Shown piece after piece: positions 1 to 64,000 of a stretch of DNA of 64,000 nucleotides. A program made the position numbers and the translations under genes. Below the pieces are notes generated by a model. It worked only from the letters and a program-made list of their open reading frames with translations, made no database searches and was not told where the DNA came from. Positions within the stretch are counted from its first letter, which is position 1, and each line of letters begins with the position of its first letter. This DNA comes from Butyricicoccus pullicaecorum DSM 23266 (lineage in GTDB: Bacteria > Bacillota > Clostridia > Oscillospirales > Butyricicoccaceae): contig NZ_FUXW01000011.1 in NCBI RefSeq assembly GCF_900167005.1, positions 1-64,000 on the forward strand. Reading direction: 5' to 3'.

Positions 1-56
1 ACATCGAAGCACGCTACAAGAAGTATCGTAAGCTGGCAGACGAGTCTGCCGACTGA
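1..56 (+). CDS. 3' end of an unidentified CDS
   Basis: An open frame runs in from the left edge and stops with TGA at 54-56; its last residues are IEARYKKYRKLADESAD. The basic, tyrosine-rich tail is reminiscent of the C-terminus of acetyl-CoA carboxylase carboxyltransferase subunits, but 17 residues are too few to name it. It converges with the pyruvate carboxylase gene. Confidence 0.4.
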   Translation, partial: IEARYKKYRKLADESAD

Positions 57-320
57 TCGGATGCACTCCCCAAATTTCGGCTATAAGGCGGTATCACGTT
101 GACGCGGATTGCTATGCTCCGTGAAAACATCTCCTACTCTTCCAATGAAAAGCAACCCTCACCAAAACTGCGTAAGCCAACAGAACCGATATATATGAAC
201 CGAAACGCAGTTCCTCTTTTCAATTCAACCTGCACACCGCGTTAACCTACCGCCTTTTATGGCGAAATTTGATCGAAGTACAACCCATAGGCAAAACGAT
301 ACATTTTGCATAAAAAACGC
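57..320. other. intergenic stretch, no gene seen
   Basis: About 260 bases between the upstream gene's stop and the first terminator hairpin. No open frame with a ribosome binding site, no tRNA-like cloverleaf and no strong promoter were seen. Confidence 0.5.
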
Positions 321-358
321 ATCCCCCAACGTGACCATCATCGCGTTGGGGGATTTTG
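321..358 (+). terminator. rho-independent terminator
   Basis: An 11-bp stem, ATCCCCCAACG paired with CGTTGGGGGAT, closes a 12-base loop and is followed by TTTT. It probably ends the gene entering from the left edge. Confidence 0.7.
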
Positions 359-382
359 TATGTCTGTAAAAATAATATCGCG

Positions 383-420
383 CAAAAAAGAAGAGGTGCT
401 GCTGTGTGCAGCACCTCTTT
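383..420 (-). terminator. terminator of pyruvate carboxylase
   Basis: Perfect 12-bp stem AAGAGGTGCTGC / GCAGCACCTCTT directly after the pyc stop. Read on the minus strand it is followed by CTTTTTT, so it ends the pyc transcript. Confidence 0.85.
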
Positions 421-431
421 TGCGTCGATTT

Positions 432-3400
432 TTATTGCAGTTTGAGGGTCATGATCAGCTCGCCGGCCTTGACGGTCGAGCCTTCCTTGATGAGAACCTG
501 ATCGACCGTACCGCGGATGCGGGCGACGATGTTGATTTCCATCTTCATGGCCTCGATGACCGCGACGACCTGGTTTTCCTCGACCGGGTCGCCCGGCTTG
601 ACGTTCAGCTTGGAGATCATGCCGGGGATGGACGAGCCAACCTGGCTCTTGTCGTCGGGGTCGGCCAGCGTGACCGGACGCACCTTGGATACGGCGTCCT
701 TATCGGGCACAGCGACCTCGCGGCGCATACCGTTGAGCTCGAACTGCACGTTGCGCGTGCCGTCCTCGTTCATATCGCCCAGACCGATGTACTTGATGAC
801 CAGGGTCTTGCCGTCTTCAATGTTGATCTTGGTGGTCTCACCGAGCGCCATACCGTTGAAGAAGACGTGGCTGCCCATGCGCATGATGTAGCCGTAGGAC
901 TGACGATAGCGGCAGTAATCTTCGACAACCTTGGGGTAGAGGCACCAAGAGATGACCGAGCGGTTGGTGGGATTGGGCGAGAACTTTTCGACTTCACGGC
1001 GTGCCGCGTCAAAGTCGATCGGCGGCAGCAGTTCGCCCGGGCGGCATGTGATGGGCTCTTCACCCTTGAGCACGATCTTCTGCAGATCTTCGGGGAAGCC
1101 CCACGAGGGCTGACCCATCATGCCCTTGAAGTAGGCGACAACCGAGTCGGGGTAGGTCAGTGCGCTGCCGCGTTCGAGGATATTTTCCGGGGTCAGACCG
1201 TTCTGCACCATGAAGATTGCTAGGTCACCGACCATCTTGGAGGAAGGCGTAACCTTAACAATATCGCCCAGCATGTGGTTGACCGAAACATACATGTTTT
1301 TGACATCCTCGAACTGGTGGATCAGACCAAGGCTCTCGACCTGAGAGCGCAGGTTGGTGTACTGACCGCCAGGCATCTCATAGCGGTAGATGTCGGTCGA
1401 GGGATTGCGGATGTCGGCTTCGAACTGGGTATAGCGCTTGCGCACATCCGACCAGTAATCGGACAGGTACTGCAGCTGATGCGGGTCCAGTCCGGTGTCA
1501 CGCGGCTGACCCTGCAAGGCGGTGACGATGGCGTTCATGGACGGCTGGCTGGTGGTCGAGGACATGGAGTCGATTGCGCAGTCCACGATGTCTACACCGG
1601 CCTCGGCAGCCATCAGGTAGGTTGCAACCTGGTTGCCCGAGGTGTCGTGCGTGTGCAGATGGATGGGCAGACCGACCTCGTTTTTGAGTGCGGTGACCAG
1701 TTTCTTGGCTGCGTAGGGCTTGAGCAGACCGGACATGTCCTTGATGCACAGCAGGTGCGCACCGCGCTTTTCCAGTTCCTTGGCCATATTGATGTAATAC
1801 TGCAAGGTGTATTTATCGCGCTTGGGGTCTAAGATATCGCCGGTGTAGCACATGGTCGCCTCAAGCAGCTTGCCCTGTTTGAGTACCTCGTCCATGGCGA
1901 TTTCCATGCCCGGGATCCAGTTGAGCGAGTCGAAGACGCGGAATACGTCGATGCCCGACTGTGCGGCCTCGCGGACGAAGGCGCGGATGAGGTTGTCCGG
2001 GTAGTTGGTGTAGCCGACCGCGTTGGAGCCGCGGAGCAGCATCTGGAAGGGGATGTTGGGAATCTTCTTGCGCAGCAAGTCCAGACGTTCCCAGGGGGAT
2101 TCGTGCAGGAAGCGGTAAGCCACGTCGAAGGTCGCACCGCCCCACATTTCCAGCGAGAAGCAGTCGTTGAGGATTTCTGCCGTGCCGGGTGCACCCTTGA
2201 CCATGTCGCGGGTACGTACACGGGTGGACAGCAGCGACTGGTGTGCGTCGCGCATGGTGGTATCGGTAATCAGCAGCTTTTTCTGATCGAGTACCCAGTC
2301 GCGCACAGCCTCGGGACCCTTGGTGTCAAGCAGCTGCTTGAGGCCGGTGCACTTCGGCGGCGTGCTCTGATAGGGTGGGAAGCGCGGAATGTCCAGCTGA
2401 CGGCGCTCGGCAGACGGATTGTCCACCTGAATCTGTGCGATGTAGCGCAGTACCTTGGTAGCGCGGTCGCGGCCGGTCTGGAACTCAAACAGCTCGGGCG
2501 CTTCGTCGATGAACTTGGTGTGACACTTACCGGCGCGGAAGGTCGGGTGGTTTAAGATGTTGGTGACAAACGGGATGTTGGTCTTTACACCGCGGATGTG
2601 CTCCTCACTGATAGCACGCAGCGCCTTGCGGCAAACCATGTCAAAGGTACGGTCCCAGCAGGTGACCTTGACCAGCAGCGAGTCGTAATAGGGCGAGATC
2701 GTCGCGCCGGTGTAGGCGTTGCCGCCGTCCAGACGTACGCCGAAGCCGCCGCCCGAGCGGTAGGAGGTAACGCGGCCGATGTCGGGCGCGAAGTTGTTGG
2801 CCGGGTCCTCGGTGGTGACGCGGCACTGGATGGCGTAGCCGTCCATGCGCAGGTTGGACTGATCGCCCATGCCGATCTCGGGCACGGACAGCGGTGCACC
2901 CTGTGCAATGAGAATCTGTGCGCGCACGAGGTCAATGCCGGTGACCATCTCGGTGACCGTGTGCTCGACCTGAATTCTGGGGTTCATCTCGATGAAATAG
3001 TGGTTGCCCTGCTTGTCCACCAAAAATTCCACCGTACCGGCCGAGATATAGCCGATATGACGGGCAACCTTGATGGCATCCTCGTACAGTGCCTGACGGG
3101 TTGCCTCGGGCACCGACCAGGCCGGTGCGAACTCGACGACCTTCTGGTAGCGGCGCTGGAGCGAGCAGTCGCGCTCGCCGAGGTGAACGATGTTGCCGTA
3201 CTGGTCTCCTAAAACCTGTACTTCGATGTGCTTGGGCTCGACAAGGTACTTCTCGATGAAAATATCCTCATTGCCGAACGCCTTCTTGGCCTCGCTCTTG
3301 ACGCGCTCGAACGCGGGAGCGACCTCTTCCGGGGTATCACAGCGCCGCATACCGCGGCCGCCGCCGCCACCGGCTGCCTTCAGGATGACCGGGAAGCCGA

Positions 3401-3866
3401 ACGAGATTGCCTTTTCGAGCGCTTCGTCTGCGTCGCGCAGCGGCTCGGTGGAACCGGGAATAGTGGGGACACCGCAGGCCTGTGCGATGGCCTTGGCCGT
3501 CAGCTTGTCGCCCATCTGGGAGAGAATGTGCGACGGAGGGCCGATGAAGGTGATGCCGGCTTCCTCGCAGGCGCGGGCAAAGTCAGCGTTTTCGCTCAGA
3601 AAGCCGTAGCCGGGATGGATGGCATCAACGTCGTGATGCTTGGCCAGATCGATGATGGACGGGATGTCCAGATAGGCCTCGAGCGGACTTTTGTTTTCAC
3701 CAATGAGATAGGCTTCATCGGCGCGGGTACGGAAGAAACCATAGGTATCTTCGTTGGAATAGATTGCGACAGTGTGCAGTCCAAGATCGTAACAGGCGCG
3801 AAAGATGCGGATTGCAATTTCGCCCCGGTTGGCGACCAGAACTTTACGGAATGAGCGCTCGGTCAT
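432..3866 (-). CDS. pyc: pyruvate carboxylase
   Basis: Full-length biotin-dependent pyruvate carboxylase (1144 residues, the usual single-chain length) that makes oxaloacetate from pyruvate, bicarbonate and ATP. Order of domains: biotin carboxylase (about 1-450, with the glycine-rich ATP loop KAAGGGGGRGM), carboxyltransferase TIM barrel (about 530-810, TTMRDAHQSLLSTRVR and the metal site HLHTHDTSG), and a C-terminal biotinyl domain with EAMKM (biotin on K1108). Start ATG at 3866 follows AAAGGAG. It lies 64 bp after a sigma-54 activator gene on the same strand with no terminator between, so the two are probably co-transcribed. I infer an anaplerotic role tied to uptake of the acid carried by the neighbouring TRAP system. 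Confidence 0.95.
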   Translation of the reverse strand: MTERSFRKVLVANRGEIAIRIFRACYDLGLHTVAIYSNEDTYGFFRTRADEAYLIGENKSPLEAYLDIPSIIDLAKHHDVDAIHPGYGFLSENADFARACEEAGITFIGPPSHILSQMGDKLTAKAIAQACGVPTIPGSTEPLRDADEALEKAISFGFPVILKAAGGGGGRGMRRCDTPEEVAPAFERVKSEAKKAFGNEDIFIEKYLVEPKHIEVQVLGDQYGNIVHLGERDCSLQRRYQKVVEFAPAWSVPEATRQALYEDAIKVARHIGYISAGTVEFLVDKQGNHYFIEMNPRIQVEHTVTEMVTGIDLVRAQILIAQGAPLSVPEIGMGDQSNLRMDGYAIQCRVTTEDPANNFAPDIGRVTSYRSGGGFGVRLDGGNAYTGATISPYYDSLLVKVTCWDRTFDMVCRKALRAISEEHIRGVKTNIPFVTNILNHPTFRAGKCHTKFIDEAPELFEFQTGRDRATKVLRYIAQIQVDNPSAERRQLDIPRFPPYQSTPPKCTGLKQLLDTKGPEAVRDWVLDQKKLLITDTTMRDAHQSLLSTRVRTRDMVKGAPGTAEILNDCFSLEMWGGATFDVAYRFLHESPWERLDLLRKKIPNIPFQMLLRGSNAVGYTNYPDNLIRAFVREAAQSGIDVFRVFDSLNWIPGMEIAMDEVLKQGKLLEATMCYTGDILDPKRDKYTLQYYINMAKELEKRGAHLLCIKDMSGLLKPYAAKKLVTALKNEVGLPIHLHTHDTSGNQVATYLMAAEAGVDIVDCAIDSMSSTTSQPSMNAIVTALQGQPRDTGLDPHQLQYLSDYWSDVRKRYTQFEADIRNPSTDIYRYEMPGGQYTNLRSQVESLGLIHQFEDVKNMYVSVNHMLGDIVKVTPSSKMVGDLAIFMVQNGLTPENILERGSALTYPDSVVAYFKGMMGQPSWGFPEDLQKIVLKGEEPITCRPGELLPPIDFDAARREVEKFSPNPTNRSVISWCLYPKVVEDYCRYRQSYGYIMRMGSHVFFNGMALGETTKINIEDGKTLVIKYIGLGDMNEDGTRNVQFELNGMRREVAVPDKDAVSKVRPVTLADPDDKSQVGSSIPGMISKLNVKPGDPVEENQVVAVIEAMKMEINIVARIRGTVDQVLIKEGSTVKAGELIMTLKLQ

Positions 3867-3930
3867 ATGGAATACTCCTTTCTGAAAGTGGGGTCATCAA
3901 CTGGATGCGCGTGCACAGGCGCAGCGCTTG

Positions 3931-5313
<1,383 letters not shown>

Positions 5314-5352
5314 TTTTCCCTCCTTGGTGTGATGCGGAATACCATTATATAA

Positions 5353-5381
5353 AGTATAACATATAGCCGAAGTTTTGACAA
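5353..5381 (-). promoter_or_regulatory. sigma-A promoter of the activator gene
   Basis: On the minus strand: -35 TTGTCA (5376-5381), 17-base spacer, -10 TATACT (5353-5358), about 40 bases before the activator's ATG. Confidence 0.75.
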
Positions 5382-5413
5382 AATGCCTGCCGCAAAAATT
5401 TACGGCAGGCATT
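5382..5413 (-). terminator. terminator of the TRAP operon
   Basis: Perfect 11-bp stem AATGCCTGCCG / CGGCAGGCATT followed on the minus strand by a short T-run that abuts the -35 box of the next promoter. Confidence 0.75.
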
Positions 5414-5434
5414 CATTTTCGAACTTATCCGAAC

Positions 5435-6721
5435 TTATCCGAGCAGTCCCATCATCTGGGGCAGGAAGAGCGAGATTTGCGGGATGTAGGTAATGATGAT
5501 CAGAACGACGATCATAGCGCCGATCCACGGCCAAATGGTTTTGGCGAGAGTCTCGAACTTAACACGCGAAATTTCGCTTGCCATGAAGAGGTTTGCGCCG
5601 AGCGGCGGGGTGATGAAGCCGATCGCAAGGTTCAGAATCATAATCATACCGAAGTGGATCGGGTTGATGCCGAGCGCGGTCACGATGGGCAGCAGGATGG
5701 GGGTCAGGATAATGATAGCAGCGTTGGTCTCCATGAACGTACCGACCAGCAGGAGCAGCAGGTTAATCAGGATGAGCAGCAGGACGGAGTTCGAGGTGAT
5801 GCCGAGGATGCCTTCTGCGATCATGCTGGGCATCTGGGTGATTGCCAGAACGCGGCCAAAACCGGTGGATACGCCGATGATGAACATGACCGGTGCGCTG
5901 ATGATGACCGAGCGGAACGCCATGTAGGGGATATCGGACAGCTTCACTTCCTTGTAGACGAATACGCTGATGATAACGCCCAGAACACAGCCAGCAGCAG
6001 CGGCCTCGGTGGGGGTGAAGATACCGCCGTAGATACCGCCGAGGATGATGACCGGAACCAGGAAAGAGGGGATTGCCTCTACGATGGTCTTGACCCAGTC
6101 CTTTGCGGTATACTTGACATAAACCGGCTTGTAGCCGCGCTTACGGCAGGACAGTGCGCAGTAGATGCACAGAACAGCGCCGACCAGAATACCAACCGGG
6201 AAGCCGGCGGTGAACATTGCGGTAACCGAGCAGCCGGCAGCGATTGCATAGACGACCATGCAGATACTGGGCGGGATGATGGTACCGATGGTACCAGCGG
6301 TAGCGACCAGAGAAGCGGAGTATGCGCGGTCATAGCCGGCTTCCAGCATCTCAGGAATCATAATCAGACCGATTGCAGCAACGGTTGCAGAACCGGTACC
6401 GGAGATTGCAGCGAAGATCATGCAGGCAACGATGGAAACGATGCCCAGACCGCCGGTGCGGTTGCCAAGCGAGAGTTTTGCAACGTTGATCAGACGCTTG
6501 GAGATACCGCCCTTACCCATGATGTCACCGGCGAAGGTGAACAGCGGGATAGCAACCAGAGTGAAGGAGCTGAAGCCGGACATGATGGCCTTGGTGAAGC
6601 TCTCGAGGGAGAGCGGTGCGTCGCCGAAGATCAGGAACATCGAGGCGAACGACTGGGAGACTGCAATCGGGAACGAGCAGGCCAGCAGTAAAATAAATGT
6701 GACAAACAGTGTAGCGATCAT
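5435..6721 (-). CDS. dctM: TRAP transporter large permease (DctM)
   Basis: 428-residue membrane protein of the DctM family, the large subunit of a tripartite ATP-independent periplasmic transporter. It has about twelve hydrophobic segments and family signatures such as PLFTFAGDIMGKGGISKRL and FITPPLGANLFMAS. TRAP systems usually import carboxylates or sugar acids using a sodium gradient. Its ATG overlaps the dctQ stop (ATGA, 6718-6721), so translation is coupled. It is the last gene of the dctP-dctQ-dctM operon. Confidence 0.95.
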   Translation of the reverse strand: MIATLFVTFILLLACSFPIAVSQSFASMFLIFGDAPLSLESFTKAIMSGFSSFTLVAIPLFTFAGDIMGKGGISKRLINVAKLSLGNRTGGLGIVSIVACMIFAAISGTGSATVAAIGLIMIPEMLEAGYDRAYSASLVATAGTIGTIIPPSICMVVYAIAAGCSVTAMFTAGFPVGILVGAVLCIYCALSCRKRGYKPVYVKYTAKDWVKTIVEAIPSFLVPVIILGGIYGGIFTPTEAAAAGCVLGVIISVFVYKEVKLSDIPYMAFRSVIISAPVMFIIGVSTGFGRVLAITQMPSMIAEGILGITSNSVLLLILINLLLLLVGTFMETNAAIIILTPILLPIVTALGINPIHFGMIMILNLAIGFITPPLGANLFMASEISRVKFETLAKTIWPWIGAMIVVLIIITYIPQISLFLPQMMGLLG

Positions 6722-7311
6722 GCTTCCTTACCTCCTTCGTGGCTGTACTTCTTTTCCTCTTCGACCAGCTCAGCATTCATGTGCTGTTCCTCGTCGTCGC
6801 GGAAGTACTTGGGCATGAAGCAGATCTTGGTCGCGCCGGAGTACAGACCGCCGCGGTTTTCAAACAGCTCGTAGGAAGCGCCGAAGTGACGGATTTTCCA
6901 GACGATGGTCTGAAGCAGACGGATCATGGAAAGGAAGTAGCCGACAACGGCTGCGGTGTAGCAGACGTTGAGGGAGACCTGTACGGAAGCTGCCATGTCG
7001 TTGTACTTGGCTGCGGTCATTACGTTCTGTACTGCGCCGTACAGGAACAGACCCATCAGGACGAGCATAGCAACGTCGATCAGCAGAACCAGAGCCTTGC
7101 GGGGCTTTTCGGGCAGCATGTTGCGCAGGAAATCTACGCTGATCTGGCGGTTGTTGCGGAAGGCATAGGAGATGCCCAGGAAGCACAGCCAGACGAACAT
7201 GAAGGTGGCAAATTCTTCGCCCCAGGCAAAGCCGGAGCCCATGAAGAAACGAAGGATGACCTGCAGGCAGATCAGGCAGGTCATGGCGATGAAGATCACC
7301 ATAATCAGCAA
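6718..7311 (-). CDS. dctQ: TRAP transporter small permease (DctQ), start codon out of frame
   Basis: DctQ-family small permease with four membrane segments. The longest in-frame start is a TTG at 7311 with no ribosome binding site, and it cuts off the normal N-terminal helix lead (codons for KTLKWLDINFEP lie just upstream in the same frame). The natural ATG at 7350-7352 follows GGGGAG but is one base out of frame. It is followed by six A; with seven, translation would run MKKTLKWLDINFEPLL into this frame. Either a base is missing in the assembly or the gene is switched off or rescued by slippage. The C-terminal tail (SHEGGKEA) is intact and overlaps dctM. Confidence 0.88.
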   Translation of the reverse strand: MLIMVIFIAMTCLICLQVILRFFMGSGFAWGEEFATFMFVWLCFLGISYAFRNNRQISVDFLRNMLPEKPRKALVLLIDVAMLVLMGLFLYGAVQNVMTAAKYNDMAASVQVSLNVCYTAAVVGYFLSMIRLLQTIVWKIRHFGASYELFENRGGLYSGATKICFMPKYFRDDEEQHMNAELVEEEKKYSHEGGKEA

Positions 7312-7387
7312 AGGCTCAAAGTTGATATCGAGCCATTTTAACGTTTTTTCATATTGATTTCTCCCCTATCTCAATTCGATCAAAACC

Positions 7388-8407
7388 TTAGCGGGCTTCG
7401 TCTACGTAAGCCATGACCGTGTCAAAGGCTTCCTGACCGCAGATACCAACGATGCTTTCCTCGGTGATACCGCCCATGATTTCGCGCATCTCCTGGAAGG
7501 TCTCGGGCGGCAGCTCGTTAAACTGCGTGCCATGCTCTTCTTCGAGCTGCTTCATCAGTTCGTTGGTCTGACGGATCATCTCTTCCTGCTGGAACTGCTC
7601 GGCGATTTCTACTTCGCCCAGGATGAACTCACGATCCTCGGGATCGAGTCCTTCCAGCCATTCCTGATTTGCGACCAGGATATCGGTCGAGAAGGCGTGC
7701 TGAGTCAGGGTGACGTATTTCTGAACCTCGTAGAACTTGGACTCGGAGAAGCTGGTCAGTGCGCCTTCCTGACCGTCGATGAGCTTCTGCTGCATCGCGG
7801 TGAACAGCTCGTTCCAGGTGACCGAGCTCAGGTTACAGCTGACAGCTTCCCAGGCTGCGATCTGGATGGGGTTATAGCCACGGATCTTGAGGCCCTTCAG
7901 GTCGCTGAGCTCTTCAATCGGACCGCGGTTGTTGGTCAGATTGCGGAAGCCGAGTGGGAAGAAGGCCACGCCCTGCAGGCCCTGCTTGTTGTATGCGTCC
8001 AGAATGTACTGTCCGCCTTCGCCGTTGCAGAAACGCAGCGCATGATCCATGTCATCAAACATGAAGTACTGGTCAAAGGTTGCCAGTGTGGGGATTGCGG
8101 TGTTGATGTTCATGGGGTTTGAGGTTGTCATGTGCACGTCGCCGATGCGGCACTGATCGATGCCGTCGGTTTCGTTGCCGAGCTGACCAGCCGGGAAGAG
8201 CTGTACTTCCATCTCACCATTGGACTTTTCTTCAATGTTCTTTTGAAGAAGTTTGAGCGCCTGAATGGTCGGACTGGTTTCACCAGAAATTGCGGTCGAG
8301 ATACGGATGACCTGTTTGTCGTCCCCGTCTGAGCCGCAGCCAGCCAGCAGAGTTGTGAGCGACACGGCCAACAGACCGGCGACAACCCTTTTTCCAATCG
8401 ATGTCAT
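7388..8407 (-). CDS. dctP: TRAP transporter solute-binding lipoprotein (DctP)
   Basis: Extracytoplasmic binding protein of a TRAP system, 339 residues. The signal peptide ends in the lipobox LLAGC. The mature part has the DctP pattern: ...IQALKLLQKNIEEKSNGEMEV near the start, then GLKIRGYNP and VSCNLSSVTWNELFTAMQQ. The conserved arginine of IRGY, which normally grips the ligand carboxylate, is present. Start ATG at 8405-8407 after GAGGAGG; a longer frame upstream lacks a binding site. It is the first gene of the operon, so the sigma-54 promoter 89 bases upstream should drive all three genes. Confidence 0.95.
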   Translation of the reverse strand: MTSIGKRVVAGLLAVSLTTLLAGCGSDGDDKQVIRISTAISGETSPTIQALKLLQKNIEEKSNGEMEVQLFPAGQLGNETDGIDQCRIGDVHMTTSNPMNINTAIPTLATFDQYFMFDDMDHALRFCNGEGGQYILDAYNKQGLQGVAFFPLGFRNLTNNRGPIEELSDLKGLKIRGYNPIQIAAWEAVSCNLSSVTWNELFTAMQQKLIDGQEGALTSFSESKFYEVQKYVTLTQHAFSTDILVANQEWLEGLDPEDREFILGEVEIAEQFQQEEMIRQTNELMKQLEEEHGTQFNELPPETFQEMREIMGGITEESIVGICGQEAFDTVMAYVDEAR

Positions 8408-8495
8408 ATTCAATTCCTCCTCAATTTTGTGGGTTTGGAAGTTCCGCCAGACGCAAACGGCGAACTTCATCCAAAATTCCTACAGCCCTGCAATT

Positions 8496-8512
8496 AGCCG
8501 AATTGATGCCAA
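8496..8512 (-). promoter_or_regulatory. sigma-54 (-24/-12) promoter of the TRAP operon
   Basis: Minus-strand TTGGCATCAATTCGGCT has the invariant GG and GC separated by exactly 10 bases. It lies 89 bases before the dctP start and 3 kb from a sigma-54 activator gene. Confidence 0.7.
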
Positions 8513-8578
8513 CATGTCATAAATTGAGGAAAGGAGACATTTTTTGTAGCAGGTGTCAATGCGGAGTGGGGGAGATTG

Positions 8579-8630
8579 TACAATATGTATATAGAGCGTA
8601 TGGATTCTATACACAGATTTTACAATATGT
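8579..8630. promoter_or_regulatory. phased repeat, likely activator binding sites
   Basis: TACAATATGT occurs at 8579-8588 and 8621-8630, exactly 42 bp (four helical turns) apart, 70-130 bp upstream of the sigma-54 promoter. The element is itself a dyad (TACA-ATA-TGTA in the first copy). Position and phasing fit upstream activator sites for the PAS-AAA protein. Confidence 0.55.
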
Positions 8631-8675
8631 GCAAGAGTGAAACACTGGTGATGCACTGATGCAACAGGATAGCAC

Positions 8676-8704
8676 AAAAGGACATCTTTGAGAGATGTCC
8701 TTTT
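8676..8704. terminator. bidirectional terminator
   Basis: AAAAGGACATCT-TTGAG-AGATGTCCTTTT; ends the URO-D gene on the minus strand and has a T-run in both directions. Confidence 0.75.
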
Positions 8705-8780
8705 GCGCGTTAAAGATAGGTGTATGTGGTGAAGGAAGTAGAAAGCAATGTATGGAGTAGAGAGTGAGTAGCAATGAGGA

Positions 8781-9821
8781 TCACTTGGAGATCTTGCGCT
8801 CGTCGGCGACGCGCATCATGGCGCGGATGTTCTCCAGCGGTACCTGATTGATCGAACCGGCAGCGCTCAGCACGCAGCGGGGATTGCCCTGGAAGGAGTC
8901 GATGACCTGATTGCAGACATCGATGGTCTGCTCGACGGTGTAGCCTGCCAGCTCGACCGGATTCAGACCGCCCATGACCGTGACCTGATTGCCGCAGCCC
9001 TCGGCAGCCTCCAGCGGCTGGAGTACGGGGCCGTACTGCCAAGCGGAGAATCCGCCCTTGGGGATCTGGGAGACGATGTGACGGGTGGTCGAGTCGTTGT
9101 GCAGCCAGCGCTGGGTGTTCGGGAAGTCCGCGAACAGACGGTCGTACAGCGGCAGAATCAGCTCCTCATACATCTGGGGATTGAGGAACGCGGACAGGTC
9201 ATCACAGACCAGAACGTGATGCAGCGGTGCACCGAGGATCTTTTCCTGTGCGTGCAGGAAAGCGATCTGGGTTTGGATGACAACGTCGAGCAGAGCATCG
9301 ACCATTTCGGGCTCTGCGATGGTGTCGGCACAGAAATCGCTGATGCCGCGCAGCTGCGCTGCAACGGTGAAGGGACCCATGATCGGATGAGCGTTGACCT
9401 TCATACCCTTGGGGCAATGCTGTACCATGTACTCGAGCTGCTCGAGTGCGATGCGCATGTAGTTATCGCCGTAGGGATCGGCGGGTTTAATCTTGATGAC
9501 ATCCTCGTACTCTTCGATTTCGGCCTCGTGTACCGAGATAAAGCCGTGCGAGTCGAAGCGAACCTTGCCGCCCAGACCGCTGCACTCAGCGACTGCGCCG
9601 ACGTCGGGCATGAGGTTGCCGCAGTTGTCGATCTTGTCGAGAACCTCCAGCTGTGCTTCGAGCATCACAGCCGGATTGTGGAAGTATTCGTTGAGGGGAA
9701 CATTGCTGTGCTTGTGGAAGAATGGATAGGTGTAGAAATTAAAAACGGCATGGCTGTCGATGGGTGCGCCTGCGATGCTATTGCGCAGACGTTCAGCATT
9801 GCGCTCTCTTAATGTAGACAT
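8781..9821 (-). CDS. uroporphyrinogen decarboxylase (URO-D) family protein
   Basis: 346-residue TIM-barrel protein of the URO-D superfamily, close to the family's usual length. The C-terminal part (VTVMGGLNPVELAGYTVEQT) and the aspartate-rich FDSH and CDDLSAFLNP patches fit the methyltransferase-like branch rather than haem-pathway HemE, and no haem genes are nearby. That branch normally moves methyl groups to or from corrinoids, but no corrinoid protein is encoded here, so the substrate is unknown. Start ATG at 9821 (GGACG upstream); the longer frame has no binding site. It is transcribed divergently from the LacI gene and lies between two sigma-54-linked clusters. Confidence 0.85.
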   Translation of the reverse strand: MSTLRERNAERLRNSIAGAPIDSHAVFNFYTYPFFHKHSNVPLNEYFHNPAVMLEAQLEVLDKIDNCGNLMPDVGAVAECSGLGGKVRFDSHGFISVHEAEIEEYEDVIKIKPADPYGDNYMRIALEQLEYMVQHCPKGMKVNAHPIMGPFTVAAQLRGISDFCADTIAEPEMVDALLDVVIQTQIAFLHAQEKILGAPLHHVLVCDDLSAFLNPQMYEELILPLYDRLFADFPNTQRWLHNDSTTRHIVSQIPKGGFSAWQYGPVLQPLEAAEGCGNQVTVMGGLNPVELAGYTVEQTIDVCNQVIDSFQGNPRCVLSAAGSINQVPLENIRAMMRVADERKISK

Positions 9822-9950
9822 AAGGATACGTCCTTTCTCCGCTCTTTTCTCAAATTTTCTCAAATTCCGTATCATGTATCTTTGTTGGAACCGATCGATC
9901 TAAGACATCCGGAAAACGGCTTGTCTGTTCCCGAGATAACTTCTGCCTTT

Positions 9951-9979
9951 ATTCTAGCACCGGAAATTCCCCTTGTCTT
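9951..9979 (-). promoter_or_regulatory. possible promoter of the URO-D gene
   Basis: Minus-strand AAGACA (9974-9979), 17-base spacer, TAGAAT (9951-9956). The match is moderate. The rest of the 441-bp divergent region (9822-10262) holds GTTGC/GCAAC inverted repeats near 10020-10070 and the lacI promoter. Confidence 0.4.
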
Positions 9980-10205
9980 GTGCCATTTTTTGCCAAATAC
10001 ATGGAAATTTTGCTGAGTTGCTGTCAAAGTGATGCGCATGCGCAACGATGTTGCAGCAAAGCAGCAACACCGGGGGAGAAATGGACGGGAAAGCCGACTG
10101 GCTGGAGGGAGGAGGCAAATTTGGACGGGAGAGGTATGAGCAAGTTGACCGAGAATCAGAAATGAAATTCGTGTAGAAAGGAGAAAATAGCATGGAAAAG
10201 AAAAA

Positions 10206-10238
10206 ATGATTGCGCTATCATATGGATGATAGTACAAT
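10206..10238 (+). promoter_or_regulatory. lacI promoter with overlapping operator
   Basis: TTGCGC (10210-10215), 17-base spacer, TACAAT (10233-10238). The -35 lies inside ATGATTGCGCTATCAT (10206-10221), nearly identical to the operator before rpoN. The spacer also carries a palindrome, CTATCAT-ATGG-ATGATAG. The arrangement fits autorepression. Confidence 0.7.
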
Positions 10239-10262
10239 GAAGAAAAAGAAGGAGGTCGGGCG

Positions 10263-11270
10263 ATGGCGAGGAAGGCACAGCCTGCAGGCGGATATGCAAC
10301 AGGCAAGGATGTAGCGCAACGCGCAGGGGTTTCCACCATTACGGTATCGCGCGTTTTTAACCCGGCATGGGAAGGAAAAATTCGACCGGAAACGGTAGAA
10401 CGTGTGCGGCAGGTTGCGCAGGAGCTCAATTATCGACCCAATGGCGTGGCGCGCAGTCTGGTCAATCGACGTACCAATATTATTGCGGTTGTCATCGGTC
10501 AGAGCGCAGGATTCTTTTACTCGGAGATCCTGACCGACCTGGTGCGGCGCATTCAGAAGAGCGGCCGGCAGGCGCTGGTTTTCTCGCTCGATCTATATGA
10601 TAATGTCGCCCGGATTTTGGAGCAGGTTGCCCAGCATCGCGTCGATGCGGTCGTGGTCACATCCTCGGCTTTGCGCACCGATGTCATGCGTCCGCTGGAA
10701 GATATGGGCATGCCGGTCATCCTGTTCAAGCGATCGGCCGAGCAGACCAACATCAGCGGGATTTGGTGCGATGAGCGCCAGGGCGCTTTGCTGGCAGCCG
10801 ATTGTCTGCTGCGTACGGGATGCCGTCAGATCGGCATTGTCGCTCATCCGCACGGCGGGACCGGTCGCGCACAGGCGTTTGCCGAGGAGCTGGCGCGGCA
10901 GAATATCACCCCGGTACAGACGGTGTGGGGCGATTACAGTTATGAGTCCGGCCAGCAGGCGGCGAGAAAGCTGTTGACCGATCATCAGCTGGATGCGATT
11001 TTTTGTGAAGAGGATACGATGGCGATGGCATGTCTGGACGTTGCGCGTCAGGAATTCGGACTGCGTGTGCCGGACGATCTGGCTATCATTGGCTTTGATA
11101 ACAATACAGCGGCCGCTCTGCCGGCTTACAATATTACAACGGTTGCCCATCCCATCGTGGACATGCTCGATGCGCTGATGGAGGCCATTGAGCAGGTGAC
11201 GTGCGATCCGCATACGCCGGTGCGCCGTCAGTTTGAAATGTCGCTGCTGGAGCGGTCAACCACAAAGTGA
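10263..11270 (+). CDS. LacI-family transcriptional regulator
   Basis: 335-residue repressor with an N-terminal LacI helix-turn-helix (GKDVAQRAGVSTITVSRVFN) and hinge (YRPNGVARSLVNRRT), then a periplasmic-binding-protein-like effector domain (about 65-335) with the usual IIGFDNN and ITTVAHP motifs. Start ATG at 10263 follows AAGGAGG. Matching palindromes lie over its own promoter and directly before rpoN, so it probably controls both. The inducer is unknown; a sugar or sugar acid metabolised by the genes downstream is likely. Confidence 0.93.
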   Translation: MARKAQPAGGYATGKDVAQRAGVSTITVSRVFNPAWEGKIRPETVERVRQVAQELNYRPNGVARSLVNRRTNIIAVVIGQSAGFFYSEILTDLVRRIQKSGRQALVFSLDLYDNVARILEQVAQHRVDAVVVTSSALRTDVMRPLEDMGMPVILFKRSAEQTNISGIWCDERQGALLAADCLLRTGCRQIGIVAHPHGGTGRAQAFAEELARQNITPVQTVWGDYSYESGQQAARKLLTDHQLDAIFCEEDTMAMACLDVARQEFGLRVPDDLAIIGFDNNTAAALPAYNITTVAHPIVDMLDALMEAIEQVTCDPHTPVRRQFEMSLLERSTTK

Positions 11271-11324
11271 CCGTTTGGGACAAACAGGAGCAGTCTTTCG
11301 CAGGAAAGATTGCTTTACACAAAA

Positions 11325-11340
11325 ATGATAACGCTATCAT
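11325..11340. promoter_or_regulatory. LacI-type operator before rpoN
   Basis: ATGATAACGCTATCAT is a near-perfect palindrome centred on CG, ending 2 bases before the rpoN ribosome binding site. A second copy with two changes overlaps the promoter of the adjacent lacI gene. Confidence 0.72.
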
Positions 11341-11355
11341 TTGGAGGTGAATGAC

Positions 11356-12669
11356 GTGGAGATCGGATTGTGTGCGGATTTGCACGTCGGTTTGAATCAG
11401 CAGCAGGTACAGTCGCTGCAAATGCTGGTGCTCAGCACGACAGAGCTGGAAGCGATGCTGCGGGAAGAAGAGATGGACAATCCATTTTTTGAACTGCGGG
11501 AAAGCAGCGTAATCGAGCAGCAGGCAGCATGGCTGGACAGCAGCCGCCGTCCGCGCACAACGCTGGCAGCCGAGGACGAAACCCTGCGGCAGCTGGCCGC
11601 ACCCGAGGATGACGCGCTGCGCAATCACCTGTGGGCACAGATTGATTGGGATGCACACACACCGGATGAGCAGAGGTTGCTTCAAATTCTGCTTGAATGC
11701 CTGGACGAACAGGGCATGCTGACCGACTCGGCGCAGGAGCTGGCAAAGAGCACCGGATACGCGGTGCACATGGTCGAATGGGCGCTGGAAGTTCTGCGCG
11801 GACTGGAACCGGCTGGTGTTGCAGCCGAGAGCGTGGGACATTGTTTGATGTTACAGCTCGCACGACAGGGAGAACAAGACCGCGCTAAGCTGGATGCGGT
11901 GCGCAACTGTCTGGAAGATCTGGCACGCGGCCGATTCGGCGTGGTAGCGCAGAAATGCGGGTTGCAGCCGGCGCAGGCGCGTGACCTGCTGCGCCGGGTG
12001 AAACTGCTCGATCCCAACCCGACCGCAGCCTTTCAGAACCAGCAAAGCCGGTACATTTTGCCCGATGTCATCGCCGAACAGAACGAGGACGGATGGACGA
12101 TTGAGATTAACGATAAATGGATGGGCAGCGTTGGTCTGAGCGACTATTATTGCCGCATGGCGCATCAGTCGGACGACCCGCAGCTGCGCGAGTACGCGGT
12201 GAAAAAGATTGCCCATGCGAAATTTGTGATTTCGTGCGTGGAAAAACGGCGCAGCACACTGGAACGCGTGGTACGCTGCATCGTACAAAAACAGGAAGGC
12301 TACCTGACCGGTCAGGGAACGTTGCAGCCGTTCAGTATCCGCGACATCGCGCATCAGCTGGACATGCACGAGTCCACGGTAGGACGCGCCATCCGCGGCA
12401 AATATCTGCAATGCCGACGCGGCTGTTTTGCACTCTCCCGACTGCTGACCGCAGTGGCCGGAGAGAGCGGCAGCAAGACGGTCGGCAAGGCCGAAGTGCT
12501 CGAGCGCATGCGCCACATGATTCAGCAGGAAGATAAGAAAAACCCGATGAGCGACGAGACCATCTGCGCGGTGCTGACCGCACAGGGCGTGCGCATCTCG
12601 CGGCGCACGGTCGCCAAGTATCGCGAGATGATGGGCATCGCCGGTATGTTTCAGCGCAGAGTGGTCTGA
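11356..12669 (+). CDS. rpoN: RNA polymerase sigma-54 factor
   Basis: 437-residue RpoN. Region I (residues 1-45) is glutamine- and leucine-rich as required for activator response; the core-binding region follows, then the DNA-binding part ending in the RpoN box (SRRTVAKYRE). The best start is GTG at 11356, 8 bases from GGAGG; an in-frame TTG at 11341 overlaps the binding site itself. Chromosomal rpoN usually sits in housekeeping surroundings. Here it is between a LacI repressor and a catabolic gene run that carries sigma-54 promoters, with a LacI operator at its own leader. This suggests sugar-controlled supply of the sigma factor. Confidence 0.95.
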   Translation: MEIGLCADLHVGLNQQQVQSLQMLVLSTTELEAMLREEEMDNPFFELRESSVIEQQAAWLDSSRRPRTTLAAEDETLRQLAAPEDDALRNHLWAQIDWDAHTPDEQRLLQILLECLDEQGMLTDSAQELAKSTGYAVHMVEWALEVLRGLEPAGVAAESVGHCLMLQLARQGEQDRAKLDAVRNCLEDLARGRFGVVAQKCGLQPAQARDLLRRVKLLDPNPTAAFQNQQSRYILPDVIAEQNEDGWTIEINDKWMGSVGLSDYYCRMAHQSDDPQLREYAVKKIAHAKFVISCVEKRRSTLERVVRCIVQKQEGYLTGQGTLQPFSIRDIAHQLDMHESTVGRAIRGKYLQCRRGCFALSRLLTAVAGESGSKTVGKAEVLERMRHMIQQEDKKNPMSDETICAVLTAQGVRISRRTVAKYREMMGIAGMFQRRVV

Positions 12670-12670
12670 G

Positions 12671-12687
12671 TTGGCACGAAAAATGCT
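12671..12687 (+). promoter_or_regulatory. sigma-54 promoter, copy 1
   Basis: TTGGCACGAAAAATGCT matches the -24/-12 consensus with GG-N10-GC and starts right after the rpoN stop, 49 bases before the next gene. Confidence 0.85.
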
Positions 12688-12735
12688 GTCAGGTACGGTG
12701 AGAATATTTGCCGGGATACACAAGGAGGAATCGGT

Positions 12736-13671
12736 GTGGAAATCAAAAAAATTGGTGTAATCGGCACGGGAAACATCGGTGCGTGTCAGGCAACACTGAT
12801 CGTCGGCAATGGCATTGCGTGCAGCGTGATTGCGCACTCGGAAGCGGGTGCCGAGCGATGCCGGGAAACCGTGCGGCGCAACTTTGAGACGTTCATCGAA
12901 CATGGACTGGCAACCGAGCGCAACCGGGACGCAGCGATGGAGCTGCTGACCATCAGCCATTCGTATGATGCGCTGGCCGGTGCCGATCTTGTCTTTGAGG
13001 CGGCAGCTGAAGATCTGAATGTAAAGCATGCGATCTATGCGGCGATCGAGGCGGTAGTCGATGCAGACACGCCGATCGCTTCGACGACCTCGTCCATTCC
13101 GGTCGATGACCTGTGTGCAGGCATGCAGCACCCCGAGCGTATGCTGGTCGCGCACCCGTTCCAGCCGGTACACATCCAGCCGCTGGTCGAGCTGGTCGGC
13201 GGCAGCTGCACAGCACAGAGTGCACTGGAACGCACCTACGAACTGCTCATCGCCCTCGATCGCAAGGTGGTACGGCTCAAAAAGAGCGTTCCGGGCTTTG
13301 TGGTCAACCGTCTGGCGCAGGCCATGTTCCGCGAATCGCTCTATATGATTGAGCAGGGCGTTGCGGATGCAGCAGATATCGACCTTGCCGTTCGCTATGC
13401 GGTTGGTATGCGCTACGCATCCATCGGTCTGCTGGAATATTTTGACGACGTTGGATTTGATTTGGAGAAGGCGATTGCACAGACCGTTTACCCCGATTTG
13501 TGCGCTGTTGACAGCGTGCAACAGATCGTGCAGGACGGTATCGCAGCCGGAAATACCGGTCGACGCGCCGGCCTTGGCCTGTATGACTGGTCGAAAAAGG
13601 ACGACGCCGACTATTTACGCCGCAAAACGGCTCCGTTTTTGAATGATATTCACTGGAAGCTGCCCGAGTAA
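12736..13671 (+). CDS. 3-hydroxyacyl-CoA dehydrogenase family, lambda-crystallin/L-gulonate dehydrogenase-like
   Basis: 311-residue NAD-dependent dehydrogenase. Rossmann motif GVIGTGNIGACQA (residues 7-19) leads the N-domain; the C-domain has VPGFVVNRL and VRYAVGMRYASIGLLEYFD. The last pattern is typical of the short lambda-crystallin branch, which includes L-gulonate 3-dehydrogenase and carnitine dehydrogenase, not of fatty-acid oxidation enzymes. The histidine of HPFQP stands at the catalytic position. GTG start at 12736 after AAGGAGG. It has its own sigma-54 promoter, and no CoA-ester genes are near, so a sugar acid is the likelier substrate. Confidence 0.83.
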   Translation: MEIKKIGVIGTGNIGACQATLIVGNGIACSVIAHSEAGAERCRETVRRNFETFIEHGLATERNRDAAMELLTISHSYDALAGADLVFEAAAEDLNVKHAIYAAIEAVVDADTPIASTTSSIPVDDLCAGMQHPERMLVAHPFQPVHIQPLVELVGGSCTAQSALERTYELLIALDRKVVRLKKSVPGFVVNRLAQAMFRESLYMIEQGVADAADIDLAVRYAVGMRYASIGLLEYFDDVGFDLEKAIAQTVYPDLCAVDSVQQIVQDGIAAGNTGRRAGLGLYDWSKKDDADYLRRKTAPFLNDIHWKLPE

Positions 13672-13681
13672 GAAGAGAAAA

Positions 13682-13707
13682 TGCAAGCGCGTTGCATGAT
13701 TGCAACA
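13682..13707. promoter_or_regulatory. dyad upstream of sigma-54 promoter copy 2
   Basis: TGCAA-GCGCG-TTGCA (13682-13696) followed by another TTGCAAC, about 95 bp upstream of the -24 box. Possible enhancer-binding site; the protein is not identified. Confidence 0.4.
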
Positions 13708-13789
13708 CCATGATGCGAGGATGCAGCGAATCCGGCAGGGGGACGGGAAAAAATCCCCGAAAAAACCGGAAAAATCCCCCAAAACAGAC

Positions 13790-13806
13790 TTGGCACGAAA
13801 AATGCT
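13790..13806 (+). promoter_or_regulatory. sigma-54 promoter, copy 2
   Basis: All 17 bases (TTGGCACGAAAAATGCT) are identical to the copy at 12671, with GG-N10-GC. It lies 80 bases before the aldolase gene. Confidence 0.85.
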
Positions 13807-13885
13807 GTAACACAGTAAATGAAAACACCGTCCGAAAAAAGATGGACGAAAGATGTAAGCCCTGAGGGGCGTGGAGGCGATACCA

Positions 13886-14656
13886 TTGCGGGACAATTTA
13901 CTCAAACAAAAAATTAAAAACGGCGAGAGCGCAATCGGCACATTTGTAAAGATGACCGATCCGTCGGTCGTCGAGGTGCTGGCACTGGCCGGTTTCGATT
14001 TCTTTGTACTCGATACCGAGCATGTAGCCATCGACCGTGAGCAGCTGCTCGGCATCCTGCGTGCAGCGGAAGCGTTTAACATCACGCCGCTCGTTCGTGT
14101 CAGAGAGAATCAGCAGGTCGAGATTCTGCAGAATCTGGATCTGGGCTATATGGGCGTACAGGTGCCCAACGTAGACACGCCCGAGCAGGCAAAGCGCATG
14201 GTTGAGAGCGTCAAGTACACACCGCTCGGCGTGCGCGGACTGTCTCCGAGTGTACGCGCGTGCGGATACAGCACCTGCGGCGTACAGGAATACATTGATC
14301 ATGCAAATGCACACACCATGGTTGTTTCGCACTGCGAGACCAAGGAGTGCGTAGATAATCTGGACGAGATCCTCAAGATCGACGGCATTGACGTCATCTT
14401 CATCGGCCCCATGGACCTGTCCCAGTCGCTCGGCGTACCCGGCCAGACCGGCAGCGAGCTGGTAAAGAGCACGATTGATACGATCTTTGAGAAGGTTGGC
14501 AAGTCGGACAAGGCCATCGGCACCACGGCAGGCACGCCTGAGGCAGCGCTGGCACTGATCGAGCGCGGCGCACAGTACATCCTGCTGAGCACCGACCAGG
14601 CAATGCTGCTCAAGTGGGGCAAGAGCGCGATCGATAAGATCCGTGGAAAGGAGTAA
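13886..14656 (+). CDS. HpcH/HpaI-type aldolase
   Basis: 256-residue class II aldolase of the HpcH/HpaI family, which splits 2-keto-3-deoxy sugar acids or 4-hydroxy-2-ketoacids into pyruvate and an aldehyde. Key patches: DTEHVAIDREQ with the metal-site region, the arginine of TPLVRV, VQVPNVDTPEQA, and FIGPMDLSQSLGVPG. TTG start at 13886 is 8 bases from GGAGG; an in-frame GTG at 13871 overlaps that site. It is the first gene of the run after the second sigma-54 promoter and is 6 bases from the next gene. Confidence 0.9.
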   Translation: MRDNLLKQKIKNGESAIGTFVKMTDPSVVEVLALAGFDFFVLDTEHVAIDREQLLGILRAAEAFNITPLVRVRENQQVEILQNLDLGYMGVQVPNVDTPEQAKRMVESVKYTPLGVRGLSPSVRACGYSTCGVQEYIDHANAHTMVVSHCETKECVDNLDEILKIDGIDVIFIGPMDLSQSLGVPGQTGSELVKSTIDTIFEKVGKSDKAIGTTAGTPEAALALIERGAQYILLSTDQAMLLKWGKSAIDKIRGKE

Positions 14657-14662
14657 CGCGCC

Positions 14663-15616
14663 GTGAAGATTTTTCTGACTGAAAAGATTCATGCGGATGC
14701 CGTTGCCATGATGGGCGAGCATGTGACCGTCGTACAGGGTACTTCGGTCGATCCCGATGAGATCGTCCGCCAGGCACAGGATTGCGACGCCATTCTGGTG
14801 CGCTCGGCACGCATTACCGCAGAGATGATGGACAAGCTGCCCAAGCTGCGCGCAGTTGCCAAGCACGGCATCGGCGTAGACAACATTGACGTCAAGGGCG
14901 CAACCGAGCGCGGCATCCTGGTCGTCAATGCACCGTTTGCAAACGTCAACGCGGTTGCAGAGCACGGTCTGGCACTGCTGATGGCAGCATCCAAGTTCAT
15001 TCCGCAGCTCGACCGCATGACCCGCGAAGGCGGATTTGCACGCCGCAACGAGTTCGTCACCACCGAGCTTGCAGGCAAGACCATCGGTCTGGTCGGCCTC
15101 GGCCGTATCTCCTCGCTGCTGGCTAAGAAGCTGTCCGGTTTTTCGGTTCGCATTCTGGCATCCGACCCCTTTGTCACCGAAGAGCGTGCAAAGGAGCTGG
15201 GCGTAGAGCTGGTAGACCTGGATACCGTGCTGGCTGAGAGTGATTTTGTCAGCCTGCACACCCCGCTGCTCGACTCCACCCGTCACATGATGGGCCGCGA
15301 ACAGTTTGCCAAGATGAAGAAGACCGCATGGCTGGTTAACGTTTCCCGCGGTCCGGTCGTCGATGAGGAGGCGCTGATCGAGGCGCTGAAGGCGAAGGAA
15401 ATCGCCGGTGCAGCGCTCGATGTCTTCGAGCAGGAGCCGCCCGCAGCAGACAACGCACTGTTTGCACTGGACAACGTCGTCCTGTCCCCGCACAATGCCG
15501 CGCTGAGCGACAACGCACTGCGTGCAATGGCGATGGACAGCGCACAGGGACTGGTCGATTATCTGGAAGGCCGCCGTCCCGAGTTCCCGGTCAACCGCGA
15601 AGTACTCGAAAAGTAA
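14663..15616 (+). CDS. D-2-hydroxyacid dehydrogenase (phosphoglycerate dehydrogenase-like)
   Basis: 317-residue NAD-dependent dehydrogenase with the family's cofactor loop GLVGLGRISSLLAKKL, the catalytic arginine region VNVSRGPVVDEEAL and the catalytic histidine in LSPHNAAL. It lacks the ACT domain of serine-pathway SerA and is of catabolic length. GTG start at 14663, 6 bases after the aldolase gene, so the two are co-translated. It may reduce or oxidise a 2-keto product of the aldolase pathway (hydroxypyruvate, tartronate semialdehyde or similar); the exact substrate cannot be read from sequence. Confidence 0.88.
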   Translation: MKIFLTEKIHADAVAMMGEHVTVVQGTSVDPDEIVRQAQDCDAILVRSARITAEMMDKLPKLRAVAKHGIGVDNIDVKGATERGILVVNAPFANVNAVAEHGLALLMAASKFIPQLDRMTREGGFARRNEFVTTELAGKTIGLVGLGRISSLLAKKLSGFSVRILASDPFVTEERAKELGVELVDLDTVLAESDFVSLHTPLLDSTRHMMGREQFAKMKKTAWLVNVSRGPVVDEEALIEALKAKEIAGAALDVFEQEPPAADNALFALDNVVLSPHNAALSDNALRAMAMDSAQGLVDYLEGRRPEFPVNREVLEK

Positions 15617-15674
15617 GTTAAATTTAAAAAAGAACATAATACGTTTCCAAAATACATGGAAGGAGAACAGAAAG

Positions 15675-16532
15675 ATGTCTTTTACTAAGGTATATCGCTT
15701 TCAGGATCTGAACGGCTATGAGTCGGTCATTTCCAAGGGCAACTCTGAGATGAAGTTTATGGGCTTTGGCCGCATCCTGCTCAAGGCTGGCCAGACCTTT
15801 GAATACGAGGTAGTCGGCGAGGAGCATGCAGTCGTACTGCAGAGCGGTGACTTCACCGTAACCGTAGAGTACGACGGCAAGACCGTTATCGACGGCGAGA
15901 AGGGCGTACGCGGCAACGTATACGACGATCTGCCGACCGCTTTCTATGCACCTCCGCGCGCACGCGTTCGCCTGTACTCGGAGAACGGCATGGAGGCACG
16001 TGTCTTCACCGCTTACTGCGAAGAGGGCAATGCACCGTACTTCTGCCCGCCGGAGAACGTCGAGGAAGGCGAGCCGGGCGAGTACATCTACAAGAGAAAG
16101 TACCGTTACATCTTCGGTCAGCCGGGTAAGCACAACGGCGACATCACCCGCCTGCTGATCGTCGGCGAGTCGGTTTCCGTACCGGGCGGCTGGATTGGTT
16201 TCCCCGCACATCGCCACGACTACCAGATCGAGGGCAAGGAGTGCGTACTCGACGAGATCTTCTCCTTCCAGGTGAAGTCCGGTTCGGAGAGCGGCCAGGG
16301 CGGCCTGATGCAGCATGGCTACGATCTGACCGCAGACAACGAGAAGATCTGGGATGAGGTCAACGTGATCGAGTCCGACAATACCGCAGTTGCGCTGCCG
16401 GTTGGCTATCACACCACGGTTGCGCTGCCCGGTTCGACTGCATACCTGCTGTGGGGCCTGGCTGGTCCGTGCAAGCAGTATAAGGTGCAGTTTGACGAGC
16501 GTTATTCCTGGCTCGAAGGCTGCCTGTATTGA
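15675..16532 (+). CDS. 5-deoxy-glucuronate isomerase-like cupin (IolB family)
   Basis: 285-residue double-cupin protein resembling IolB, which isomerises 5-deoxy-glucuronate in inositol breakdown. Metal-site pattern WIGFPAHRHD ... LDEIF and the downstream VALPVGYHTTVALPG match the family layout. The gene is not next to other iol genes but within the sugar-acid run, so it may act on a different uronate. Start ATG at 15675 follows AGGAGAAC; the longer frame overlaps the previous gene. Confidence 0.82.
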   Translation: MSFTKVYRFQDLNGYESVISKGNSEMKFMGFGRILLKAGQTFEYEVVGEEHAVVLQSGDFTVTVEYDGKTVIDGEKGVRGNVYDDLPTAFYAPPRARVRLYSENGMEARVFTAYCEEGNAPYFCPPENVEEGEPGEYIYKRKYRYIFGQPGKHNGDITRLLIVGESVSVPGGWIGFPAHRHDYQIEGKECVLDEIFSFQVKSGSESGQGGLMQHGYDLTADNEKIWDEVNVIESDNTAVALPVGYHTTVALPGSTAYLLWGLAGPCKQYKVQFDERYSWLEGCLY

Positions 16533-16568
16533 TTAAAAGTGCCGAACGGTACGGAGGGAGGAAAGGCA

Positions 16569-17339
16569 ATGAGCCTCGCGGAAGAAATTCGTGCATGTCA
16601 AGTAAGAGAAGGTGAGCTGGCATTGTTCTGGCTGGGGCAGGCAGGATTTCTGCTGGTCGACAGTCTGGGGCAGCAGCTCGCGATCGACCCCTACCTGACA
16701 AATTGCGGGGAACGCATCCGCGGCTTCAAGCGTATTTCGCCCATGATGCTTTCTCCTGAGGCGTTTCATCCCGATTATTACATTACGACCCATACGCATT
16801 TTGATCATTTCGATTACGATGCCATTCCGGTGATCGCGCGCAATGGGAAGACAATCTTTCTCGGGCCGGAAAGCTGCCAGCAGGAGATGGATAAGCTGGA
16901 CATCGCTCACGATCACCGCAGAAAGCTGTGTGTCGGGGACACGGTTACCTTCCCCGGCATCACCATTACCGCTTGCCGGGCCGACCATGGCACCATGGCG
17001 CCCGATGCAATCGGACTGCTCGTTGAGATGGGCGGGCATCGCCTGTACTTCTCGGGCGACACCGCCTTCCATGCCGACCTGTGCAAAGAGGTTGCAGCCT
17101 TCGGGCCGGAAGTCGCAGCCCTGTCCATCAACGGTGCATTCGGCAACATGACAGCCTGGGAGGGCGCAGAGGCGGCCAATCTGGTCGGCGCATCCATCGC
17201 CATTCCCTGTCATTTCTGGACATTCACCGAGCATGGCGGTGCACCGTGGGTCTTCAGCGAATTTTTGAAGAAAATCGGAGATTGCGAGCCGGTTTGTATG
17301 CGGCAGGGAGAAATGCTGCTGCTTGCGCGAGAGGCCTGA
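16569..17339 (+). CDS. metallo-beta-lactamase fold hydrolase, UlaG-like
   Basis: 256-residue MBL-fold enzyme. It has the HTHFDHFDYDAI metal motif, ADHGTM, the bridging aspartate of FSGDTAFH and IPCHFWTF. Sequence and motif spacing recall UlaG, the L-ascorbate-6-phosphate lactonase. With IolB-like and gulonate-type neighbours, a lactonase step on a sugar-acid lactone is a reasonable guess. ATG at 16569 after GGAGGGAGG. Confidence 0.82.
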   Translation: MSLAEEIRACQVREGELALFWLGQAGFLLVDSLGQQLAIDPYLTNCGERIRGFKRISPMMLSPEAFHPDYYITTHTHFDHFDYDAIPVIARNGKTIFLGPESCQQEMDKLDIAHDHRRKLCVGDTVTFPGITITACRADHGTMAPDAIGLLVEMGGHRLYFSGDTAFHADLCKEVAAFGPEVAALSINGAFGNMTAWEGAEAANLVGASIAIPCHFWTFTEHGGAPWVFSEFLKKIGDCEPVCMRQGEMLLLAREA

Positions 17340-17344
17340 GTTTC

Positions 17345-17358
17345 GTGTTGTGCAACAC
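17345..17358. promoter_or_regulatory. perfect-arm palindrome before the alcohol dehydrogenase
   Basis: GTGTTG-TG-CAACAC lies between the UlaG-like and alcohol dehydrogenase genes. It could be a regulator site or a weak hairpin; no regulator can be assigned. Confidence 0.35.
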
Positions 17359-17375
17359 ATAAGGAGGATTTTACA

Positions 17376-18416
17376 ATGAAGGCGATTCGTTTTATGGCGC
17401 CGGAGACCATCGAGGTATCGGACATTCCGATGCCGGTATGCAAGGACGATGAGGTCATCGCAAAGATTGCCTATGCAGGCTTCTGTGCGACCGATATCGA
17501 ACTGCTGACCGGTGAGATGGTACATATCAAAAACGGAAATACCACCTATCCGCTCGTGCCCGGTCACGAGTGGGCAGGTACGATCGTTGCCGTTGGCAGC
17601 AAGGTGCGCGACCTGAAGGTCGGCGACCAGATCACCTCGGACGTCAGTCTGGGCTGCGGCGAGTGCGATTACTGCCGCGAGGGACGCTACAACCTGTGCC
17701 CCAACCGTGAGGTAGTTGGTTCTTACCGCAACCGTCAGGGCGCGTTTGCTGAGTACATTGCAGTACCGCAGCGTCACGTTTACAAGGTTCCGGAAAACCT
17801 GAGCCTGGAAGAGGCAGCACTGGCTGAGCCGGCAGGCACGGCAGAGTACGCGGTCCGCCGCGCACGCATCCCGGCAGGCGCACAGGTTCTGGTCATTGGC
17901 GACGGCCCGATCGGCCAGCTGGCTGCACAGCTCGCCAACATCGAGGGTGCACGCCGTGTCATCATGGCAGGCAGCTGGGATGAAAAGCTGGCGATCGCAA
18001 AGGAATGCGGCGTCAGCGATGTCATCAACTACCATCGTGAGGACGTTGCAGAGCGTGCCAAGGAACTGACCGAGGGCGAGGGCCCGCTGATCATCATTGA
18101 GACTTCGGGCAACAAGACCGCACTCAATCAGGCCATCAAGGCACTCAAGCCGGGCGGCCGCATCGTTATGGTAAGCTGGTACAACGGCGATGAAGTCGCA
18201 GCCATGCTCAACGCGACGATTGCAAAGGATGCAGAGCTCATTGGCACCCTGGCAAGCCCCAACACCTTTAACACCGTCCTGGGCTACATGGCCGAGGGCA
18301 AGCTCAACGTCCGTCCGCTCATCACCCACGTAAAGCCCCTTGAGGAGCTGGATGACGTAGTCAAGATGGTACGTGCAAAGAAGGAAATGCGGATTAAGAT
18401 TCTTCTGAAGCCGTGA
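17376..18416 (+). CDS. zinc-dependent alcohol/polyol dehydrogenase
   Basis: 346-residue medium-chain dehydrogenase of the sorbitol/threonine dehydrogenase branch. Catalytic zinc motif GHEWAGTIVAVG, structural zinc cysteines CGECDYCREGRYNLC, and cofactor loop VIGDGPIGQLAAQLA are all present. It oxidises a secondary alcohol with NAD(P). ATG start at 17376 with AAGGAGG. It is probably in the operon starting at the second sigma-54 promoter, although a short palindrome precedes it. Confidence 0.9.
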   Translation: MKAIRFMAPETIEVSDIPMPVCKDDEVIAKIAYAGFCATDIELLTGEMVHIKNGNTTYPLVPGHEWAGTIVAVGSKVRDLKVGDQITSDVSLGCGECDYCREGRYNLCPNREVVGSYRNRQGAFAEYIAVPQRHVYKVPENLSLEEAALAEPAGTAEYAVRRARIPAGAQVLVIGDGPIGQLAAQLANIEGARRVIMAGSWDEKLAIAKECGVSDVINYHREDVAERAKELTEGEGPLIIIETSGNKTALNQAIKALKPGGRIVMVSWYNGDEVAAMLNATIAKDAELIGTLASPNTFNTVLGYMAEGKLNVRPLITHVKPLEELDDVVKMVRAKKEMRIKILLKP

Positions 18417-18515
18417 TCCGATAAATCAAAGAATCCATACAAACATCTCCATTAAAAAAACATCTCAAAAACCAAAGATCGCCGCGCAAGCGGCACAAAG
18501 AAAGGAACAACGATT

Positions 18516-19457
18516 ATGAGCGAACTGAAGAAGCAGACCGAGTTCAAGCTGTATAAGAGAGATTCCGTGTTCTTCGATCAGAACACTGCACCTGTAAACA
18601 TTGACTATGCAAGAGAAGTCAACGACGTAGCAATCCTGCCTCTGGGCGCAATCGAGCAGCACGGCCCGCACTGCCCCAACGGTCTGGACAGCTTCAACGC
18701 AATCTGCCTGGCAAAGAAGGTCGCTGAGAAGTCCGGCGCAACCGTTCTGCCCTGCCCGATGTACGGCGGCCATCCCTACATGCACATGGGCATGCCTGCT
18801 ACCATCGCACTCAACTATGAGACCAACATGGCTCTGATCCATGACATCATCGCTGGCGCTTCCAACGTAGGCTACAACAAGTTCATCCTGCTGGTTGCTC
18901 ACGGTCAGGACAGCTCCTTCATTCCGGCGGTTCATAAGCTGGGCATGGAGGGTTACTTCACCGTAGCTTCCACCTGGTACGACTTCCTGGGCGACAACAA
19001 GGACGTTCTGTCCGACTACATGTGGCATGCAGACGAGGCTGAGACCTCTATGGCACTGTCCCTGTACGGCGATCTGGTACACATGGATCTGGCAATCGAT
19101 GGCGGCGGCACCACCCTGGTAGACGGCAAGTGGAAGAAGGCACCGGGCGAGATGTCTCATCCCTTCCAGTTCTATCATTTCGATGGTACCTTCGCTCTGA
19201 TGGAGAAGGACGACCTGGATTACGGTGTCATCGGCAACCCGACCAAGGCAAGCAAGGAGAAGGGCGACGCTCTGGTAGAGAAGGTCGTAGAGGGCTACAG
19301 CGCATTCATTAAGGACCTGCTCGAGAAGCATCCGGTTGGCGTAAATCCGCTGGGCTTCCGCAACCCGCTCGGCTTCAACGGCTTCAACGGCGGCGCTTAC
19401 CCCACCTTCGACAAGGATCACGACGCGAAGGGCCGTCCGCTGTACTACAACAAGTAA
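18516..19457 (+). CDS. creatininase family protein
   Basis: 313-residue creatininase/MftE-fold amidohydrolase. The family signature LPLGAIEQHGPHCPNGLD, with its Glu, His and Asp metal ligands, is near residues 45-65; a later DEAETSMAL carries a further glutamate. Members hydrolyse cyclic amides or lactones. Codons here and in the preceding three genes are strongly biased (nearly all CTG, GGC, AAG), as in highly expressed genes. It ends the run and is followed by two strong hairpins. Confidence 0.85.
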   Translation: MSELKKQTEFKLYKRDSVFFDQNTAPVNIDYAREVNDVAILPLGAIEQHGPHCPNGLDSFNAICLAKKVAEKSGATVLPCPMYGGHPYMHMGMPATIALNYETNMALIHDIIAGASNVGYNKFILLVAHGQDSSFIPAVHKLGMEGYFTVASTWYDFLGDNKDVLSDYMWHADEAETSMALSLYGDLVHMDLAIDGGGTTLVDGKWKKAPGEMSHPFQFYHFDGTFALMEKDDLDYGVIGNPTKASKEKGDALVEKVVEGYSAFIKDLLEKHPVGVNPLGFRNPLGFNGFNGGAYPTFDKDHDAKGRPLYYNK

Positions 19458-19502
19458 GTTTATTACCCCTTCATATTCACAAACCAACCCTTTTCTCTCC
19501 GT

Positions 19503-19538
19503 AAAGCAATGTGTTGCCGTACGGCAGCACATTGCTTT
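19503..19538 (+). terminator. terminator 1 after the creatininase gene
   Basis: AAAGCAATGTG / CACATTGCTTT with the inner stem TGCCG/CGGCA, followed by CTAAC. Very stable hairpin; the weak T-run is part of the stem. Confidence 0.7.
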
Positions 19539-19554
19539 CTAACAATCCCTATGT

Positions 19555-19598
19555 AATGTGCCGGTGTCAAGTGACTGATTTGCACCGGCACATTATTT
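19555..19598 (+). terminator. hairpin 2 after the creatininase gene
   Basis: Perfect 12-bp arms AATGTGCCGGTG / CACCGGCACATT around a 16-base loop, then ATTTCA. Back-up terminator of the long operon or a processing hairpin. Confidence 0.55.
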
Positions 19599-19661
19599 CA
19601 TAACATTTGCGTCGAGGCTTATGGCATCAGGATGCACGCGAGATCAAACAGGAGGATGACA

Positions 19662-20513
19662 ATGCAGGACAGAAAACCATTAAAGACCCGCACCTATGTG
19701 CATGATCCGTCTTTATTTGCGCGGGAAAACCTGTTTTATGTCAAGATGGCGGGAGAATACCATCGCGTCAGCGATTATCGGATTGAGCGGGAACGGATGG
19801 AGAGCCTGCTGGTCATCTACGTGACAGAGGGCGAACTGACCGTATGCCTGGGCGGCGAACTGATGACAGCGCCGGCGGGATCGATCGTGCTGCTTGACTG
19901 CCGACGGCCGCACAGCTATTTTTCCAGACAGCCGGTGAGTCTGCGCTGGGTGCACATCCAGGGCAATGCTGTTTTTGCCTATGCGGCACAGCTCAGACGG
20001 AGAATGGAAAAATGCGTGATCGAGCAGCCGGACGGCCTGGCTTGTCAGGCATTTTTGGGACTGTTCGGCCTGCTGCAAGCCGATCATTATTTAGAGAACA
20101 GTGTCTCGGTCGCAGTGCACCGCTTTTTGGGTGACCTGCTCGAAGAATTGCAGGAGAAGGAATACAGACCGGCAAACCACATCATGCGCGCTGCCGCGTA
20201 CATCCGGGAAAATTATATGAAGGACATTTCGGTCAACGATGTGGCAGAGCTGCACGGGATGAGTGTCTACCATTTCATTCGGATGTTCGGACGGCAATAC
20301 GGCATGCCGCCGCATGAGTACCTGACCGTCCAGCGCATCGCCTGCGCCAAAAAGCTGCTGCTGTTCAGCAATCAGTCGGTCAAGAATATCGCACAGACGT
20401 GCGGATATCAGACGGCTGCGGCGCTCAACCATGCCTTCCAGAAGCAGCTGGGTCTGTCACCGTCGGCATTTCGCGCACAACAGCGATGCCAAAATGCAAC
20501 ATTCAACTCCTGA
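19662..20513 (+). CDS. AraC-family regulator
   Basis: 283-residue regulator: N-terminal cupin ligand domain (about 30-150) and C-terminal double helix-turn-helix (VNDVAELHGMSVYHFIRMFGRQYGMPPHEYL and the second helix pair SVKNIAQTCGYQTAAALNHAFQ). ATG at 19662 is 6 bases from GGAGG; two upstream ATGs are worse placed. It is followed by its own terminator and then the short URO-D/PPDK-like gene pair, its likely target. It belongs to the same broad subfamily as three other AraC proteins in the window. Confidence 0.9.
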   Translation: MQDRKPLKTRTYVHDPSLFARENLFYVKMAGEYHRVSDYRIERERMESLLVIYVTEGELTVCLGGELMTAPAGSIVLLDCRRPHSYFSRQPVSLRWVHIQGNAVFAYAAQLRRRMEKCVIEQPDGLACQAFLGLFGLLQADHYLENSVSVAVHRFLGDLLEELQEKEYRPANHIMRAAAYIRENYMKDISVNDVAELHGMSVYHFIRMFGRQYGMPPHEYLTVQRIACAKKLLLFSNQSVKNIAQTCGYQTAAALNHAFQKQLGLSPSAFRAQQRCQNATFNS

Positions 20514-20521
20514 CAGCGTCG

Positions 20522-20570
20522 TTCTGCCCATGTGATCCAACGCGCGGATCGGAATGGGCAGAATTTTTTT
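20522..20570 (+). terminator. terminator of the araC gene
   Basis: TTCTGCCCAT ... ATGGGCAGAA followed by seven T. Confidence 0.8.
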
Positions 20571-20701
20571 ATTTGTGTGGGCTTGCAGACCGGGGAAAGA
20601 CTGTCGCACATACGCACAGGATGTTCCGAAATGCAGCGCACAGCGCGTCAAAGACCGTCGATTACATGGGAAAAAGGCAAAAAAGCAGGTCGTGTTTTGA
20701 G

Positions 20702-20718
20702 TTGGCACTTTTTCGGCT
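20702..20718 (+). promoter_or_regulatory. sigma-54-like promoter before the URO-D/PPDK-like pair
   Basis: TTGGCACTTTTTCGGCT has GG-N10-GC and the same CGGCT -12 box as the TRAP promoter at 8496-8512. It lies 45 bases before the gene. Confidence 0.55.
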
Positions 20719-20763
20719 GATACTGGAACATGTATATGCTTTATGCAGAATTGGGTGAAATAG

Positions 20764-21489
20764 ATGAACAAAGACATAAAGATGGAAAAACAAGCACAGC
20801 GGCCGTACTGCCTGCTGAACTTCAATCAGGCAGAGCCTGCATACGAAAAGCAGATCAAATCAACCACCACACTGTATCAGCATTTGGACGAATTATTTCA
20901 CGAGCCCGAACTTGCCAGTCAGGCGCAGTTTGCCAAAGAGGTGGCAGAATGCCGGGAGGATGATAAGCGGGTGATCTGGAACGCGGGCTGCACCTATGCG
21001 ATGCCGCTGGCCGTGCTGGGTGAGGATGAATTTTTCATCCGTGTCGTCACCGAACCCGAACTGATGCGCGAGCTGTGCGAGCGCTACGCCATCCGCAAGG
21101 CCGATGCCATTGTGCAGACCTTGCAGGTGATGCAGATTCGGCCCGAGGTGCTGCTGTTTTCCGATCCATTTGGAAAGTCCGGCCTGCCGCCGCTCAGACC
21201 GGCAGTTTTTCGGACATTGCTCAAATCTGCACAGCAGTTTTTGGTCAGACGCATCAAGCGTGCCTACCCGGAAATCAAGATCTGGTATCGCTGCTGCGCG
21301 GCGTCTTATCCGCTGGCGGCGGACTTTGCCGAAATCGGGTTTGACGCATGGATTCCGAGCGGCAAAACCGAGCCGTTTGCACAGGAGCTGGAAGACTGCC
21401 GGCAGTTTATTCAGGATGAGCTGGAACTGCTGTCGGTGACCCAAGGCCAGTGGGACAGCCTGAAAAAAGGTACAACAACATGTGTCTGA
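20764..21489 (+). CDS. short URO-D superfamily protein
   Basis: 241 residues, about 100 fewer than ordinary URO-D proteins. What remains matches the central and C-terminal barrel: LLFSDPFGKSGLPPLRPAVFRTLL, the RCCA patch at the position of the usual His-x-Cys metal site, and FDAWIPSGKTEP. The N-terminal strands are missing, yet no frameshift is seen upstream, so it seems to be a stable short form rather than a wreck. Start ATG at 20764 has only a weak binding site; ATG at 20782 is an alternative. It is followed by a PPDK-domain gene and probably forms an operon with it. Confidence 0.68.
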   Translation: MNKDIKMEKQAQRPYCLLNFNQAEPAYEKQIKSTTTLYQHLDELFHEPELASQAQFAKEVAECREDDKRVIWNAGCTYAMPLAVLGEDEFFIRVVTEPELMRELCERYAIRKADAIVQTLQVMQIRPEVLLFSDPFGKSGLPPLRPAVFRTLLKSAQQFLVRRIKRAYPEIKIWYRCCAASYPLAADFAEIGFDAWIPSGKTEPFAQELEDCRQFIQDELELLSVTQGQWDSLKKGTTTCV

Positions 21490-21557
21490 TGCGCAGCGCG
21501 GGAACGTGCTGGCAGAGCCACAAAAGAGAATAAAAAATTGAAAGGAGTTTGACCCAA

Positions 21558-22550
21558 ATGAAGCGCATGGTGTGGATGCAGCATGTAGAGGAAGATGAAT
21601 TGCTTGCCGAGCAGGATGTTCTGCTGCGCAGCGAATCGGTTTTGCTGGAGGAGGAGCAGCAGCGGGAACGCTTTCAGCAGATTTTGCTGTTCCAGGAAGA
21701 TCAGGAGCAGGCCGAATGGATTGCACAGTGGGAACAGCGGCAGAAAAAGCACTGGAAAACCTATCTGGAGCACTGTAAGCACAGAGTGATTGCCCGTCTG
21801 CTGGGAGAACCGCTCAATACCTTCCTTCCGCATGTGGGTACCGAGTGCGGTGCACGGCGTGCGCGTCATTTTGGGGTCAGCGAGGCCGAGCTGGAGCAGC
21901 GCGTGCAGATGCTGCTCGAGTTCAATCCCAGACTGGGCATGCGCGGCTGCCGTATGGCCATCGAGTACGATGCGCTGCTGGATATGCAGCTACGCGCACT
22001 GTTCGGCGCGGTCACCGAACGGGGCGGCGATCGCATTGACATCCTGATTCCCTTTGTCACCAGCGCACAGGAGACCCGGACGATGAAGGACAGAATTGCC
22101 CGCGTAGCACAGGGCTACCCGGCACTTCAGGTCAAGATTGGCGCCGAGCTGTCCACACCGCGCGCAGCCTGCGTTGCCGGAGAGATTGCCGGATATGTGG
22201 ACTTTGTCGTGTTTGATACCATGGAGCTGACACAAATGCTGTATGGTATGGACTGGCAGGACACCCGACGGGTCATCAACCGCTATTTGGAGCTCAAACT
22301 TATTGAGCAGAGTCCGTTCCGCCAGCTGGACACCGTGGCAGTGGGCTCGCTGTTGTTGATGGGATTGGCCGATATCCGCAAAAAACATCCGAACTGTGAG
22401 GTCGGTGTGAGCGGACAGCCGGTCACCAATGAAAAGAGCTGTAAATATTGCGAGGAAAACGGCTTTGACTTCATTGTTTTGCCTGCCGTGCTTCCAAACT
22501 GGCTGGATGACAGCGAAGAAATGACGGGTGAGGATATGGTGAGTCAATAA
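21558..22550 (+). CDS. stand-alone PEP-utilising (PPDK C-terminal) domain, probably inactive
   Basis: 330 residues matching only the C-terminal PEP/pyruvate TIM barrel of pyruvate phosphate dikinase. The match runs from the strand before IRLLDPPLHEFLP (here IARLLGEPLNTFLPH) through NPRLGMRGCRMAI and DILIPFVTS to the end; the ATP-grasp and phosphohistidine domains are absent. Catalytic positions are lost: the metal glutamate in the IEIPRA strand is serine (ELSTPRA), the GTNDLTQ motif reads DTMELTQ, and the proton-donor cysteine of ICGE is serine (VSGQ). The fold may be reused for binding. Start ATG at 21558 after AAAGGAG. Confidence 0.78.
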   Translation: MKRMVWMQHVEEDELLAEQDVLLRSESVLLEEEQQRERFQQILLFQEDQEQAEWIAQWEQRQKKHWKTYLEHCKHRVIARLLGEPLNTFLPHVGTECGARRARHFGVSEAELEQRVQMLLEFNPRLGMRGCRMAIEYDALLDMQLRALFGAVTERGGDRIDILIPFVTSAQETRTMKDRIARVAQGYPALQVKIGAELSTPRAACVAGEIAGYVDFVVFDTMELTQMLYGMDWQDTRRVINRYLELKLIEQSPFRQLDTVAVGSLLLMGLADIRKKHPNCEVGVSGQPVTNEKSCKYCEENGFDFIVLPAVLPNWLDDSEEMTGEDMVSQ

Positions 22551-22600
22551 AGCGGCAGCGAGGTAGAAAACCTCTGATATCGAGACAATTTCAGACATGA

Positions 22601-22639
22601 AAAAGCACCGCGACTGCCTGACAATCGCGGTGCTTTTTT
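22601..22639. terminator. bidirectional terminator
   Basis: AAAAGCACCGCGA / TCGCGGTGCTTTT between convergent genes, T-runs on both strands. Confidence 0.85.
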
Positions 22640-22655
22640 GGTGAAGAAGTAGAGT

Positions 22656-23576
22656 TTATTTGCCTAACAGCTCGTGCTGGATGCGCTCGAGTGCTTCGGG
22701 AGCCTGCTTGTCCATCTTTTCCGGGAAGCCGAAATAAGAGACGCAGATGATGTTGTCGCCGCCAACCTTGGGCGCGTTGGGCTTCAGCTGCTTGTTTGCG
22801 AAGTCCATCTCGCGCAGGGTTTCGAAGATGCCGTCGAAGTCAACCTCGCCTTCGCCCATAGCGGTGTGCTGGTGGATGGTGACATCAGCGCGGCCGCGGC
22901 TGTTGAGCCAGGGCGGATTCAGGATGTAACGGCAGTCTTTGGTCTGGTTCCAGGTATCGGCCAGCAATACATGGGTCAGCTCATCGCCTGCATACTTGAG
23001 CATGTGGCGCACATCGCCCTTGCCCTGATCGTAGAAGAAGCCGTGCGATGCGGAATAGACATAGCCGAGGTTCTTGGAACGGAAAGACTTGACGATATCA
23101 CAGGTCTCGTCGTTGAGCTCGCAGAAGTCGTAGGGGTGGGACTGGATCTCAACGCGGATGCCCTCACGCTCGATGATGGGCAGCAGCTCTTCCATGGACT
23201 TGTAGAACATGCCGTTGCAGATTTCCTGCTGGTTGGGATCGCCGGAGAACTCGGTGTTGATGACCGGAACACCCATGTTGACCGCAATCTCGATCATACG
23301 CTTCCAGTTTGCAACTGCATGCTGACGCTGTTCCTCGGTCGGGCCGGACCAGCGATAGACGACGATAAACGAGGAGATTTCCACACCGGTTTCCTTGAGT
23401 GCCTGACGGTATTCCTGCTCACACTCTTCGGAGAACAGCGGATGCTTGTAGAAGGGGTTGATGCGCGGGTGGGGGGACTGCTCGATGTATTTGTATCCCC
23501 AGTCTGCGACTTTGTGCACATACTCGCGAATGGGCATCTGCTTGGCGAGTACGTCAACGTCAAAGGCGATTTTCAT
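22656..23576 (-). CDS. TIM-barrel sugar isomerase/epimerase, C-glycoside deglycosidase alpha-like
   Basis: 306-residue member of the xylose-isomerase-like (AP endonuclease 2) superfamily. Likely metal ligands are in NTEFSG, QSHPYDFCE, LLADTWN and HQHTAMGEGEVD. From memory, phrases such as YIEQSPHPRINPFYKHP and the GEGEVDFD ending resemble the alpha subunit (DgpC type) of C-glycoside deglycosidases more than IolE/IolH. The small beta subunit that normally accompanies it is not visible here. Start ATG at 23576 after AAGGAG. It is convergent with the PPDK-like gene and divergent from an AraC regulator, its likely controller. Confidence 0.72.
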   Translation of the reverse strand: MKIAFDVDVLAKQMPIREYVHKVADWGYKYIEQSPHPRINPFYKHPLFSEECEQEYRQALKETGVEISSFIVVYRWSGPTEEQRQHAVANWKRMIEIAVNMGVPVINTEFSGDPNQQEICNGMFYKSMEELLPIIEREGIRVEIQSHPYDFCELNDETCDIVKSFRSKNLGYVYSASHGFFYDQGKGDVRHMLKYAGDELTHVLLADTWNQTKDCRYILNPPWLNSRGRADVTIHQHTAMGEGEVDFDGIFETLREMDFANKQLKPNAPKVGGDNIICVSYFGFPEKMDKQAPEALERIQHELLGK

Positions 23577-23758
23577 ATAGAATCCGCTCCTTTTCTGGTA
23601 AGATTGAACCTGCTTTGGTTACTTATGTTGGCTTTATTATACGATACCTGCCTCTGATTTCCAATGATGCAAACCACCCAAAACCTGCGAAATCCTGCTG
23701 TTTTGTGCTTGCGATTTTTTGACCCTTCGGGTATGATAAAACTAAGGAGGCGATCGTT

Positions 23759-24628
23759 ATGTTGATAGCCGAGGCCGGCGTCTCTCAGCGCTCGGAACGC
23801 TATTTTTTCACCCCTTCTTCGCTTGCACGCGAACTTTTTTATTATCCGACACGCTGCGGTCATTATTTCTGCGATCACCGCTATTCCTTTAGTCACAGCT
23901 CGGAGATTGCTCAGGAGGGCGACCACAACCGAAATATTATGTTGTTTCTCATCCAGGCGGGTGCGATGGAATTGACCCTGTCGGGCAAAACGGTTTTGAG
24001 CGGTGCCGGACAGGTAGTTCTGTTTGATTGCCGCAACCCTTACCGCTACACGGCATCGGACGGTCTGGAGTTTACTTGGCTGCTGTTTAACGGTCTGAAC
24101 GTGCGCGAATATTACCGACGCATTCTGCACGGACACGGAGGCCGACCGTGTTTTTCGCTGCCTGCCGGGTCAGAGATTCCGCAGATTTTAGACGGTCTGC
24201 TCAGCGGCTGCGCGGCGGACGAGCCGCCCAGCGAGGCCGACTGCTCGCAGATGATTCACCGCCTGCTGTGTCTTTTGCTGCTCGGAGAACAGACCTCGGC
24301 GCAGAACCCGGATGACAGCATCGCGCGGTCGATCCGCTACATGAACCAGCACTTGTTTGAGTCGCTGAGCGTGCAGCAGGTTGCGCAGGCGGTCAACCTT
24401 AGCCCTTCGCACTTTTCCCGTCAGTTTAAGGCACGCACAGGCTATTCACCCTATGAATATATCGTTCTGCGGCGCATCGACAAGGCCAAATATCTGCTGA
24501 CTTCCACCCGGCAGTCGGTTAAGGAGATTGCCTATCAGATCGGCTATAACAGTGAGGAAAACTTTATCCACAGCTTTCAAAAGCATGTCGGAATTTCACC
24601 CGGACTGTTCCGTAAATATCCCATTTAA
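23759..24628 (+). CDS. AraC-family regulator
   Basis: 289-residue regulator with an N-terminal cupin that starts with the FYYPTRCGHYFC signature, shared with the AraC proteins at 35618 and 51791. The C-terminal DNA-binding domain has LSVQQVAQAVNLSPSHFSRQFK and SVKEIAYQIGYNSEENFIHSFQK. ATG at 23759 after AAGGAGG. It is transcribed divergently from the isomerase gene at 22656 and converges with the inositol genes; I infer it activates the isomerase gene. Confidence 0.9.
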   Translation: MLIAEAGVSQRSERYFFTPSSLARELFYYPTRCGHYFCDHRYSFSHSSEIAQEGDHNRNIMLFLIQAGAMELTLSGKTVLSGAGQVVLFDCRNPYRYTASDGLEFTWLLFNGLNVREYYRRILHGHGGRPCFSLPAGSEIPQILDGLLSGCAADEPPSEADCSQMIHRLLCLLLLGEQTSAQNPDDSIARSIRYMNQHLFESLSVQQVAQAVNLSPSHFSRQFKARTGYSPYEYIVLRRIDKAKYLLTSTRQSVKEIAYQIGYNSEENFIHSFQKHVGISPGLFRKYPI

Positions 24629-24641
24629 TCAAAATACAGCA

Positions 24642-24685
24642 AAAAGCAGACAGGTACATCGTGTTCGATGTACCTGTCTGCTTTT
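24642..24685. terminator. strong bidirectional terminator
   Basis: A stem of about 19 bp (AAAGCAGACAGGTACATCG and its complement) with a TGTT loop and T-runs on both sides, between the convergent araC and iolI genes. Confidence 0.9.
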
Positions 24686-24716
24686 GTGAATAGGTAGTAG
24701 ATAGAAGAAAAAAGAG

Positions 24717-25583
24717 TTACCAGTACTTTGCAACGTGTGCGCGGGTGACTTCGGCAGCCTTCTTGATGTTCTCTTCATTGGACAGCTTGTAGTAGTCCGG
24801 ACGGAAGACTTCCATCGTGCACACATCACCCTCGAAGCCAATCTTCTTGAGCGTATCTGCATAGCGCTTGTGATCCAGGCAGTCGCCAGCCTCACCCGGC
24901 CACAGACGCTTCTCGTCGTTGTTGTATGCTGCGCCGCAGGGCATGTTCTCCATGCCATTGAGGTGCCATACAAAGATCTTCTTGCCGTCGGCCTTCTCCA
25001 GTGCATCCCAGCCCGAAGCCATTGCATGGAAGTGGTACTGGTCGAGGGTGATGCCGACGAGCGGGTGGTTGACTTCCTGTACGATTGCGTAAGCATCCTC
25101 GAAGCGGTTGATGGACATGGTCGGGCAGCCGCAGAACTCGAGCGACAGCTTGATGCCGTGCGGCTCAACCTTCTTAACCATCTCGCGCAGGACAGCGACA
25201 GCGTCAGCACGGATGTCATCCAGCGTTGCGTGTACGGGCAGGTCCATGGAGGGAACAACGACGATCATCTTGCACTGCAGCTTGAGGCAGTCTGCGATGA
25301 TCTGGTCGAGCTTTGCCATGACAGCGTCCTTTTCTTCCTGGGTCTGCTTCATGTTGAAGAATACCAGTGCGTTGTAGGACAGCATGCGCAGCTTGTGTGC
25401 CGGATCGGCAAACCATGCAGCCAGGTCGTCGATGGTGTACTTGCCAGCCGCGATTTCGCGGTCGAGGCATTCAGACTGGATATCGATGTAGTCAAATCCG
25501 TACTTCTCGCACAGGTCGAGGTCTTCGAGTACAGAGTGGTTTTCGCAGAAACGGTTGCAGCCTTCGTTAAATCCGATTTTCAT
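24717..25583 (-). CDS. iolI: inosose isomerase-like protein (IolI)
   Basis: 288-residue TIM-barrel protein very like Bacillus IolI (2-keto-myo-inositol isomerase): FNEG start, LDLCEKYGFDYIDIQ, LSYNALVFFN, LSLEFCGCPTMSINRFEDAYAIV, LDQYHFHAMASG, HLNGMENMPCG and MEVFRPDYYKL. It would interconvert scyllo-inosose and 1-keto-D-chiro-inositol. Start ATG at 25583 after AAGGAAG. It lies 22 bases after iolG on the same strand, so the pair oxidises inositol and moves the keto group. The later pathway genes iolC, iolD and iolE are not in the window. Confidence 0.85.
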   Translation of the reverse strand: MKIGFNEGCNRFCENHSVLEDLDLCEKYGFDYIDIQSECLDREIAAGKYTIDDLAAWFADPAHKLRMLSYNALVFFNMKQTQEEKDAVMAKLDQIIADCLKLQCKMIVVVPSMDLPVHATLDDIRADAVAVLREMVKKVEPHGIKLSLEFCGCPTMSINRFEDAYAIVQEVNHPLVGITLDQYHFHAMASGWDALEKADGKKIFVWHLNGMENMPCGAAYNNDEKRLWPGEAGDCLDHKRYADTLKKIGFEGDVCTMEVFRPDYYKLSNEENIKKAAEVTRAHVAKYW

Positions 25584-25605
25584 GACAGGTTCTTCCTTTC
25601 AAATT

Positions 25606-26619
25606 TTACTTCTTGTAGAAATCCGGGGTGCCGCCGGTGACAACCTTCTCGAAGGTGCCGGAGGTCTGAGACTTGACCAGTGCGTCAGCGGTGATGGATG
25701 CGACATAGCCGTCCCATGCGGACGAGCCGCCGGTCTCACCCTTGACTGCATGATCGACCCAATCCTGAATCTCAACGTCGTAGGAGTCGATGAAGCGCAG
25801 AATCCAGTTGTCTTCGATCTTGGTGGAAACATTGTTTGCGTAGCGAACGGTCGGGAAGGACGGGCAGGGCAGGTTGACAACGCCGTTTTCACATACAACC
25901 TCGCAGTTGATGTCGTAGCCGAAGCCGCAGTTTACGTTGACTTCCAGGATGTTTACGATGCCGCCCTTGGTCTTCATAATCATGACCTGGGGGTCCTTCA
26001 GACCTTCGTGTGCCTTGCAGGAAGTCTTGGGCATGATGCACTGTACTTCGTCCCACTCGTCGTTTACCAGCCACGGCAGAACGTCGATCTCATGGATTGC
26101 GGTGTCGGTGACAGCCATTGCGGTGGTGTAGTCAGGAGCAACGCCGTCTGCGCGGTGGGTGCACTTGATGACCATCGGTGCACCGAACTTGCCCGAGTCG
26201 AGCAGCTCCTTGACCTGACGGTAGCCGCGGTCGTAGCGGCGCATAAAGCCAACCTGTACCAGATGCTTGCCGCCAGCCATCTCGGCGTCGACGATCTCCT
26301 TGCAGTCAGCAGCGGTGTTTGCCAGCGGCTTCTCGCTGAATACCGGCTTGCCAGCCTGAATAGCTGCGATGACCGGCTCCTTGTGGAATGCACCCGGGGT
26401 GGTGACGACAACTGCGTTAACCTCGGGATCGTTGATTGCCTCGTGGAAATCGGTGTAAACCTTGGTGCCTGTGCCGGCGATCTCGGCGCCCTTCTTTGCA
26501 CCTTCCTCAAATACATCGCATACAGCGACAACCTGTGCACCGCGGATACGGTTCTGGATGCGTTCGATGTGTTCGCGGCCGATCATGCCGCAGCCAATGA
26601 GAGCGATTTTCAGGGACAT
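25606..26619 (-). CDS. iolG: inositol 2-dehydrogenase-like oxidoreductase (IolG)
   Basis: 337-residue Gfo/Idh/MocA dehydrogenase with Rossmann loop ALIGCGMIGREH, the SEKPLA lysine motif, LVQVGFMRRYDRGY and DTAIHEIDVLPWLVND, which includes the catalytic Asp/His pair. These stretches are nearly word-for-word those of Bacillus IolG, so an inositol (or close cyclitol) substrate is likely. Start ATG at 26617-26619, 8 bases from GGAGG; a longer frame begins five codons earlier without a site. A palindromic operator (26756-26773) shared with the transporter gene lies upstream, which ties the two transcription units together. Confidence 0.88.
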   Translation of the reverse strand: MSLKIALIGCGMIGREHIERIQNRIRGAQVVAVCDVFEEGAKKGAEIAGTGTKVYTDFHEAINDPEVNAVVVTTPGAFHKEPVIAAIQAGKPVFSEKPLANTAADCKEIVDAEMAGGKHLVQVGFMRRYDRGYRQVKELLDSGKFGAPMVIKCTHRADGVAPDYTTAMAVTDTAIHEIDVLPWLVNDEWDEVQCIMPKTSCKAHEGLKDPQVMIMKTKGGIVNILEVNVNCGFGYDINCEVVCENGVVNLPCPSFPTVRYANNVSTKIEDNWILRFIDSYDVEIQDWVDHAVKGETGGSSAWDGYVASITADALVKSQTSGTFEKVVTGGTPDFYKK

Positions 26620-26755
26620 AAGAAATACCTCCAAATTAAAGTTTCAGATTGTGGTGGGTGTTTGTGTTTGCTGCGTGCAGTTTGGCGGGCTGCCGCAGAA
26701 CAATAGAGAATATTGCGTTCACTGCTTGTTTTCTTCTTCGAGATGATTATAACAC

Positions 26756-26773
26756 TGCGTTCACGAGAACACA
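26756..26773. promoter_or_regulatory. operator before iolG
   Basis: TGCGTTC-ACGA-GAACACA, one mismatch from the perfect palindrome that precedes the transporter gene at 28559-28576. Probably bound by the LacI protein at 28935. Confidence 0.65.
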
Positions 26774-26951
26774 ACACCGAAATATCGATAAAATCCACAA
26801 AAATTCAAAATAAAACTGTGCAAACAACACAAAAGCAGTCGGCAAAGATGAGGAAATTGTGCTGTATGCGAGATGAATGGCGTGCGTTTTTGTGGAATCT
26901 AACAACAAATATGCGTGCATTTTTAAAAATGAACGCAGGGGATCAGAACAT
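26774..26951. other. remainder of the 390-bp gap between iolG and the transporter
   Basis: AT-rich and without a coding frame on either strand that has a ribosome binding site. It should hold the iolG promoter (reading left), but no convincing -35/-10 pair was picked out. Confidence 0.4.
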
Positions 26952-26995
26952 AAAAAAATCCGTCCAAACACACCGGCTGGTGCGCTTGGACGGAT
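26952..26995 (-). terminator. terminator of the GPH transporter gene
   Basis: ATCCGTCCAA / TTGGACGGAT with a further GC-rich inner stem, followed on the minus strand by seven T. Confidence 0.88.
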
Positions 26996-27009
26996 ATGAA
27001 AACGTGCGG

Positions 27010-28446
27010 TTAGTGCACTTCTGCGCCCTTGCCCTCGCGTGCGAGCAATTCACGCATCATTTTGTCATAGGTCTTGTCCAGCTTATAGCAAGCGGCGATC
27101 AGGAACATGATGACCCACAGCGCGATCGGGACATAGAGATAGAATGCCTTGATCGTAGCGATTGCTTCAATCGTCTGCTCGGCAGCGGTCGCCTTCAGGC
27201 CGTCAAATGCAGCCATAGACAAAATGCCGCCCATGATTGCCGAAGTGAAGCCCGAACCGGCCTTCTGTCCCATGCTCATAGAAGAGAACATCAGACCTTC
27301 TACACGCAGACCGTGCTTCCAGTGACCATATTCGATGGCATCGCCGGGCAGAGAGTACTGTACGCCGTAGAACGGTGCAATACCAAAACCGCGGATGATG
27401 CACGAGACGACACCGAGCGGAACGCTGGTGATGTTCAGCAGGAAGAGCAGCTGACCGACGACACCCAGTGCACAGCCAAAGCAGATCAGATTACGCTTGC
27501 CGTAGCGCGGCAGCAGCTTGGGCAGCAGCGCAATGCCAATGATGGTGCAGACCTTTTCCGCAGAAGACAGCGGCATAACCAGATTGGCATCGCCCAGAAC
27601 GTACTGGCAGTAATACGTCAGGTCGGTACCAATGATGACCTGGTACGCGGTGTAAGTGATCATCAAGCCCAGGGCGATGAGGAAATACCGGTTGGTGAAG
27701 GTGATTTTGAAAGATGTCCAGAAGGGGATGTTTTCCTTTTTGGTCTGCGGAGCGGCCTGAACACGTTCGGTACAGGTGGAATAGGTGTTAAGCAGAACAA
27801 AAACCGAGACGATTGCATAGCCGCTGGTGACCAGAATCCAAGACAGCTGTTCCTTGCCGGTGATATCGGCAACATAGTTAATCAGCGGAAGCGTGAAAGC
27901 GGTAATAATCATGCTTGCGGTGATCGACAGCATCATACGGATATTGCTGATCGTGTCGCGGTCGCGGCGGTCGCGTGTCATCAGAGAACCGAGCGCATGG
28001 AACGGCTGGCTGATGGCGGTGTAGACCACCGTGTTCATTAAGTTATAGGTAACGAATGCGTAAAGGATTTTACCCAGATTACCGACGTCCGGCATGGTAA
28101 ACAGCAGTACGGCGGCAAGGGCATAAGGTACGGCTAAACGCAGGATCCAAATGCGGGCTTTTCCGTATTTGGAGTGCGTGCGATCGATGATGGTACCCAT
28201 TGCGACATCAGAAAAGCCGTCAAAAATACGTGAGATGAGCATGATCATACCAACGGCACCGGCTGAAATACCAACGACATTGGTATAAAAGTAGATCAGC
28301 AGCGTAGATGTCATGGTGTACATCAGCGTCAGCGCGGGGTCACCGAAGCAATATGCCAATTTCTCGGAGACAGGAACTTTGATAAACTCGTCCATGTTTT
28401 TGTTTTTCTGCTTAAAGTTGAGAAGCTCTGCAATTCCGCCTTTCAT
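27010..28446 (-). CDS. GPH-family sugar:cation symporter (MelB-like)
   Basis: 478-residue membrane carrier with about twelve helices. It starts like the glycoside-pentoside-hexuronide family (EKLAYCFGDPALTLMY) and has the cytoplasmic loop DRTHSKYGKARIWILR and the later VQYSLPGDAIEYGHWKHGLRVEGLMFS, where GPH proteins usually read GMWADVVDYGEYKTG. These carriers use sodium or protons to import sugars or cyclitols. ATG at 28446 after GAAGGAG. A perfect operator palindrome (28559-28576) and a divergent LacI gene upstream suggest repression until substrate appears; the adjacent iolG/iolI make an inositol-like substrate plausible. Confidence 0.9.
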   Translation of the reverse strand: MKGGIAELLNFKQKNKNMDEFIKVPVSEKLAYCFGDPALTLMYTMTSTLLIYFYTNVVGISAGAVGMIMLISRIFDGFSDVAMGTIIDRTHSKYGKARIWILRLAVPYALAAVLLFTMPDVGNLGKILYAFVTYNLMNTVVYTAISQPFHALGSLMTRDRRDRDTISNIRMMLSITASMIITAFTLPLINYVADITGKEQLSWILVTSGYAIVSVFVLLNTYSTCTERVQAAPQTKKENIPFWTSFKITFTNRYFLIALGLMITYTAYQVIIGTDLTYYCQYVLGDANLVMPLSSAEKVCTIIGIALLPKLLPRYGKRNLICFGCALGVVGQLLFLLNITSVPLGVVSCIIRGFGIAPFYGVQYSLPGDAIEYGHWKHGLRVEGLMFSSMSMGQKAGSGFTSAIMGGILSMAAFDGLKATAAEQTIEAIATIKAFYLYVPIALWVIMFLIAACYKLDKTYDKMMRELLAREGKGAEVH

Positions 28447-28558
28447 TGGTTACACTCCTTCTTTTATTCCTTATTGTGTGCTGCGGGGATCGTGTCGATT
28501 GCACTTTAGAGCCAATGCCAATGCTCTGAAGCACCAGGTGAAGAAGAGAACATTTTCG

Positions 28559-28576
28559 TGTGTTCACGAGAACACA
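28559..28576. promoter_or_regulatory. operator before the GPH transporter
   Basis: Perfect-arm palindrome TGTGTTC-ACGA-GAACACA, between the divergent transporter and lacI genes. Confidence 0.72.
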
Positions 28577-28872
28577 ACAGAAAGCTTTTACGTTGATCTG
28601 TAAACAGCAGATCAATTATATTCGGGAGTAAATTACTTTCTATATAGAGGATATCACTGTTTTTGTGCGCGTTCAAGGGGCGAAAAGTACGGGAAAATTT
28701 TTTCGTGGAAGGAGACAAAAACCCGCACGCCCGATTGTGAAAAAGACAAATAGTTTTGGACTTTTGCGTGCATTTGCGTTCTTCTCAGTGTGCAATCTTG
28801 CACAAATCGCCCAGCGGTTTTTGTATATTATGATTTTGTATGGATTTATGCAAATTTTAATTAAAAATATCG

Positions 28873-28901
28873 TTTTCAATGTGCGTGCAATATGATATAC
28901 T
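28873..28901 (+). promoter_or_regulatory. promoter of lacI gene 28935
   Basis: TTTTCA, 17-base spacer, TATACT, 33 bases before the start codon. The rest of the divergent region (28577-28872) is AT-rich and shows no gene. Confidence 0.65.
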
Positions 28902-28934
28902 AAACATACCATGAAAATAGCAGGAGGGACTCTC

Positions 28935-30005
28935 ATGGCAGTAACTGCACAGCAGATTGCGGAATTAGCGGGCGTATCACGCGGCACGGTAGATCGTGCG
29001 CTGCACAATCGCGGCCGCGTCAACCCGGAGGTAGCAGCGCGTATTTTCCGGATTGCAACGGAATTAGGATATAAGCCCAATCTGATCGGACAGGCGTTGG
29101 TGAGAACCAAACGTGATTTCAAAATCGGTGCGATTTTGCAGTCGGCCGAGACGCCTACCATGAAGATCGTACTCGAAGGCCTCAAGCAGGCAGCCAATGA
29201 GCTGCGTGCATCGGGTGTCGAGGTTGTCATCCGGGAACTGCGCGGCCTGGATGAGGAACTTTTGCTGGAAAGCATCGAAGAATTGGTCTTGCAGGGCGTG
29301 CAGGGACTGGCGATTTCGCCCAATAACACACCAGAGCTGCGCCAGTGCATCGACCAGCTCGATCAGCAAAATATCCCGGTTGTCACGTTTAACTCCGATG
29401 TTCCGGGAAGCAAGCGTATTTGTTTTATAGGTATGAATAATTACCGAGGGGGACAGACTGCTGCCAGTCTGATGTGCCAGATGATTCCGGTTGGCAGCAA
29501 AGTCTTCCCGCTGACCGGGCACCTGAGCAATACGGCACATAATAATCGACTCAATGGGTTTTGCGAAGCCTTGCAGCAGGAGACCGATTGTAAGATTACG
29601 ATCCTCCCATTCCAGCCCTGCTTTGACCGAGATGATTATGCCTATGAAATCACGCACCATATGCTGCGCGCAAATCCGGACTTAGCGGGCATTTATGTTG
29701 CTGCGAATGGACAACAGGGTGTGTGTCAGGCAATCGAAGATCTGGGGTTGAGACGTAAGGTGAAGGTCATTGCCTTTGACTTAAATGAGATTACCATGCA
29801 GCTGCTACAATCAGATCGCTTAAGCTGTGTGCTCGATCAAAAGGCATTTGAGCAGGGATACCGTGCGCCCTATGTCTTGTATGACTATCTGACGTACAAG
29901 AGACGCCCGCAGAATGCGTTAATTTACACCGATATTGCTATCCGCAATAAGTATAACAGTGATTTGGAAAGTTCCATGTGCCCGGAGAGTGTGCCCAAGC
30001 GATAA
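28935..30005 (+). CDS. LacI-family regulator (paralogue A)
   Basis: 356-residue regulator with an N-terminal helix-turn-helix (AQQIAELAGVSRGTVDRALHNRGRV) and a Peripla_BP_4-type sugar-binding domain. It is closely related to the protein at 34367 (same SRGTVDRAL helix, ALVRT hinge, PVVTFNSD strand). ATG at 28935 is 7 bases from GGAGGG; the longer frame has no binding site. It is divergent from the GPH transporter, with the TGTGTTC/GAACACA operator between, and upstream of the RbsBAC-type operon's 3' end. I infer it represses the transporter and iolG. Confidence 0.92.
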   Translation: MAVTAQQIAELAGVSRGTVDRALHNRGRVNPEVAARIFRIATELGYKPNLIGQALVRTKRDFKIGAILQSAETPTMKIVLEGLKQAANELRASGVEVVIRELRGLDEELLLESIEELVLQGVQGLAISPNNTPELRQCIDQLDQQNIPVVTFNSDVPGSKRICFIGMNNYRGGQTAASLMCQMIPVGSKVFPLTGHLSNTAHNNRLNGFCEALQQETDCKITILPFQPCFDRDDYAYEITHHMLRANPDLAGIYVAANGQQGVCQAIEDLGLRRKVKVIAFDLNEITMQLLQSDRLSCVLDQKAFEQGYRAPYVLYDYLTYKRRPQNALIYTDIAIRNKYNSDLESSMCPESVPKR

Positions 30006-30025
30006 TCGCTTGGGCACATTTTTTT
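29991..30025 (+). terminator. terminator of lacI paralogue A
   Basis: GTGCCCAAGCG-ATAAT-CGCTTGGGCAC with seven T; the stop codon lies inside the hairpin. Confidence 0.88.
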
Positions 30026-30042
30026 GGATTTCAGAGCAAAAC

Positions 30043-30069
30043 AAAAAGCGCCGGAAACCGGCGCTTTTT
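30043..30069. terminator. bidirectional terminator
   Basis: AAAAAGCGCCGG-AAA-CCGGCGCTTTTT between convergent lacI and rbsC-like genes. Confidence 0.8.
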
Positions 30070-30185
30070 GGTGTGAAAAGAGAGTGGAAAGTAGATTGTT
30101 TGGTGATGATACAATGCTGTGAAAGGATTGGAATGGAACAGGGAAATCCCTGAAGGGAATTGCGTGCATTTTAAATCGAGGTCGA

Positions 30186-31169
30186 TTATGCCTTGCGTGC
30201 ATTTTTGCGCATATCCAGAATAACCGAACCGACGATGATCAGGCCCTTGACGATATTGGTCATATTGTCGTCGACCTTGAGCATAACCAGACCGTTGTTG
30301 ATAACGCCCAGGATGAGAATACCGGCCAGAACACCGGAAACACGGCAGATACCACCGGTGTGCGAGGTACCGCCGACCGTTGCGGCAGCGATGGCGTCCA
30401 GCTCGTAGTTCAGACCGGAGTTTGCCGGGTCAGCCGAACCCGAACGACCGGCGAGCAGCATGCCGGCGATGGCAGCGCAGACCGAGCACCAGATATAGAC
30501 CAGAATCAGGTTCTTTTCGACGTTGATACCAGCGACGCGTGCGGCCTGATCGTTGCCGCCGATGGCGTATACGTTCTTGCCGAAGCGGGTCTGGGTGAGC
30601 AGGAATGCCGAGATGGCGAACATGATGAAGAATACGATGATGATAACCGGGAACGAGCCAATCTTGCCAGAACCCAGATAGCGGAAGTCCTCGGATAGGT
30701 TGGAAACCGGGCGGTTGGTGTAGATTTTAGCGCTTGCACGGCAGATGAGCTGTGCGCCCAGGGTTGCGATGAAAGGCGGAATCTTGGTGTAAGCGATGAT
30801 TGCGCCGTAGATCGCGCCGATACCGGCACCCAGTGCCAGACCGATCAGAAAGACAACCGGAGCGGGCAGCGTGCCCACGCCCGGCAGGATGGCATTGGCG
30901 TAGTCAGCGGGCTGCACGAGCGAAGCTGTGATACAGGCGACCAGCGCTGCCGATGCGCCGATGGTCAGATCAATGCCCTTGGACAGGATGGCGAACATAA
31001 CGCCGAAGGCCATGATGCCCTTGACCGCTTCGCCCGACAGCAGGGTCAATAGGTTATCGACCGAGAAAAAGCTGGGCTGTGCGATACTCATAACGATGAC
31101 CAGTGCGAGCAGCACCAGCCAGATCGAGTTCTGTGACAGGAATTTTTTGGAATTGAATGTCTTTTGCAT
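30186..31169 (-). CDS. sugar ABC transporter permease (RbsC-like)
   Basis: 327-residue BPD_transp_2 permease with eight to ten membrane segments and family marks FAILSKGIDLTIGA, GANDQAA-type loop (here GGNDQAARVAGI), DAIAAATVGGTSHTGG and GVINNGLVMLKVDDN. It forms the channel of a ribose/xylose/inositol-class importer together with the ATPase and binding protein directly upstream. ATG at 31169 after GAAAGGAC. It is the last gene of the operon. Confidence 0.93.
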   Translation of the reverse strand: MQKTFNSKKFLSQNSIWLVLLALVIVMSIAQPSFFSVDNLLTLLSGEAVKGIMAFGVMFAILSKGIDLTIGASAALVACITASLVQPADYANAILPGVGTLPAPVVFLIGLALGAGIGAIYGAIIAYTKIPPFIATLGAQLICRASAKIYTNRPVSNLSEDFRYLGSGKIGSFPVIIIVFFIMFAISAFLLTQTRFGKNVYAIGGNDQAARVAGINVEKNLILVYIWCSVCAAIAGMLLAGRSGSADPANSGLNYELDAIAAATVGGTSHTGGICRVSGVLAGILILGVINNGLVMLKVDDNMTNIVKGLIIVGSVILDMRKNARKA

Positions 31170-31190
31170 GGTGTCCTTTCCCCCTTTGGG

Positions 31191-32702
31191 TTAATCCTGC
31201 TGCGCAGCCGGGTCATAAGGCTGCTCGCTGGTCGCGTATTTGAGGATGAGCTCGGACGAGAAATCCTTGCGGTCTACGATTGCGGTCATCACGCCCTCAT
31301 GCATGACGACGATGCGGTCGGACATGCCCATGACCTCGGGCAGCTCGCTCGAAATCATGATGATGGCCTTGCCCTCGCCGGCGAGTTTGGTGATGAGCGA
31401 GTGAATCTCGGCCTTGGCGCCGACATCGATACCGCGGGTAGGCTCGTCGACGATCAGAATATCCGGGTTGGTCAGCAGCCAGCGGCCGACCAGTACTTTT
31501 TGCTGATTGCCGCCCGACAGGTTTTGAATCGGGGTGTCAATGCTGGGCGTTTTGGTGTTGAGTTTTTTGACATATTCCTCGGTGTCCTCACGCATTTTCT
31601 TATGCCGGAGCGGGAAACCGTACGATTTGAGGCTGGCAAGGACGGTGTTGTCCTTGATGCTCAGCAGACCGACGATGCCGTTGCCGCGGCGGTCTTCGGT
31701 GAGCAGGGCAATCTTGTTTGCGATGGCCTGCTCAGGCGACTTAATGTGCAGCTCTTTGCCGTCCTTGTAGATCTTACCGCCGGTGATACGGCGCATGCCG
31801 AAGATGGCTTCAGCGGTCTCGGTACGTCCCGCGCCGACCAGACCGGCCATGCCCAGAATCTCACCGCGGTGCAGCTCAAAGGATACGTTCTTAACCGCAC
31901 GTCCGGCGGCCAGATTCTCCACCTTGAGGATGGTTTCGCCGATGGGACAATCGACCTTGGGGAACATGTCGGTGACCTCGCGGCCAACCATCAGCTGAAT
32001 GAGCTTGTCGACGTTGAGGTTCTCGGCGCGATCGGTCGCGATGTATTCGCCGTCACGATAGACGGTGATGTCGTCCGAGATGCGGAAGATCTCGTCCATC
32101 TTGTGCGAGATGTAGATGATGGCGACGTTCTTTTTCTTGAGGTCTTCGATGATGCGGAACAGGTGCTCGACCTCGGCGTCGGTCAGGGATGAGGTCGGCT
32201 CGTCCATAATGACGATGCGGCTGTCGTAGGAGACTGCCTTTGCAATCTCGACCATCTGCATTTTTGCAACGGTCAGATTGCCCATTTTTTCATCCGGGTC
32301 GACGTCCAGGTTCAGACGCTGGAACAGTTCGATGCTGTCACGGCGCATTTTCTTGTGATCGACGATCAGACCCTTGCGCGGAGCGCGGCCAAGCCACAGG
32401 TTTTCACAGACGCTGCGCTCGGGGACCGGGGATAGCTCCTGATGGATCATGGAAATACCGGCGTTCAGGGCTTCGAGAGTGTTTTTGAAGCGAACTTCTT
32501 TGCCCTCGAAGAGGATGGTGCCCGAGGTGGGTGGATGAATGCCGATCAGACACTTCATCAGCGTGGATTTGCCCGCGCCGTTCTCGCCCATGAGCGTGTG
32601 CACGGTGCCGGGGCGCACCTTGAGCTCGACACCCTTGAGTGCACGCACGCCGGGGAACTCCTTGGTGATGCCGGTCATCTCCAGGATATATTCTTGACTC
32701 AC
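31191..32702 (-). CDS. sugar ABC transporter ATP-binding protein (RbsA-like)
   Basis: 503-residue double ATPase of the CUT2 (ribose) class. The first half has Walker A GENGAGKST and signature region MGNLTVAKMQMVEIAKAV; the second has LSGGNQQKVLVGRWL and Walker B ILIVDEPTRGID. GTG start at 32702, 7 bases from GGGAGGG, gives the usual CUT2 length; an upstream ATG in frame has no site. It powers uptake through the adjacent permease. Confidence 0.93.
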   Translation of the reverse strand: MSQEYILEMTGITKEFPGVRALKGVELKVRPGTVHTLMGENGAGKSTLMKCLIGIHPPTSGTILFEGKEVRFKNTLEALNAGISMIHQELSPVPERSVCENLWLGRAPRKGLIVDHKKMRRDSIELFQRLNLDVDPDEKMGNLTVAKMQMVEIAKAVSYDSRIVIMDEPTSSLTDAEVEHLFRIIEDLKKKNVAIIYISHKMDEIFRISDDITVYRDGEYIATDRAENLNVDKLIQLMVGREVTDMFPKVDCPIGETILKVENLAAGRAVKNVSFELHRGEILGMAGLVGAGRTETAEAIFGMRRITGGKIYKDGKELHIKSPEQAIANKIALLTEDRRGNGIVGLLSIKDNTVLASLKSYGFPLRHKKMREDTEEYVKKLNTKTPSIDTPIQNLSGGNQQKVLVGRWLLTNPDILIVDEPTRGIDVGAKAEIHSLITKLAGEGKAIIMISSELPEVMGMSDRIVVMHEGVMTAIVDRKDFSSELILKYATSEQPYDPAAQQD

Positions 32703-32780
32703 TGTGTTTCCCTCCCTGTCGGTGATGTCGGGTTTGGAGTGCGGAAGGGACATGGAACATGTCCCTTCCACGGTGTCGGA

Positions 32781-33803
32781 TTATTCGTAGTCTGCGACGT
32801 TGTCCGGGGTAACGGGCTCAAAGGGAACCCAAACGATGTTGGCGTTTTCGTCATCGACTTCGTAATCGGTGCCCTGGTTGATGGGGTTGCCCTCGATCAT
32901 GTTCTTAGCTGCCATGACAGCGCCCATGCCCTGACCGTTCGGATCCTGGAAGACGGTCATTGCGAGCGTGCCGTCCTTGATGGCCTGAATGCCGTCAACG
33001 GTTGCATCGATACCGACGATCGGGATGGAGGTCGGGTCCATGCCCTGTGCCTTCATCGCCTCAACAGCGCCGAGTGCCATGGCATCGTTGTTTGCGATGA
33101 TGCAGTCAAACTCGGTCGTGCTCAGCAGCGGGGAGATCATATCCATTGCGTTTGCACGGTCGTAGTCGGCAACCAGCGGAGCAGCGGCTTCGATCGGATT
33201 GAGTCCGCCGTCCTTCATGTGCTGGATAACCGATGCCGAGCGCTGCTCGGTGTGTACCAGACCCAGCGTACCCTGCAGCATCAGGTACTTGACATCGGTC
33301 TTGCCCTGTGCGGTGAAGTACTCGGCCAGGAAATCACCCTGATAGCCGCCCGAAGTCATCTCATCCGAGCCGACGAAGGCAGCGTTTTCGTTCAGAATGG
33401 AGGTATCCGCCGGTGCACGGTTGACAAAAACGACCTTCATGTCGCCAGCGGCGTCGATGCACTGCTGTGCGGTCTCGGCATCGACCAGGTTGACCAGAAC
33501 GGCGTCATCGCCTGCATTGCGTGCCGATTCGATGTACTGAATGAGCTTGCTGGTGTCGTTCTGTGCGTCCTGCGTTGCCAGATTTACGCCAACTTCGGAC
33601 GCTGCGTTCTTTGCACCGGTCTCAAGTGCGCTCAGGAACTCGTCACGCAGGCTCATAATGAGCGTCATGTTGAGGGTGCCGTCGTCCTCGCCGGTAGAAG
33701 CAGTGGAAGCGGTGTCGCTGGAAGTGTCGCCGCCGCAGCCAGCCAGTGTTCCGCATAACATTGCGCCTGTCAGCAGCATTGCCAAACCGTTTCTCTTTTT
33801 CAT
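32781..33803 (-). CDS. sugar-binding lipoprotein (RbsB-like)
   Basis: 340-residue Peripla_BP_4 protein with a signal peptide and lipobox CGTLAGC, then a serine/threonine-rich linker. Binding-domain marks are FVNRAPADTS, IIANNDAMALGAVEAMKAQG and IVGIDATVDGIQAI. The ligand could be a pentose, galactoside or inositol and cannot be settled by reading. It is the first gene of the binding protein-ATPase-permease operon. ATG at 33803 after AAGGAGG. It is divergent from lacI paralogue B, with two inverted copies of a 16-bp operator between. Confidence 0.93.
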   Translation of the reverse strand: MKKRNGLAMLLTGAMLCGTLAGCGGDTSSDTASTASTGEDDGTLNMTLIMSLRDEFLSALETGAKNAASEVGVNLATQDAQNDTSKLIQYIESARNAGDDAVLVNLVDAETAQQCIDAAGDMKVVFVNRAPADTSILNENAAFVGSDEMTSGGYQGDFLAEYFTAQGKTDVKYLMLQGTLGLVHTEQRSASVIQHMKDGGLNPIEAAAPLVADYDRANAMDMISPLLSTTEFDCIIANNDAMALGAVEAMKAQGMDPTSIPIVGIDATVDGIQAIKDGTLAMTVFQDPNGQGMGAVMAAKNMIEGNPINQGTDYEVDDENANIVWVPFEPVTPDNVADYE

Positions 33804-33881
33804 AACAAATCCTCCTTATGATTGTGGGATTTTTGCGCAAAATGATTGCTGTAAATGCGCATTTTACCCGGTTTTTCTGAA

Positions 33882-33897
33882 CTGTGCTCGTTCACAG
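33882..33897. promoter_or_regulatory. operator 1 of the rbs-like/lacI divergent region
   Basis: CTGTGCTCGTTCACAG, itself a dyad (TGTG ... CACA). Its exact reverse complement recurs at 34095-34110, 213 bp away. Confidence 0.65.
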
Positions 33898-34094
33898 ATT
33901 TGATATATTAGTTTTATCACCGCTGCCAGAGATTGTCAATCAGCCTTTGGTGGATTCTCCATTTTACTCAGAGAATCCGTTTTGTTTTTATGCAATTCCG
34001 ACAAGAATGTTATAAATCTCAGTCATTCTGCCCAACTGCTTGCACTGGTTTCTCAGCAAAGCAGACAGGAGTTTGTGTAAATGTGCGCACGCAA
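33898..34094. other. gap between the two operators
   Basis: AT-rich divergent intergenic DNA without a believable gene; probably holds the promoter of the rbsB-like operon and the loop formed when both operators are bound. Confidence 0.4.
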
Positions 34095-34110
34095 CTGTGA
34101 ACGAGCACAG
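34095..34110. promoter_or_regulatory. operator 2 of the rbs-like/lacI divergent region
   Basis: CTGTGAACGAGCACAG, the exact inverted copy of operator 1, lying nearer the lacI paralogue B promoter. Confidence 0.65.
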
Positions 34111-34272
34111 ATTGTTAAAACTTTATCTATTTGTGAATTTTACAGGGTTTTATTGCGTAAAAATGTTGAATTCTTGGGAAGAACCGGATTTGAAGAGCGC
34201 GGACGGACGATTTTGCACAAATTGATCGGAAAAGTGGAAAAAGTATACAAAAATTTCGGTATTTTCTTGCAT

Positions 34273-34301
34273 TTGCGCATCGTGGCGGGCTGTGTTATAG
34301 T
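34273..34301 (+). promoter_or_regulatory. promoter of lacI gene 34367
   Basis: TTGCGC, 17-base spacer, TATAGT. Confidence 0.65.
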
Positions 34302-34366
34302 AAGAGTACGAAATCCCATGACACAATTAAAGGGGTTATAGTATCTGAAGAAAAGGAACGATTGTC

Positions 34367-35461
34367 TTGCCAATTACCATTGCTAAAATCGCAGAATTGT
34401 GCGGCGTATCGCGTGGAACGGTAGATCGAGCGCTCAATAATAAAGGAAATGTGCGTCCGGAGGTCTGTGAGCGGATCAAACGGGTCGCGGAGGAACAGGG
34501 ATATCGACCGAATCGTGCAGGACGTGCGCTGGTACGCACGCGCGATCCCATTCGAATCGGTGTGATCGTGCACTCTGCGCCGACGGCCTTTATGCAGACG
34601 CTGCTCTATGCCTGTCAAGCGGAGGCAGCCGAAGCGGCTGGCCTTGGCGTACAGGTCATTTTCCGCACCATGAAGGGCATGGACCCGGAGGATATGGTGC
34701 TCAAAATCAACGATCTGGTGGAAAATGAGCACGTCGGTGGACTCGCCATCTCGCCGCTGGCACATGTGCACGTGCAGCAGGCACTGACTCGCGTGATTGA
34801 TGAGCTGCATATACCGGTTGTCACGTTTAACTCGGATTTACCCGCGATTAACCGTCTGTGCTACGTTGGACAGGATAATATTGCGGCCGGACGCACCGCG
34901 GCTGGCCTGTTGGGGCTTCTGCTGGGGCACGAGCCTGCCACCGTGCTGGTCATTACCGGTTCGACAACCGTACACCAATCGTATAACGAGCGCGTTTTCG
35001 GTTTTTGCAACGAGCTGAGTCTGCAATTTCCCAATCTGACCCAACTTGCCGTGCAGAATTGCGAAGATCGTGTGGATTTGGCTGAGCAGATTGTGCTGGA
35101 CACCTTGGAACGCGTACCTGAACTGAGCGGTATTTATATCGCCTCGACTGGATACGAAGGGGTGTGCCGTGCGCTGACGCATACGGGCATGCAGCGCAAG
35201 ATTCGCGTGATCGCGCACGATCTGGTTGCACATAATCTGGTCATGGCACGCCGTCAGGTGCTGGATTTTGTGCTCGGACAGGACGCGCAGAGTCAGGGTG
35301 CGCTGCCGATTCGCTATCTGCGCGAATTTCTGCTGGACGGCAAACAGCCGGAACCGGCGGTACAGTATACCGACATTGAGGTCAAATTCCACTACAACAT
35401 TACCGAGCGCGACTGTGCAGACGCAGAAGGCCGAACGGTCTCTCTGCACGTGGAAAGCTGA
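34367..35461 (+). CDS. LacI-family regulator (paralogue B)
   Basis: 364-residue regulator, paralogue of the one at 28935: helix-turn-helix ITIAKIAELCGVSRGTVDRAL, hinge GRALVRTRD, and a sugar-binding domain with VVTFNSDLPAINRLCYVGQDN and ILSG-type ligand loops. The start is TTG at 34367, about 9 bases from AAGGA, and begins exactly at the helix-turn-helix; no ATG is suitably placed. It is divergent from the rbsB-like gene. Two inverted 16-bp operators 213 bp apart suggest repression by DNA looping. Confidence 0.92.
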   Translation: MPITIAKIAELCGVSRGTVDRALNNKGNVRPEVCERIKRVAEEQGYRPNRAGRALVRTRDPIRIGVIVHSAPTAFMQTLLYACQAEAAEAAGLGVQVIFRTMKGMDPEDMVLKINDLVENEHVGGLAISPLAHVHVQQALTRVIDELHIPVVTFNSDLPAINRLCYVGQDNIAAGRTAAGLLGLLLGHEPATVLVITGSTTVHQSYNERVFGFCNELSLQFPNLTQLAVQNCEDRVDLAEQIVLDTLERVPELSGIYIASTGYEGVCRALTHTGMQRKIRVIAHDLVAHNLVMARRQVLDFVLGQDAQSQGALPIRYLREFLLDGKQPEPAVQYTDIEVKFHYNITERDCADAEGRTVSLHVES

Positions 35462-35492
35462 CGTTGCAGTCGTTCATCCCTGAAAACATAAA

Positions 35493-35525
35493 AGCGCATG
35501 CCGTTGCGGCATGCGTTTATTTTTA
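35493..35525 (+). terminator. terminator of lacI paralogue B
   Basis: GCGCATGCCG-TTG-CGGCATGCGT followed by TTATTTTTAT. Confidence 0.8.
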
Positions 35526-35617
35526 TATTTGCTCACTGTAGAATGCTGATTCTGCGGTGAATTTTTTTGCGCCAAAATCCGAGAGTGGAATGCGCGCTAG
35601 GCGATCTCAGTGTAGAC

Positions 35618-36466
35618 TCAGCCGAGCGGGACTTCGCGGAAACGTCGGGGTGAAATACCGACTTTTTCGGTGAAAGCGTTGGTGAAACTGGATTCGGTTC
35701 GGTACCCAACTTCACGTGCGATAGCTTTGATCGGTTTTGAGGTGGTTTTGAGCAGATATTTGGCATGATTCATACGGGCAAGGATGACGTATTCATGGGG
35801 AGAATGTTGGAACTCCTGCTGGAACAGTCGGATGAGGTGGGAGGGGCTTAGGTTTACAATTTGAGACAAGCGCTGTAAGCTCAAATCCTCGTTTAAATGG
35901 GATTCAATAAACTTTGCGGTCTGACGTGCCGGAGTATCGACCGGTGCGTTTTCCTGCGGGATGGCATCGGGCATAAGATTGCACAGGATTGCGTGCAGAA
36001 TGCGGGAATGGTCGGAGTCAGAGAACGGCTGCTCGTTTTTGTACTCGGACAACAGATGACGAATCATGACGGCGTTTTTTTCGTTGTTTACCGTGCGATG
36101 TACCACACCGCGCGCACGGGTCAGATGGTCGCATAACTCAAAGCTGTTGACACCCAGAATATGCATCCAGAAAAATTCCACATAATCAGGCGTGTCGTAA
36201 TATTGGGGCAGGGTGCAGTCCATGAGAATGATGTCGCCGGCATGTGCATCATAGCTGCGCCCCTCGTACTCGACGTGCATGGTGCCCGATTCGATATACA
36301 TGAGCAGCAGGTTTTCAATGCTTCCGCGGCGGATTTTGTACCCGCGTTCGCAGTAATAATGCCCGCAGGAATTGATGTAGTAGAATAGACGACGCGTTGT
36401 ACTGCCGATGGTGGAGAAGAAAAGCTCGGAACCAGGCAGGACGCCGGTCTCATTTTGACAGAGCAT
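35618..36466 (-). CDS. AraC-family regulator of URO-D module 1
   Basis: 282-residue AraC protein: cupin domain opening with LFYYINSCGHYYC, then LSLQRLSQIVNLSPSHLIRLFQ and PIKAIAREVGYRTESSFTNAFTEK. Start ATG at 36466 after AGGAGG. It is divergent from the URO-D-like/binding-protein pair at 37029-39428. The 562-bp region between carries ATACTTGCGGAA, which is repeated upstream of the second copy of this module. I infer it activates the pair in response to an extracellular sugar or glycoside. Confidence 0.9.
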   Translation of the reverse strand: MLCQNETGVLPGSELFFSTIGSTTRRLFYYINSCGHYYCERGYKIRRGSIENLLLMYIESGTMHVEYEGRSYDAHAGDIILMDCTLPQYYDTPDYVEFFWMHILGVNSFELCDHLTRARGVVHRTVNNEKNAVMIRHLLSEYKNEQPFSDSDHSRILHAILCNLMPDAIPQENAPVDTPARQTAKFIESHLNEDLSLQRLSQIVNLSPSHLIRLFQQEFQHSPHEYVILARMNHAKYLLKTTSKPIKAIAREVGYRTESSFTNAFTEKVGISPRRFREVPLG

Positions 36467-37028
36467 AGATACAGCCTCCTTGCGCTGCGGCGCAGACCGT
36501 TTTTCTTACTATAGCAGATTGCTGCGCAATGTGCAATCGGCAGCAGATTGAAAGAACAGACCGGATACCGAAGGATAAATAAACTATTATATGCTTTTCT
36601 TAAACGCAATACAATACCGGAAAATGGGAAATACTTGCGGAAAATGCGCAAGATTTTTGTTCAGAAAAAAATACATCGAACGGTGCAGACAAGTGCACGC
36701 AGAGCGTCATGGTCAGATTGCAAAAGTAAATTTCGGAATCTGCACGAAATTAGATATTGTGTCTAAAAATATAGGAGAAAATTGGAGAATTGGCACAATC
36801 ATAAAAGGATTTTGCACGGTGTGCACATTGCACAAAAGAGCGTATCTTGAGAATTTGCGCCCGTTGCAATGCAAAAAATTCAGTGCTATGATGGGTGCAC
36901 AAGATCCGAACGGAATCTGCAATTTGGCCAAATTGCGAAAAATATGCAAACATGTCCCAAAGTCTGGATGAGCAGCGGGGGAGCGGAGCGTTGGACGGCG
37001 TTCGACAAACCGAAAGGAGTTTACTTTT
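36467..37028. promoter_or_regulatory. long divergent control region of module 1
   Basis: 562 bp without a gene. It holds ATACTTGCGGAA at 36631-36642 and a cluster of GTGCAC/TGCAC words (36683-36700, 36815-36836, 36894-36899). No promoter was assigned with confidence, although start-proximal AAAGGAG at 37013 marks the downstream gene. Confidence 0.5.
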
Positions 37029-38348
37029 ATGAGATTCGATCAGTGCACAAACGGAAATATCTTTATGCATGGCTGGACGCTGGAACAGTGCGTGATGAGC
37101 GAGCACGATAAAGCCATTCTGCGTGAGCTGGCAAAGAAAATGCGATCGTACGCAGAACAGCCGGAAGAGCAGGAGAAGTTCCAACTCTGGCGTGATCACA
37201 ATGATCTGAAAGAAACGCGTCCGCTGATTTATCTGGACCTCGAGAATGGCTGGAACGAGCTGCTTCCGCAGGAGTTTACCTGCCAGTGCGAAGGTGAAAT
37301 GGCACAGGAATGGGAGATGTGGCTGCATAAGGAGCTGATCTATGCAGAAAAAATTAAGTGCGATAAGCCGATTGAGGCCAAGTTCTACATTCCCTACATG
37401 GCGCATGACACCATGTGGGGCATTGATAAGAAAGTAATCGGCGATGCGCACAGCGGCGAGGCTTATACTTGGGAAAGCCCGATCACCGACGAGATGATGG
37501 AAGAAGACGTGGATATGTCTACCATCATTAAGACCCCGCAGATTACAATCGACTGGGAGGCAACCAACGCGTTTACCGCCATTGCACACGATGTGTTTGA
37601 CGGAATCTTGGAAGTGGAGCGCCGCCATTGGTGGTGGTGGGGCATGGAACTGACCCATCCGTATGTTGATCTGCGCGGGTTTGAGAACATGCTCGTGGAT
37701 TTTTACGATTATCCCGAGAAAATGCACGAAATTCTCGAGTTGTTCACCCGGGGCTATGAGGCAAAGCTGGATTTTCTGGAGCAAAACCACCTGCTGACAC
37801 CCAATACCGGCAACTGCTATGTCGGTTCGGGTGGACTGGGCTTGACCAATGATCTGAACTCGGGTGCAGCCGTACCGAATTCCGCGATGGACATTTGGGG
37901 TTTCCATGAGAGTCAGGAGACCGGCGAAGTTTCGCCCGAAATGTTCAAGGAATTCATTTTGCCTTATCAGCTGCGGCTTGCCAAGCGGTTTGGTCTGAAT
38001 TATTACGGCTGCTGCGAAGGTCTGGATCGTCGGTTTGAGTACGTCAAGCAAATCCCGCGTCTGCGTCGTGTTTCGGTGTCACAGTGGGCAAATATCCCGC
38101 TGATGAGCGAGATGCTGGGCGGCGATTACGTGTTCTGTCACAAGGTCAGTCCGACCGATATTGCCGTGCCGCAGATCGATGAGGAGTACATTCGCCGCCG
38201 CCTGCATGAGGTACTGGTTAAGTGCAAGGCTTGCGGCAATCATGTAGAACTGATTATGAAGGATAATCATACCATTGCTAATACGCCGTATAACGCTTAC
38301 CGTTGGGTAGAGCTGGCACGGGAAGAAGTTGCTCGTGTATATGGCTGA
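37029..38348 (+). CDS. URO-D-like protein of unknown function, module 1
   Basis: 439 residues, long for the URO-D superfamily, and clearly paralogous to the protein at 53905. Shared features: the N-terminal helix with LWRDHNDLK, a central YENALYDLYDYPEQMHKI-type strand (here FENMLVDFYDYPEKMHEI), the glycine-rich TNDL/THDL loop, SPEMFKEFI, a YYGCCEGL metal-like patch (C328, C329) and a C-terminal MKDNHTIANTP. Some members of this superfamily transfer methyl groups through zinc and corrinoid, but no partner is present. It is followed 78 bases later by a sugar-binding lipoprotein, so carbohydrate or glycoside chemistry is likelier. ATG at 37029 after AAAGGAG. Confidence 0.8.
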   Translation: MRFDQCTNGNIFMHGWTLEQCVMSEHDKAILRELAKKMRSYAEQPEEQEKFQLWRDHNDLKETRPLIYLDLENGWNELLPQEFTCQCEGEMAQEWEMWLHKELIYAEKIKCDKPIEAKFYIPYMAHDTMWGIDKKVIGDAHSGEAYTWESPITDEMMEEDVDMSTIIKTPQITIDWEATNAFTAIAHDVFDGILEVERRHWWWWGMELTHPYVDLRGFENMLVDFYDYPEKMHEILELFTRGYEAKLDFLEQNHLLTPNTGNCYVGSGGLGLTNDLNSGAAVPNSAMDIWGFHESQETGEVSPEMFKEFILPYQLRLAKRFGLNYYGCCEGLDRRFEYVKQIPRLRRVSVSQWANIPLMSEMLGGDYVFCHKVSPTDIAVPQIDEEYIRRRLHEVLVKCKACGNHVELIMKDNHTIANTPYNAYRWVELAREEVARVYG

Positions 38349-38426
38349 GGTGAATCATTTGTGAATTTGAGAGATGGAAAAGAGAGTCAATGAAACGGGA
38401 GACCGTTTGGAAAGGAGCACGTTTAT

Positions 38427-39428
38427 ATGAAGTATCAGCACGTATGGAAGCGCGTTAGTGCGATGGTTTTGGCGGGTATTTTGGCAGGAACAATGACTGC
38501 ATGCGGCGGTCAGACTGCGGATGAGAGTGAAACCGCACAGCAGGCGCAGACCGACGAGGCATCGGACAAGGAATATCAGGTCGGCGTGATTGTTAAGACC
38601 ACGGCTTCGGAATATTGGAGTTATGTAGTAGCCGGTGCCGAAGCGGCAGCGGAAGATCTGGGCAATGTGGATGCACAAATTTACGGTGCAACAGCTGATA
38701 CCGATTATGAAGGCCAGCTCAATTTAGCAGAAACCATTTTAACTTCGGGCACCAAGCAGGCGATTGCCATTGCACCGCTGAACTCCGGTATGGCGGAAAC
38801 CGTGCTCAGTCAGGCAACCATCCCGGTTTTGGCGGTTGATACCAATTTCGAGGGCGCTGAGACGTTTATCGGCACGGCACACGAAGATGCGGCATATCTG
38901 GGCGGACAGTATGTTGCCGAACAGATTGGCCAGGGCGGCAAGGTTGTCATTTTGGCGAATATTCAGGGTGAATCTACTTCGGAAGCTCGTGTCAGCGGCT
39001 ATAAGAGAGCGCTGGAAGAAGGCGGCTGTGAAATCGTTGAGATTCTGTACACCGATGGCGTAGGTGATAAGGCAGTCAATGTCATGGAAGGTGCGCTGCA
39101 AACCCATCCGGATATGGATGCCGTGGTCTGCTGCGCAGATGACGTTGCACTGGGCGCAGCCCGTGCGATCGAGGCCGCAGGCCGACAGGATGACGGCATC
39201 ATTGTCTGTGGATTTGATGGTATTTCCTCCGGTGTACAGGCGGTTGTGGACGGAAAGATTTCGTGTACGGTTGCACAGGACCCGTATAATATGGGTTATC
39301 AGGCGGTTGAGAGCATGATCGATGCTATCAATGGCGAAGAACTGCCGGAATTTATCGACACGGGATGTCAGATCATTACACCGGACAATGCCCAGGAATA
39401 TCTGGATAAGCTCAACAGTCTGGTATAA
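38427..39428 (+). CDS. sugar-binding lipoprotein, module 1
   Basis: 333-residue Peripla_BP_4 lipoprotein (lipobox GTMTAC). Binding-domain marks: VIVKTTASEYWSYVVAGAEAA, IAPLNSGMAETV, AVDTNFEGAETFIGTAHEDAA, CADDVALGAARAIEAAG and VCGFDGISSGVQAV. It is closely similar to the lipoprotein at 55336, which follows the other URO-D-like gene. No permease or ATPase is encoded next to it, so it must lend its ligand to a transporter elsewhere (the RbsAC-like pair 5 kb away is a candidate) or act as a sensor. ATG at 38427 after AAAGGAG. Confidence 0.9.
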   Translation: MKYQHVWKRVSAMVLAGILAGTMTACGGQTADESETAQQAQTDEASDKEYQVGVIVKTTASEYWSYVVAGAEAAAEDLGNVDAQIYGATADTDYEGQLNLAETILTSGTKQAIAIAPLNSGMAETVLSQATIPVLAVDTNFEGAETFIGTAHEDAAYLGGQYVAEQIGQGGKVVILANIQGESTSEARVSGYKRALEEGGCEIVEILYTDGVGDKAVNVMEGALQTHPDMDAVVCCADDVALGAARAIEAAGRQDDGIIVCGFDGISSGVQAVVDGKISCTVAQDPYNMGYQAVESMIDAINGEELPEFIDTGCQIITPDNAQEYLDKLNSLV

Positions 39429-39460
39429 ATATATCTGAACTTCTTCTTTTTCTCACACAT

Positions 39461-39499
39461 ACAGAGAGCGTGGCCTGTAAAGGCTGCGCTCTCTGTTTG
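39461..39499 (+). terminator. terminator of module 1
   Basis: ACAGAGAGCG / CGCTCTCTGT then TTTGT. Confidence 0.75.
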
Positions 39500-39524
39500 T
39501 CTGTTGGGGATAAAGGTCAGTAAG

Positions 39525-39553
39525 AAAGCCCCCGAATATTTTTCGGAGGCTTT
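39525..39553 (-). terminator. terminator of the adenosine deaminase gene
   Basis: AAAGCCcCCGAA / TTCGGaGGCTTT hairpin just after the add stop; T-run on the minus strand. Confidence 0.65.
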
Positions 39554-39573
39554 AATAGCGAAGTTATAATATT

Positions 39574-40578
39574 TTATGCCTTGTGATAGCAGTCACAGAA
39601 GATCTTGAGCTTATCCCGCAGCAGCTGTTTGGTTTCTGCATCGCAGAAGCTTGCGCGGATGGCATTTTCCTGCAAGCGGATGAGGTCGGATGCACCCCAA
39701 CCGAACGCGTTGGCGGACTTTTCAAGTTCGGTGCACAGATCGATGCTCATAAGCATGGGATCGTCGGTGCTGACCGTGACCGGAATGCCGAGTTCGTACA
39801 GCTTTCCGAGCGGGTGTTCTTCCAGACTGGGGTACAGTTCCATCAGGTTGGAAGTCGGGGTGATGTTAAGGGGGATGCGCTCGTCGGCCAGACGGCGCAG
39901 CAGGACAGGGTCGGTAATAGAGCGCACGCCGTGATCGATGCGCATTGCGCCCAGAATGTCAAGTGCTTCCCAGACACCCTCGGCCGGGGAGGACTCACCG
40001 GCATGTACCGTGATGGCAAACCCGGCGTGCTTGGCTTCCAGAAAGGCGTCGCACAGTACGCGATTGGACTGCTTGGAAACTGCTTCGTTGCCGTCTACCG
40101 ACAGACCCATCAGGCGCGGATGACGGTGAGCGGTCATCCAGCGCACCAGCGCCAGCGACTCCTGTTTGGTCTGCGAGCGCAGCAGGGAGACGAGCAAGCG
40201 GCAGTCGGTGTAGCCGTCCTCGTAAGCCTGATCGAAGCCTTCCAGAATGCCGGGAATCAGCTGCTGGTAAGAGAGCGCTTTCCAGTGTGTGGGATTGGTG
40301 ATTACTTCGGCGTACATGATGTTCTGCGAAGCGGCGTAGCGCGCGTAGTCGTATGCCAGACGCTTGACATCCTCGGGGTTTCTGACCAGAGAACAGATCC
40401 AATCCAGTCGATCGAGAAAATCGGCCAGACCGGTAAAGGAAAAGAGTTCATCGGCCGGCTTGGGCAGCGGCGTCTGTGTTTTCTCTGCAAGTTCCTGAAT
40501 CAGTTCCAACTGGACGGTGCCCTCCAGATGAATGTGCAGCTCCACCTTGGGCAGTTTTTCGATGAATGCGCGTCCCAT
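39574..40578 (-). CDS. add: adenosine deaminase
   Basis: 334-residue adenosine deaminase, normal length. Zinc ligands in VELHIHLEG, the catalytic HAGE, IDHGVRS and VSTDDP are all present in order. It converts adenosine or deoxyadenosine to inosine for purine salvage. ATG at 40578 after GGAGG. It is a single-gene unit, divergent from the rpiR gene. Confidence 0.95.
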   Translation of the reverse strand: MGRAFIEKLPKVELHIHLEGTVQLELIQELAEKTQTPLPKPADELFSFTGLADFLDRLDWICSLVRNPEDVKRLAYDYARYAASQNIMYAEVITNPTHWKALSYQQLIPGILEGFDQAYEDGYTDCRLLVSLLRSQTKQESLALVRWMTAHRHPRLMGLSVDGNEAVSKQSNRVLCDAFLEAKHAGFAITVHAGESSPAEGVWEALDILGAMRIDHGVRSITDPVLLRRLADERIPLNITPTSNLMELYPSLEEHPLGKLYELGIPVTVSTDDPMLMSIDLCTELEKSANAFGWGASDLIRLQENAIRASFCDAETKQLLRDKLKIFCDCYHKA

Positions 40579-40828
40579 AATCTAAATAACCTCCTGTCAG
40601 TGACGGGTGTAATGTCTCAAATCAGTCTGTCTTTTTATTGTAATGGATTTTTTTCAAAAGTCTTGGGATAAAATGAAGAAATTCGTTTCGGGGACAAGCG
40701 GGTGACGGGATGCGCGGCTGGGGTGCAGTCTAATTTATCCTTTGAAATTCTCGCAATACTCGATTTTTTACATTTGTTGGACAAATTGAGCGTTCTTTTG
40801 CGATATATAAAAGGGGAAGCGTATAGAA

Positions 40829-40857
40829 TTGTAAATTATTTGAGGGTATGATATACT
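40829..40857 (+). promoter_or_regulatory. promoter of the rpiR gene
   Basis: TTGTAA, 17-base spacer, TATACT. The other 250 bases of this divergent region (40579-40828) show no gene. Confidence 0.75.
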
Positions 40858-40894
40858 CACTACAAGACAGGAAGCGGGAAAGAGGGCGAAGATT

Positions 40895-41755
40895 GTGTTG
40901 TTGGTGCAGCTGAAAGAGATGAAGAACTTCACAAATCACGAAAAGGATGTAGCAAACTATATTCTGACGCACATGGATGAAATCCCGGATATTTCAGCCG
41001 GAGAGCTTGCCAAGGCGTCGCTGACCAGTAAGGCAACTGTGGTTCGCCTGAGTCAGAAGCTTGGACTGTCCGGGTATCAGGAATTGAAGCTCAAATTGAT
41101 TGCGGAAGTCAACCAGAATGAGCGCATCGGGCAGATTCTGGCCAATGAACCGATCACGCCGCAAAGTTCGTACTCAGATATCATCCACACCATTCCGGGA
41201 CTGTATGACAAGGCGGTTACCAATACGCGGCTGACGCTGAACAAGACCGACATGCTGCGCATCAACCACTTTTTGCAGGAAGCCGAGTGCATTGATATCT
41301 ACGGTACGGGCATCAGCTACACGCTGGCACAGGCTGCGGCGTTTAAGTTTGCAACGCTCGGCGTGGAGAGCTCGGCCTATGAGAGCATTAACGGTCACTA
41401 TCTTGCCGCCCGAAAGCACAAAAAGACGGTCGCCTTCGTCATCAGCTTTACGGGAGCCAATCGCACGGTGGAGACCATGGCCAAGTATCTGCGCACGGCT
41501 ACGCACAACCATGTGGTTGGCATTCTGGGACCGCACAACCAGAGAACCCGTCCATGGTGTCATGAGGTCGTGGAAATTCCCAATCGTGATTCTATTCTGA
41601 GCTTGGATGTCATCACTTCGTTTGCCGCAAGCAATTATGTGTTTGATATCTTTTTCTCTCTGCTGCTCTCGCGCTGTCAGGAACAGCACGTGCAGTCCTC
41701 GCTCGAAATGGTCCGGCACAGGAACCTCCTGCTCAACGAAAGCTTTGATGCGTAA
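40895..41755 (+). CDS. MurR/RpiR-family regulator
   Basis: 286-residue regulator: N-terminal helix-turn-helix (ISAGELAKASLTSKATVVRLSQKLGLSGYQELKLKL in part) and a C-terminal SIS domain (about 105-240; IDIYGTGISYTLAQ, VAFVISFTGANRT) that binds phosphosugars. Start GTG at 40895 with a purine-rich leader. It is followed by the beta-glucoside PTS and 6-phospho-beta-glucosidase genes, which it most likely controls by sensing a sugar phosphate made by that pathway. No BglG-type antiterminator is present. Confidence 0.9.
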   Translation: MLLVQLKEMKNFTNHEKDVANYILTHMDEIPDISAGELAKASLTSKATVVRLSQKLGLSGYQELKLKLIAEVNQNERIGQILANEPITPQSSYSDIIHTIPGLYDKAVTNTRLTLNKTDMLRINHFLQEAECIDIYGTGISYTLAQAAAFKFATLGVESSAYESINGHYLAARKHKKTVAFVISFTGANRTVETMAKYLRTATHNHVVGILGPHNQRTRPWCHEVVEIPNRDSILSLDVITSFAASNYVFDIFFSLLLSRCQEQHVQSSLEMVRHRNLLLNESFDA

Positions 41756-41765
41756 TCGCGTTTTG

Positions 41766-41797
41766 AACCGATGTTTCACCAGCATCGGTTCTTTTTT
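41766..41797 (+). terminator. terminator of the rpiR gene
   Basis: AACCGATG / CATCGGTT followed by CTTTTTTT. A possible promoter for the PTS gene follows (TTGCAC at 41832, TATGTA at 41854, spacer 16). Confidence 0.8.
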
Positions 41798-41908
41798 TAT
41801 CTATTTTGAACCGACGGACCGAAATGCATTTTGCACATTGTATTCGGTGAAAATATGTATTATTTTAGTGTTACCGCACAGAAAGACGGAAATAGAAACA
41901 GGAGGTAA

Positions 41909-45267
<3,359 letters not shown>

Positions 45268-45325
45268 CGTTCTGTCAGTTTTTCAAAATCCATAAAGGAA
45301 AAGCACTGACTGATTTCTGAACAGG

Positions 45326-45897
45326 TCCAGTAAAACCGGACAACAGACAAAAGGCCCCCTAATGTAGGAAAATAGAACTACATTAGGGGGTCTTAGTATG
45401 TCTGGGAAAAAAGGGATGAAAAAGTATCCTGTCGAGATACGGGAAGAAGTCGTGTCACGAATTCGTGCAGGAGAAAGCCAATATACGTTGAGTCGGGAGT
45501 ATGGAATCTGGTGCCGGACACCATTCGCCTGGCCATGAAGCAAGCGAAAAAGAGGGTCGCACCTCCACAGAGACCAGGGGGTTCAGTACACCTCGCAAGC
45601 ATACTTTGACCTGACAAAATCTTATGGAATTATACCCTCAATGTCAAGACGAGGAAATTGTTATGACAACTCTATGGCGGAAAATTTCTTTTCTATCCTC
45701 AAGACAGAGTGTATCTATCGCCGTAAATCAGACTCATTCTGTGAGGCCAATGAAATACTTGACCGTTATATTCATTTTTACAACGATGAGCGCATTCAGC
45801 TTAAAACTGGAGTGGCGCCGCTTATGCTGCGCCACTCTAGTTAAAACTTCATATTTTTCTACATAGCGGCCTTTTTGTACTGTCCGCACAATCTGGA
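45326..45897 (+). mobile_element. internally deleted IS3-family element
   Basis: The ends are imperfect inverted repeats: TCCAG ... CGGACA ... CAAAAGGCC ... ATGTAG-AAAATA on the left matches the reverse complement of the right end (CTGGA at 45893-45897). A strong hairpin CCCCCTAATGTAG / CTACATTAGGGGG (45355-45390) sits before the first frame, as often seen to shield an IS from outside transcription. At 572 bp it is less than half a full IS3 element and cannot move by itself. Exact outer ends and target duplication are unclear. Confidence 0.75.
45398..45844 (+). pseudogene. IS3-family transposase remnants (OrfA start, OrfB end)
   Basis: 45398-45538 encodes the helix-turn-helix start of OrfA (MKKYPVEIREEVVSRIRAGE, then SREYGI) and breaks off after GIW. 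From 45566 another frame carries the OrfB integrase end: HRDQGVQYTS, RRGNCYDNSMAENFFS, YNDERIQLKTGVAP. The middle, with the first catalytic aspartates, is deleted; the final catalytic glutamate region (AENFF) remains. Confidence 0.8.
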
Positions 45898-45924
45898 GCA
45901 GTTTAAAATCCTTCGGCTTTTATG

Positions 45925-46599
45925 TTATCTGCTTAGCAGCCAACCGATACCCGCAGCAGTGCGCTCGGTTGCATGATTGTAGTGATTGCCAGAATTTTGC
46001 TGAAATACGGTATCGACACCTTTTTCCTGATAAAAAGTTTGAATTTCCTCGGTGTTTGATTGCACGCTTTGCAGAATAGGATTGCGCGTTTTACTCTCTT
46101 TATCGCCCAGAGAAAAATACATATAATCTGGCTGACATTTTGGTTCGTGGGAAAAGATGTACTCTTTTATGCCCGGAAACCATAGAGAGCCGGACATACT
46201 GCCCACGCGGGAAAACAGGTCTGTCTGATAGATCGCGTACACGGCGAACAATCCTGCCAGAGAATATCCGGCGATGCCGCGCCAGCAGGGAGGACCCGCA
46301 AGATTATTTTCTACCGCAGGGACAATCGTTTCGGTTAGTAGTTTGAGATAATCGTCTGCACCACCTGTGCAGGGCGGTGTGTTTTTAAAGATTGGCGGGC
46401 AGTCCCACGGAGCCATATCGTGATCCCAGTCCAAGTCGCTGATTGCGACCAATGTAAACGATGGATAGTGCGCATCTTGTGCCGCTTGAAAGATTTTCTG
46501 TCTTTCGCCGGAAAAGGTGTTGAGGTAAATCACGGGAGCATTTGGCGCAGAACTTGCAAAAACGGATATGGTTTTATTGGCTATGGAAAATGTGCGCAT
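45925..46599 (-). CDS. alpha/beta-hydrolase, esterase family
   Basis: 224-residue hydrolase of the putative esterase (Fes/IroE-like) group. The nucleophile elbow is GYSLAG, followed by VGSMSGSLWFPG, an acidic LGDKESKTRN and a late histidine in NHYNHATERT, giving a plausible Ser-Asp-His triad. No signal peptide, so cytosolic. It starts 59 bases after the chloramphenicol acetyltransferase gene, probably on the same transcript; the substrate is unknown. Confidence 0.8.
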   Translation of the reverse strand: MRTFSIANKTISVFASSAPNAPVIYLNTFSGERQKIFQAAQDAHYPSFTLVAISDLDWDHDMAPWDCPPIFKNTPPCTGGADDYLKLLTETIVPAVENNLAGPPCWRGIAGYSLAGLFAVYAIYQTDLFSRVGSMSGSLWFPGIKEYIFSHEPKCQPDYMYFSLGDKESKTRNPILQSVQSNTEEIQTFYQEKGVDTVFQQNSGNHYNHATERTAAGIGWLLSR

Positions 46600-46658
46600 T
46601 TGACTTCACCTGCTTCTGTTTTCGATCATAGATGCAAATATCGCCTTTGTTGCAACAC

Positions 46659-47285
46659 TTACGCACCTAACGTATCGATCAGCTCCTGCAATTCATTGAT
46701 GAAGCGGCTGGTGTGGAATCCATCACAGACCGCATGGTGCACCTGTACAGACAGCGGAATATAATATTTCCCATTGTCTTGCTGATATTTTCCAAAGGTG
46801 AAAATCGGCAGAAGATAGTCATATCCGTTTTTCAGATTCAGATTAAACCCTTCAAAGGTAGTCCAGGGAATCATAGAGACTGGGAAGGTGTTCTCCGGAG
46901 GATTTGGCTTTGCCATCATCCCTTCTGTATTGCCGTAATGCTCCATATCTTCCTGATATCGCGCGCAGAACTCGGTATAGTCAGCCGTATACGCCGTCCA
47001 GAGATTGGAAAACGTTTGTGTATCCTTGTGGAAAATCGTATAGCACGGCATCATTTCGGAAAATACGCCGACCTGCCCGTTTTCATTCATTGCGGTGCGG
47101 AACTCCTCGTGTCGATTGACGATCGTAGTGAGTCCGTACAAAAGGGTAGGATACAGCTTTTTATCTTTCAAAGCGGTAATATCCAGTTTTACCGTTATGC
47201 TATACGTGCAGGGAACGTGTTTAAAGTAATGATCAAAATATTCTTTTCGCTTCCAAGCTTCCTGTTCAATCAACTGAAAGTCCAT
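46659..47285 (-). CDS. cat: chloramphenicol O-acetyltransferase (type A)
   Basis: 208-residue CAT, normal length, very like the clostridial CatP/CatD type: RKEYFDHYF, VPCTYSITVKLDIT, NRHEEFRTA, SMIPWTTFEGFNLNL, and the catalytic histidine in VHHAVCDGFH. It inactivates chloramphenicol by acetyl-CoA-dependent O-acetylation. Start ATG at 47285 after AGGAGG; the longer frame has no binding site. It has its own strong promoter. An IS3 remnant lies just beyond the downstream esterase gene, consistent with acquisition. Confidence 0.93.
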   Translation of the reverse strand: MDFQLIEQEAWKRKEYFDHYFKHVPCTYSITVKLDITALKDKKLYPTLLYGLTTIVNRHEEFRTAMNENGQVGVFSEMMPCYTIFHKDTQTFSNLWTAYTADYTEFCARYQEDMEHYGNTEGMMAKPNPPENTFPVSMIPWTTFEGFNLNLKNGYDYLLPIFTFGKYQQDNGKYYIPLSVQVHHAVCDGFHTSRFINELQELIDTLGA

Positions 47286-47346
47286 TGTATCCTCCTGTTT
47301 GGAACAAATCAATAAGTATCGACGTTTTGTATTCAGTACCTCTTTT

Positions 47347-47375
47347 ATTATAGAAGTTTTGTGCAGCTGAAACAA
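47347..47375 (-). promoter_or_regulatory. promoter of cat
   Basis: Minus strand TTGTTT (47370-47375), 17-base spacer, TATAAT (47347-47352). Confidence 0.75.
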
Positions 47376-47411
47376 TATATGCGGGAAAAAACATGCGTTC
47401 GTCAAGTGGGG

Positions 47412-47440
47412 TTGAGAAATTGCAAGATTATCACTATAAT
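47412..47440 (+). promoter_or_regulatory. promoter of the two-component/redox operon
   Basis: TTGAGA, 17-base spacer, TATAAT, 56 bases before the response regulator. Confidence 0.78.
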
Positions 47441-47495
47441 GAATACAAAATCTGTGAGTACCTCGTGCTGTGGAAAATAAGAGATGGAGATTGAT

Positions 47496-48161
47496 ATGCG
47501 GATTTTAGTGATTGAGGATGAAAAAGAATTATTACAGGATATTGCCAGAGGTCTGAGCTTAAAAGGATATGCGGTAGACCAGGCTGACAATGGCAGGACA
47601 GGCTGTCAGATGGCGATTGATGAAGCGTACGACCTTGTCGTATTGGATTTGAATTTACCGGAAATGGACGGTTTTTCTATTTTAAAGGAACTTCGCCGGG
47701 AAAATCCGCAGACGAAGGTATTGATCTTATCAGCCAATTCGGAATTGGACAGCAAACTGTCTGGTTTTGAACTGGGAGCCAGTGATTATCTGACAAAACC
47801 GTTCCATTTTGCCGAGCTGGAAGCGCGTATCCGTGTCTTATTAAACCGCAAATTCGTTCAGCAGTCCAACTGTCTGACCTATGAAGCAATTGTACTGGAT
47901 ACTTTGAATCGAACCATAGAAATCCATGGGATACCGGTTGGCCTCACTACAAAAGAATTCGCTATTTTAGAGTATTTTCTTTTGAATCAGGGACGTTTGA
48001 TTACTCAACAAGAGCTGATCGATCACGTTTGGAACGGAGATGCCGACCCGTTCAGCAACTCCATTCGGGTTCATCTGTCCGCTTTGCGGAAGAAATTGAA
48101 GAGTGCACTGGGACATGATCCCATTCAGACAAAAATCGGAGAGGGGTATCGTTTGTGCTGA
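47496..48161 (+). CDS. OmpR-family response regulator
   Basis: 221-residue regulator: receiver domain (1-115) with the phosphorylated aspartate in LVVLDLNLPEMDG and conserved lysine in LTKPFHF, then a winged-helix DNA-binding domain (about 125-221; TTKEFAILEYFLLN, NSIRVHLSALRKKL). ATG at 47496 is preferred over one four codons earlier because of the GGAGA spacing. It overlaps the sensor kinase gene by 7 bases, so the two are translationally coupled. Confidence 0.94.
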   Translation: MRILVIEDEKELLQDIARGLSLKGYAVDQADNGRTGCQMAIDEAYDLVVLDLNLPEMDGFSILKELRRENPQTKVLILSANSELDSKLSGFELGASDYLTKPFHFAELEARIRVLLNRKFVQQSNCLTYEAIVLDTLNRTIEIHGIPVGLTTKEFAILEYFLLNQGRLITQQELIDHVWNGDADPFSNSIRVHLSALRKKLKSALGHDPIQTKIGEGYRLC

Positions 48162-49255
48162 AAAAGATTCCGCTGCGCATCCGCTTTACGCTGGTTGCCA
48201 GTTTATTTTTGCTGATTTCCTGCGTCACATTGATGCTGCTCTCTAATGTATCAGCCGTGCACATGATAGAAGCGGTCGCAACGACACCGGCGCTGGAAGA
48301 CGGCTCGATGCCGATCTTATCGTTGGAACCCGCGATGTCGGTTGAGGAACCGTACTATGAGATGTTCCAGCAGAAAACAGCGATTGCTACGGTTTTAATT
48401 GTTTTGGTTGGAAGCGTGGCCACTTACTTCGCGGCAGGATATGTACTGAAACCGATTCGCGATTTATCCAGCGAGGTGCAGAAGCGCAATATCGAAAACC
48501 TGGGAGAACCGATCGAACTGCCGCAGAGTGCCGATGAAATCCGGCAGCTGACGGTGTCGTTTAACCAAATGATGGCAGATTTGCGGCGGTCTTTCCTCTT
48601 GCAGAAAGAGTTTTCCGCCAACGCCGCACATGAGCTCCGAACACCTTTGGCAGTCATGCGCGCGAAGTTGGATGTCTTCTCTTTGTCAGAACAGGTCGAT
48701 CACGGGACGCAGGAAATGGTAGATTCCATCAGCCAACAGCTGGAACGCCTGTCCGTCTTGATTGAAGATTTGCTGTGGTTCAGCAAGGATTTACCGCTGG
48801 AAGAAATGACACCCGTTCCGCTGTATCCGCTGCTCTGTGATGTGGCGGAAGAACTGTCCAGTGTCGCCGACGAGAAAACAATCGAAATTCAGATTGAGCA
48901 GACAGATTGTTATGTTTTGGGACAAGATCGACTGTTAGAGCGGGTGTTTTATAATCTTTTGGAAAATGCGGTGAAATACAGCCCGGCGGGCAAACAGGTT
49001 CGTATTTCGACTCAAAAGGAACAAGATTGCGTGCGGGTACAGGTTGCCGATCAAGGCGAAGGCATTCCAGAGGAGTGCCGGAGTGCGATTTTTGAACCGT
49101 TCTTTCGCGTAGACAAATCCAGAAGCCGTGCCGTCGGCGGAAGCGGTTTAGGACTTGCGGTGTGTAAGAAGATATTGGAGCGCCATCACGCACAAATTAC
49201 GGTTTTGCCCAATCAGCCCAACGGCAGTATATTTGAAATTATCTTTCGATCTTAA
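48155..49255 (+). CDS. sensor histidine kinase
   Basis: 366-residue membrane kinase: two membrane segments (about 10-30 and 75-95) with a short extracytoplasmic loop, HAMP domain (about 95-150), phosphoacceptor His in NAAHELRTPLAVMRAKLD, and ATPase motifs NLLENAVKYS, DQGEGIPEE, GGSGLGLAVC. GTG start at 48155. The stimulus is unknown; the redox proteins encoded directly after it suggest the thiol or iron-sulphur state of the envelope. Confidence 0.94.
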   Translation: MLKKIPLRIRFTLVASLFLLISCVTLMLLSNVSAVHMIEAVATTPALEDGSMPILSLEPAMSVEEPYYEMFQQKTAIATVLIVLVGSVATYFAAGYVLKPIRDLSSEVQKRNIENLGEPIELPQSADEIRQLTVSFNQMMADLRRSFLLQKEFSANAAHELRTPLAVMRAKLDVFSLSEQVDHGTQEMVDSISQQLERLSVLIEDLLWFSKDLPLEEMTPVPLYPLLCDVAEELSSVADEKTIEIQIEQTDCYVLGQDRLLERVFYNLLENAVKYSPAGKQVRISTQKEQDCVRVQVADQGEGIPEECRSAIFEPFFRVDKSRSRAVGGSGLGLAVCKKILERHHAQITVLPNQPNGSIFEIIFRS

Positions 49256-49320
49256 CAGCAGCTTTATATGAGATGTGCTATACTCCTTCTGCAAATCAAA
49301 CAGCAGAAGGAGTTATTTTT

Positions 49321-49998
49321 ATGAAACGATTGGCAGCAATTCTTTTGGCGATGGTCTGCGCATTTTCTCTGGCAGCCTGCGGCAATCAGACACCTGGTTT
49401 GGATGAAGTCGAGCAGGCGATTGAGAGTGGAAGCCTGACCCTGGAGGATGCAGTGGATCAGGGATGGGTCACGCAGGAATGGGCAGACACGTACGTGGAA
49501 CAGCGGAGCGTCCCGGCCAGCAGTAAGACAGAAGCTGGTGCCATTGGCGCGTTCACGACCACGACGCTGTCCGGGGAGAAGTTCACCCGCGAGAACATGG
49601 GAGGTGTTACCCTGTTTGCGTTTGTAGACCCGAACGACCCGGATGCAGCAGCTTTTTATCAGGCTTTGGTCGATGGATATGAGGGCGTCAAGAAAAACGG
49701 TGCGGAAATTCTGGTATGCACCAAAAGTGAAGATGGAAATGAATTGTTTGAGGACGCGCCGTTTCCTGTGATTCGCTACAATGATTCGCTGAAAAGTGCC
49801 ACGGAAAATCACACTGGGATGATAGAGGGACTGCCCAACACGGCTTGCTGGTGTGTCAATACGTCGTTCTATTCGGCATGGTTCTCTGCTGTGGAAGCTG
49901 AGGAGCTTGCAAACTCCGCGGCGAGCTTTGCGGACATGCAGAAGGAAATGACCGGTGAGAGCAGCGACGAAGGAAATGCGATGGCGGTGATGGGATGA
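49321..49998 (+). CDS. thioredoxin-like lipoprotein without CxxC
   Basis: 225-residue lipoprotein (lipobox SLAAC). After a helical linker that includes [17 protein letters not shown], residues about 75-200 look like a thioredoxin fold ([41 protein letters not shown]), but the redox-active CxxC is absent; only one isolated cysteine pair element (TACWC) remains near residue 178. ATG at 49321 after AGAAGGAG. It overlaps the next small gene by 4 bases and belongs to a redox operon. Confidence 0.75.
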
Positions 49999-50132
49999 AC
50001 CTGCGAAAAGCACCGCTGTTCTTTCTGGCAGCTGCCATTGTGATGATTGGAATTGGGGTCTTGCGAGGCGAAGCGGATACGGTTCTCAGCAAGGGAATCA
50101 ATCTGTGTTTGGAGTGTGTCGGCATTGGCTAA
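49995..50132 (+). CDS. small CxxC membrane protein (CD1871A family)
   Basis: 45-residue protein: basic start NLRKAPL, one membrane helix ([15 protein letters not shown]), and a C-terminal CLECVGIG with the CxxC pair. It matches my recollection of the conserved CD1871A-type peptide of clostridia, found beside NapH-like ferredoxins and thioredoxins. Its ATG overlaps the stop of the preceding gene (ATGA), and its end overlaps the next start. Confidence 0.8.
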
Positions 50133-50979
50133 GAATCAACATAGGTGGAAAATCCAACTGGCGGCAACCCTTGCTTCCAATCCGTTTTTTCTGAATTTTT
50201 TCCAGGGAAAAATTTATAAAGGAAGTCTCAAAGGTGTCTGTGTACCGGGATTGAACTGTTATTCCTGTCCGGCGGCTTCTGCATCCTGTCCCATTGGCTC
50301 TTTGCAGGCCGTGATCGGCTCGTCGAAATTTCATTTTGCCTATTACATTGTGGGCATTTTGATTTTCATCGGCGTACTGCTCGGGCGAGTCGTATGCGGT
50401 TTTCTGTGCCCGTTTGGATGGTTTCAGGAGCTGCTACACAAGATTCCCACCAAAAAGTTCAGCACCAAAAAGCTGCACGTGCTCACCTATCTCAAGTATG
50501 TCGTTTTGTTGGTGTTTGTGATCGTCCTTCCCATGACAATCGTGAATGAGGTGGGATTGGGTGATCCGTTTTTCTGTAAATATATCTGTCCCGCCGGCAT
50601 TCTCGAAGGCGGTATCCCGCTGTCCCTCGCAAACGAGAGCATTCGCGCCAGCTTGGGAGAATTATTTACATGGAAAAGCTGCATTCTGTTGGGAGTTATT
50701 ATGCTCGCGGTATTTTTCTATCGTCCGTTTTGCAAATGGATTTGTCCGTTGGGAGCATTTTACGCACTGTTTAACAAGGTATCCCTTTATAGATTCCACA
50801 TCAATGCAGATCGGTGCACATCCTGTGGAGCTTGCAGCAGGGTGTGCAAAATGGACGTGGATGTGTTTCGTACACCAAACCACGCAGAGTGCATTCGGTG
50901 CGGAGACTGTATTCGAGCGTGCCCACATCAGGCAATTGCAAAAACATTTTCTATGAAGTCGGACACTGAAAGAAGGTAA
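50125..50979 (+). CDS. NapH-like membrane protein with two 4Fe-4S clusters
   Basis: 284-residue electron-transfer protein with about four or five membrane segments and three CPFG/CPAG/CPLG cysteine patches ([29 protein letters not shown]). Two ferredoxin motifs near the C-terminus, [15 protein letters not shown] and [16 protein letters not shown], each bind a 4Fe-4S cluster. The best start is TTG at 50125, overlapping the previous gene by 8 bases. It probably moves electrons across the membrane to the extracytoplasmic thiol proteins encoded on either side. Confidence 0.88.
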
Positions 50980-50984
50980 AAAAT

Positions 50985-51533
50985 ATGCGAAAAATTATTT
51001 GTCTCTTTCTGGTTTTGGTGATGAGTACCGCCTTATTTGCGGGCTGTGGTTCACAAGAGCAGGAGTTGGTTTCAAAAACGCCATTTCCTGAATTTACAGA
51101 GACCGACATGGAAGGCAATACCATAACCAATGATATTTTTGCAGAGTATGATGTCACCATCGTCAATTTCTGGAACAATGGATGCGGAACGTGTATTGCA
51201 GAAATGCCGGAACTAGAAGAGATGTACCAAGATTTTAAAGAAGATAATGTCAATTTGATTGGTGTGGGAGCAGATTCTGGAGAGAGTCAGGAACAGTTGG
51301 ACCTTGCTCGGAGTATTTTGCAGGAAAAAGGCGTGACCTATCAAAATATCTCTCCCAATCCGGACAATGCTTTTTATAAAGAATTTGTTGCCGATATTGC
51401 CGGATATCCGACCACCTACATTGTAGATCGGGAAGGAAATATCATTGGTGCACCCTTGATTGGCAATGTAAAAGAACAAATGGACACGCTGCAAAATCGG
51501 ATTGACCAGATTCGAGGAACTGAGAAAGAATAA
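50985..51533 (+). CDS. TlpA-like thioredoxin lipoprotein
   Basis: 182-residue lipoprotein (lipobox LFAGC) with a TlpA/ResA-type thioredoxin fold. The active site is GCGTCIAEMPELEEM (CGTC), followed by the cis-proline region GYPTTYIVDREGNI. It acts outside the membrane as a thiol-disulphide oxidoreductase, probably taking electrons from the NapH-like protein 5 bases upstream. ATG at 50985 after AGAAGG. It is the last gene of the operon. Confidence 0.92.
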   Translation: MRKIICLFLVLVMSTALFAGCGSQEQELVSKTPFPEFTETDMEGNTITNDIFAEYDVTIVNFWNNGCGTCIAEMPELEEMYQDFKEDNVNLIGVGADSGESQEQLDLARSILQEKGVTYQNISPNPDNAFYKEFVADIAGYPTTYIVDREGNIIGAPLIGNVKEQMDTLQNRIDQIRGTEKE

Positions 51534-51607
51534 AAAGAAAAAGCTGCGACATTGCTGCAGCGATAAAATAAAGGTTTCGATATCAAGGGAAATCTCTTAA
51601 AAAGAAC

Positions 51608-51643
51608 ACCGGACACAGAATATATAGCTCTGTGTCCGGTTTT
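51608..51643 (+). terminator. terminator of the redox operon
   Basis: ACCGGACACAGA / TCTGTGTCCGGT with TTTT; it also has an A-run upstream and so may work for the convergent araC gene. Confidence 0.82.
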
Positions 51644-51790
51644 GTGCTTCGGTTTGGATAAAAACAATAGAATGATAGCAACAGTCTCTGTAATATTGGA
51701 AAATAGATTGCAGCCAAGAGGATTTTTATAGAAAAACGCGGCATAGGATTTTGTTTGTGCGTAAGCTTTTTTGGATTCGCATAGATTTGC

Positions 51791-52648
51791 TCAAGACCAC
51801 TCATCTCCCTGATGTTGGGCACGAAACTCCTGAGGTGTACAGCCGACACGGTCGGTAAACTGTACAATGAGGTTGCTGCTGTTGGCGTAGCCAACCTGTT
51901 TGGCGATTTGCGGCAATGTTAGAGATGTACTGGACAAAAGTGATTTTGCCTGATCAATGCGTGAGTATGTGATAAAGTTGCTCGGTGATAATCCGGTAAT
52001 ATCTTTAAAAATATGCGAAAAATAGTAATCGCTTAACCCACATAGCTCGGCCAGCTCGTGTAGGGTTATTTTTTTGCCGACATTAGACCGAATATATCGC
52101 ACGGCTTCGTTGATCGCATCGCCATGCTTTTGCAGCTGCGGAGACATCACCGGATTGTCCAACAATGTCAAAACCCGATAAATGCGTCCTGAGCTTGCCA
52201 TTACACTTTCGCTGTTATTGTCCTCATAGAACTGAATCAGATCGCGCAGCTCATCGTGCACTTTTTCATTGTTCGGTCCGTCTATGACCAGACCGCTCGT
52301 ACGATTGATATATCGGCACAATTCATGTGCCTGTGCTCCGTCGAAATGCAGAAAATAAAACTCCAATGCATCGGTTGCATAGTAGTGATGCGGCTGCGTA
52401 CAGTCAAATAGCAGAATCTGACCATCACTCGCCTGATACTTTTTTTCTGATAATTCCAGATAGAGCGTGCCGCTGCACACATAGACAAGCAGTAGCCTGG
52501 GGAAATGCTTTCGTTTGATATAGTATTCCGCAGTGCAGAAGTAATGTCCGCACATGGTTGGATACAGAAAGATTTCCTTTGCTTCGGTGTTTGGTGAAAA
52601 AGAAAAACAGGTGGATTCCGGTAAGATACCGATTTCAAAGTTTCTCAT
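51791..52648 (-). CDS. AraC-family regulator of module 2 (GHYFC type)
   Basis: 285-residue AraC protein with the same cupin opening (FLYPTMCGHYFC) as those at 23759 and 35618, and a C-terminal domain with LHELAELCGLSDYYFSHIFKDITG and LPQIAKQVGYANSSNLIVQFTDR. Its ATG overlaps the stop of the upstream araC gene by 4 bases, so the two regulators are made together. Confidence 0.92.
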   Translation of the reverse strand: MRNFEIGILPESTCFSFSPNTEAKEIFLYPTMCGHYFCTAEYYIKRKHFPRLLLVYVCSGTLYLELSEKKYQASDGQILLFDCTQPHHYYATDALEFYFLHFDGAQAHELCRYINRTSGLVIDGPNNEKVHDELRDLIQFYEDNNSESVMASSGRIYRVLTLLDNPVMSPQLQKHGDAINEAVRYIRSNVGKKITLHELAELCGLSDYYFSHIFKDITGLSPSNFITYSRIDQAKSLLSSTSLTLPQIAKQVGYANSSNLIVQFTDRVGCTPQEFRAQHQGDEWS

Positions 52649-53577
52649 AACATACCCTCCTGATTGGGAATCGACTTAAAATAACGAGGTGGATAACCAG
52701 TCACTTTTTTGAACAATCGTGAAAAATAATTTGCATCATAGATTCCTACACGACTGGCGATTTCTGATATCGATAGATTGGTGACCTGAAGCAGTTCAAG
52801 CGCTTTTGAAATCCGCACATGATTTAGATAATCGATTGGTGACATATTGACAATGGATTTGAAAATTGAGCGAAAGTAGGTCGGCGTAATGCCTTGACTC
52901 TGCGCAAAGGCGTTAAAATCAAATGGAATAGTGATATCTGCCTCAATCTGACTTAAAACTGAATTGACCATATCTTCCTTCCATGAGTGATAGTCCATCG
53001 TGCTTTTAGACTGTCCCTCAAGGATGCGGTTTAACGTAATCAGTAGTTGTTCCAAGTAGCACTGCTTCATGCCTAGATATCCCACGTCCTGCGTGTTCTG
53101 TTCGGTTTCGAGTGCCTGCAAAATTGAAAGAATGTGATCTTTATCTGTGCCAAGCAGTTGGAATCGGTGACTGTATTTTGACTGCTTTTGACTATCGGGC
53201 GGCGAATCTCCGTCTGTCCATGATAACATATACTCTGGATGACTTTCGGTTAGAGAGATCGGAGCACGATCTTCGAGCAATCGGTTGAGCTTTTCTGATG
53301 TTGCATTCCGATCAAAGTGGCAGGTATAAGCTTCGCATCCTGTTCGAAGCGATACCGCGTGTGCTTCTTCCGGCGCAATAAATACCAGACTTCCGGCCAG
53401 CAGCACAATATGTTCTCTGCAATAAAAAAGCTCGCCGTATCCCTGTGATATAAAAATAATCTCACAAAATTTATGCCGATGCAATGATGTCATACGATCT
53501 GGTAAGACAGGTCCTGTGTACTGTGCGATCGTTATGTCTGACGAATCCGCCTTCACACGTTCTTGGTATGCAATCAC
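52645..53577 (-). CDS. second AraC-family regulator of module 2
   Basis: 310-residue AraC protein with a different cupin (MTSLHRHKFCEIIFISQGYGELFY in part, FIAPEEAHAV) and a C-terminal domain with FDFNAFAQSQGITPTYFRSIFK and ISEIASRVGIYDANYFSRLFKKVTG. GTG start at 53577 after AGGTGAT. It is divergent from the second URO-D-like gene and is first in a two-regulator operon. Confidence 0.92.
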   Translation of the reverse strand: MIAYQERVKADSSDITIAQYTGPVLPDRMTSLHRHKFCEIIFISQGYGELFYCREHIVLLAGSLVFIAPEEAHAVSLRTGCEAYTCHFDRNATSEKLNRLLEDRAPISLTESHPEYMLSWTDGDSPPDSQKQSKYSHRFQLLGTDKDHILSILQALETEQNTQDVGYLGMKQCYLEQLLITLNRILEGQSKSTMDYHSWKEDMVNSVLSQIEADITIPFDFNAFAQSQGITPTYFRSIFKSIVNMSPIDYLNHVRISKALELLQVTNLSISEIASRVGIYDANYFSRLFKKVTGYPPRYFKSIPNQEGML

Positions 53578-53904
53578 AAGATCACCTCAAAAAAACAAAA
53601 TAAATTATTCATGGTCATACAACACAAGCGAGAGAAAGCAAAATTATAAGTATTGCACAATGAGAATAAAGAATGTTTTGGATTGTGCTAGTTTATGATG
53701 TTTCTATTCTAACATATTTTGTTTAAAAATGATATAATAATTTCACAAAATACATGATTTTTAGAAAAGCTTCTAGATTCAATGCTTTTCGCATGGAATT
53801 TTAAAGCTTATACACATTACGCAAAATAAATTATACTTGCGGAACGGCATTGCAAAAATAAAAGCAATATAAATTATTTTACTGCTAGAGAAAAGGAGTG
53901 GCAC
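53578..53904. promoter_or_regulatory. divergent control region of module 2 with direct repeats
   Basis: AT-rich. Direct repeats CAAAATAAATTAT at 53596 and 53822 and CAATATAAATTAT at 53865 suit paired AraC binding. ATACTTGCGGAA at 53833-53844 is identical to a word in the control region of module 1 (36631-36642). Confidence 0.6.
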
Positions 53905-55218
53905 ATGATTACAGAAAAAGAAAAAGCCGTCATTCGAGATCTTGCTAAGCGGCTGGCAGAGTTGGCAAACCTTCCAATTATGGAAGAGCGCAGAAAATTA
54001 TGGTACGCGCACAACGACCTCAAGACCGATCAGCCGGTGATCGATTGCTCGCCTGAAGGTGCATGGCGTGAGGTGATTCGGCCAGATAGCTTGGAATGCC
54101 AGGATGCAATGGCCAGAGAAATCGAGTGGGAACTGCGTGCACGTATCTATCGTGCCGAGGTCATCAACGACGATGTACCGGCTGAACTGCGCTGGGACTG
54201 CCGCAAACTGATGTCCGACACTGGCTGGACGCTAGACGGACAGGCAGCACACAACGCCTTTACCAACGAATCGGTACACGTCCCGACGATTTCCACCATC
54301 AATCCCTTCTGGCGTCCGGACTACACATTCGATGAGACCGCAGCGCACTTTGAGCCGCTTATCAGCGATGACGACATGGAAGATGAAGACATCGCATCTC
54401 GTTTGATTGCGCCTCGGGTGATTTATGATGAAGCTGGCTCCAAGGAAAAATTAGAGATTCACCAGGAGCTGCTTGGAGACATTTTGGATGTACACTGGAC
54501 GGGCAACACCTACATTGCATTTTCCTGGATGGAGACTTACACCAAAATCCGTGGTTATGAAAACGCACTGTACGACCTCTATGATTATCCCGAGCAGATG
54601 CACAAAATCCTTGCTGTGCTGGAAAAGGGATATCTCAACCTGTATCAGCAGCAGCTCGATCTGGGTCTTCTGGATATGAACCATGGTTGTCAGTATAATG
54701 GAACGGGCGGCTATGGCTACACCCACGATCTGAGTGCTCCGGCGCCGGGTGAAAAGCTGACCTTTAAAAATCTGTGGGCGTATGCCGAGTCGCAGGAATT
54801 TGTTTCGGTCTCTCCCGAGATGACTAAGGAATTCGCCATCGATTATGAAAAGCGTCTGCTGTCGAACTTCGGACTTTCGGCATACGGCTGCTGCGACAAT
54901 CTGGAAAACAAGCTCAAAGATGTTTTGACCATTCCCAACATTCGCAGAATCTCGGTTTCCCCGTGGGCAGATGTCCGTTCCATGCGTGACCAGATTGGCA
55001 TGAAGGCTATTTTCTCGTGCAAGCCCAATCCCTCTTATGTTACAAGTGGCTGGGACGAGGATTTCATGCGGGATTACACCATGAAGCTGATGCAGGACGG
55101 TAAGGGTACGGCCTTTGAGATCATCCTCAAGGACACCCATACCATCCAGAACGACCCCAGCCGCCTTAGAAAATGGACCGATCTTTGCCGTGAGTGTGCA
55201 GCTAAGGTATTTGGTTGA
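53905..55218 (+). CDS. URO-D-like protein of unknown function, module 2
   Basis: 437 residues; paralogue of the protein at 37029 over its whole length. Common patches: RKLWYAHNDLK, YENALYDLYDYPEQMHKI, THDL loop, SPEMTKEFA, AYGCCDNLENK (C329, C330), ISVSPWAD and LKDTHTIQNDP. The double cysteine lies where zinc-binding URO-D methyltransferases place their metal ligands, but the usual His-x-Cys order is not kept. No corrinoid, glycosidase or permease gene is near. ATG at 53905 after AAAAGGAG. A sugar-binding lipoprotein gene follows. Confidence 0.8.
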   Translation: MITEKEKAVIRDLAKRLAELANLPIMEERRKLWYAHNDLKTDQPVIDCSPEGAWREVIRPDSLECQDAMAREIEWELRARIYRAEVINDDVPAELRWDCRKLMSDTGWTLDGQAAHNAFTNESVHVPTISTINPFWRPDYTFDETAAHFEPLISDDDMEDEDIASRLIAPRVIYDEAGSKEKLEIHQELLGDILDVHWTGNTYIAFSWMETYTKIRGYENALYDLYDYPEQMHKILAVLEKGYLNLYQQQLDLGLLDMNHGCQYNGTGGYGYTHDLSAPAPGEKLTFKNLWAYAESQEFVSVSPEMTKEFAIDYEKRLLSNFGLSAYGCCDNLENKLKDVLTIPNIRRISVSPWADVRSMRDQIGMKAIFSCKPNPSYVTSGWDEDFMRDYTMKLMQDGKGTAFEIILKDTHTIQNDPSRLRKWTDLCRECAAKVFG

Positions 55219-55335
55219 TGCATTCATTATCTTCAACCAGCAGGTATAAACCAAATATGCGCGGCTGCAAGTCGTGGATATGCTTGGTTGTCTGAAATAT
55301 TAACACCCAAAAGGTGGTATAAAGGAGAAAGAGAA

Positions 55336-56379
55336 ATGAAACAGAGCAAAAAAAGAGTCCTCGCAGCAGTCCTCAGTGGTATGTTTATGATCGGCTCTTT
55401 CGCTGGATGCGGCGGAGGAACCACCACAGATTCCACAGCCGATTCCCAAAACACGACAGCCACCGAAACGACGACCAAGGATCGTTCGGACATGACGATC
55501 AAGGTTGTGTTGAAAACGCTTGCCTCTGAGTATTGGCAGTATGTCCAGACCGGCTGTAAAGCGGCTGGCCGTGATCTCGGCGTAAACGTTGAAGTTTTGG
55601 GTGCAACCTCCGAAACTGCTTACGAGGAGCAGATCCAGATCATCGAAACCACGCTCAATGCCTCTGATACCGACGCAATGGTCGTGGCTCCGTTACAGGC
55701 CGACAGTGTAGCAAATCAGATCGCAAACACATCGATTCCTGTTGTAGCAATCGATACGCAGGTTGATTCCGATAAGGTTTTGAGCTTTGTTGGTTTCGAT
55801 AACGAAGAGATGGCTGAACTCGGTGGTAAGGCTGCGGCAGAAGCTGCTAAGGAAGCTGGTTGGACGGAGATCACGGCAATTGGTATTGCAGGCGTACAAG
55901 GCGACTCCACCTCTGAAGCACGTATGAAGGGTTATCAAGCTGGTATTGAAGCAAGTGGCGGCACTTTCCTGATGGACGAGCTGCAATATGCGAACTCCAC
56001 CGCCGATCAGGCTGTAACTTGCATGGAAGCCATCGTACAGAATCACCCTGAAGGTGTCTCGATTATCTTTGCCAACAACGATGACATGGCAATCGCAGCG
56101 AAGCGCGTTGTCGAAGGAAACCCCGCTTACGAAAACACTATTTTCTGCGGATGTGGTGGTAATACCGCTGCAATGGAAGCAATCCTCAACGGTGAAGAAA
56201 CCATGACGGTTGCAGTTGACGGTTATGACGTTGGCTACCGTGGCGTGCAGGCAGCGGTCGAAGCACTGGAAGGCAAGACTCCTGAGAAGTTCATCGCATC
56301 TCCCGCAACGATTGTTACGATTGAGAATGCAGAAGAGCATCTCGCAGAAGTACAAAAGAAGGAAAACGATACCGTATAA
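55336..56379 (+). CDS. sugar-binding lipoprotein, module 2
   Basis: 347-residue Peripla_BP_4 lipoprotein (lipobox SFAGC), like the one at 38427: VVLKTLASEYWQYVQTGCKAA, VVAPLQADSVANQI, AIDTQVDSDKVLSFVGFDNEEMA, FANNDDMAIAAKRV and CGCGGNTAAMEAI. ATG at 55336 after AGGAG; the longer frame starting at 55288 has no binding site. Again there is no transport partner beside it. Confidence 0.9.
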   Translation: MKQSKKRVLAAVLSGMFMIGSFAGCGGGTTTDSTADSQNTTATETTTKDRSDMTIKVVLKTLASEYWQYVQTGCKAAGRDLGVNVEVLGATSETAYEEQIQIIETTLNASDTDAMVVAPLQADSVANQIANTSIPVVAIDTQVDSDKVLSFVGFDNEEMAELGGKAAAEAAKEAGWTEITAIGIAGVQGDSTSEARMKGYQAGIEASGGTFLMDELQYANSTADQAVTCMEAIVQNHPEGVSIIFANNDDMAIAAKRVVEGNPAYENTIFCGCGGNTAAMEAILNGEETMTVAVDGYDVGYRGVQAAVEALEGKTPEKFIASPATIVTIENAEEHLAEVQKKENDTV

Positions 56380-56462
56380 ACCCATATAATCTTTTTTCAG
56401 GAACAGCATACTCTCTCTTTATCCACATAAAAATGTAAACTCTCTCTTTCTTAATGCAAACG

Positions 56463-56502
56463 AACTCCGATGTCGTGCGATTGTGCGGCATCGGAGTTTT
56501 TT
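56463..56502 (+). terminator. terminator of module 2
   Basis: AACTCCGATG / CATCGGAGTT followed by TTTT. Confidence 0.8.
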
Positions 56503-56546
56503 GTGCATAAGATCTGCTGGATTGGAACAAAAAGAGGGATAAAAAA

Positions 56547-56775
56547 TCACTCCGCCCATGTAGAATGCGCAGACGGGGTGGTGAAAGGATGGATTGGTAT
56601 TTGAATCCGATTAAAAATGAGAGAAATGATGAGTGCAACCACAAAACCAGTGGTACCAACAATGGTTTCCATCATCGTCCAGGTCTTGAAGGTGGCCTTT
56701 TCATCCAGGCTGCACAATGACTTAACCAGCCAGAAGATAGAGTCATTGAAGTACGAGAATACCAGTTGGATCGGA
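56547..56775 (-). pseudogene. C-terminal scrap of a GntP-family gluconate permease
   Basis: The minus strand encodes FNDSIFWLVKSL ... ATFKTWTMMETIVGTTGFVVALIISLIF and a stop at 56547. This is the final two helices of a GntP-type H+/gluconate symporter; the other 85 percent of the gene is gone and the reading frame before residue FNDS no longer resembles the family. Confidence 0.75.
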
Positions 56776-56920
56776 TTAGATGATTCGAACGGCTGGATTA
56801 TGACCTTTTCCGGTTTTTCTCGAATAATGAGATCGACTTACAGATGCTTGTCTTCATCTTTGATTAATACATGGAGGCCTTTATATGGGGACTCTTCTTT
56901 TTTGAAATAGGACGACCGAT
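56776..56920. other. debris between two pseudogenes
   Basis: About 145 bases with no recognisable gene; it joins two unrelated gene fragments on opposite strands and so probably holds an old deletion or rearrangement junction. Confidence 0.5.
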
Positions 56921-57190
56921 ATGGGTTGCGCACGGTCGGTGATATCGGATGACGTGGTGCTGATGGATAATATCAATTGCGGTGAACCCATGTGCATTGG
57001 TACACCGGAGGACGTGCGTCGTCAACTGCAGTCCATTATTCAGGCGACCAAGGGACGCGGAATTATCCTCAGTTCAGGCTGTACACTCGGTGCCAATACC
57101 AAGCCGGAAAATATGGAAGCCCTGATTCAGGCAGCACGTGAGTTCGGCACAGAAGAACGACTAAAAACTATGGAATATAGCCAAATTTAA
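56921..57190 (+). pseudogene. C-terminal fragment of a URO-D gene
   Basis: Encodes the last 80 or so residues of a URO-D superfamily protein: LMDNINCGEPMCIGTPEDV, then GRGIILSSGCTLGANTKPEN and MEALIQAAREFG. The barrel before it is missing. An ATG at 56921 exists but without a clear ribosome binding site. It is the fifth URO-D-type sequence in the window. Confidence 0.75.
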
Positions 57191-57339
57191 TGGCCTTGCA
57201 ATTGTAACATAAAAAGGGTATTCTAAGGGAAAATAAGGCCATAAACAGGGCATATACGGTATTTGTTTATATAATTTGTTTCACGTGCGTATTGCATGTA
57301 TCGGTCTACTGAAACTACCTGGATAAAGGAGAATTTTCT

Positions 57340-58026
57340 ATGAAACGTTCGGAGATCAACAAGGCATTGAAAGAGCTGGAAGCAATGTGCGAGAAGTATT
57401 GCCGCAAGCTTCCACCGTTCTGCCATTTCACGCCCGAGCAGTGGCAGGACATCGGACACGAATATGACGAAGTCAGAGATTGCATGCTGGGTTGGGACAT
57501 CACCGACTACGGCATGGGTGACTTTGACAAGATCGGCTTTTCGCTGATTACCATTCGCAACGGCAACCAGCATATGAAAGACAAGTACCCCAAGGTATAT
57601 GCGGAAAAGCTGCTGTATCTGAAGGAAGGCCAGTATTCGCCCAACCACTTTCATTGGTATAAGACCGAGGACATCATCAACTGCGGCGGCGGAAATGTAC
57701 TGATTAAGGTTTATAACAGTCTGCCTGACGAGGAGATTGACTACGAATCCGATGTCACCGTACATACGGATGGCCGTACTTATACGGTGCCGGCTGGCAG
57801 CGTCATTCGTTTGACGCCTGGCGAGTCCATCCACATCCAGCAGTACATGTACCATGACTTTAACGTAGAGCCGGGTACTGGCAGTGTGCTGCTGGCCGAA
57901 GTGAGCCAGTGCAACGACGATAACACGGACAATCGTTTCAATCCGCCGGTTGGACGTTTCCCTGCAATCGAGGAGGACGAGCCGCCGTATCGTCTGCTGT
58001 GCAATGAGTATCCCGCAGCCAAGTAA
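57340..58026 (+). CDS. D-lyxose/D-mannose isomerase family protein
   Basis: 228-residue cupin sugar isomerase of the D-lyxose isomerase family, full length. Metal-site residues are in SPNHFHWYKTEDIINCGGG and the later HIQQYMYHDF. It interconverts D-lyxose and D-xylulose (and D-mannose/D-fructose in relatives). ATG at 57340 after AAAGGAG. It is 11 bases from the epimerase gene, forming a small sugar operon. Confidence 0.9.
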   Translation: MKRSEINKALKELEAMCEKYCRKLPPFCHFTPEQWQDIGHEYDEVRDCMLGWDITDYGMGDFDKIGFSLITIRNGNQHMKDKYPKVYAEKLLYLKEGQYSPNHFHWYKTEDIINCGGGNVLIKVYNSLPDEEIDYESDVTVHTDGRTYTVPAGSVIRLTPGESIHIQQYMYHDFNVEPGTGSVLLAEVSQCNDDNTDNRFNPPVGRFPAIEEDEPPYRLLCNEYPAAK

Positions 58027-58037
58027 AGGGGATTCCT

Positions 58038-58913
58038 ATGCTCTATGCCATTCAAAATAGCAAGCTGCTTTTAGCGGTAGATTCTCTGGGTGCGCAGATG
58101 ATGCACTTGCAGACCGCAGACGGACAGGAATATCTGTGGCAGGGCGATGCGGCGTATTGGCCTGACCGTGCACCGGTGCTGTTTCCGTTCATTGGACGAC
58201 TGACTCACAATCGTTATCGATATGAGGGACAAGAGTACCCGATGGGCATTCACGGCTTTGCGGCACAGCAGGAATTTACCTGCCGCACCCTTGACCCCGA
58301 CCGGCTTGTGCTGGAATTGACCGATAACTCGGAAACACATACGCAGTATCCCTTTTCCTTTTCGCTTGCCATTACCTATCAGCTGGTAGAAGATCGCGTT
58401 GAGATTTCGTACCAGGTTGAGAATCACAGTGAGAAAGTGATGTGCTTCGGCATCGGCGGGCACCCGGGATTCCGGGTACCACTGGAGGAAGGTGAGCAGT
58501 TCACCGATTATCTACTGGAATTTACCGGCAGCTGTCAGCCCGATCGAGTCGGCTTTACGCCCGAGGTCTACCTGAGCGGCCATGACCAGCCTTATTCGCT
58601 GGTCGAAGGTAAACTGCTTCCTCTGCGGCATGACTTGTTTGACGAAGATGCGATTATTTTGAAAAATATGTCTCGGGAAGTGACGCTGCGCTCGCGCACC
58701 TCTGCGCATGGCGTGCGGGTGACTTATCCCGACATGCCCTACTTGGGAATCTGGCATTGGCCTAAGACCGATGCGCCTTATGTCTGCATTGAGCCGTGGA
58801 CATCCTTGCCGGCACGTCAGGATATCATTGAGGATTTTGAATGCAAAAGTGATATGATTCATCTCATGCCCGGAAAGACGTACACAAATTGCTGGTGCAT
58901 TCGTATCTTTTAA
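58038..58913 (+). CDS. aldose 1-epimerase family protein (LacX-like)
   Basis: 291-residue galactose-mutarotase-like protein: AVDSLGAQMMHLQ, LFPFIGRL, IHGFAAQQEF, the catalytic histidine in GGHPGFRVPL, and the C-terminal EPWTSLPARQD. It interconverts alpha and beta anomers of an aldose, here probably the sugar handled by the adjacent isomerase. ATG at 58038 after AAGGGG. Confidence 0.9.
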   Translation: MLYAIQNSKLLLAVDSLGAQMMHLQTADGQEYLWQGDAAYWPDRAPVLFPFIGRLTHNRYRYEGQEYPMGIHGFAAQQEFTCRTLDPDRLVLELTDNSETHTQYPFSFSLAITYQLVEDRVEISYQVENHSEKVMCFGIGGHPGFRVPLEEGEQFTDYLLEFTGSCQPDRVGFTPEVYLSGHDQPYSLVEGKLLPLRHDLFDEDAIILKNMSREVTLRSRTSAHGVRVTYPDMPYLGIWHWPKTDAPYVCIEPWTSLPARQDIIEDFECKSDMIHLMPGKTYTNCWCIRIF

Positions 58914-59138
58914 ACGATGGACGTGATTGCATTGTGTGAGCTGCTAAAGATTGGGAAGTCGATGGAATGTCAGGGTAATCAGAACTGAAGCAGATTGTTC
59001 GGTTGCAGCTAGTTTGTCTACAGAAAAATCCGGTGATGTTCTATCCACCCCTGAATATGAAGAAGTTATCCGTACAGGGAAAATTTGATTTATCCGTGCG
59101 AAAGTGAGTCTAAATGTGATATGCAGAGGACTGGGAGC
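58914..59138. other. non-coding stretch after the epimerase gene
   Basis: No open frame with a ribosome binding site on either strand and no family likeness recognised. Confidence 0.45.
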
Positions 59139-59167
59139 AAAAAAGAGAGCATTAGCTCTCTTTTTTT
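59139..59167. terminator. terminator
   Basis: AAAAGAGAGC-ATTA-GCTCTCTTTT with long A and T tracts on either side; bidirectional, and 226 bases after the epimerase stop. Confidence 0.85.
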
Positions 59168-59791
59168 GTTTGTCCGATAAAACGTTATATCACAATTTTT
59201 CAAATTTTACGTGAATCTCTTCGGCGTGGATTAGGAGTAGGCTGTTGCTGCGTGTAAAATATAAGGTTGTCGTTGCGGTTACAGGGGGCGAAAGAGTCAA
59301 CTGACTACGGATAGTTGTTAAAACTATCTATCGATGTGCAATAACTAATACGGTGTGCTCTGACAATATCAACCTTGTTAGACGTGTTCAACTTGAGTTT
59401 ATGAGCAGAGGGCACTTGAACATTTTAGTGCTGTTGCTAAAGTTATAACGATACTAGTCGTATTTATGCTGCGTACTTTGCATTTCTTTTGATAAATATT
59501 TACAAATGTCTTTCACCGCGTTATCAGTGCATTTTGATAGTCGATCAATCTTAGCGGGATGAATATTTGCTCGCTTTCTCATACATCACAAGGTGCAATG
59601 GTATTTTGGACTTGTAAGAGGGTACAGGAAATAGAATCCGGAGGACTTTCCTTTGGGCTCACTATCATAGTATGCGCGCAGATTGAATTGGACTTTAATA
59701 TATAACAATGTATTTGAAATACTGCATGAGCTCGATTTTTTTAATAAAATGGATATAATAAGTTCATATTTATGAAACAGGAGAGATCGTC
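59168..59791. other. 624-bp leader region of the recombinase, no gene seen
   Basis: AT-rich with frequent stops in all frames. TATAAT at 59754-59759 is a likely -10 box for the recombinase gene, but the -35 (TCGATT, spacer 16) is poor. GGAGAG before 59792 is the ribosome binding site. Confidence 0.45.
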
Positions 59792-60628
59792 ATGCGAGAT
59801 AGAGAAAATCAATTGTTCGCTTTTGTTGACCACCTTCGAGGAGAAGAACGTAGCGAGGGAACGACGCAAAAATATTTACGCGATGTACGCAAGTTTTTAA
59901 ATTGGCTGCAACAGAGAATGCTGAATAAAAATGAGGTTTCAAATTGGAAAGCACAGCTTTTATCCGACGGCTATGCGCCGGAAACTGTTAATTCGATGGT
60001 TGTTGCCCTCAATCGCTTTTTGAGCTTTATCGATCGAACTGATTGCCGCGTACGAACCTTGCGTATTCAAAGGAAGCTGTTTCGCCGTCAGGAACGCGAG
60101 CTGACCCGGTCGGAGTACGAACGACTGGTAGAGACTGCCAAAGGAACGGGAAAAGAGAGGCTTGCCCTGCTGTTGGAATCGATCGCGGCAACCGGAATCC
60201 GTGTGTCTGAGGTGCAGTATCTGACAGTGGAGGCTGCTAAGACAGGACGGACAGAAATCTCGCTCAAAGGGAAAATTCGCGTCATTTTACTGCCGCATAA
60301 ACTATGCCGTAAGCTGTTAAAGTATGCCAGAAAGCAAAAAACCGTCTCGGGACAGATTTTTCTGACCAGAAACGGAAAGTCGATGTCGCGCAAACAGATT
60401 TGGGCGGAGATGAAAGCGTTATGTAAAGCTGCGGGGATTGCAGCAGACAAGGTGTTTCCACACAATTTGCGTCATTTATTTGCAAGAGAGTTCTATAAAA
60501 TATGCCGAGATGTGGTAAAACTTGCCGATATTTTAGGGCATAGCAGTATAGAAACAACTCGCATTTACTTGCTCTCGACTGGTGAGGAACATGTAAAGCA
60601 ATTATCTCGATTAAGACTGATTTCATAA
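59792..60628 (+). CDS. tyrosine site-specific recombinase
   Basis: 278-residue integrase-type recombinase of XerC/D size. N-terminal SAM-like core-binding domain (1-95) and catalytic domain (100-278) with every key residue: R137 (ATGIRVSE), K161 (beta-hairpin KGKIRV), H224 and R227 (PHNLRH), H250 (LGHSS) and nucleophile Y259 (RIYLLS). The gene ends 8 bases before an inverted repeat that bounds a 270-bp segment. Recombinases of this kind next to such repeats (for example RecV with the cwpV switch of Clostridioides difficile) flip promoters. I infer that this enzyme inverts 60637-60906. Confidence 0.95.
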   Translation: MRDRENQLFAFVDHLRGEERSEGTTQKYLRDVRKFLNWLQQRMLNKNEVSNWKAQLLSDGYAPETVNSMVVALNRFLSFIDRTDCRVRTLRIQRKLFRRQERELTRSEYERLVETAKGTGKERLALLLESIAATGIRVSEVQYLTVEAAKTGRTEISLKGKIRVILLPHKLCRKLLKYARKQKTVSGQIFLTRNGKSMSRKQIWAEMKALCKAAGIAADKVFPHNLRHLFAREFYKICRDVVKLADILGHSSIETTRIYLLSTGEEHVKQLSRLRLIS

Positions 60629-60636
60629 GCATATAA

Positions 60637-60657
60637 GACAAAATCTATATTTTGTCT
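60637..60657 (+). repeat. left inverted repeat of the invertible segment
   Basis: GACAAAAT-CTAT-ATTTTGTC plus T: two 8-bp inverted arms around an asymmetric CTAT core. Its exact 21-base reverse complement is at 60886-60906. This is the layout of a tyrosine-recombinase crossover site. Confidence 0.88.
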
Positions 60658-60701
60658 CTAAAAGTACATATCATCACACAGTTTTCTTGATTATTAAGAA
60701 T

Positions 60702-60730
60702 ATATTATCACGATTTTGTTCATAATTCAA
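60702..60730 (-). promoter_or_regulatory. promoter inside the invertible segment
   Basis: Minus strand: TTGAAT (60725-60730), 17-base spacer, TAATAT (60702-60707). It reads left through the left inverted repeat toward the end of the recombinase gene. Confidence 0.75.
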
Positions 60731-60756
60731 GATTGGGATTGATTCTGAATATGCGG

Positions 60757-60792
60757 AAAAAGGCCAATCAAAAGTTACTTTTTTGATTGACC
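60757..60792 (-). terminator. minus-strand terminator inside the segment
   Basis: GGCCAATCAAAA / TTTTGATTGACC (one mismatch) followed on the minus strand by TTTTT. It insulates the promoter from transcription coming from the right. Confidence 0.7.
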
Positions 60793-60802
60793 TGTTTATC
60801 AT

Positions 60803-60842
60803 GCCTTCTCGTGCGTATCCAAACGTGCAGAAGGCCTTTTTT
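60803..60842 (+). terminator. plus-strand terminator inside the segment
   Basis: GCCTTCT ... AGAAGGC with partial inner pairing (GTGCGT/ACGTGC) and six T after CC. It stops rightward read-through in the present orientation. Confidence 0.75.
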
Positions 60843-60885
60843 ATTCGATTTTTTCCATTTGTTATATAAAACCGCAAGTAACCGT

Positions 60886-60906
60886 AGACAAAATATAGAT
60901 TTTGTC
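60886..60906 (-). repeat. right inverted repeat of the invertible segment
   Basis: A plus GACAAAAT-ATAG-ATTTTGTC, the exact reverse complement of 60637-60657. A further half-arm, ATTTTGTCGG, follows at 60916-60925. Confidence 0.88.
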
Positions 60907-60981
60907 CTGTTTTGCATTTTGTCGGAATGATGCTGCAAAGTGAATTACATAAATAAAAGAGGATGAGAGGAGATTCAATCT

Positions 60982-62130
60982 TTGCGTGAAACTTTTTGGG
61001 ATTATTGCCTGCGAACAGATAATCAAGTTTTATTGGCGCAGTGGGATGAGGCGCGAAACCTGCCGCAGACACCCAAGGCCATCAGCTATGGCAGCAAACA
61101 AGTTGTGTGGTGGAAATGTGATAAGGGTCATAGCTGGCAGGCAGCTGTGACGACTCGCACTGCAAATCACAGCGGATGCCCGTACTGTTCCCATCAGCGT
61201 GCATGGCCGGGAGAAACTGATCTCGCAACGTTGTATCCCAAGCTTATAAAAGAATGGGATTTTGCAAAAAATGGTGATTTGCAACCTGATCGGCTATTGC
61301 CCGGTAGTTCACGTAAGGTCTGGTGGAAATGTGCGCACGGTCATAGCTGGCAAGCTGTTATTAAATCTCGCGTACAGGGAGCAGGCTGCCCAGTATGTAC
61401 TAATCGAACCATTTTATCGGAAGAAAATAGTTTACAGGTTACCCATCCAAAGCTAGCTGAACAATGGGATTACAAAAGGAATCAATTGCTCACACCGCAG
61501 GACGTTGTCGCGGGTTCACATCGGCGGGTGTGGTGGTTGTGTGAGCATGGTCACAGTTGGCAGGCATCTATCGTTTCCCGGGCACACAGCGGTGCAGGCT
61601 GTCCGGTCTGCGCGGGAAAGGTCGTCATTCCAGGAGAAAATGATCTTGCCAGTCAGTTTCCGCAGGTTGCGCAGGAGTGGGATGCTGCGAAAAATGCACC
61701 GTTGACTGTGCAGCAAGTCTCGGCATACAGCAATTTGCGCGTCTGGTGGGTTTGCAATCTTGGACATGAATGGAAAACATCGATCGCAGCGCGTACGCAC
61801 AATATGACTGGCTGCCCATATTGTGCAGGGCGATTGGTACTTGCAGGTTTCAATGACCTGCAGTCCTGTTTTCCAGAGATCGCAATGCAATGGCACCCAA
61901 CGCTTAACGGTTCGCTCACACCGGATACAGTCACTTATGGCAGCAAAAAGAAAGTCTGGTGGCAGTGTCCGGAAGGACATGTCTGGCGGGCGGTGGTTTA
62001 CTCGCGCACTGGGGCAAAGAAATGCGGCTGTCCGGTCTGTGCCGGACGTGTCAAGCAGCATAAGCAAATAAAATATCGGAAAATGATCGGGGAACAGCAG
62101 CTTGCCCCTGCTGGGTCACGTTTTGAATAG
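60982..62130 (+). CDS. five-module zinc-ribbon (treble-clef) repeat protein
   Basis: 382 residues made of five tandem units of about 65-70 residues. Each has a WD...N lead, then VWW-x-C-x2-GHxW, an arginine, and a closing GCPxC: WKCDKGHSWQ...GCPYC, WKCAHGHSWQ...GCPVC, WLCEHGHSWQ...GCPVC, WVCNLGHEWK...GCPYC, WQCPEGHVWR...GCPVC. One Cys, one His and two Cys per unit should hold one zinc. The family (DUF4379-type) has no settled function; nucleic-acid binding is often supposed. TTG start at 60982, 8-10 bases from GAGGAGA. It is the first gene downstream of the invertible segment. No signal peptide. Confidence 0.82.
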   Translation: MRETFWDYCLRTDNQVLLAQWDEARNLPQTPKAISYGSKQVVWWKCDKGHSWQAAVTTRTANHSGCPYCSHQRAWPGETDLATLYPKLIKEWDFAKNGDLQPDRLLPGSSRKVWWKCAHGHSWQAVIKSRVQGAGCPVCTNRTILSEENSLQVTHPKLAEQWDYKRNQLLTPQDVVAGSHRRVWWLCEHGHSWQASIVSRAHSGAGCPVCAGKVVIPGENDLASQFPQVAQEWDAAKNAPLTVQQVSAYSNLRVWWVCNLGHEWKTSIAARTHNMTGCPYCAGRLVLAGFNDLQSCFPEIAMQWHPTLNGSLTPDTVTYGSKKKVWWQCPEGHVWRAVVYSRTGAKKCGCPVCAGRVKQHKQIKYRKMIGEQQLAPAGSRFE

Positions 62131-62159
62131 ATGAAATTTTAAGAAGGAGGGCAATAATT

Positions 62160-64000
62160 ATGCGATTAAAACGATTGATATCGGCGTTCATTGCGTGCGC
62201 AATGCTCGTAACATTCATGCCGATGCAGGCGTTTGCGGCACCAGAAGTGGATAACGCTGTTACGGCCACTAAAACTCTGGTAAGTGAAACGCCTGATGCG
62301 GATGGTAATTATACAATCCAGTTAACAGTGCAGGGCGATCCAGTTACGTCTACGACTACCTCCAAGGCGGATGTAGTTCTGGTTGTGGATAACTCTGGTT
62401 CTATGGCGAGTAGTGTAGGTGAACCTTGTAAAAATCCAAAAGAAAACTTTGAAGAAGGCGAAGGATTTTTAGGTCTCTGGAAAATTTACACTTGCAAAGA
62501 ATGCGGTGCAAGATATTCAAGTAGCTTATTAGGATGGCTGTGGGATACACGACCTGATGAGTGTACAGGTCAGATTGGTAGGGCACCTCGTATCGATACT
62601 GCAAAAGAAGTTAGCGAATCTTTTGCAAATAGCATTTTAAGTGGAGAAAACGAAAACAAAATGGCAGTCATTGGATTTTCACATTACAGTGATCACGGTG
62701 GAGCCAATGACAATAAGGCATTGTATGTTGAACAAGAGTTAACAGATAACTTGCCCCAAGTAGAACGTGCTATTGGTAAAATGTATGCTAATGGTGGCAC
62801 GAATTACTCTGCAGCTTTGCAGCAGGCATATAAGTGGTTAGTAGAAGAACGTGAAGATGCTACTCGTCCAGCTTATGTCATTTTCATTTCGGATGGTGCT
62901 CCTGGCTTAAGTGGTGAATCCATTGGCAAGGAAAGATGGGATGGCTCGGAACAAGCAGCTGCTCTGAAGGATGCGGGTGTGAATCTGTATACGATTGGCA
63001 TTGCTTTGGACGAGGATGAGGACGAATATTTGGAGTCCTTGGCATCAGATGCTCAGTACTATCGTAATGTAACAGGTGCTGACTATGATGAGGAACTGTC
63101 CGATATTCTCGATGAGTGGGCAGATGAAATCAATACCGTTCCTGCTGGTACGGATGCAGTCATGACGGATGTGATTTCTGATGACTTTACGTTGGTTTCT
63201 GGCAGCCAAAGCAAAGAATTGACGGTTGGTGATGATGGCAAAACGCTGACTTGGAATATCGGTGACATTCTTGAGAAAGAGACAAGCGTTCAGTTCAAGG
63301 TTCATCCCAATGACGGTCTGTCTGGTCAAGATCTTCACACTAATGCAGGCGTAGAACTGACATATATCGATGCTGAGGGTCAGGAGCAGACGCAAGATAA
63401 GGAGGATATTGGCGATCCTGTCGTTGATATTTCTGCTCCTGCTCAGAAACATGAAATTACAGTTGAAGTTGTAAATGGCTCTGCTAAGTACAATGATCAA
63501 GCCGTTTCTTCGCCTATTTCTATCAATGAGGGTGACGATGCTACAATCTCGTTTGAGGCGAATACTGGTTATGCACTGGATGCGGTAACGGTAGATGGAC
63601 AGCCGGCTGAGTTGACCGTAGGTGAGTACACTTTTGAGAATGTGACGGCTAACCATATTATCAATGTCGTTTTCGCTGAGGATAAGATCGGTGGCGAAAA
63701 TGGCGGCGGCGATGGTATCCCTGACAAGTACCAGGCAACTGCAACCTATAAGGTAGAGCATGGTGCTTGGAACGATGAAACAACTGAAGATAAGACTGAG
63801 GTTGTTACTCTGCTGGATGGTAATGGAAATTGGTCTGAATCCGGAAAGGGCACGTTGCAGCATAAGCCTGAGGTAGGTAATTGTCCTGCTGAAGGCTATG
63901 AAGAAGGCTCGTGGAATAAGAACGATACTGAAATCACAGCGGATACAGAGTTCATTTATAGCTATCGTGAAACTGGAGAGATTGATCCGCCGGTAACTCC
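62160..64000 (+). CDS. secreted VWA-domain adhesin-like protein (incomplete)
   Basis: Open to the window edge (613 codons seen). Signal peptide ISAFIACAMLVTFMPMQAFA with cleavage before APE. A VWA domain (about 65-320) has MIDAS D77-x-S79-x-S81, GGTNYSAAL and FISDGAPG. An insert right after the MIDAS loop carries four cysteines (C90, C112, C115, C135) with CKECG, like a zinc ribbon. Then come a DUF11/isopeptide-like segment (VMTDVISDDFTLVSGS, TLTWNIGDI), a Flg_new/InlB-type repeat (residues about 435-500) and a GDGIPDKYQATATYKVEHG repeat (from about 515). Such proteins are cell-wall adhesins; the anchor should lie beyond the window. ATG at 62160 after GAAGGAGG, 29 bases after the zinc-ribbon gene. 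Confidence 0.88.
   Translation, partial: MRLKRLISAFIACAMLVTFMPMQAFAAPEVDNAVTATKTLVSETPDADGNYTIQLTVQGDPVTSTTTSKADVVLVVDNSGSMASSVGEPCKNPKENFEEGEGFLGLWKIYTCKECGARYSSSLLGWLWDTRPDECTGQIGRAPRIDTAKEVSESFANSILSGENENKMAVIGFSHYSDHGGANDNKALYVEQELTDNLPQVERAIGKMYANGGTNYSAALQQAYKWLVEEREDATRPAYVIFISDGAPGLSGESIGKERWDGSEQAAALKDAGVNLYTIGIALDEDEDEYLESLASDAQYYRNVTGADYDEELSDILDEWADEINTVPAGTDAVMTDVISDDFTLVSGSQSKELTVGDDGKTLTWNIGDILEKETSVQFKVHPNDGLSGQDLHTNAGVELTYIDAEGQEQTQDKEDIGDPVVDISAPAQKHEITVEVVNGSAKYNDQAVSSPISINEGDDATISFEANTGYALDAVTVDGQPAELTVGEYTFENVTANHIINVVFAEDKIGGENGGGDGIPDKYQATATYKVEHGAWNDETTEDKTEVVTLLDGNGNWSESGKGTLQHKPEVGNCPAEGYEEGSWNKNDTEITADTEFIYSYRETGEIDPPVT

Follow-up and report, generated by a model that had tools for sequence, protein, structure and literature searches.

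At the right-hand end of the window (the whole stretch of 64,000 nucleotides that was analysed), a tyrosine recombinase gene is followed by a short segment with inverted ends and by genes for surface proteins (Table 1). The first-pass annotation had described the recombinase as complete, and this was confirmed by profile matches to two Pfam domains within the 278-aa open reading frame (PF00589, E 8.7e-26, and PF02899, E 1.4e-8) together with six out of six catalytic residues (R137, K161, H224, R227, H250, and Y259). The left recombination site begins 9 nt on from the recombinase stop and consists of 8-nt palindromic arms around a 4-nt core at 60645-60648. The inverted ends of the segment are 21 nt long, 100% identical and 228 nt apart, in agreement with the 270-bp segment proposed earlier, and the arithmetic of the proposed inversion (position x to 121543-x) is correct. 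The segment occurs a single time in the assembly, only in the OFF orientation, and a search of the assembly found the exact site sequence at this locus alone. Elsewhere in the genome, contig C18 carries a degenerate site pair and, near it, a fragment that weakly resembles a recombinase and is broken by 10 stops.

Between the two sites lie a putative promoter and two terminator-like hairpins. The left-pointing promoter of the first-pass annotation stands as regards its sequence, place and OFF direction, but its consensus match is weak: on its own, it has 8/12 hexamer letters, and it is absent from the list of our consensus scan, which demands 9/12 (shuffles of the 1.5-kb region yield a mean of 3.5 sites). 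The distance from the segment edge to the end of its -10 hexamer is 65 nt, the modal place among related cassettes (see below), and because of this family-typical place we regard it as credible, the case for it being one of position. Hairpin T1 folds best on the minus strand (-16.1 kcal/mol, then TTTTTCC) and T2 on the plus strand (-17.7 kcal/mol, then CTTTTTTATT); T2 was missed by the strict terminator scan, which permits no bulge, and was seen by folding. Since the two fold on opposite strands, the earlier reading of opposed terminators holds. The accompanying claim, that read-through would be blocked either way, also agrees with the sequence, with one putative terminator hairpin facing right in each orientation.

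The cargo had been given as a zinc-ribbon gene and a VWA gene. Both are present, but the cargo is larger: the operon encodes two surface proteins that are SLH-anchored. The DUF4379 gene starts at a TTG (60982), and no signal peptide was seen in its product by eye; the other solved structures with this fold are, among the matches listed, mitoribosomes only. The 1450-aa protein contains two VWA stretches, SLH repeats and, by eye, a signal peptide, and its gene is complete on the contig (62160-66512). Past the window, a third cargo gene encodes an LRR/VWA/SLH protein of 1186 aa (contig 66762-70322).

Table 1. Features of the predicted switch, in window positions unless stated otherwise.
Feature	Position	Strand	Basis
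XerC/D-type tyrosine recombinase, 278 aa	59792..60628	+	ORF, domain matches, catalytic residues
270-bp segment, predicted to invert	60637..60906	.	inverted ends, family comparison
Left recombination site, GACAAAAT-CTAT-ATTTTGTC + T	60637..60657	+	arms and core
Putative promoter TTGAAT-N17-TAATAT, TG before -10	60702..60730	-	sequence; points left (OFF)
Terminator-like hairpin T1 with T run	60753..60793	-	fold, strict scan
Terminator-like hairpin T2 with T6 run	60803..60845	+	fold
Right recombination site, exact inverse of left	60886..60906	-	core 60895-60898
Cargo gene 1, five DUF4379 treble-clef zinc repeats, 382 aa	60982..62130	+	ORF, domain, fold matches
Cargo gene 2, VWA/SLH, 1450 aa	62160..64000, on to contig 66512	+	ORF

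The locus was compared with distinct relatives for which 550 bp of downstream sequence was available (n = 122). An inverted repeat follows the recombinase in 97/122 of them versus 4/2440 mononucleotide shuffles, this being the test behind the enrichment figure, as the exact-match shuffle test was uninformative because it counted self-palindromes too. The median distance between the recombinase stop and the left end of the repeat is 1 nt (-10 to +15 in 81/97), and the median segment span is 278. By the criterion used, 25/122 relatives have no inverted repeat, among them G000C9 and G028C23, in which the arms have diverged and the cores match. When sites were located by their arms alone, an identical inverted 4-nt core was common to both sites in 82/88 cassettes and a direct-only core match in 0/88, with mismatched pairing giving 3%. 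The idea that cores are more diverse within than between genomes was unsupported, with matches in 5/57 within-genome pairs (four of the five from genome G094) against 2.3% between genomes. Strict-scan terminators were found in 49/97 segments versus 10.7% of shuffles. Order-wide, a relative (E 1e-60 or better) is present in at least 112 of the 395 genomes sampled at a completeness of 90% or more, and Intestinimonas butyriciproducens strain An565 (L125) is among the relatives. In 16/150 contigs, the end falls 0-100 nt beyond the recombinase stop (4 of these 16 end within the recombinase gene itself), and in 0/150 it falls 100 nt or less before the recombinase start, although contig ends may also stem from multi-copy genes.

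Across the family, the promoter lies near 65 nt from one segment edge. A promoter with a score of at least 10 was found 45-90 nt from an edge in 61/97 de-duplicated segments versus 2.1% of dinucleotide shuffles, 42 of them pointing toward the recombinase (OFF) and 19 toward the cargo (ON). The promoter in the window is outside these 61; at a score of at least 9, its own class, 90/97 segments carry one (65 OFF, 25 ON) versus 10.2% of shuffles. Orientation in whole-segment alignments equalled the promoter call in 70/81 scored pairs and disagreed in 11, two of which include the segment of the window. In G094, two cassettes match several others best once reverse complemented (best such pair, 94 versus 43; top of 3000 null scores, 33). 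A same-genus cassette whose cargo, DUF4379 and an LRR/SLH protein, is similar to that in the window (G005C22) reads ON, and both orientations occur across different relatives.

We predict from sequence, with a probability of about 0.87, that the locus is a cis-encoded phase-variation switch with an invertible promoter, now OFF. The first-pass annotation had arrived at the same reading, which is supported by the recurrence of the layout and of the matched cores as well as by promoters equidistant from the edge facing either way. The sites, cores, hairpins, gene order, and mirrored promoter positions among relatives are read from the DNA itself; we infer that these sites are the substrate of the recombinase, that flipping persists here, that the promoter is active, and that transcription in the OFF state is antisense to the recombinase gene. 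The recombinase would bind the two palindromic-armed sites, swap strands at the matched 4-nt core and invert the 270-bp segment. In the OFF state, the promoter would fire leftward, with transcripts approaching the recombinase gene from its 3' end and running antisense into it; T1 would halt leftward transcription, and T2 would keep transcription of the recombinase from reading through to the cargo. In the ON state, the flipped promoter would face right along a terminator-free path, the DUF4379 gene and the two surface-protein genes would be transcribed, and recombinase read-through would be halted by T1.

It is also conceivable, if unlikely, that the family inverts while the copy in the window is a fossil locked OFF in this species. 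Such a state would fit the single orientation in the assembly, the weak promoter match and the 10-stop fragment by the degenerate site pair on contig C18; however, the two repeats match at all 21 nt and the recombinase is intact, whereas drift would be expected in unused repeats. Given that the segment holds two terminator-like hairpins, transcription might instead start outside it and the flip make or break a terminator, as known from cwpV according to the account in PMC2784873. Yet one hairpin is right-facing in either orientation, so read-through should stop in both, and most relatives have a promoter inside the segment at a conserved edge distance, which leaves this mode of control improbable. 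That the repeats serve mobile-element excision or transfer, as is often the role of tyrosine recombinases, and not gene control, can be largely dismissed, since, despite the amplification of the cassette in G094 and an extra direct site copy in some cassettes, 82 of the 88 site pairs have inverted cores and none is direct-only, a scan of viral contigs found neither the site nor a relative of the recombinase, and phage records held distant relatives only (best 43.8%, an unannotated faecal contig).

In the predicted invertible-promoter switches of this family, the first switched gene encodes DUF4379 in 15/93 cassettes and a recombinase paralogue without catalytic residues (R2) in 12/93; this recurrence, in 27/93 together, is new here. 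R2 has kept the predicted fold, lost the catalytic residues and gained a conserved motif. In the tree, R1 and R2 each cluster, with long branches and unsettled bootstrap, and a single origin of R2 is possible. R2 is not exclusive to switches, because for 8 of the 18 R2 genes that a wider search found, no recombinase lies within the upstream sequence examined (1.0-3.5 kb for seven, 59 nt for one). By eye, some of these eight genes precede polysaccharide- or surface-protein-like genes. The presence of DUF4379 or the dead paralogue in the first slot suggests a regulator of the ON state, and the first switched gene should often encode a DNA- or RNA-binding protein. The dead paralogue could bind where the recombinase does or form pairs with the active enzyme; a first-slot regulator would exert feedback either on inversion or on elongation along the lengthy surface operon. 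Together with OFF antisense transcription, such an ON-only regulator might form a two-sided memory circuit, a tentative and rather doubtful proposal which would partly explain the excess of OFF promoters (42 versus 19).

Invertons are usually discovered from reads. Here, the recombinase family, its sites with their cores, and the promoter position follow so regular a pattern that one assembly suffices to call switches and their state, in members of an order of common gut bacteria. Moreover, the first-slot gene, chiefly the dead recombinase paralogue, is a candidate feedback controller of a DNA switch, a form of control known mainly from fim.

In size, lineage and recombinase adjacency, the family agrees with inverton group 139 (33 invertons, 32 in Clostridia, nearly all near a tyrosine recombinase; invertase group 35) as described in PMC11892184, and, judged by these three properties, the two may overlap; the passages on that group are silent on cores, on terminators and on which cargo gene comes first. 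They also describe an I. butyriciproducens example of the group, an inverton of 255 bp by coordinates, whose orientation shifted over culture passages (PMC11892184). This inverton, sought by coordinate in our order-wide listing, was unrecognised among the matches listed. The first-slot genes resemble Bacteroides UpxY in placing a regulator (here a putative one) behind an invertible promoter, and differ in that UpxY is a NusG paralogue. As given in passages of PMC11892184, the UpxY regulator gene is oriented for the inverton promoter to drive it.

The layout had been likened to RecV/cwpV of Clostridioides difficile, with which the cassette has in common a tyrosine recombinase, inverted repeats of 21 bp, cargo encoding surface proteins, and the class Clostridia. 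This likeness does not extend to the layout: as far as PMC2784873 describes it, cwpV has a 195-bp segment with imperfect repeats, a promoter outside it and proposed control by termination, and recV is placed elsewhere in the genome, whereas in the window, the promoter is inside and the recombinase adjacent. We did not find in the cassette an outside promoter with inversion controlling termination. The order recombinase-switch-cargo with the promoter inside is of the fim type: an intact tyrosine recombinase adjoins the segment, the sites are inverted with matching crossover cores, and the promoter lies within, by position across the family and as a weak match in the window. The E. coli order fimE-fimS-fimA likewise has an adjacent tyrosine recombinase, an invertible promoter segment of similar length and a surface structure after it. 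Unlike fim, which has two recombinases, the cassette has one, and its family has matched variable cores and SLH/VWA cargo, headed by DUF4379 or the dead recombinase in the proportion given above. In fim, the state of the switch can affect how the recombinase gene is transcribed (fimE terminator), according to the account in PMC2784873.

The locus at the right end of the window is best described as a well-supported, probably working invertible-promoter switch, the parts of which are listed in the table. The inverted ends reported in the first-pass annotation were recovered as exact, and folding agreed with it on two opposed terminators, T1 and T2, within the 270-bp segment that they enclose. 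The promoter match faces left, 65 nt from the segment edge, with a score of 9.0 that puts it in the weaker class, and the switch is therefore OFF (promoter toward the recombinase), as had been proposed. The window's contig runs on to 74433. The cassette is set among sugar genes, with a D-lyxose isomerase and an aldose epimerase on the left (Pfam, window 55288-58913) and, by eye, an oxidoreductase and a sugar-binding protein to the right (locus L002, 13316-16408); similar binding proteins are seen by eye on either side.

Features of the switch locus and its cargo
Feature	Position	Strand	Remarks
Recombinase gene	59792-60628	+	
Inverted repeats	60637-60657 and 60886-60906		exact, 21 bp
T1, terminator-like hairpin	60753-60793	-	
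T2, terminator-like hairpin	60803-60845	+	
DUF4379 gene	60982-62130	+	five repeats; TTG start; E 2.3e-99
Second cargo gene	from 62160	+	extends past window end; 1450 aa; two VWA stretches and SLH repeats
Third cargo gene	beyond window		1186 aa; LRR_5, VWA, SLH

The recombination site is a near palindrome, in which 8-nt arms (GACAAAAT/ATTTTGTC) flank a 4-nt core, reading CTAT on the left and the inverse of CTAT on the right. Recombinase relatives were drawn from 99 genomes near the window and 87 of the family, those from both sets being picked by hand, and from 80 loci of named records, with 145 distinct downstream regions, 122 of them of at least 550 bp. Defined by an effective length (length minus 2.5 per mismatch) of at least 14, an inverted repeat was found downstream in 97 of these 122 and was absent in 25, versus 4/2440 mononucleotide shuffles. 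Together with five from shorter regions, this amounts to 102 segments (97 after hand removal of five near-copies), and the left-repeat arms match mutually at five or more of eight places in 96/102. Strand exchange by tyrosine recombinases demands crossover letters that are matched and otherwise free. To avoid circularity, the sites were re-found by their arms alone; among the 88 cassettes passing thresholds, the cores were identical in inverted orientation in 82 and in direct orientation only in none. Between cassettes, a left core agreed with a right one in 3%. The left cores came in 44 versions, of which one is a misreading: five of the six exceptions belong to near-identical copies from one genome (G094) whose register was misjudged. 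In G077C5 (L065), G009C34 (L078), G093C33 (L034) and L138 (G, C and L numbers denote genomes, contigs and recombinase loci), the left site occurs a second time, in direct orientation, near the recombinase stop; for the last two this was judged by eye at the end of the contig. With more than two sites, flips of two different lengths or a short deletion could become possible.

A sigma-70-like match scoring at least 10 was present in 70 of the 102 segments, versus 10.6% of dinucleotide shuffles, with the -10 ends clustering about 65 nt from the segment edge. Between 45 and 90 nt from an edge, 61/97 segments carried a match at this score (42 toward the recombinase, 19 toward the cargo; shuffles 2.1%) and 90/97 one scoring at least 9 (65 and 25; shuffles 10.2%). 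As a second route to orientation, whole inner segments were aligned in both orientations; of 81 strong pairs, 70 agreed with the promoter calls and 11 disagreed, including the window versus L114 and L120, the two routes being not wholly independent because the promoter belongs to the aligned segment. Close pairs mostly share the same orientation. Both members of the clearest mirror pair, G094C2 and G094C13, come from one genome; they score 94 inverted versus 43 direct, and the aligned stretch includes a TTGACA...TATAAT promoter. In the window's genus, G005C22 has hairpin-like repeats (by eye) followed by a cargo-facing TTGCGC-N17-TATAAT, 64 nt from the right edge, and from its sequence it reads as the ON form of the window's plan.

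At least one terminator-like hairpin was found in 49/97 segments, versus 10.7% of shuffles, by a strict scan that misses the bulged T2. A second scan, of the minus strand of 59600-61100, listed only a 5-pair hairpin, inside the recombinase gene, so that nothing was seen to halt OFF-state transcripts, which may run antisense into that gene. Such antisense transcription could hold across the family, since the left repeat begins a median of 1 nt past the recombinase stop.

Possible signs of live flipping come from contig ends, which fall 0-100 nt past the recombinase stop in 16/150 loci and within 100 nt before its start in 0/150 (the choice of region trims some upstream stretches, but no closer than about 0.75 kb, which leaves the first 100 nt unaffected). 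In four of the 16 (G056C2, G093C33, L138 and L169) the end lies, by eye, within one or two nt of the site end, as would result from an assembler stopping at mixed orientations. Multi-copy genes are another cause of contig ends, and 4/16 such contigs end inside the recombinase gene.

The window's genome (G000) holds further recombinases of this kind. On contig C9, a second cassette (L045, recombinase at 2215-3048, 73% identical) has diverged site arms, a matched CAAC core and DUF4379 genes on either side. Contigs C13 and C15 (L046, L047) end at the same residue within closely similar recombinase genes, and the genome therefore has at least four of this kind. On C18, a degenerate site pair (361409-361678 and 361946-362215) lies close to a weak recombinase-like match interrupted by ten stops, and may represent a dead switch. 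G094 (L076, L079-L092) holds at least 15 such recombinases (E <1e-49), several cassettes being near-identical along the whole segment, as if copied round the genome.

Large cargo proteins were scanned in a hand-picked sample (33/76, plus the window's 1186-aa protein), and SLH was found in 18 of the 34, Flg_new repeats in 11-12, LRR_5 in 6 and VWA in 4-5. After de-duplication, 93 cassettes had an ORF downstream; the first one behind the switch was DUF4379 in 15 of these, R2 (a recombinase paralogue without catalytic residues, assigned by BLAST) in 12 and something else in 66. In a set of 53 small first ORFs, Pfam also gave one to three matches each to GGDEF, signal peptidase, Wzz and pilin-type families. 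Aligning these 12 R2 with G029C1, where R2 stands second, neither the tyrosine nor either histidine was kept in any of the 13 (L110, aligned over its N-terminal part only, says little), while the neighbouring recombinases of the 12 and that of the window retain all six catalytic residues. The tyrosine expression matched one R2, far from the C terminus. R2 genes look kept and not decaying, judging from 37 invariant columns common to nine, a PRxL motif in 18/23 at the position of PHNL in active enzymes, and the recombinase fold predicted for one (pLDDT 84.9, pTM 0.55; best PDB match XerA, E 8e-9).

An R2 profile, with up to six candidates scored per genome, recovered 18 clear members across 395 genomes (at least 231 bits; active enzymes at most 201), two with an internal stop. 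Seven lie directly behind a recombinase, with an inverted repeat between in five (G134, G227, G356, G422, G099C2c; G382C156 left out) and none found in G382C127, whose contig carries only a C-terminal recombinase piece. Three are farther behind (G029 twice, G169C27). For the remaining eight, no recombinase lies within reach, although in one of these just 59 nt of upstream sequence are available. In G169:C27 (L276), a recombinase, a DUF4379 gene and an R2 carrying an internal stop occur in one stretch; the first-slot families are therefore not strictly exclusive. DUF4379 is present in 19/99 genomes, and in the window's it flanks the C9 recombinase as a pair and lies beside SLH genes on C27 and C34, with recombinase absent nearby. 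From these placements, both families travel with surface operons, often, not always, with a switch. The solved relatives found for DUF4379 by sequence (5/5) and fold matches of its model at E <=0.001 (8/8; pLDDT 89.6, pTM 0.51) are all kinetoplastid mitoribosome proteins. We read the first-slot protein as a putative nucleic-acid-binding regulator of the operon or the switch.

Invertible-promoter switches themselves are known; what is new is the switch at this locus, the regular grammar of its family and the first-slot gene. Among the papers listed, judged by title and abstract opening and covering few subscription papers and little of bioRxiv, none describes a switch of this sort in which the first gene is DUF4379 or encodes a dead recombinase. 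The portions consulted of two earlier reports already describe Clostridia inversions adjoining recombinases (PMC5903667) and, as inverton group 139, Clostridia inversions next to recombinases, with an Intestinimonas example shifting orientation in culture (PMC11892184); we think that this group may overlap the family of the window's switch. The likeness to C. difficile cwpV suggested in the first-pass annotation did not hold, since, in the part of the cwpV literature consulted, both the promoter and the recombinase are placed differently.
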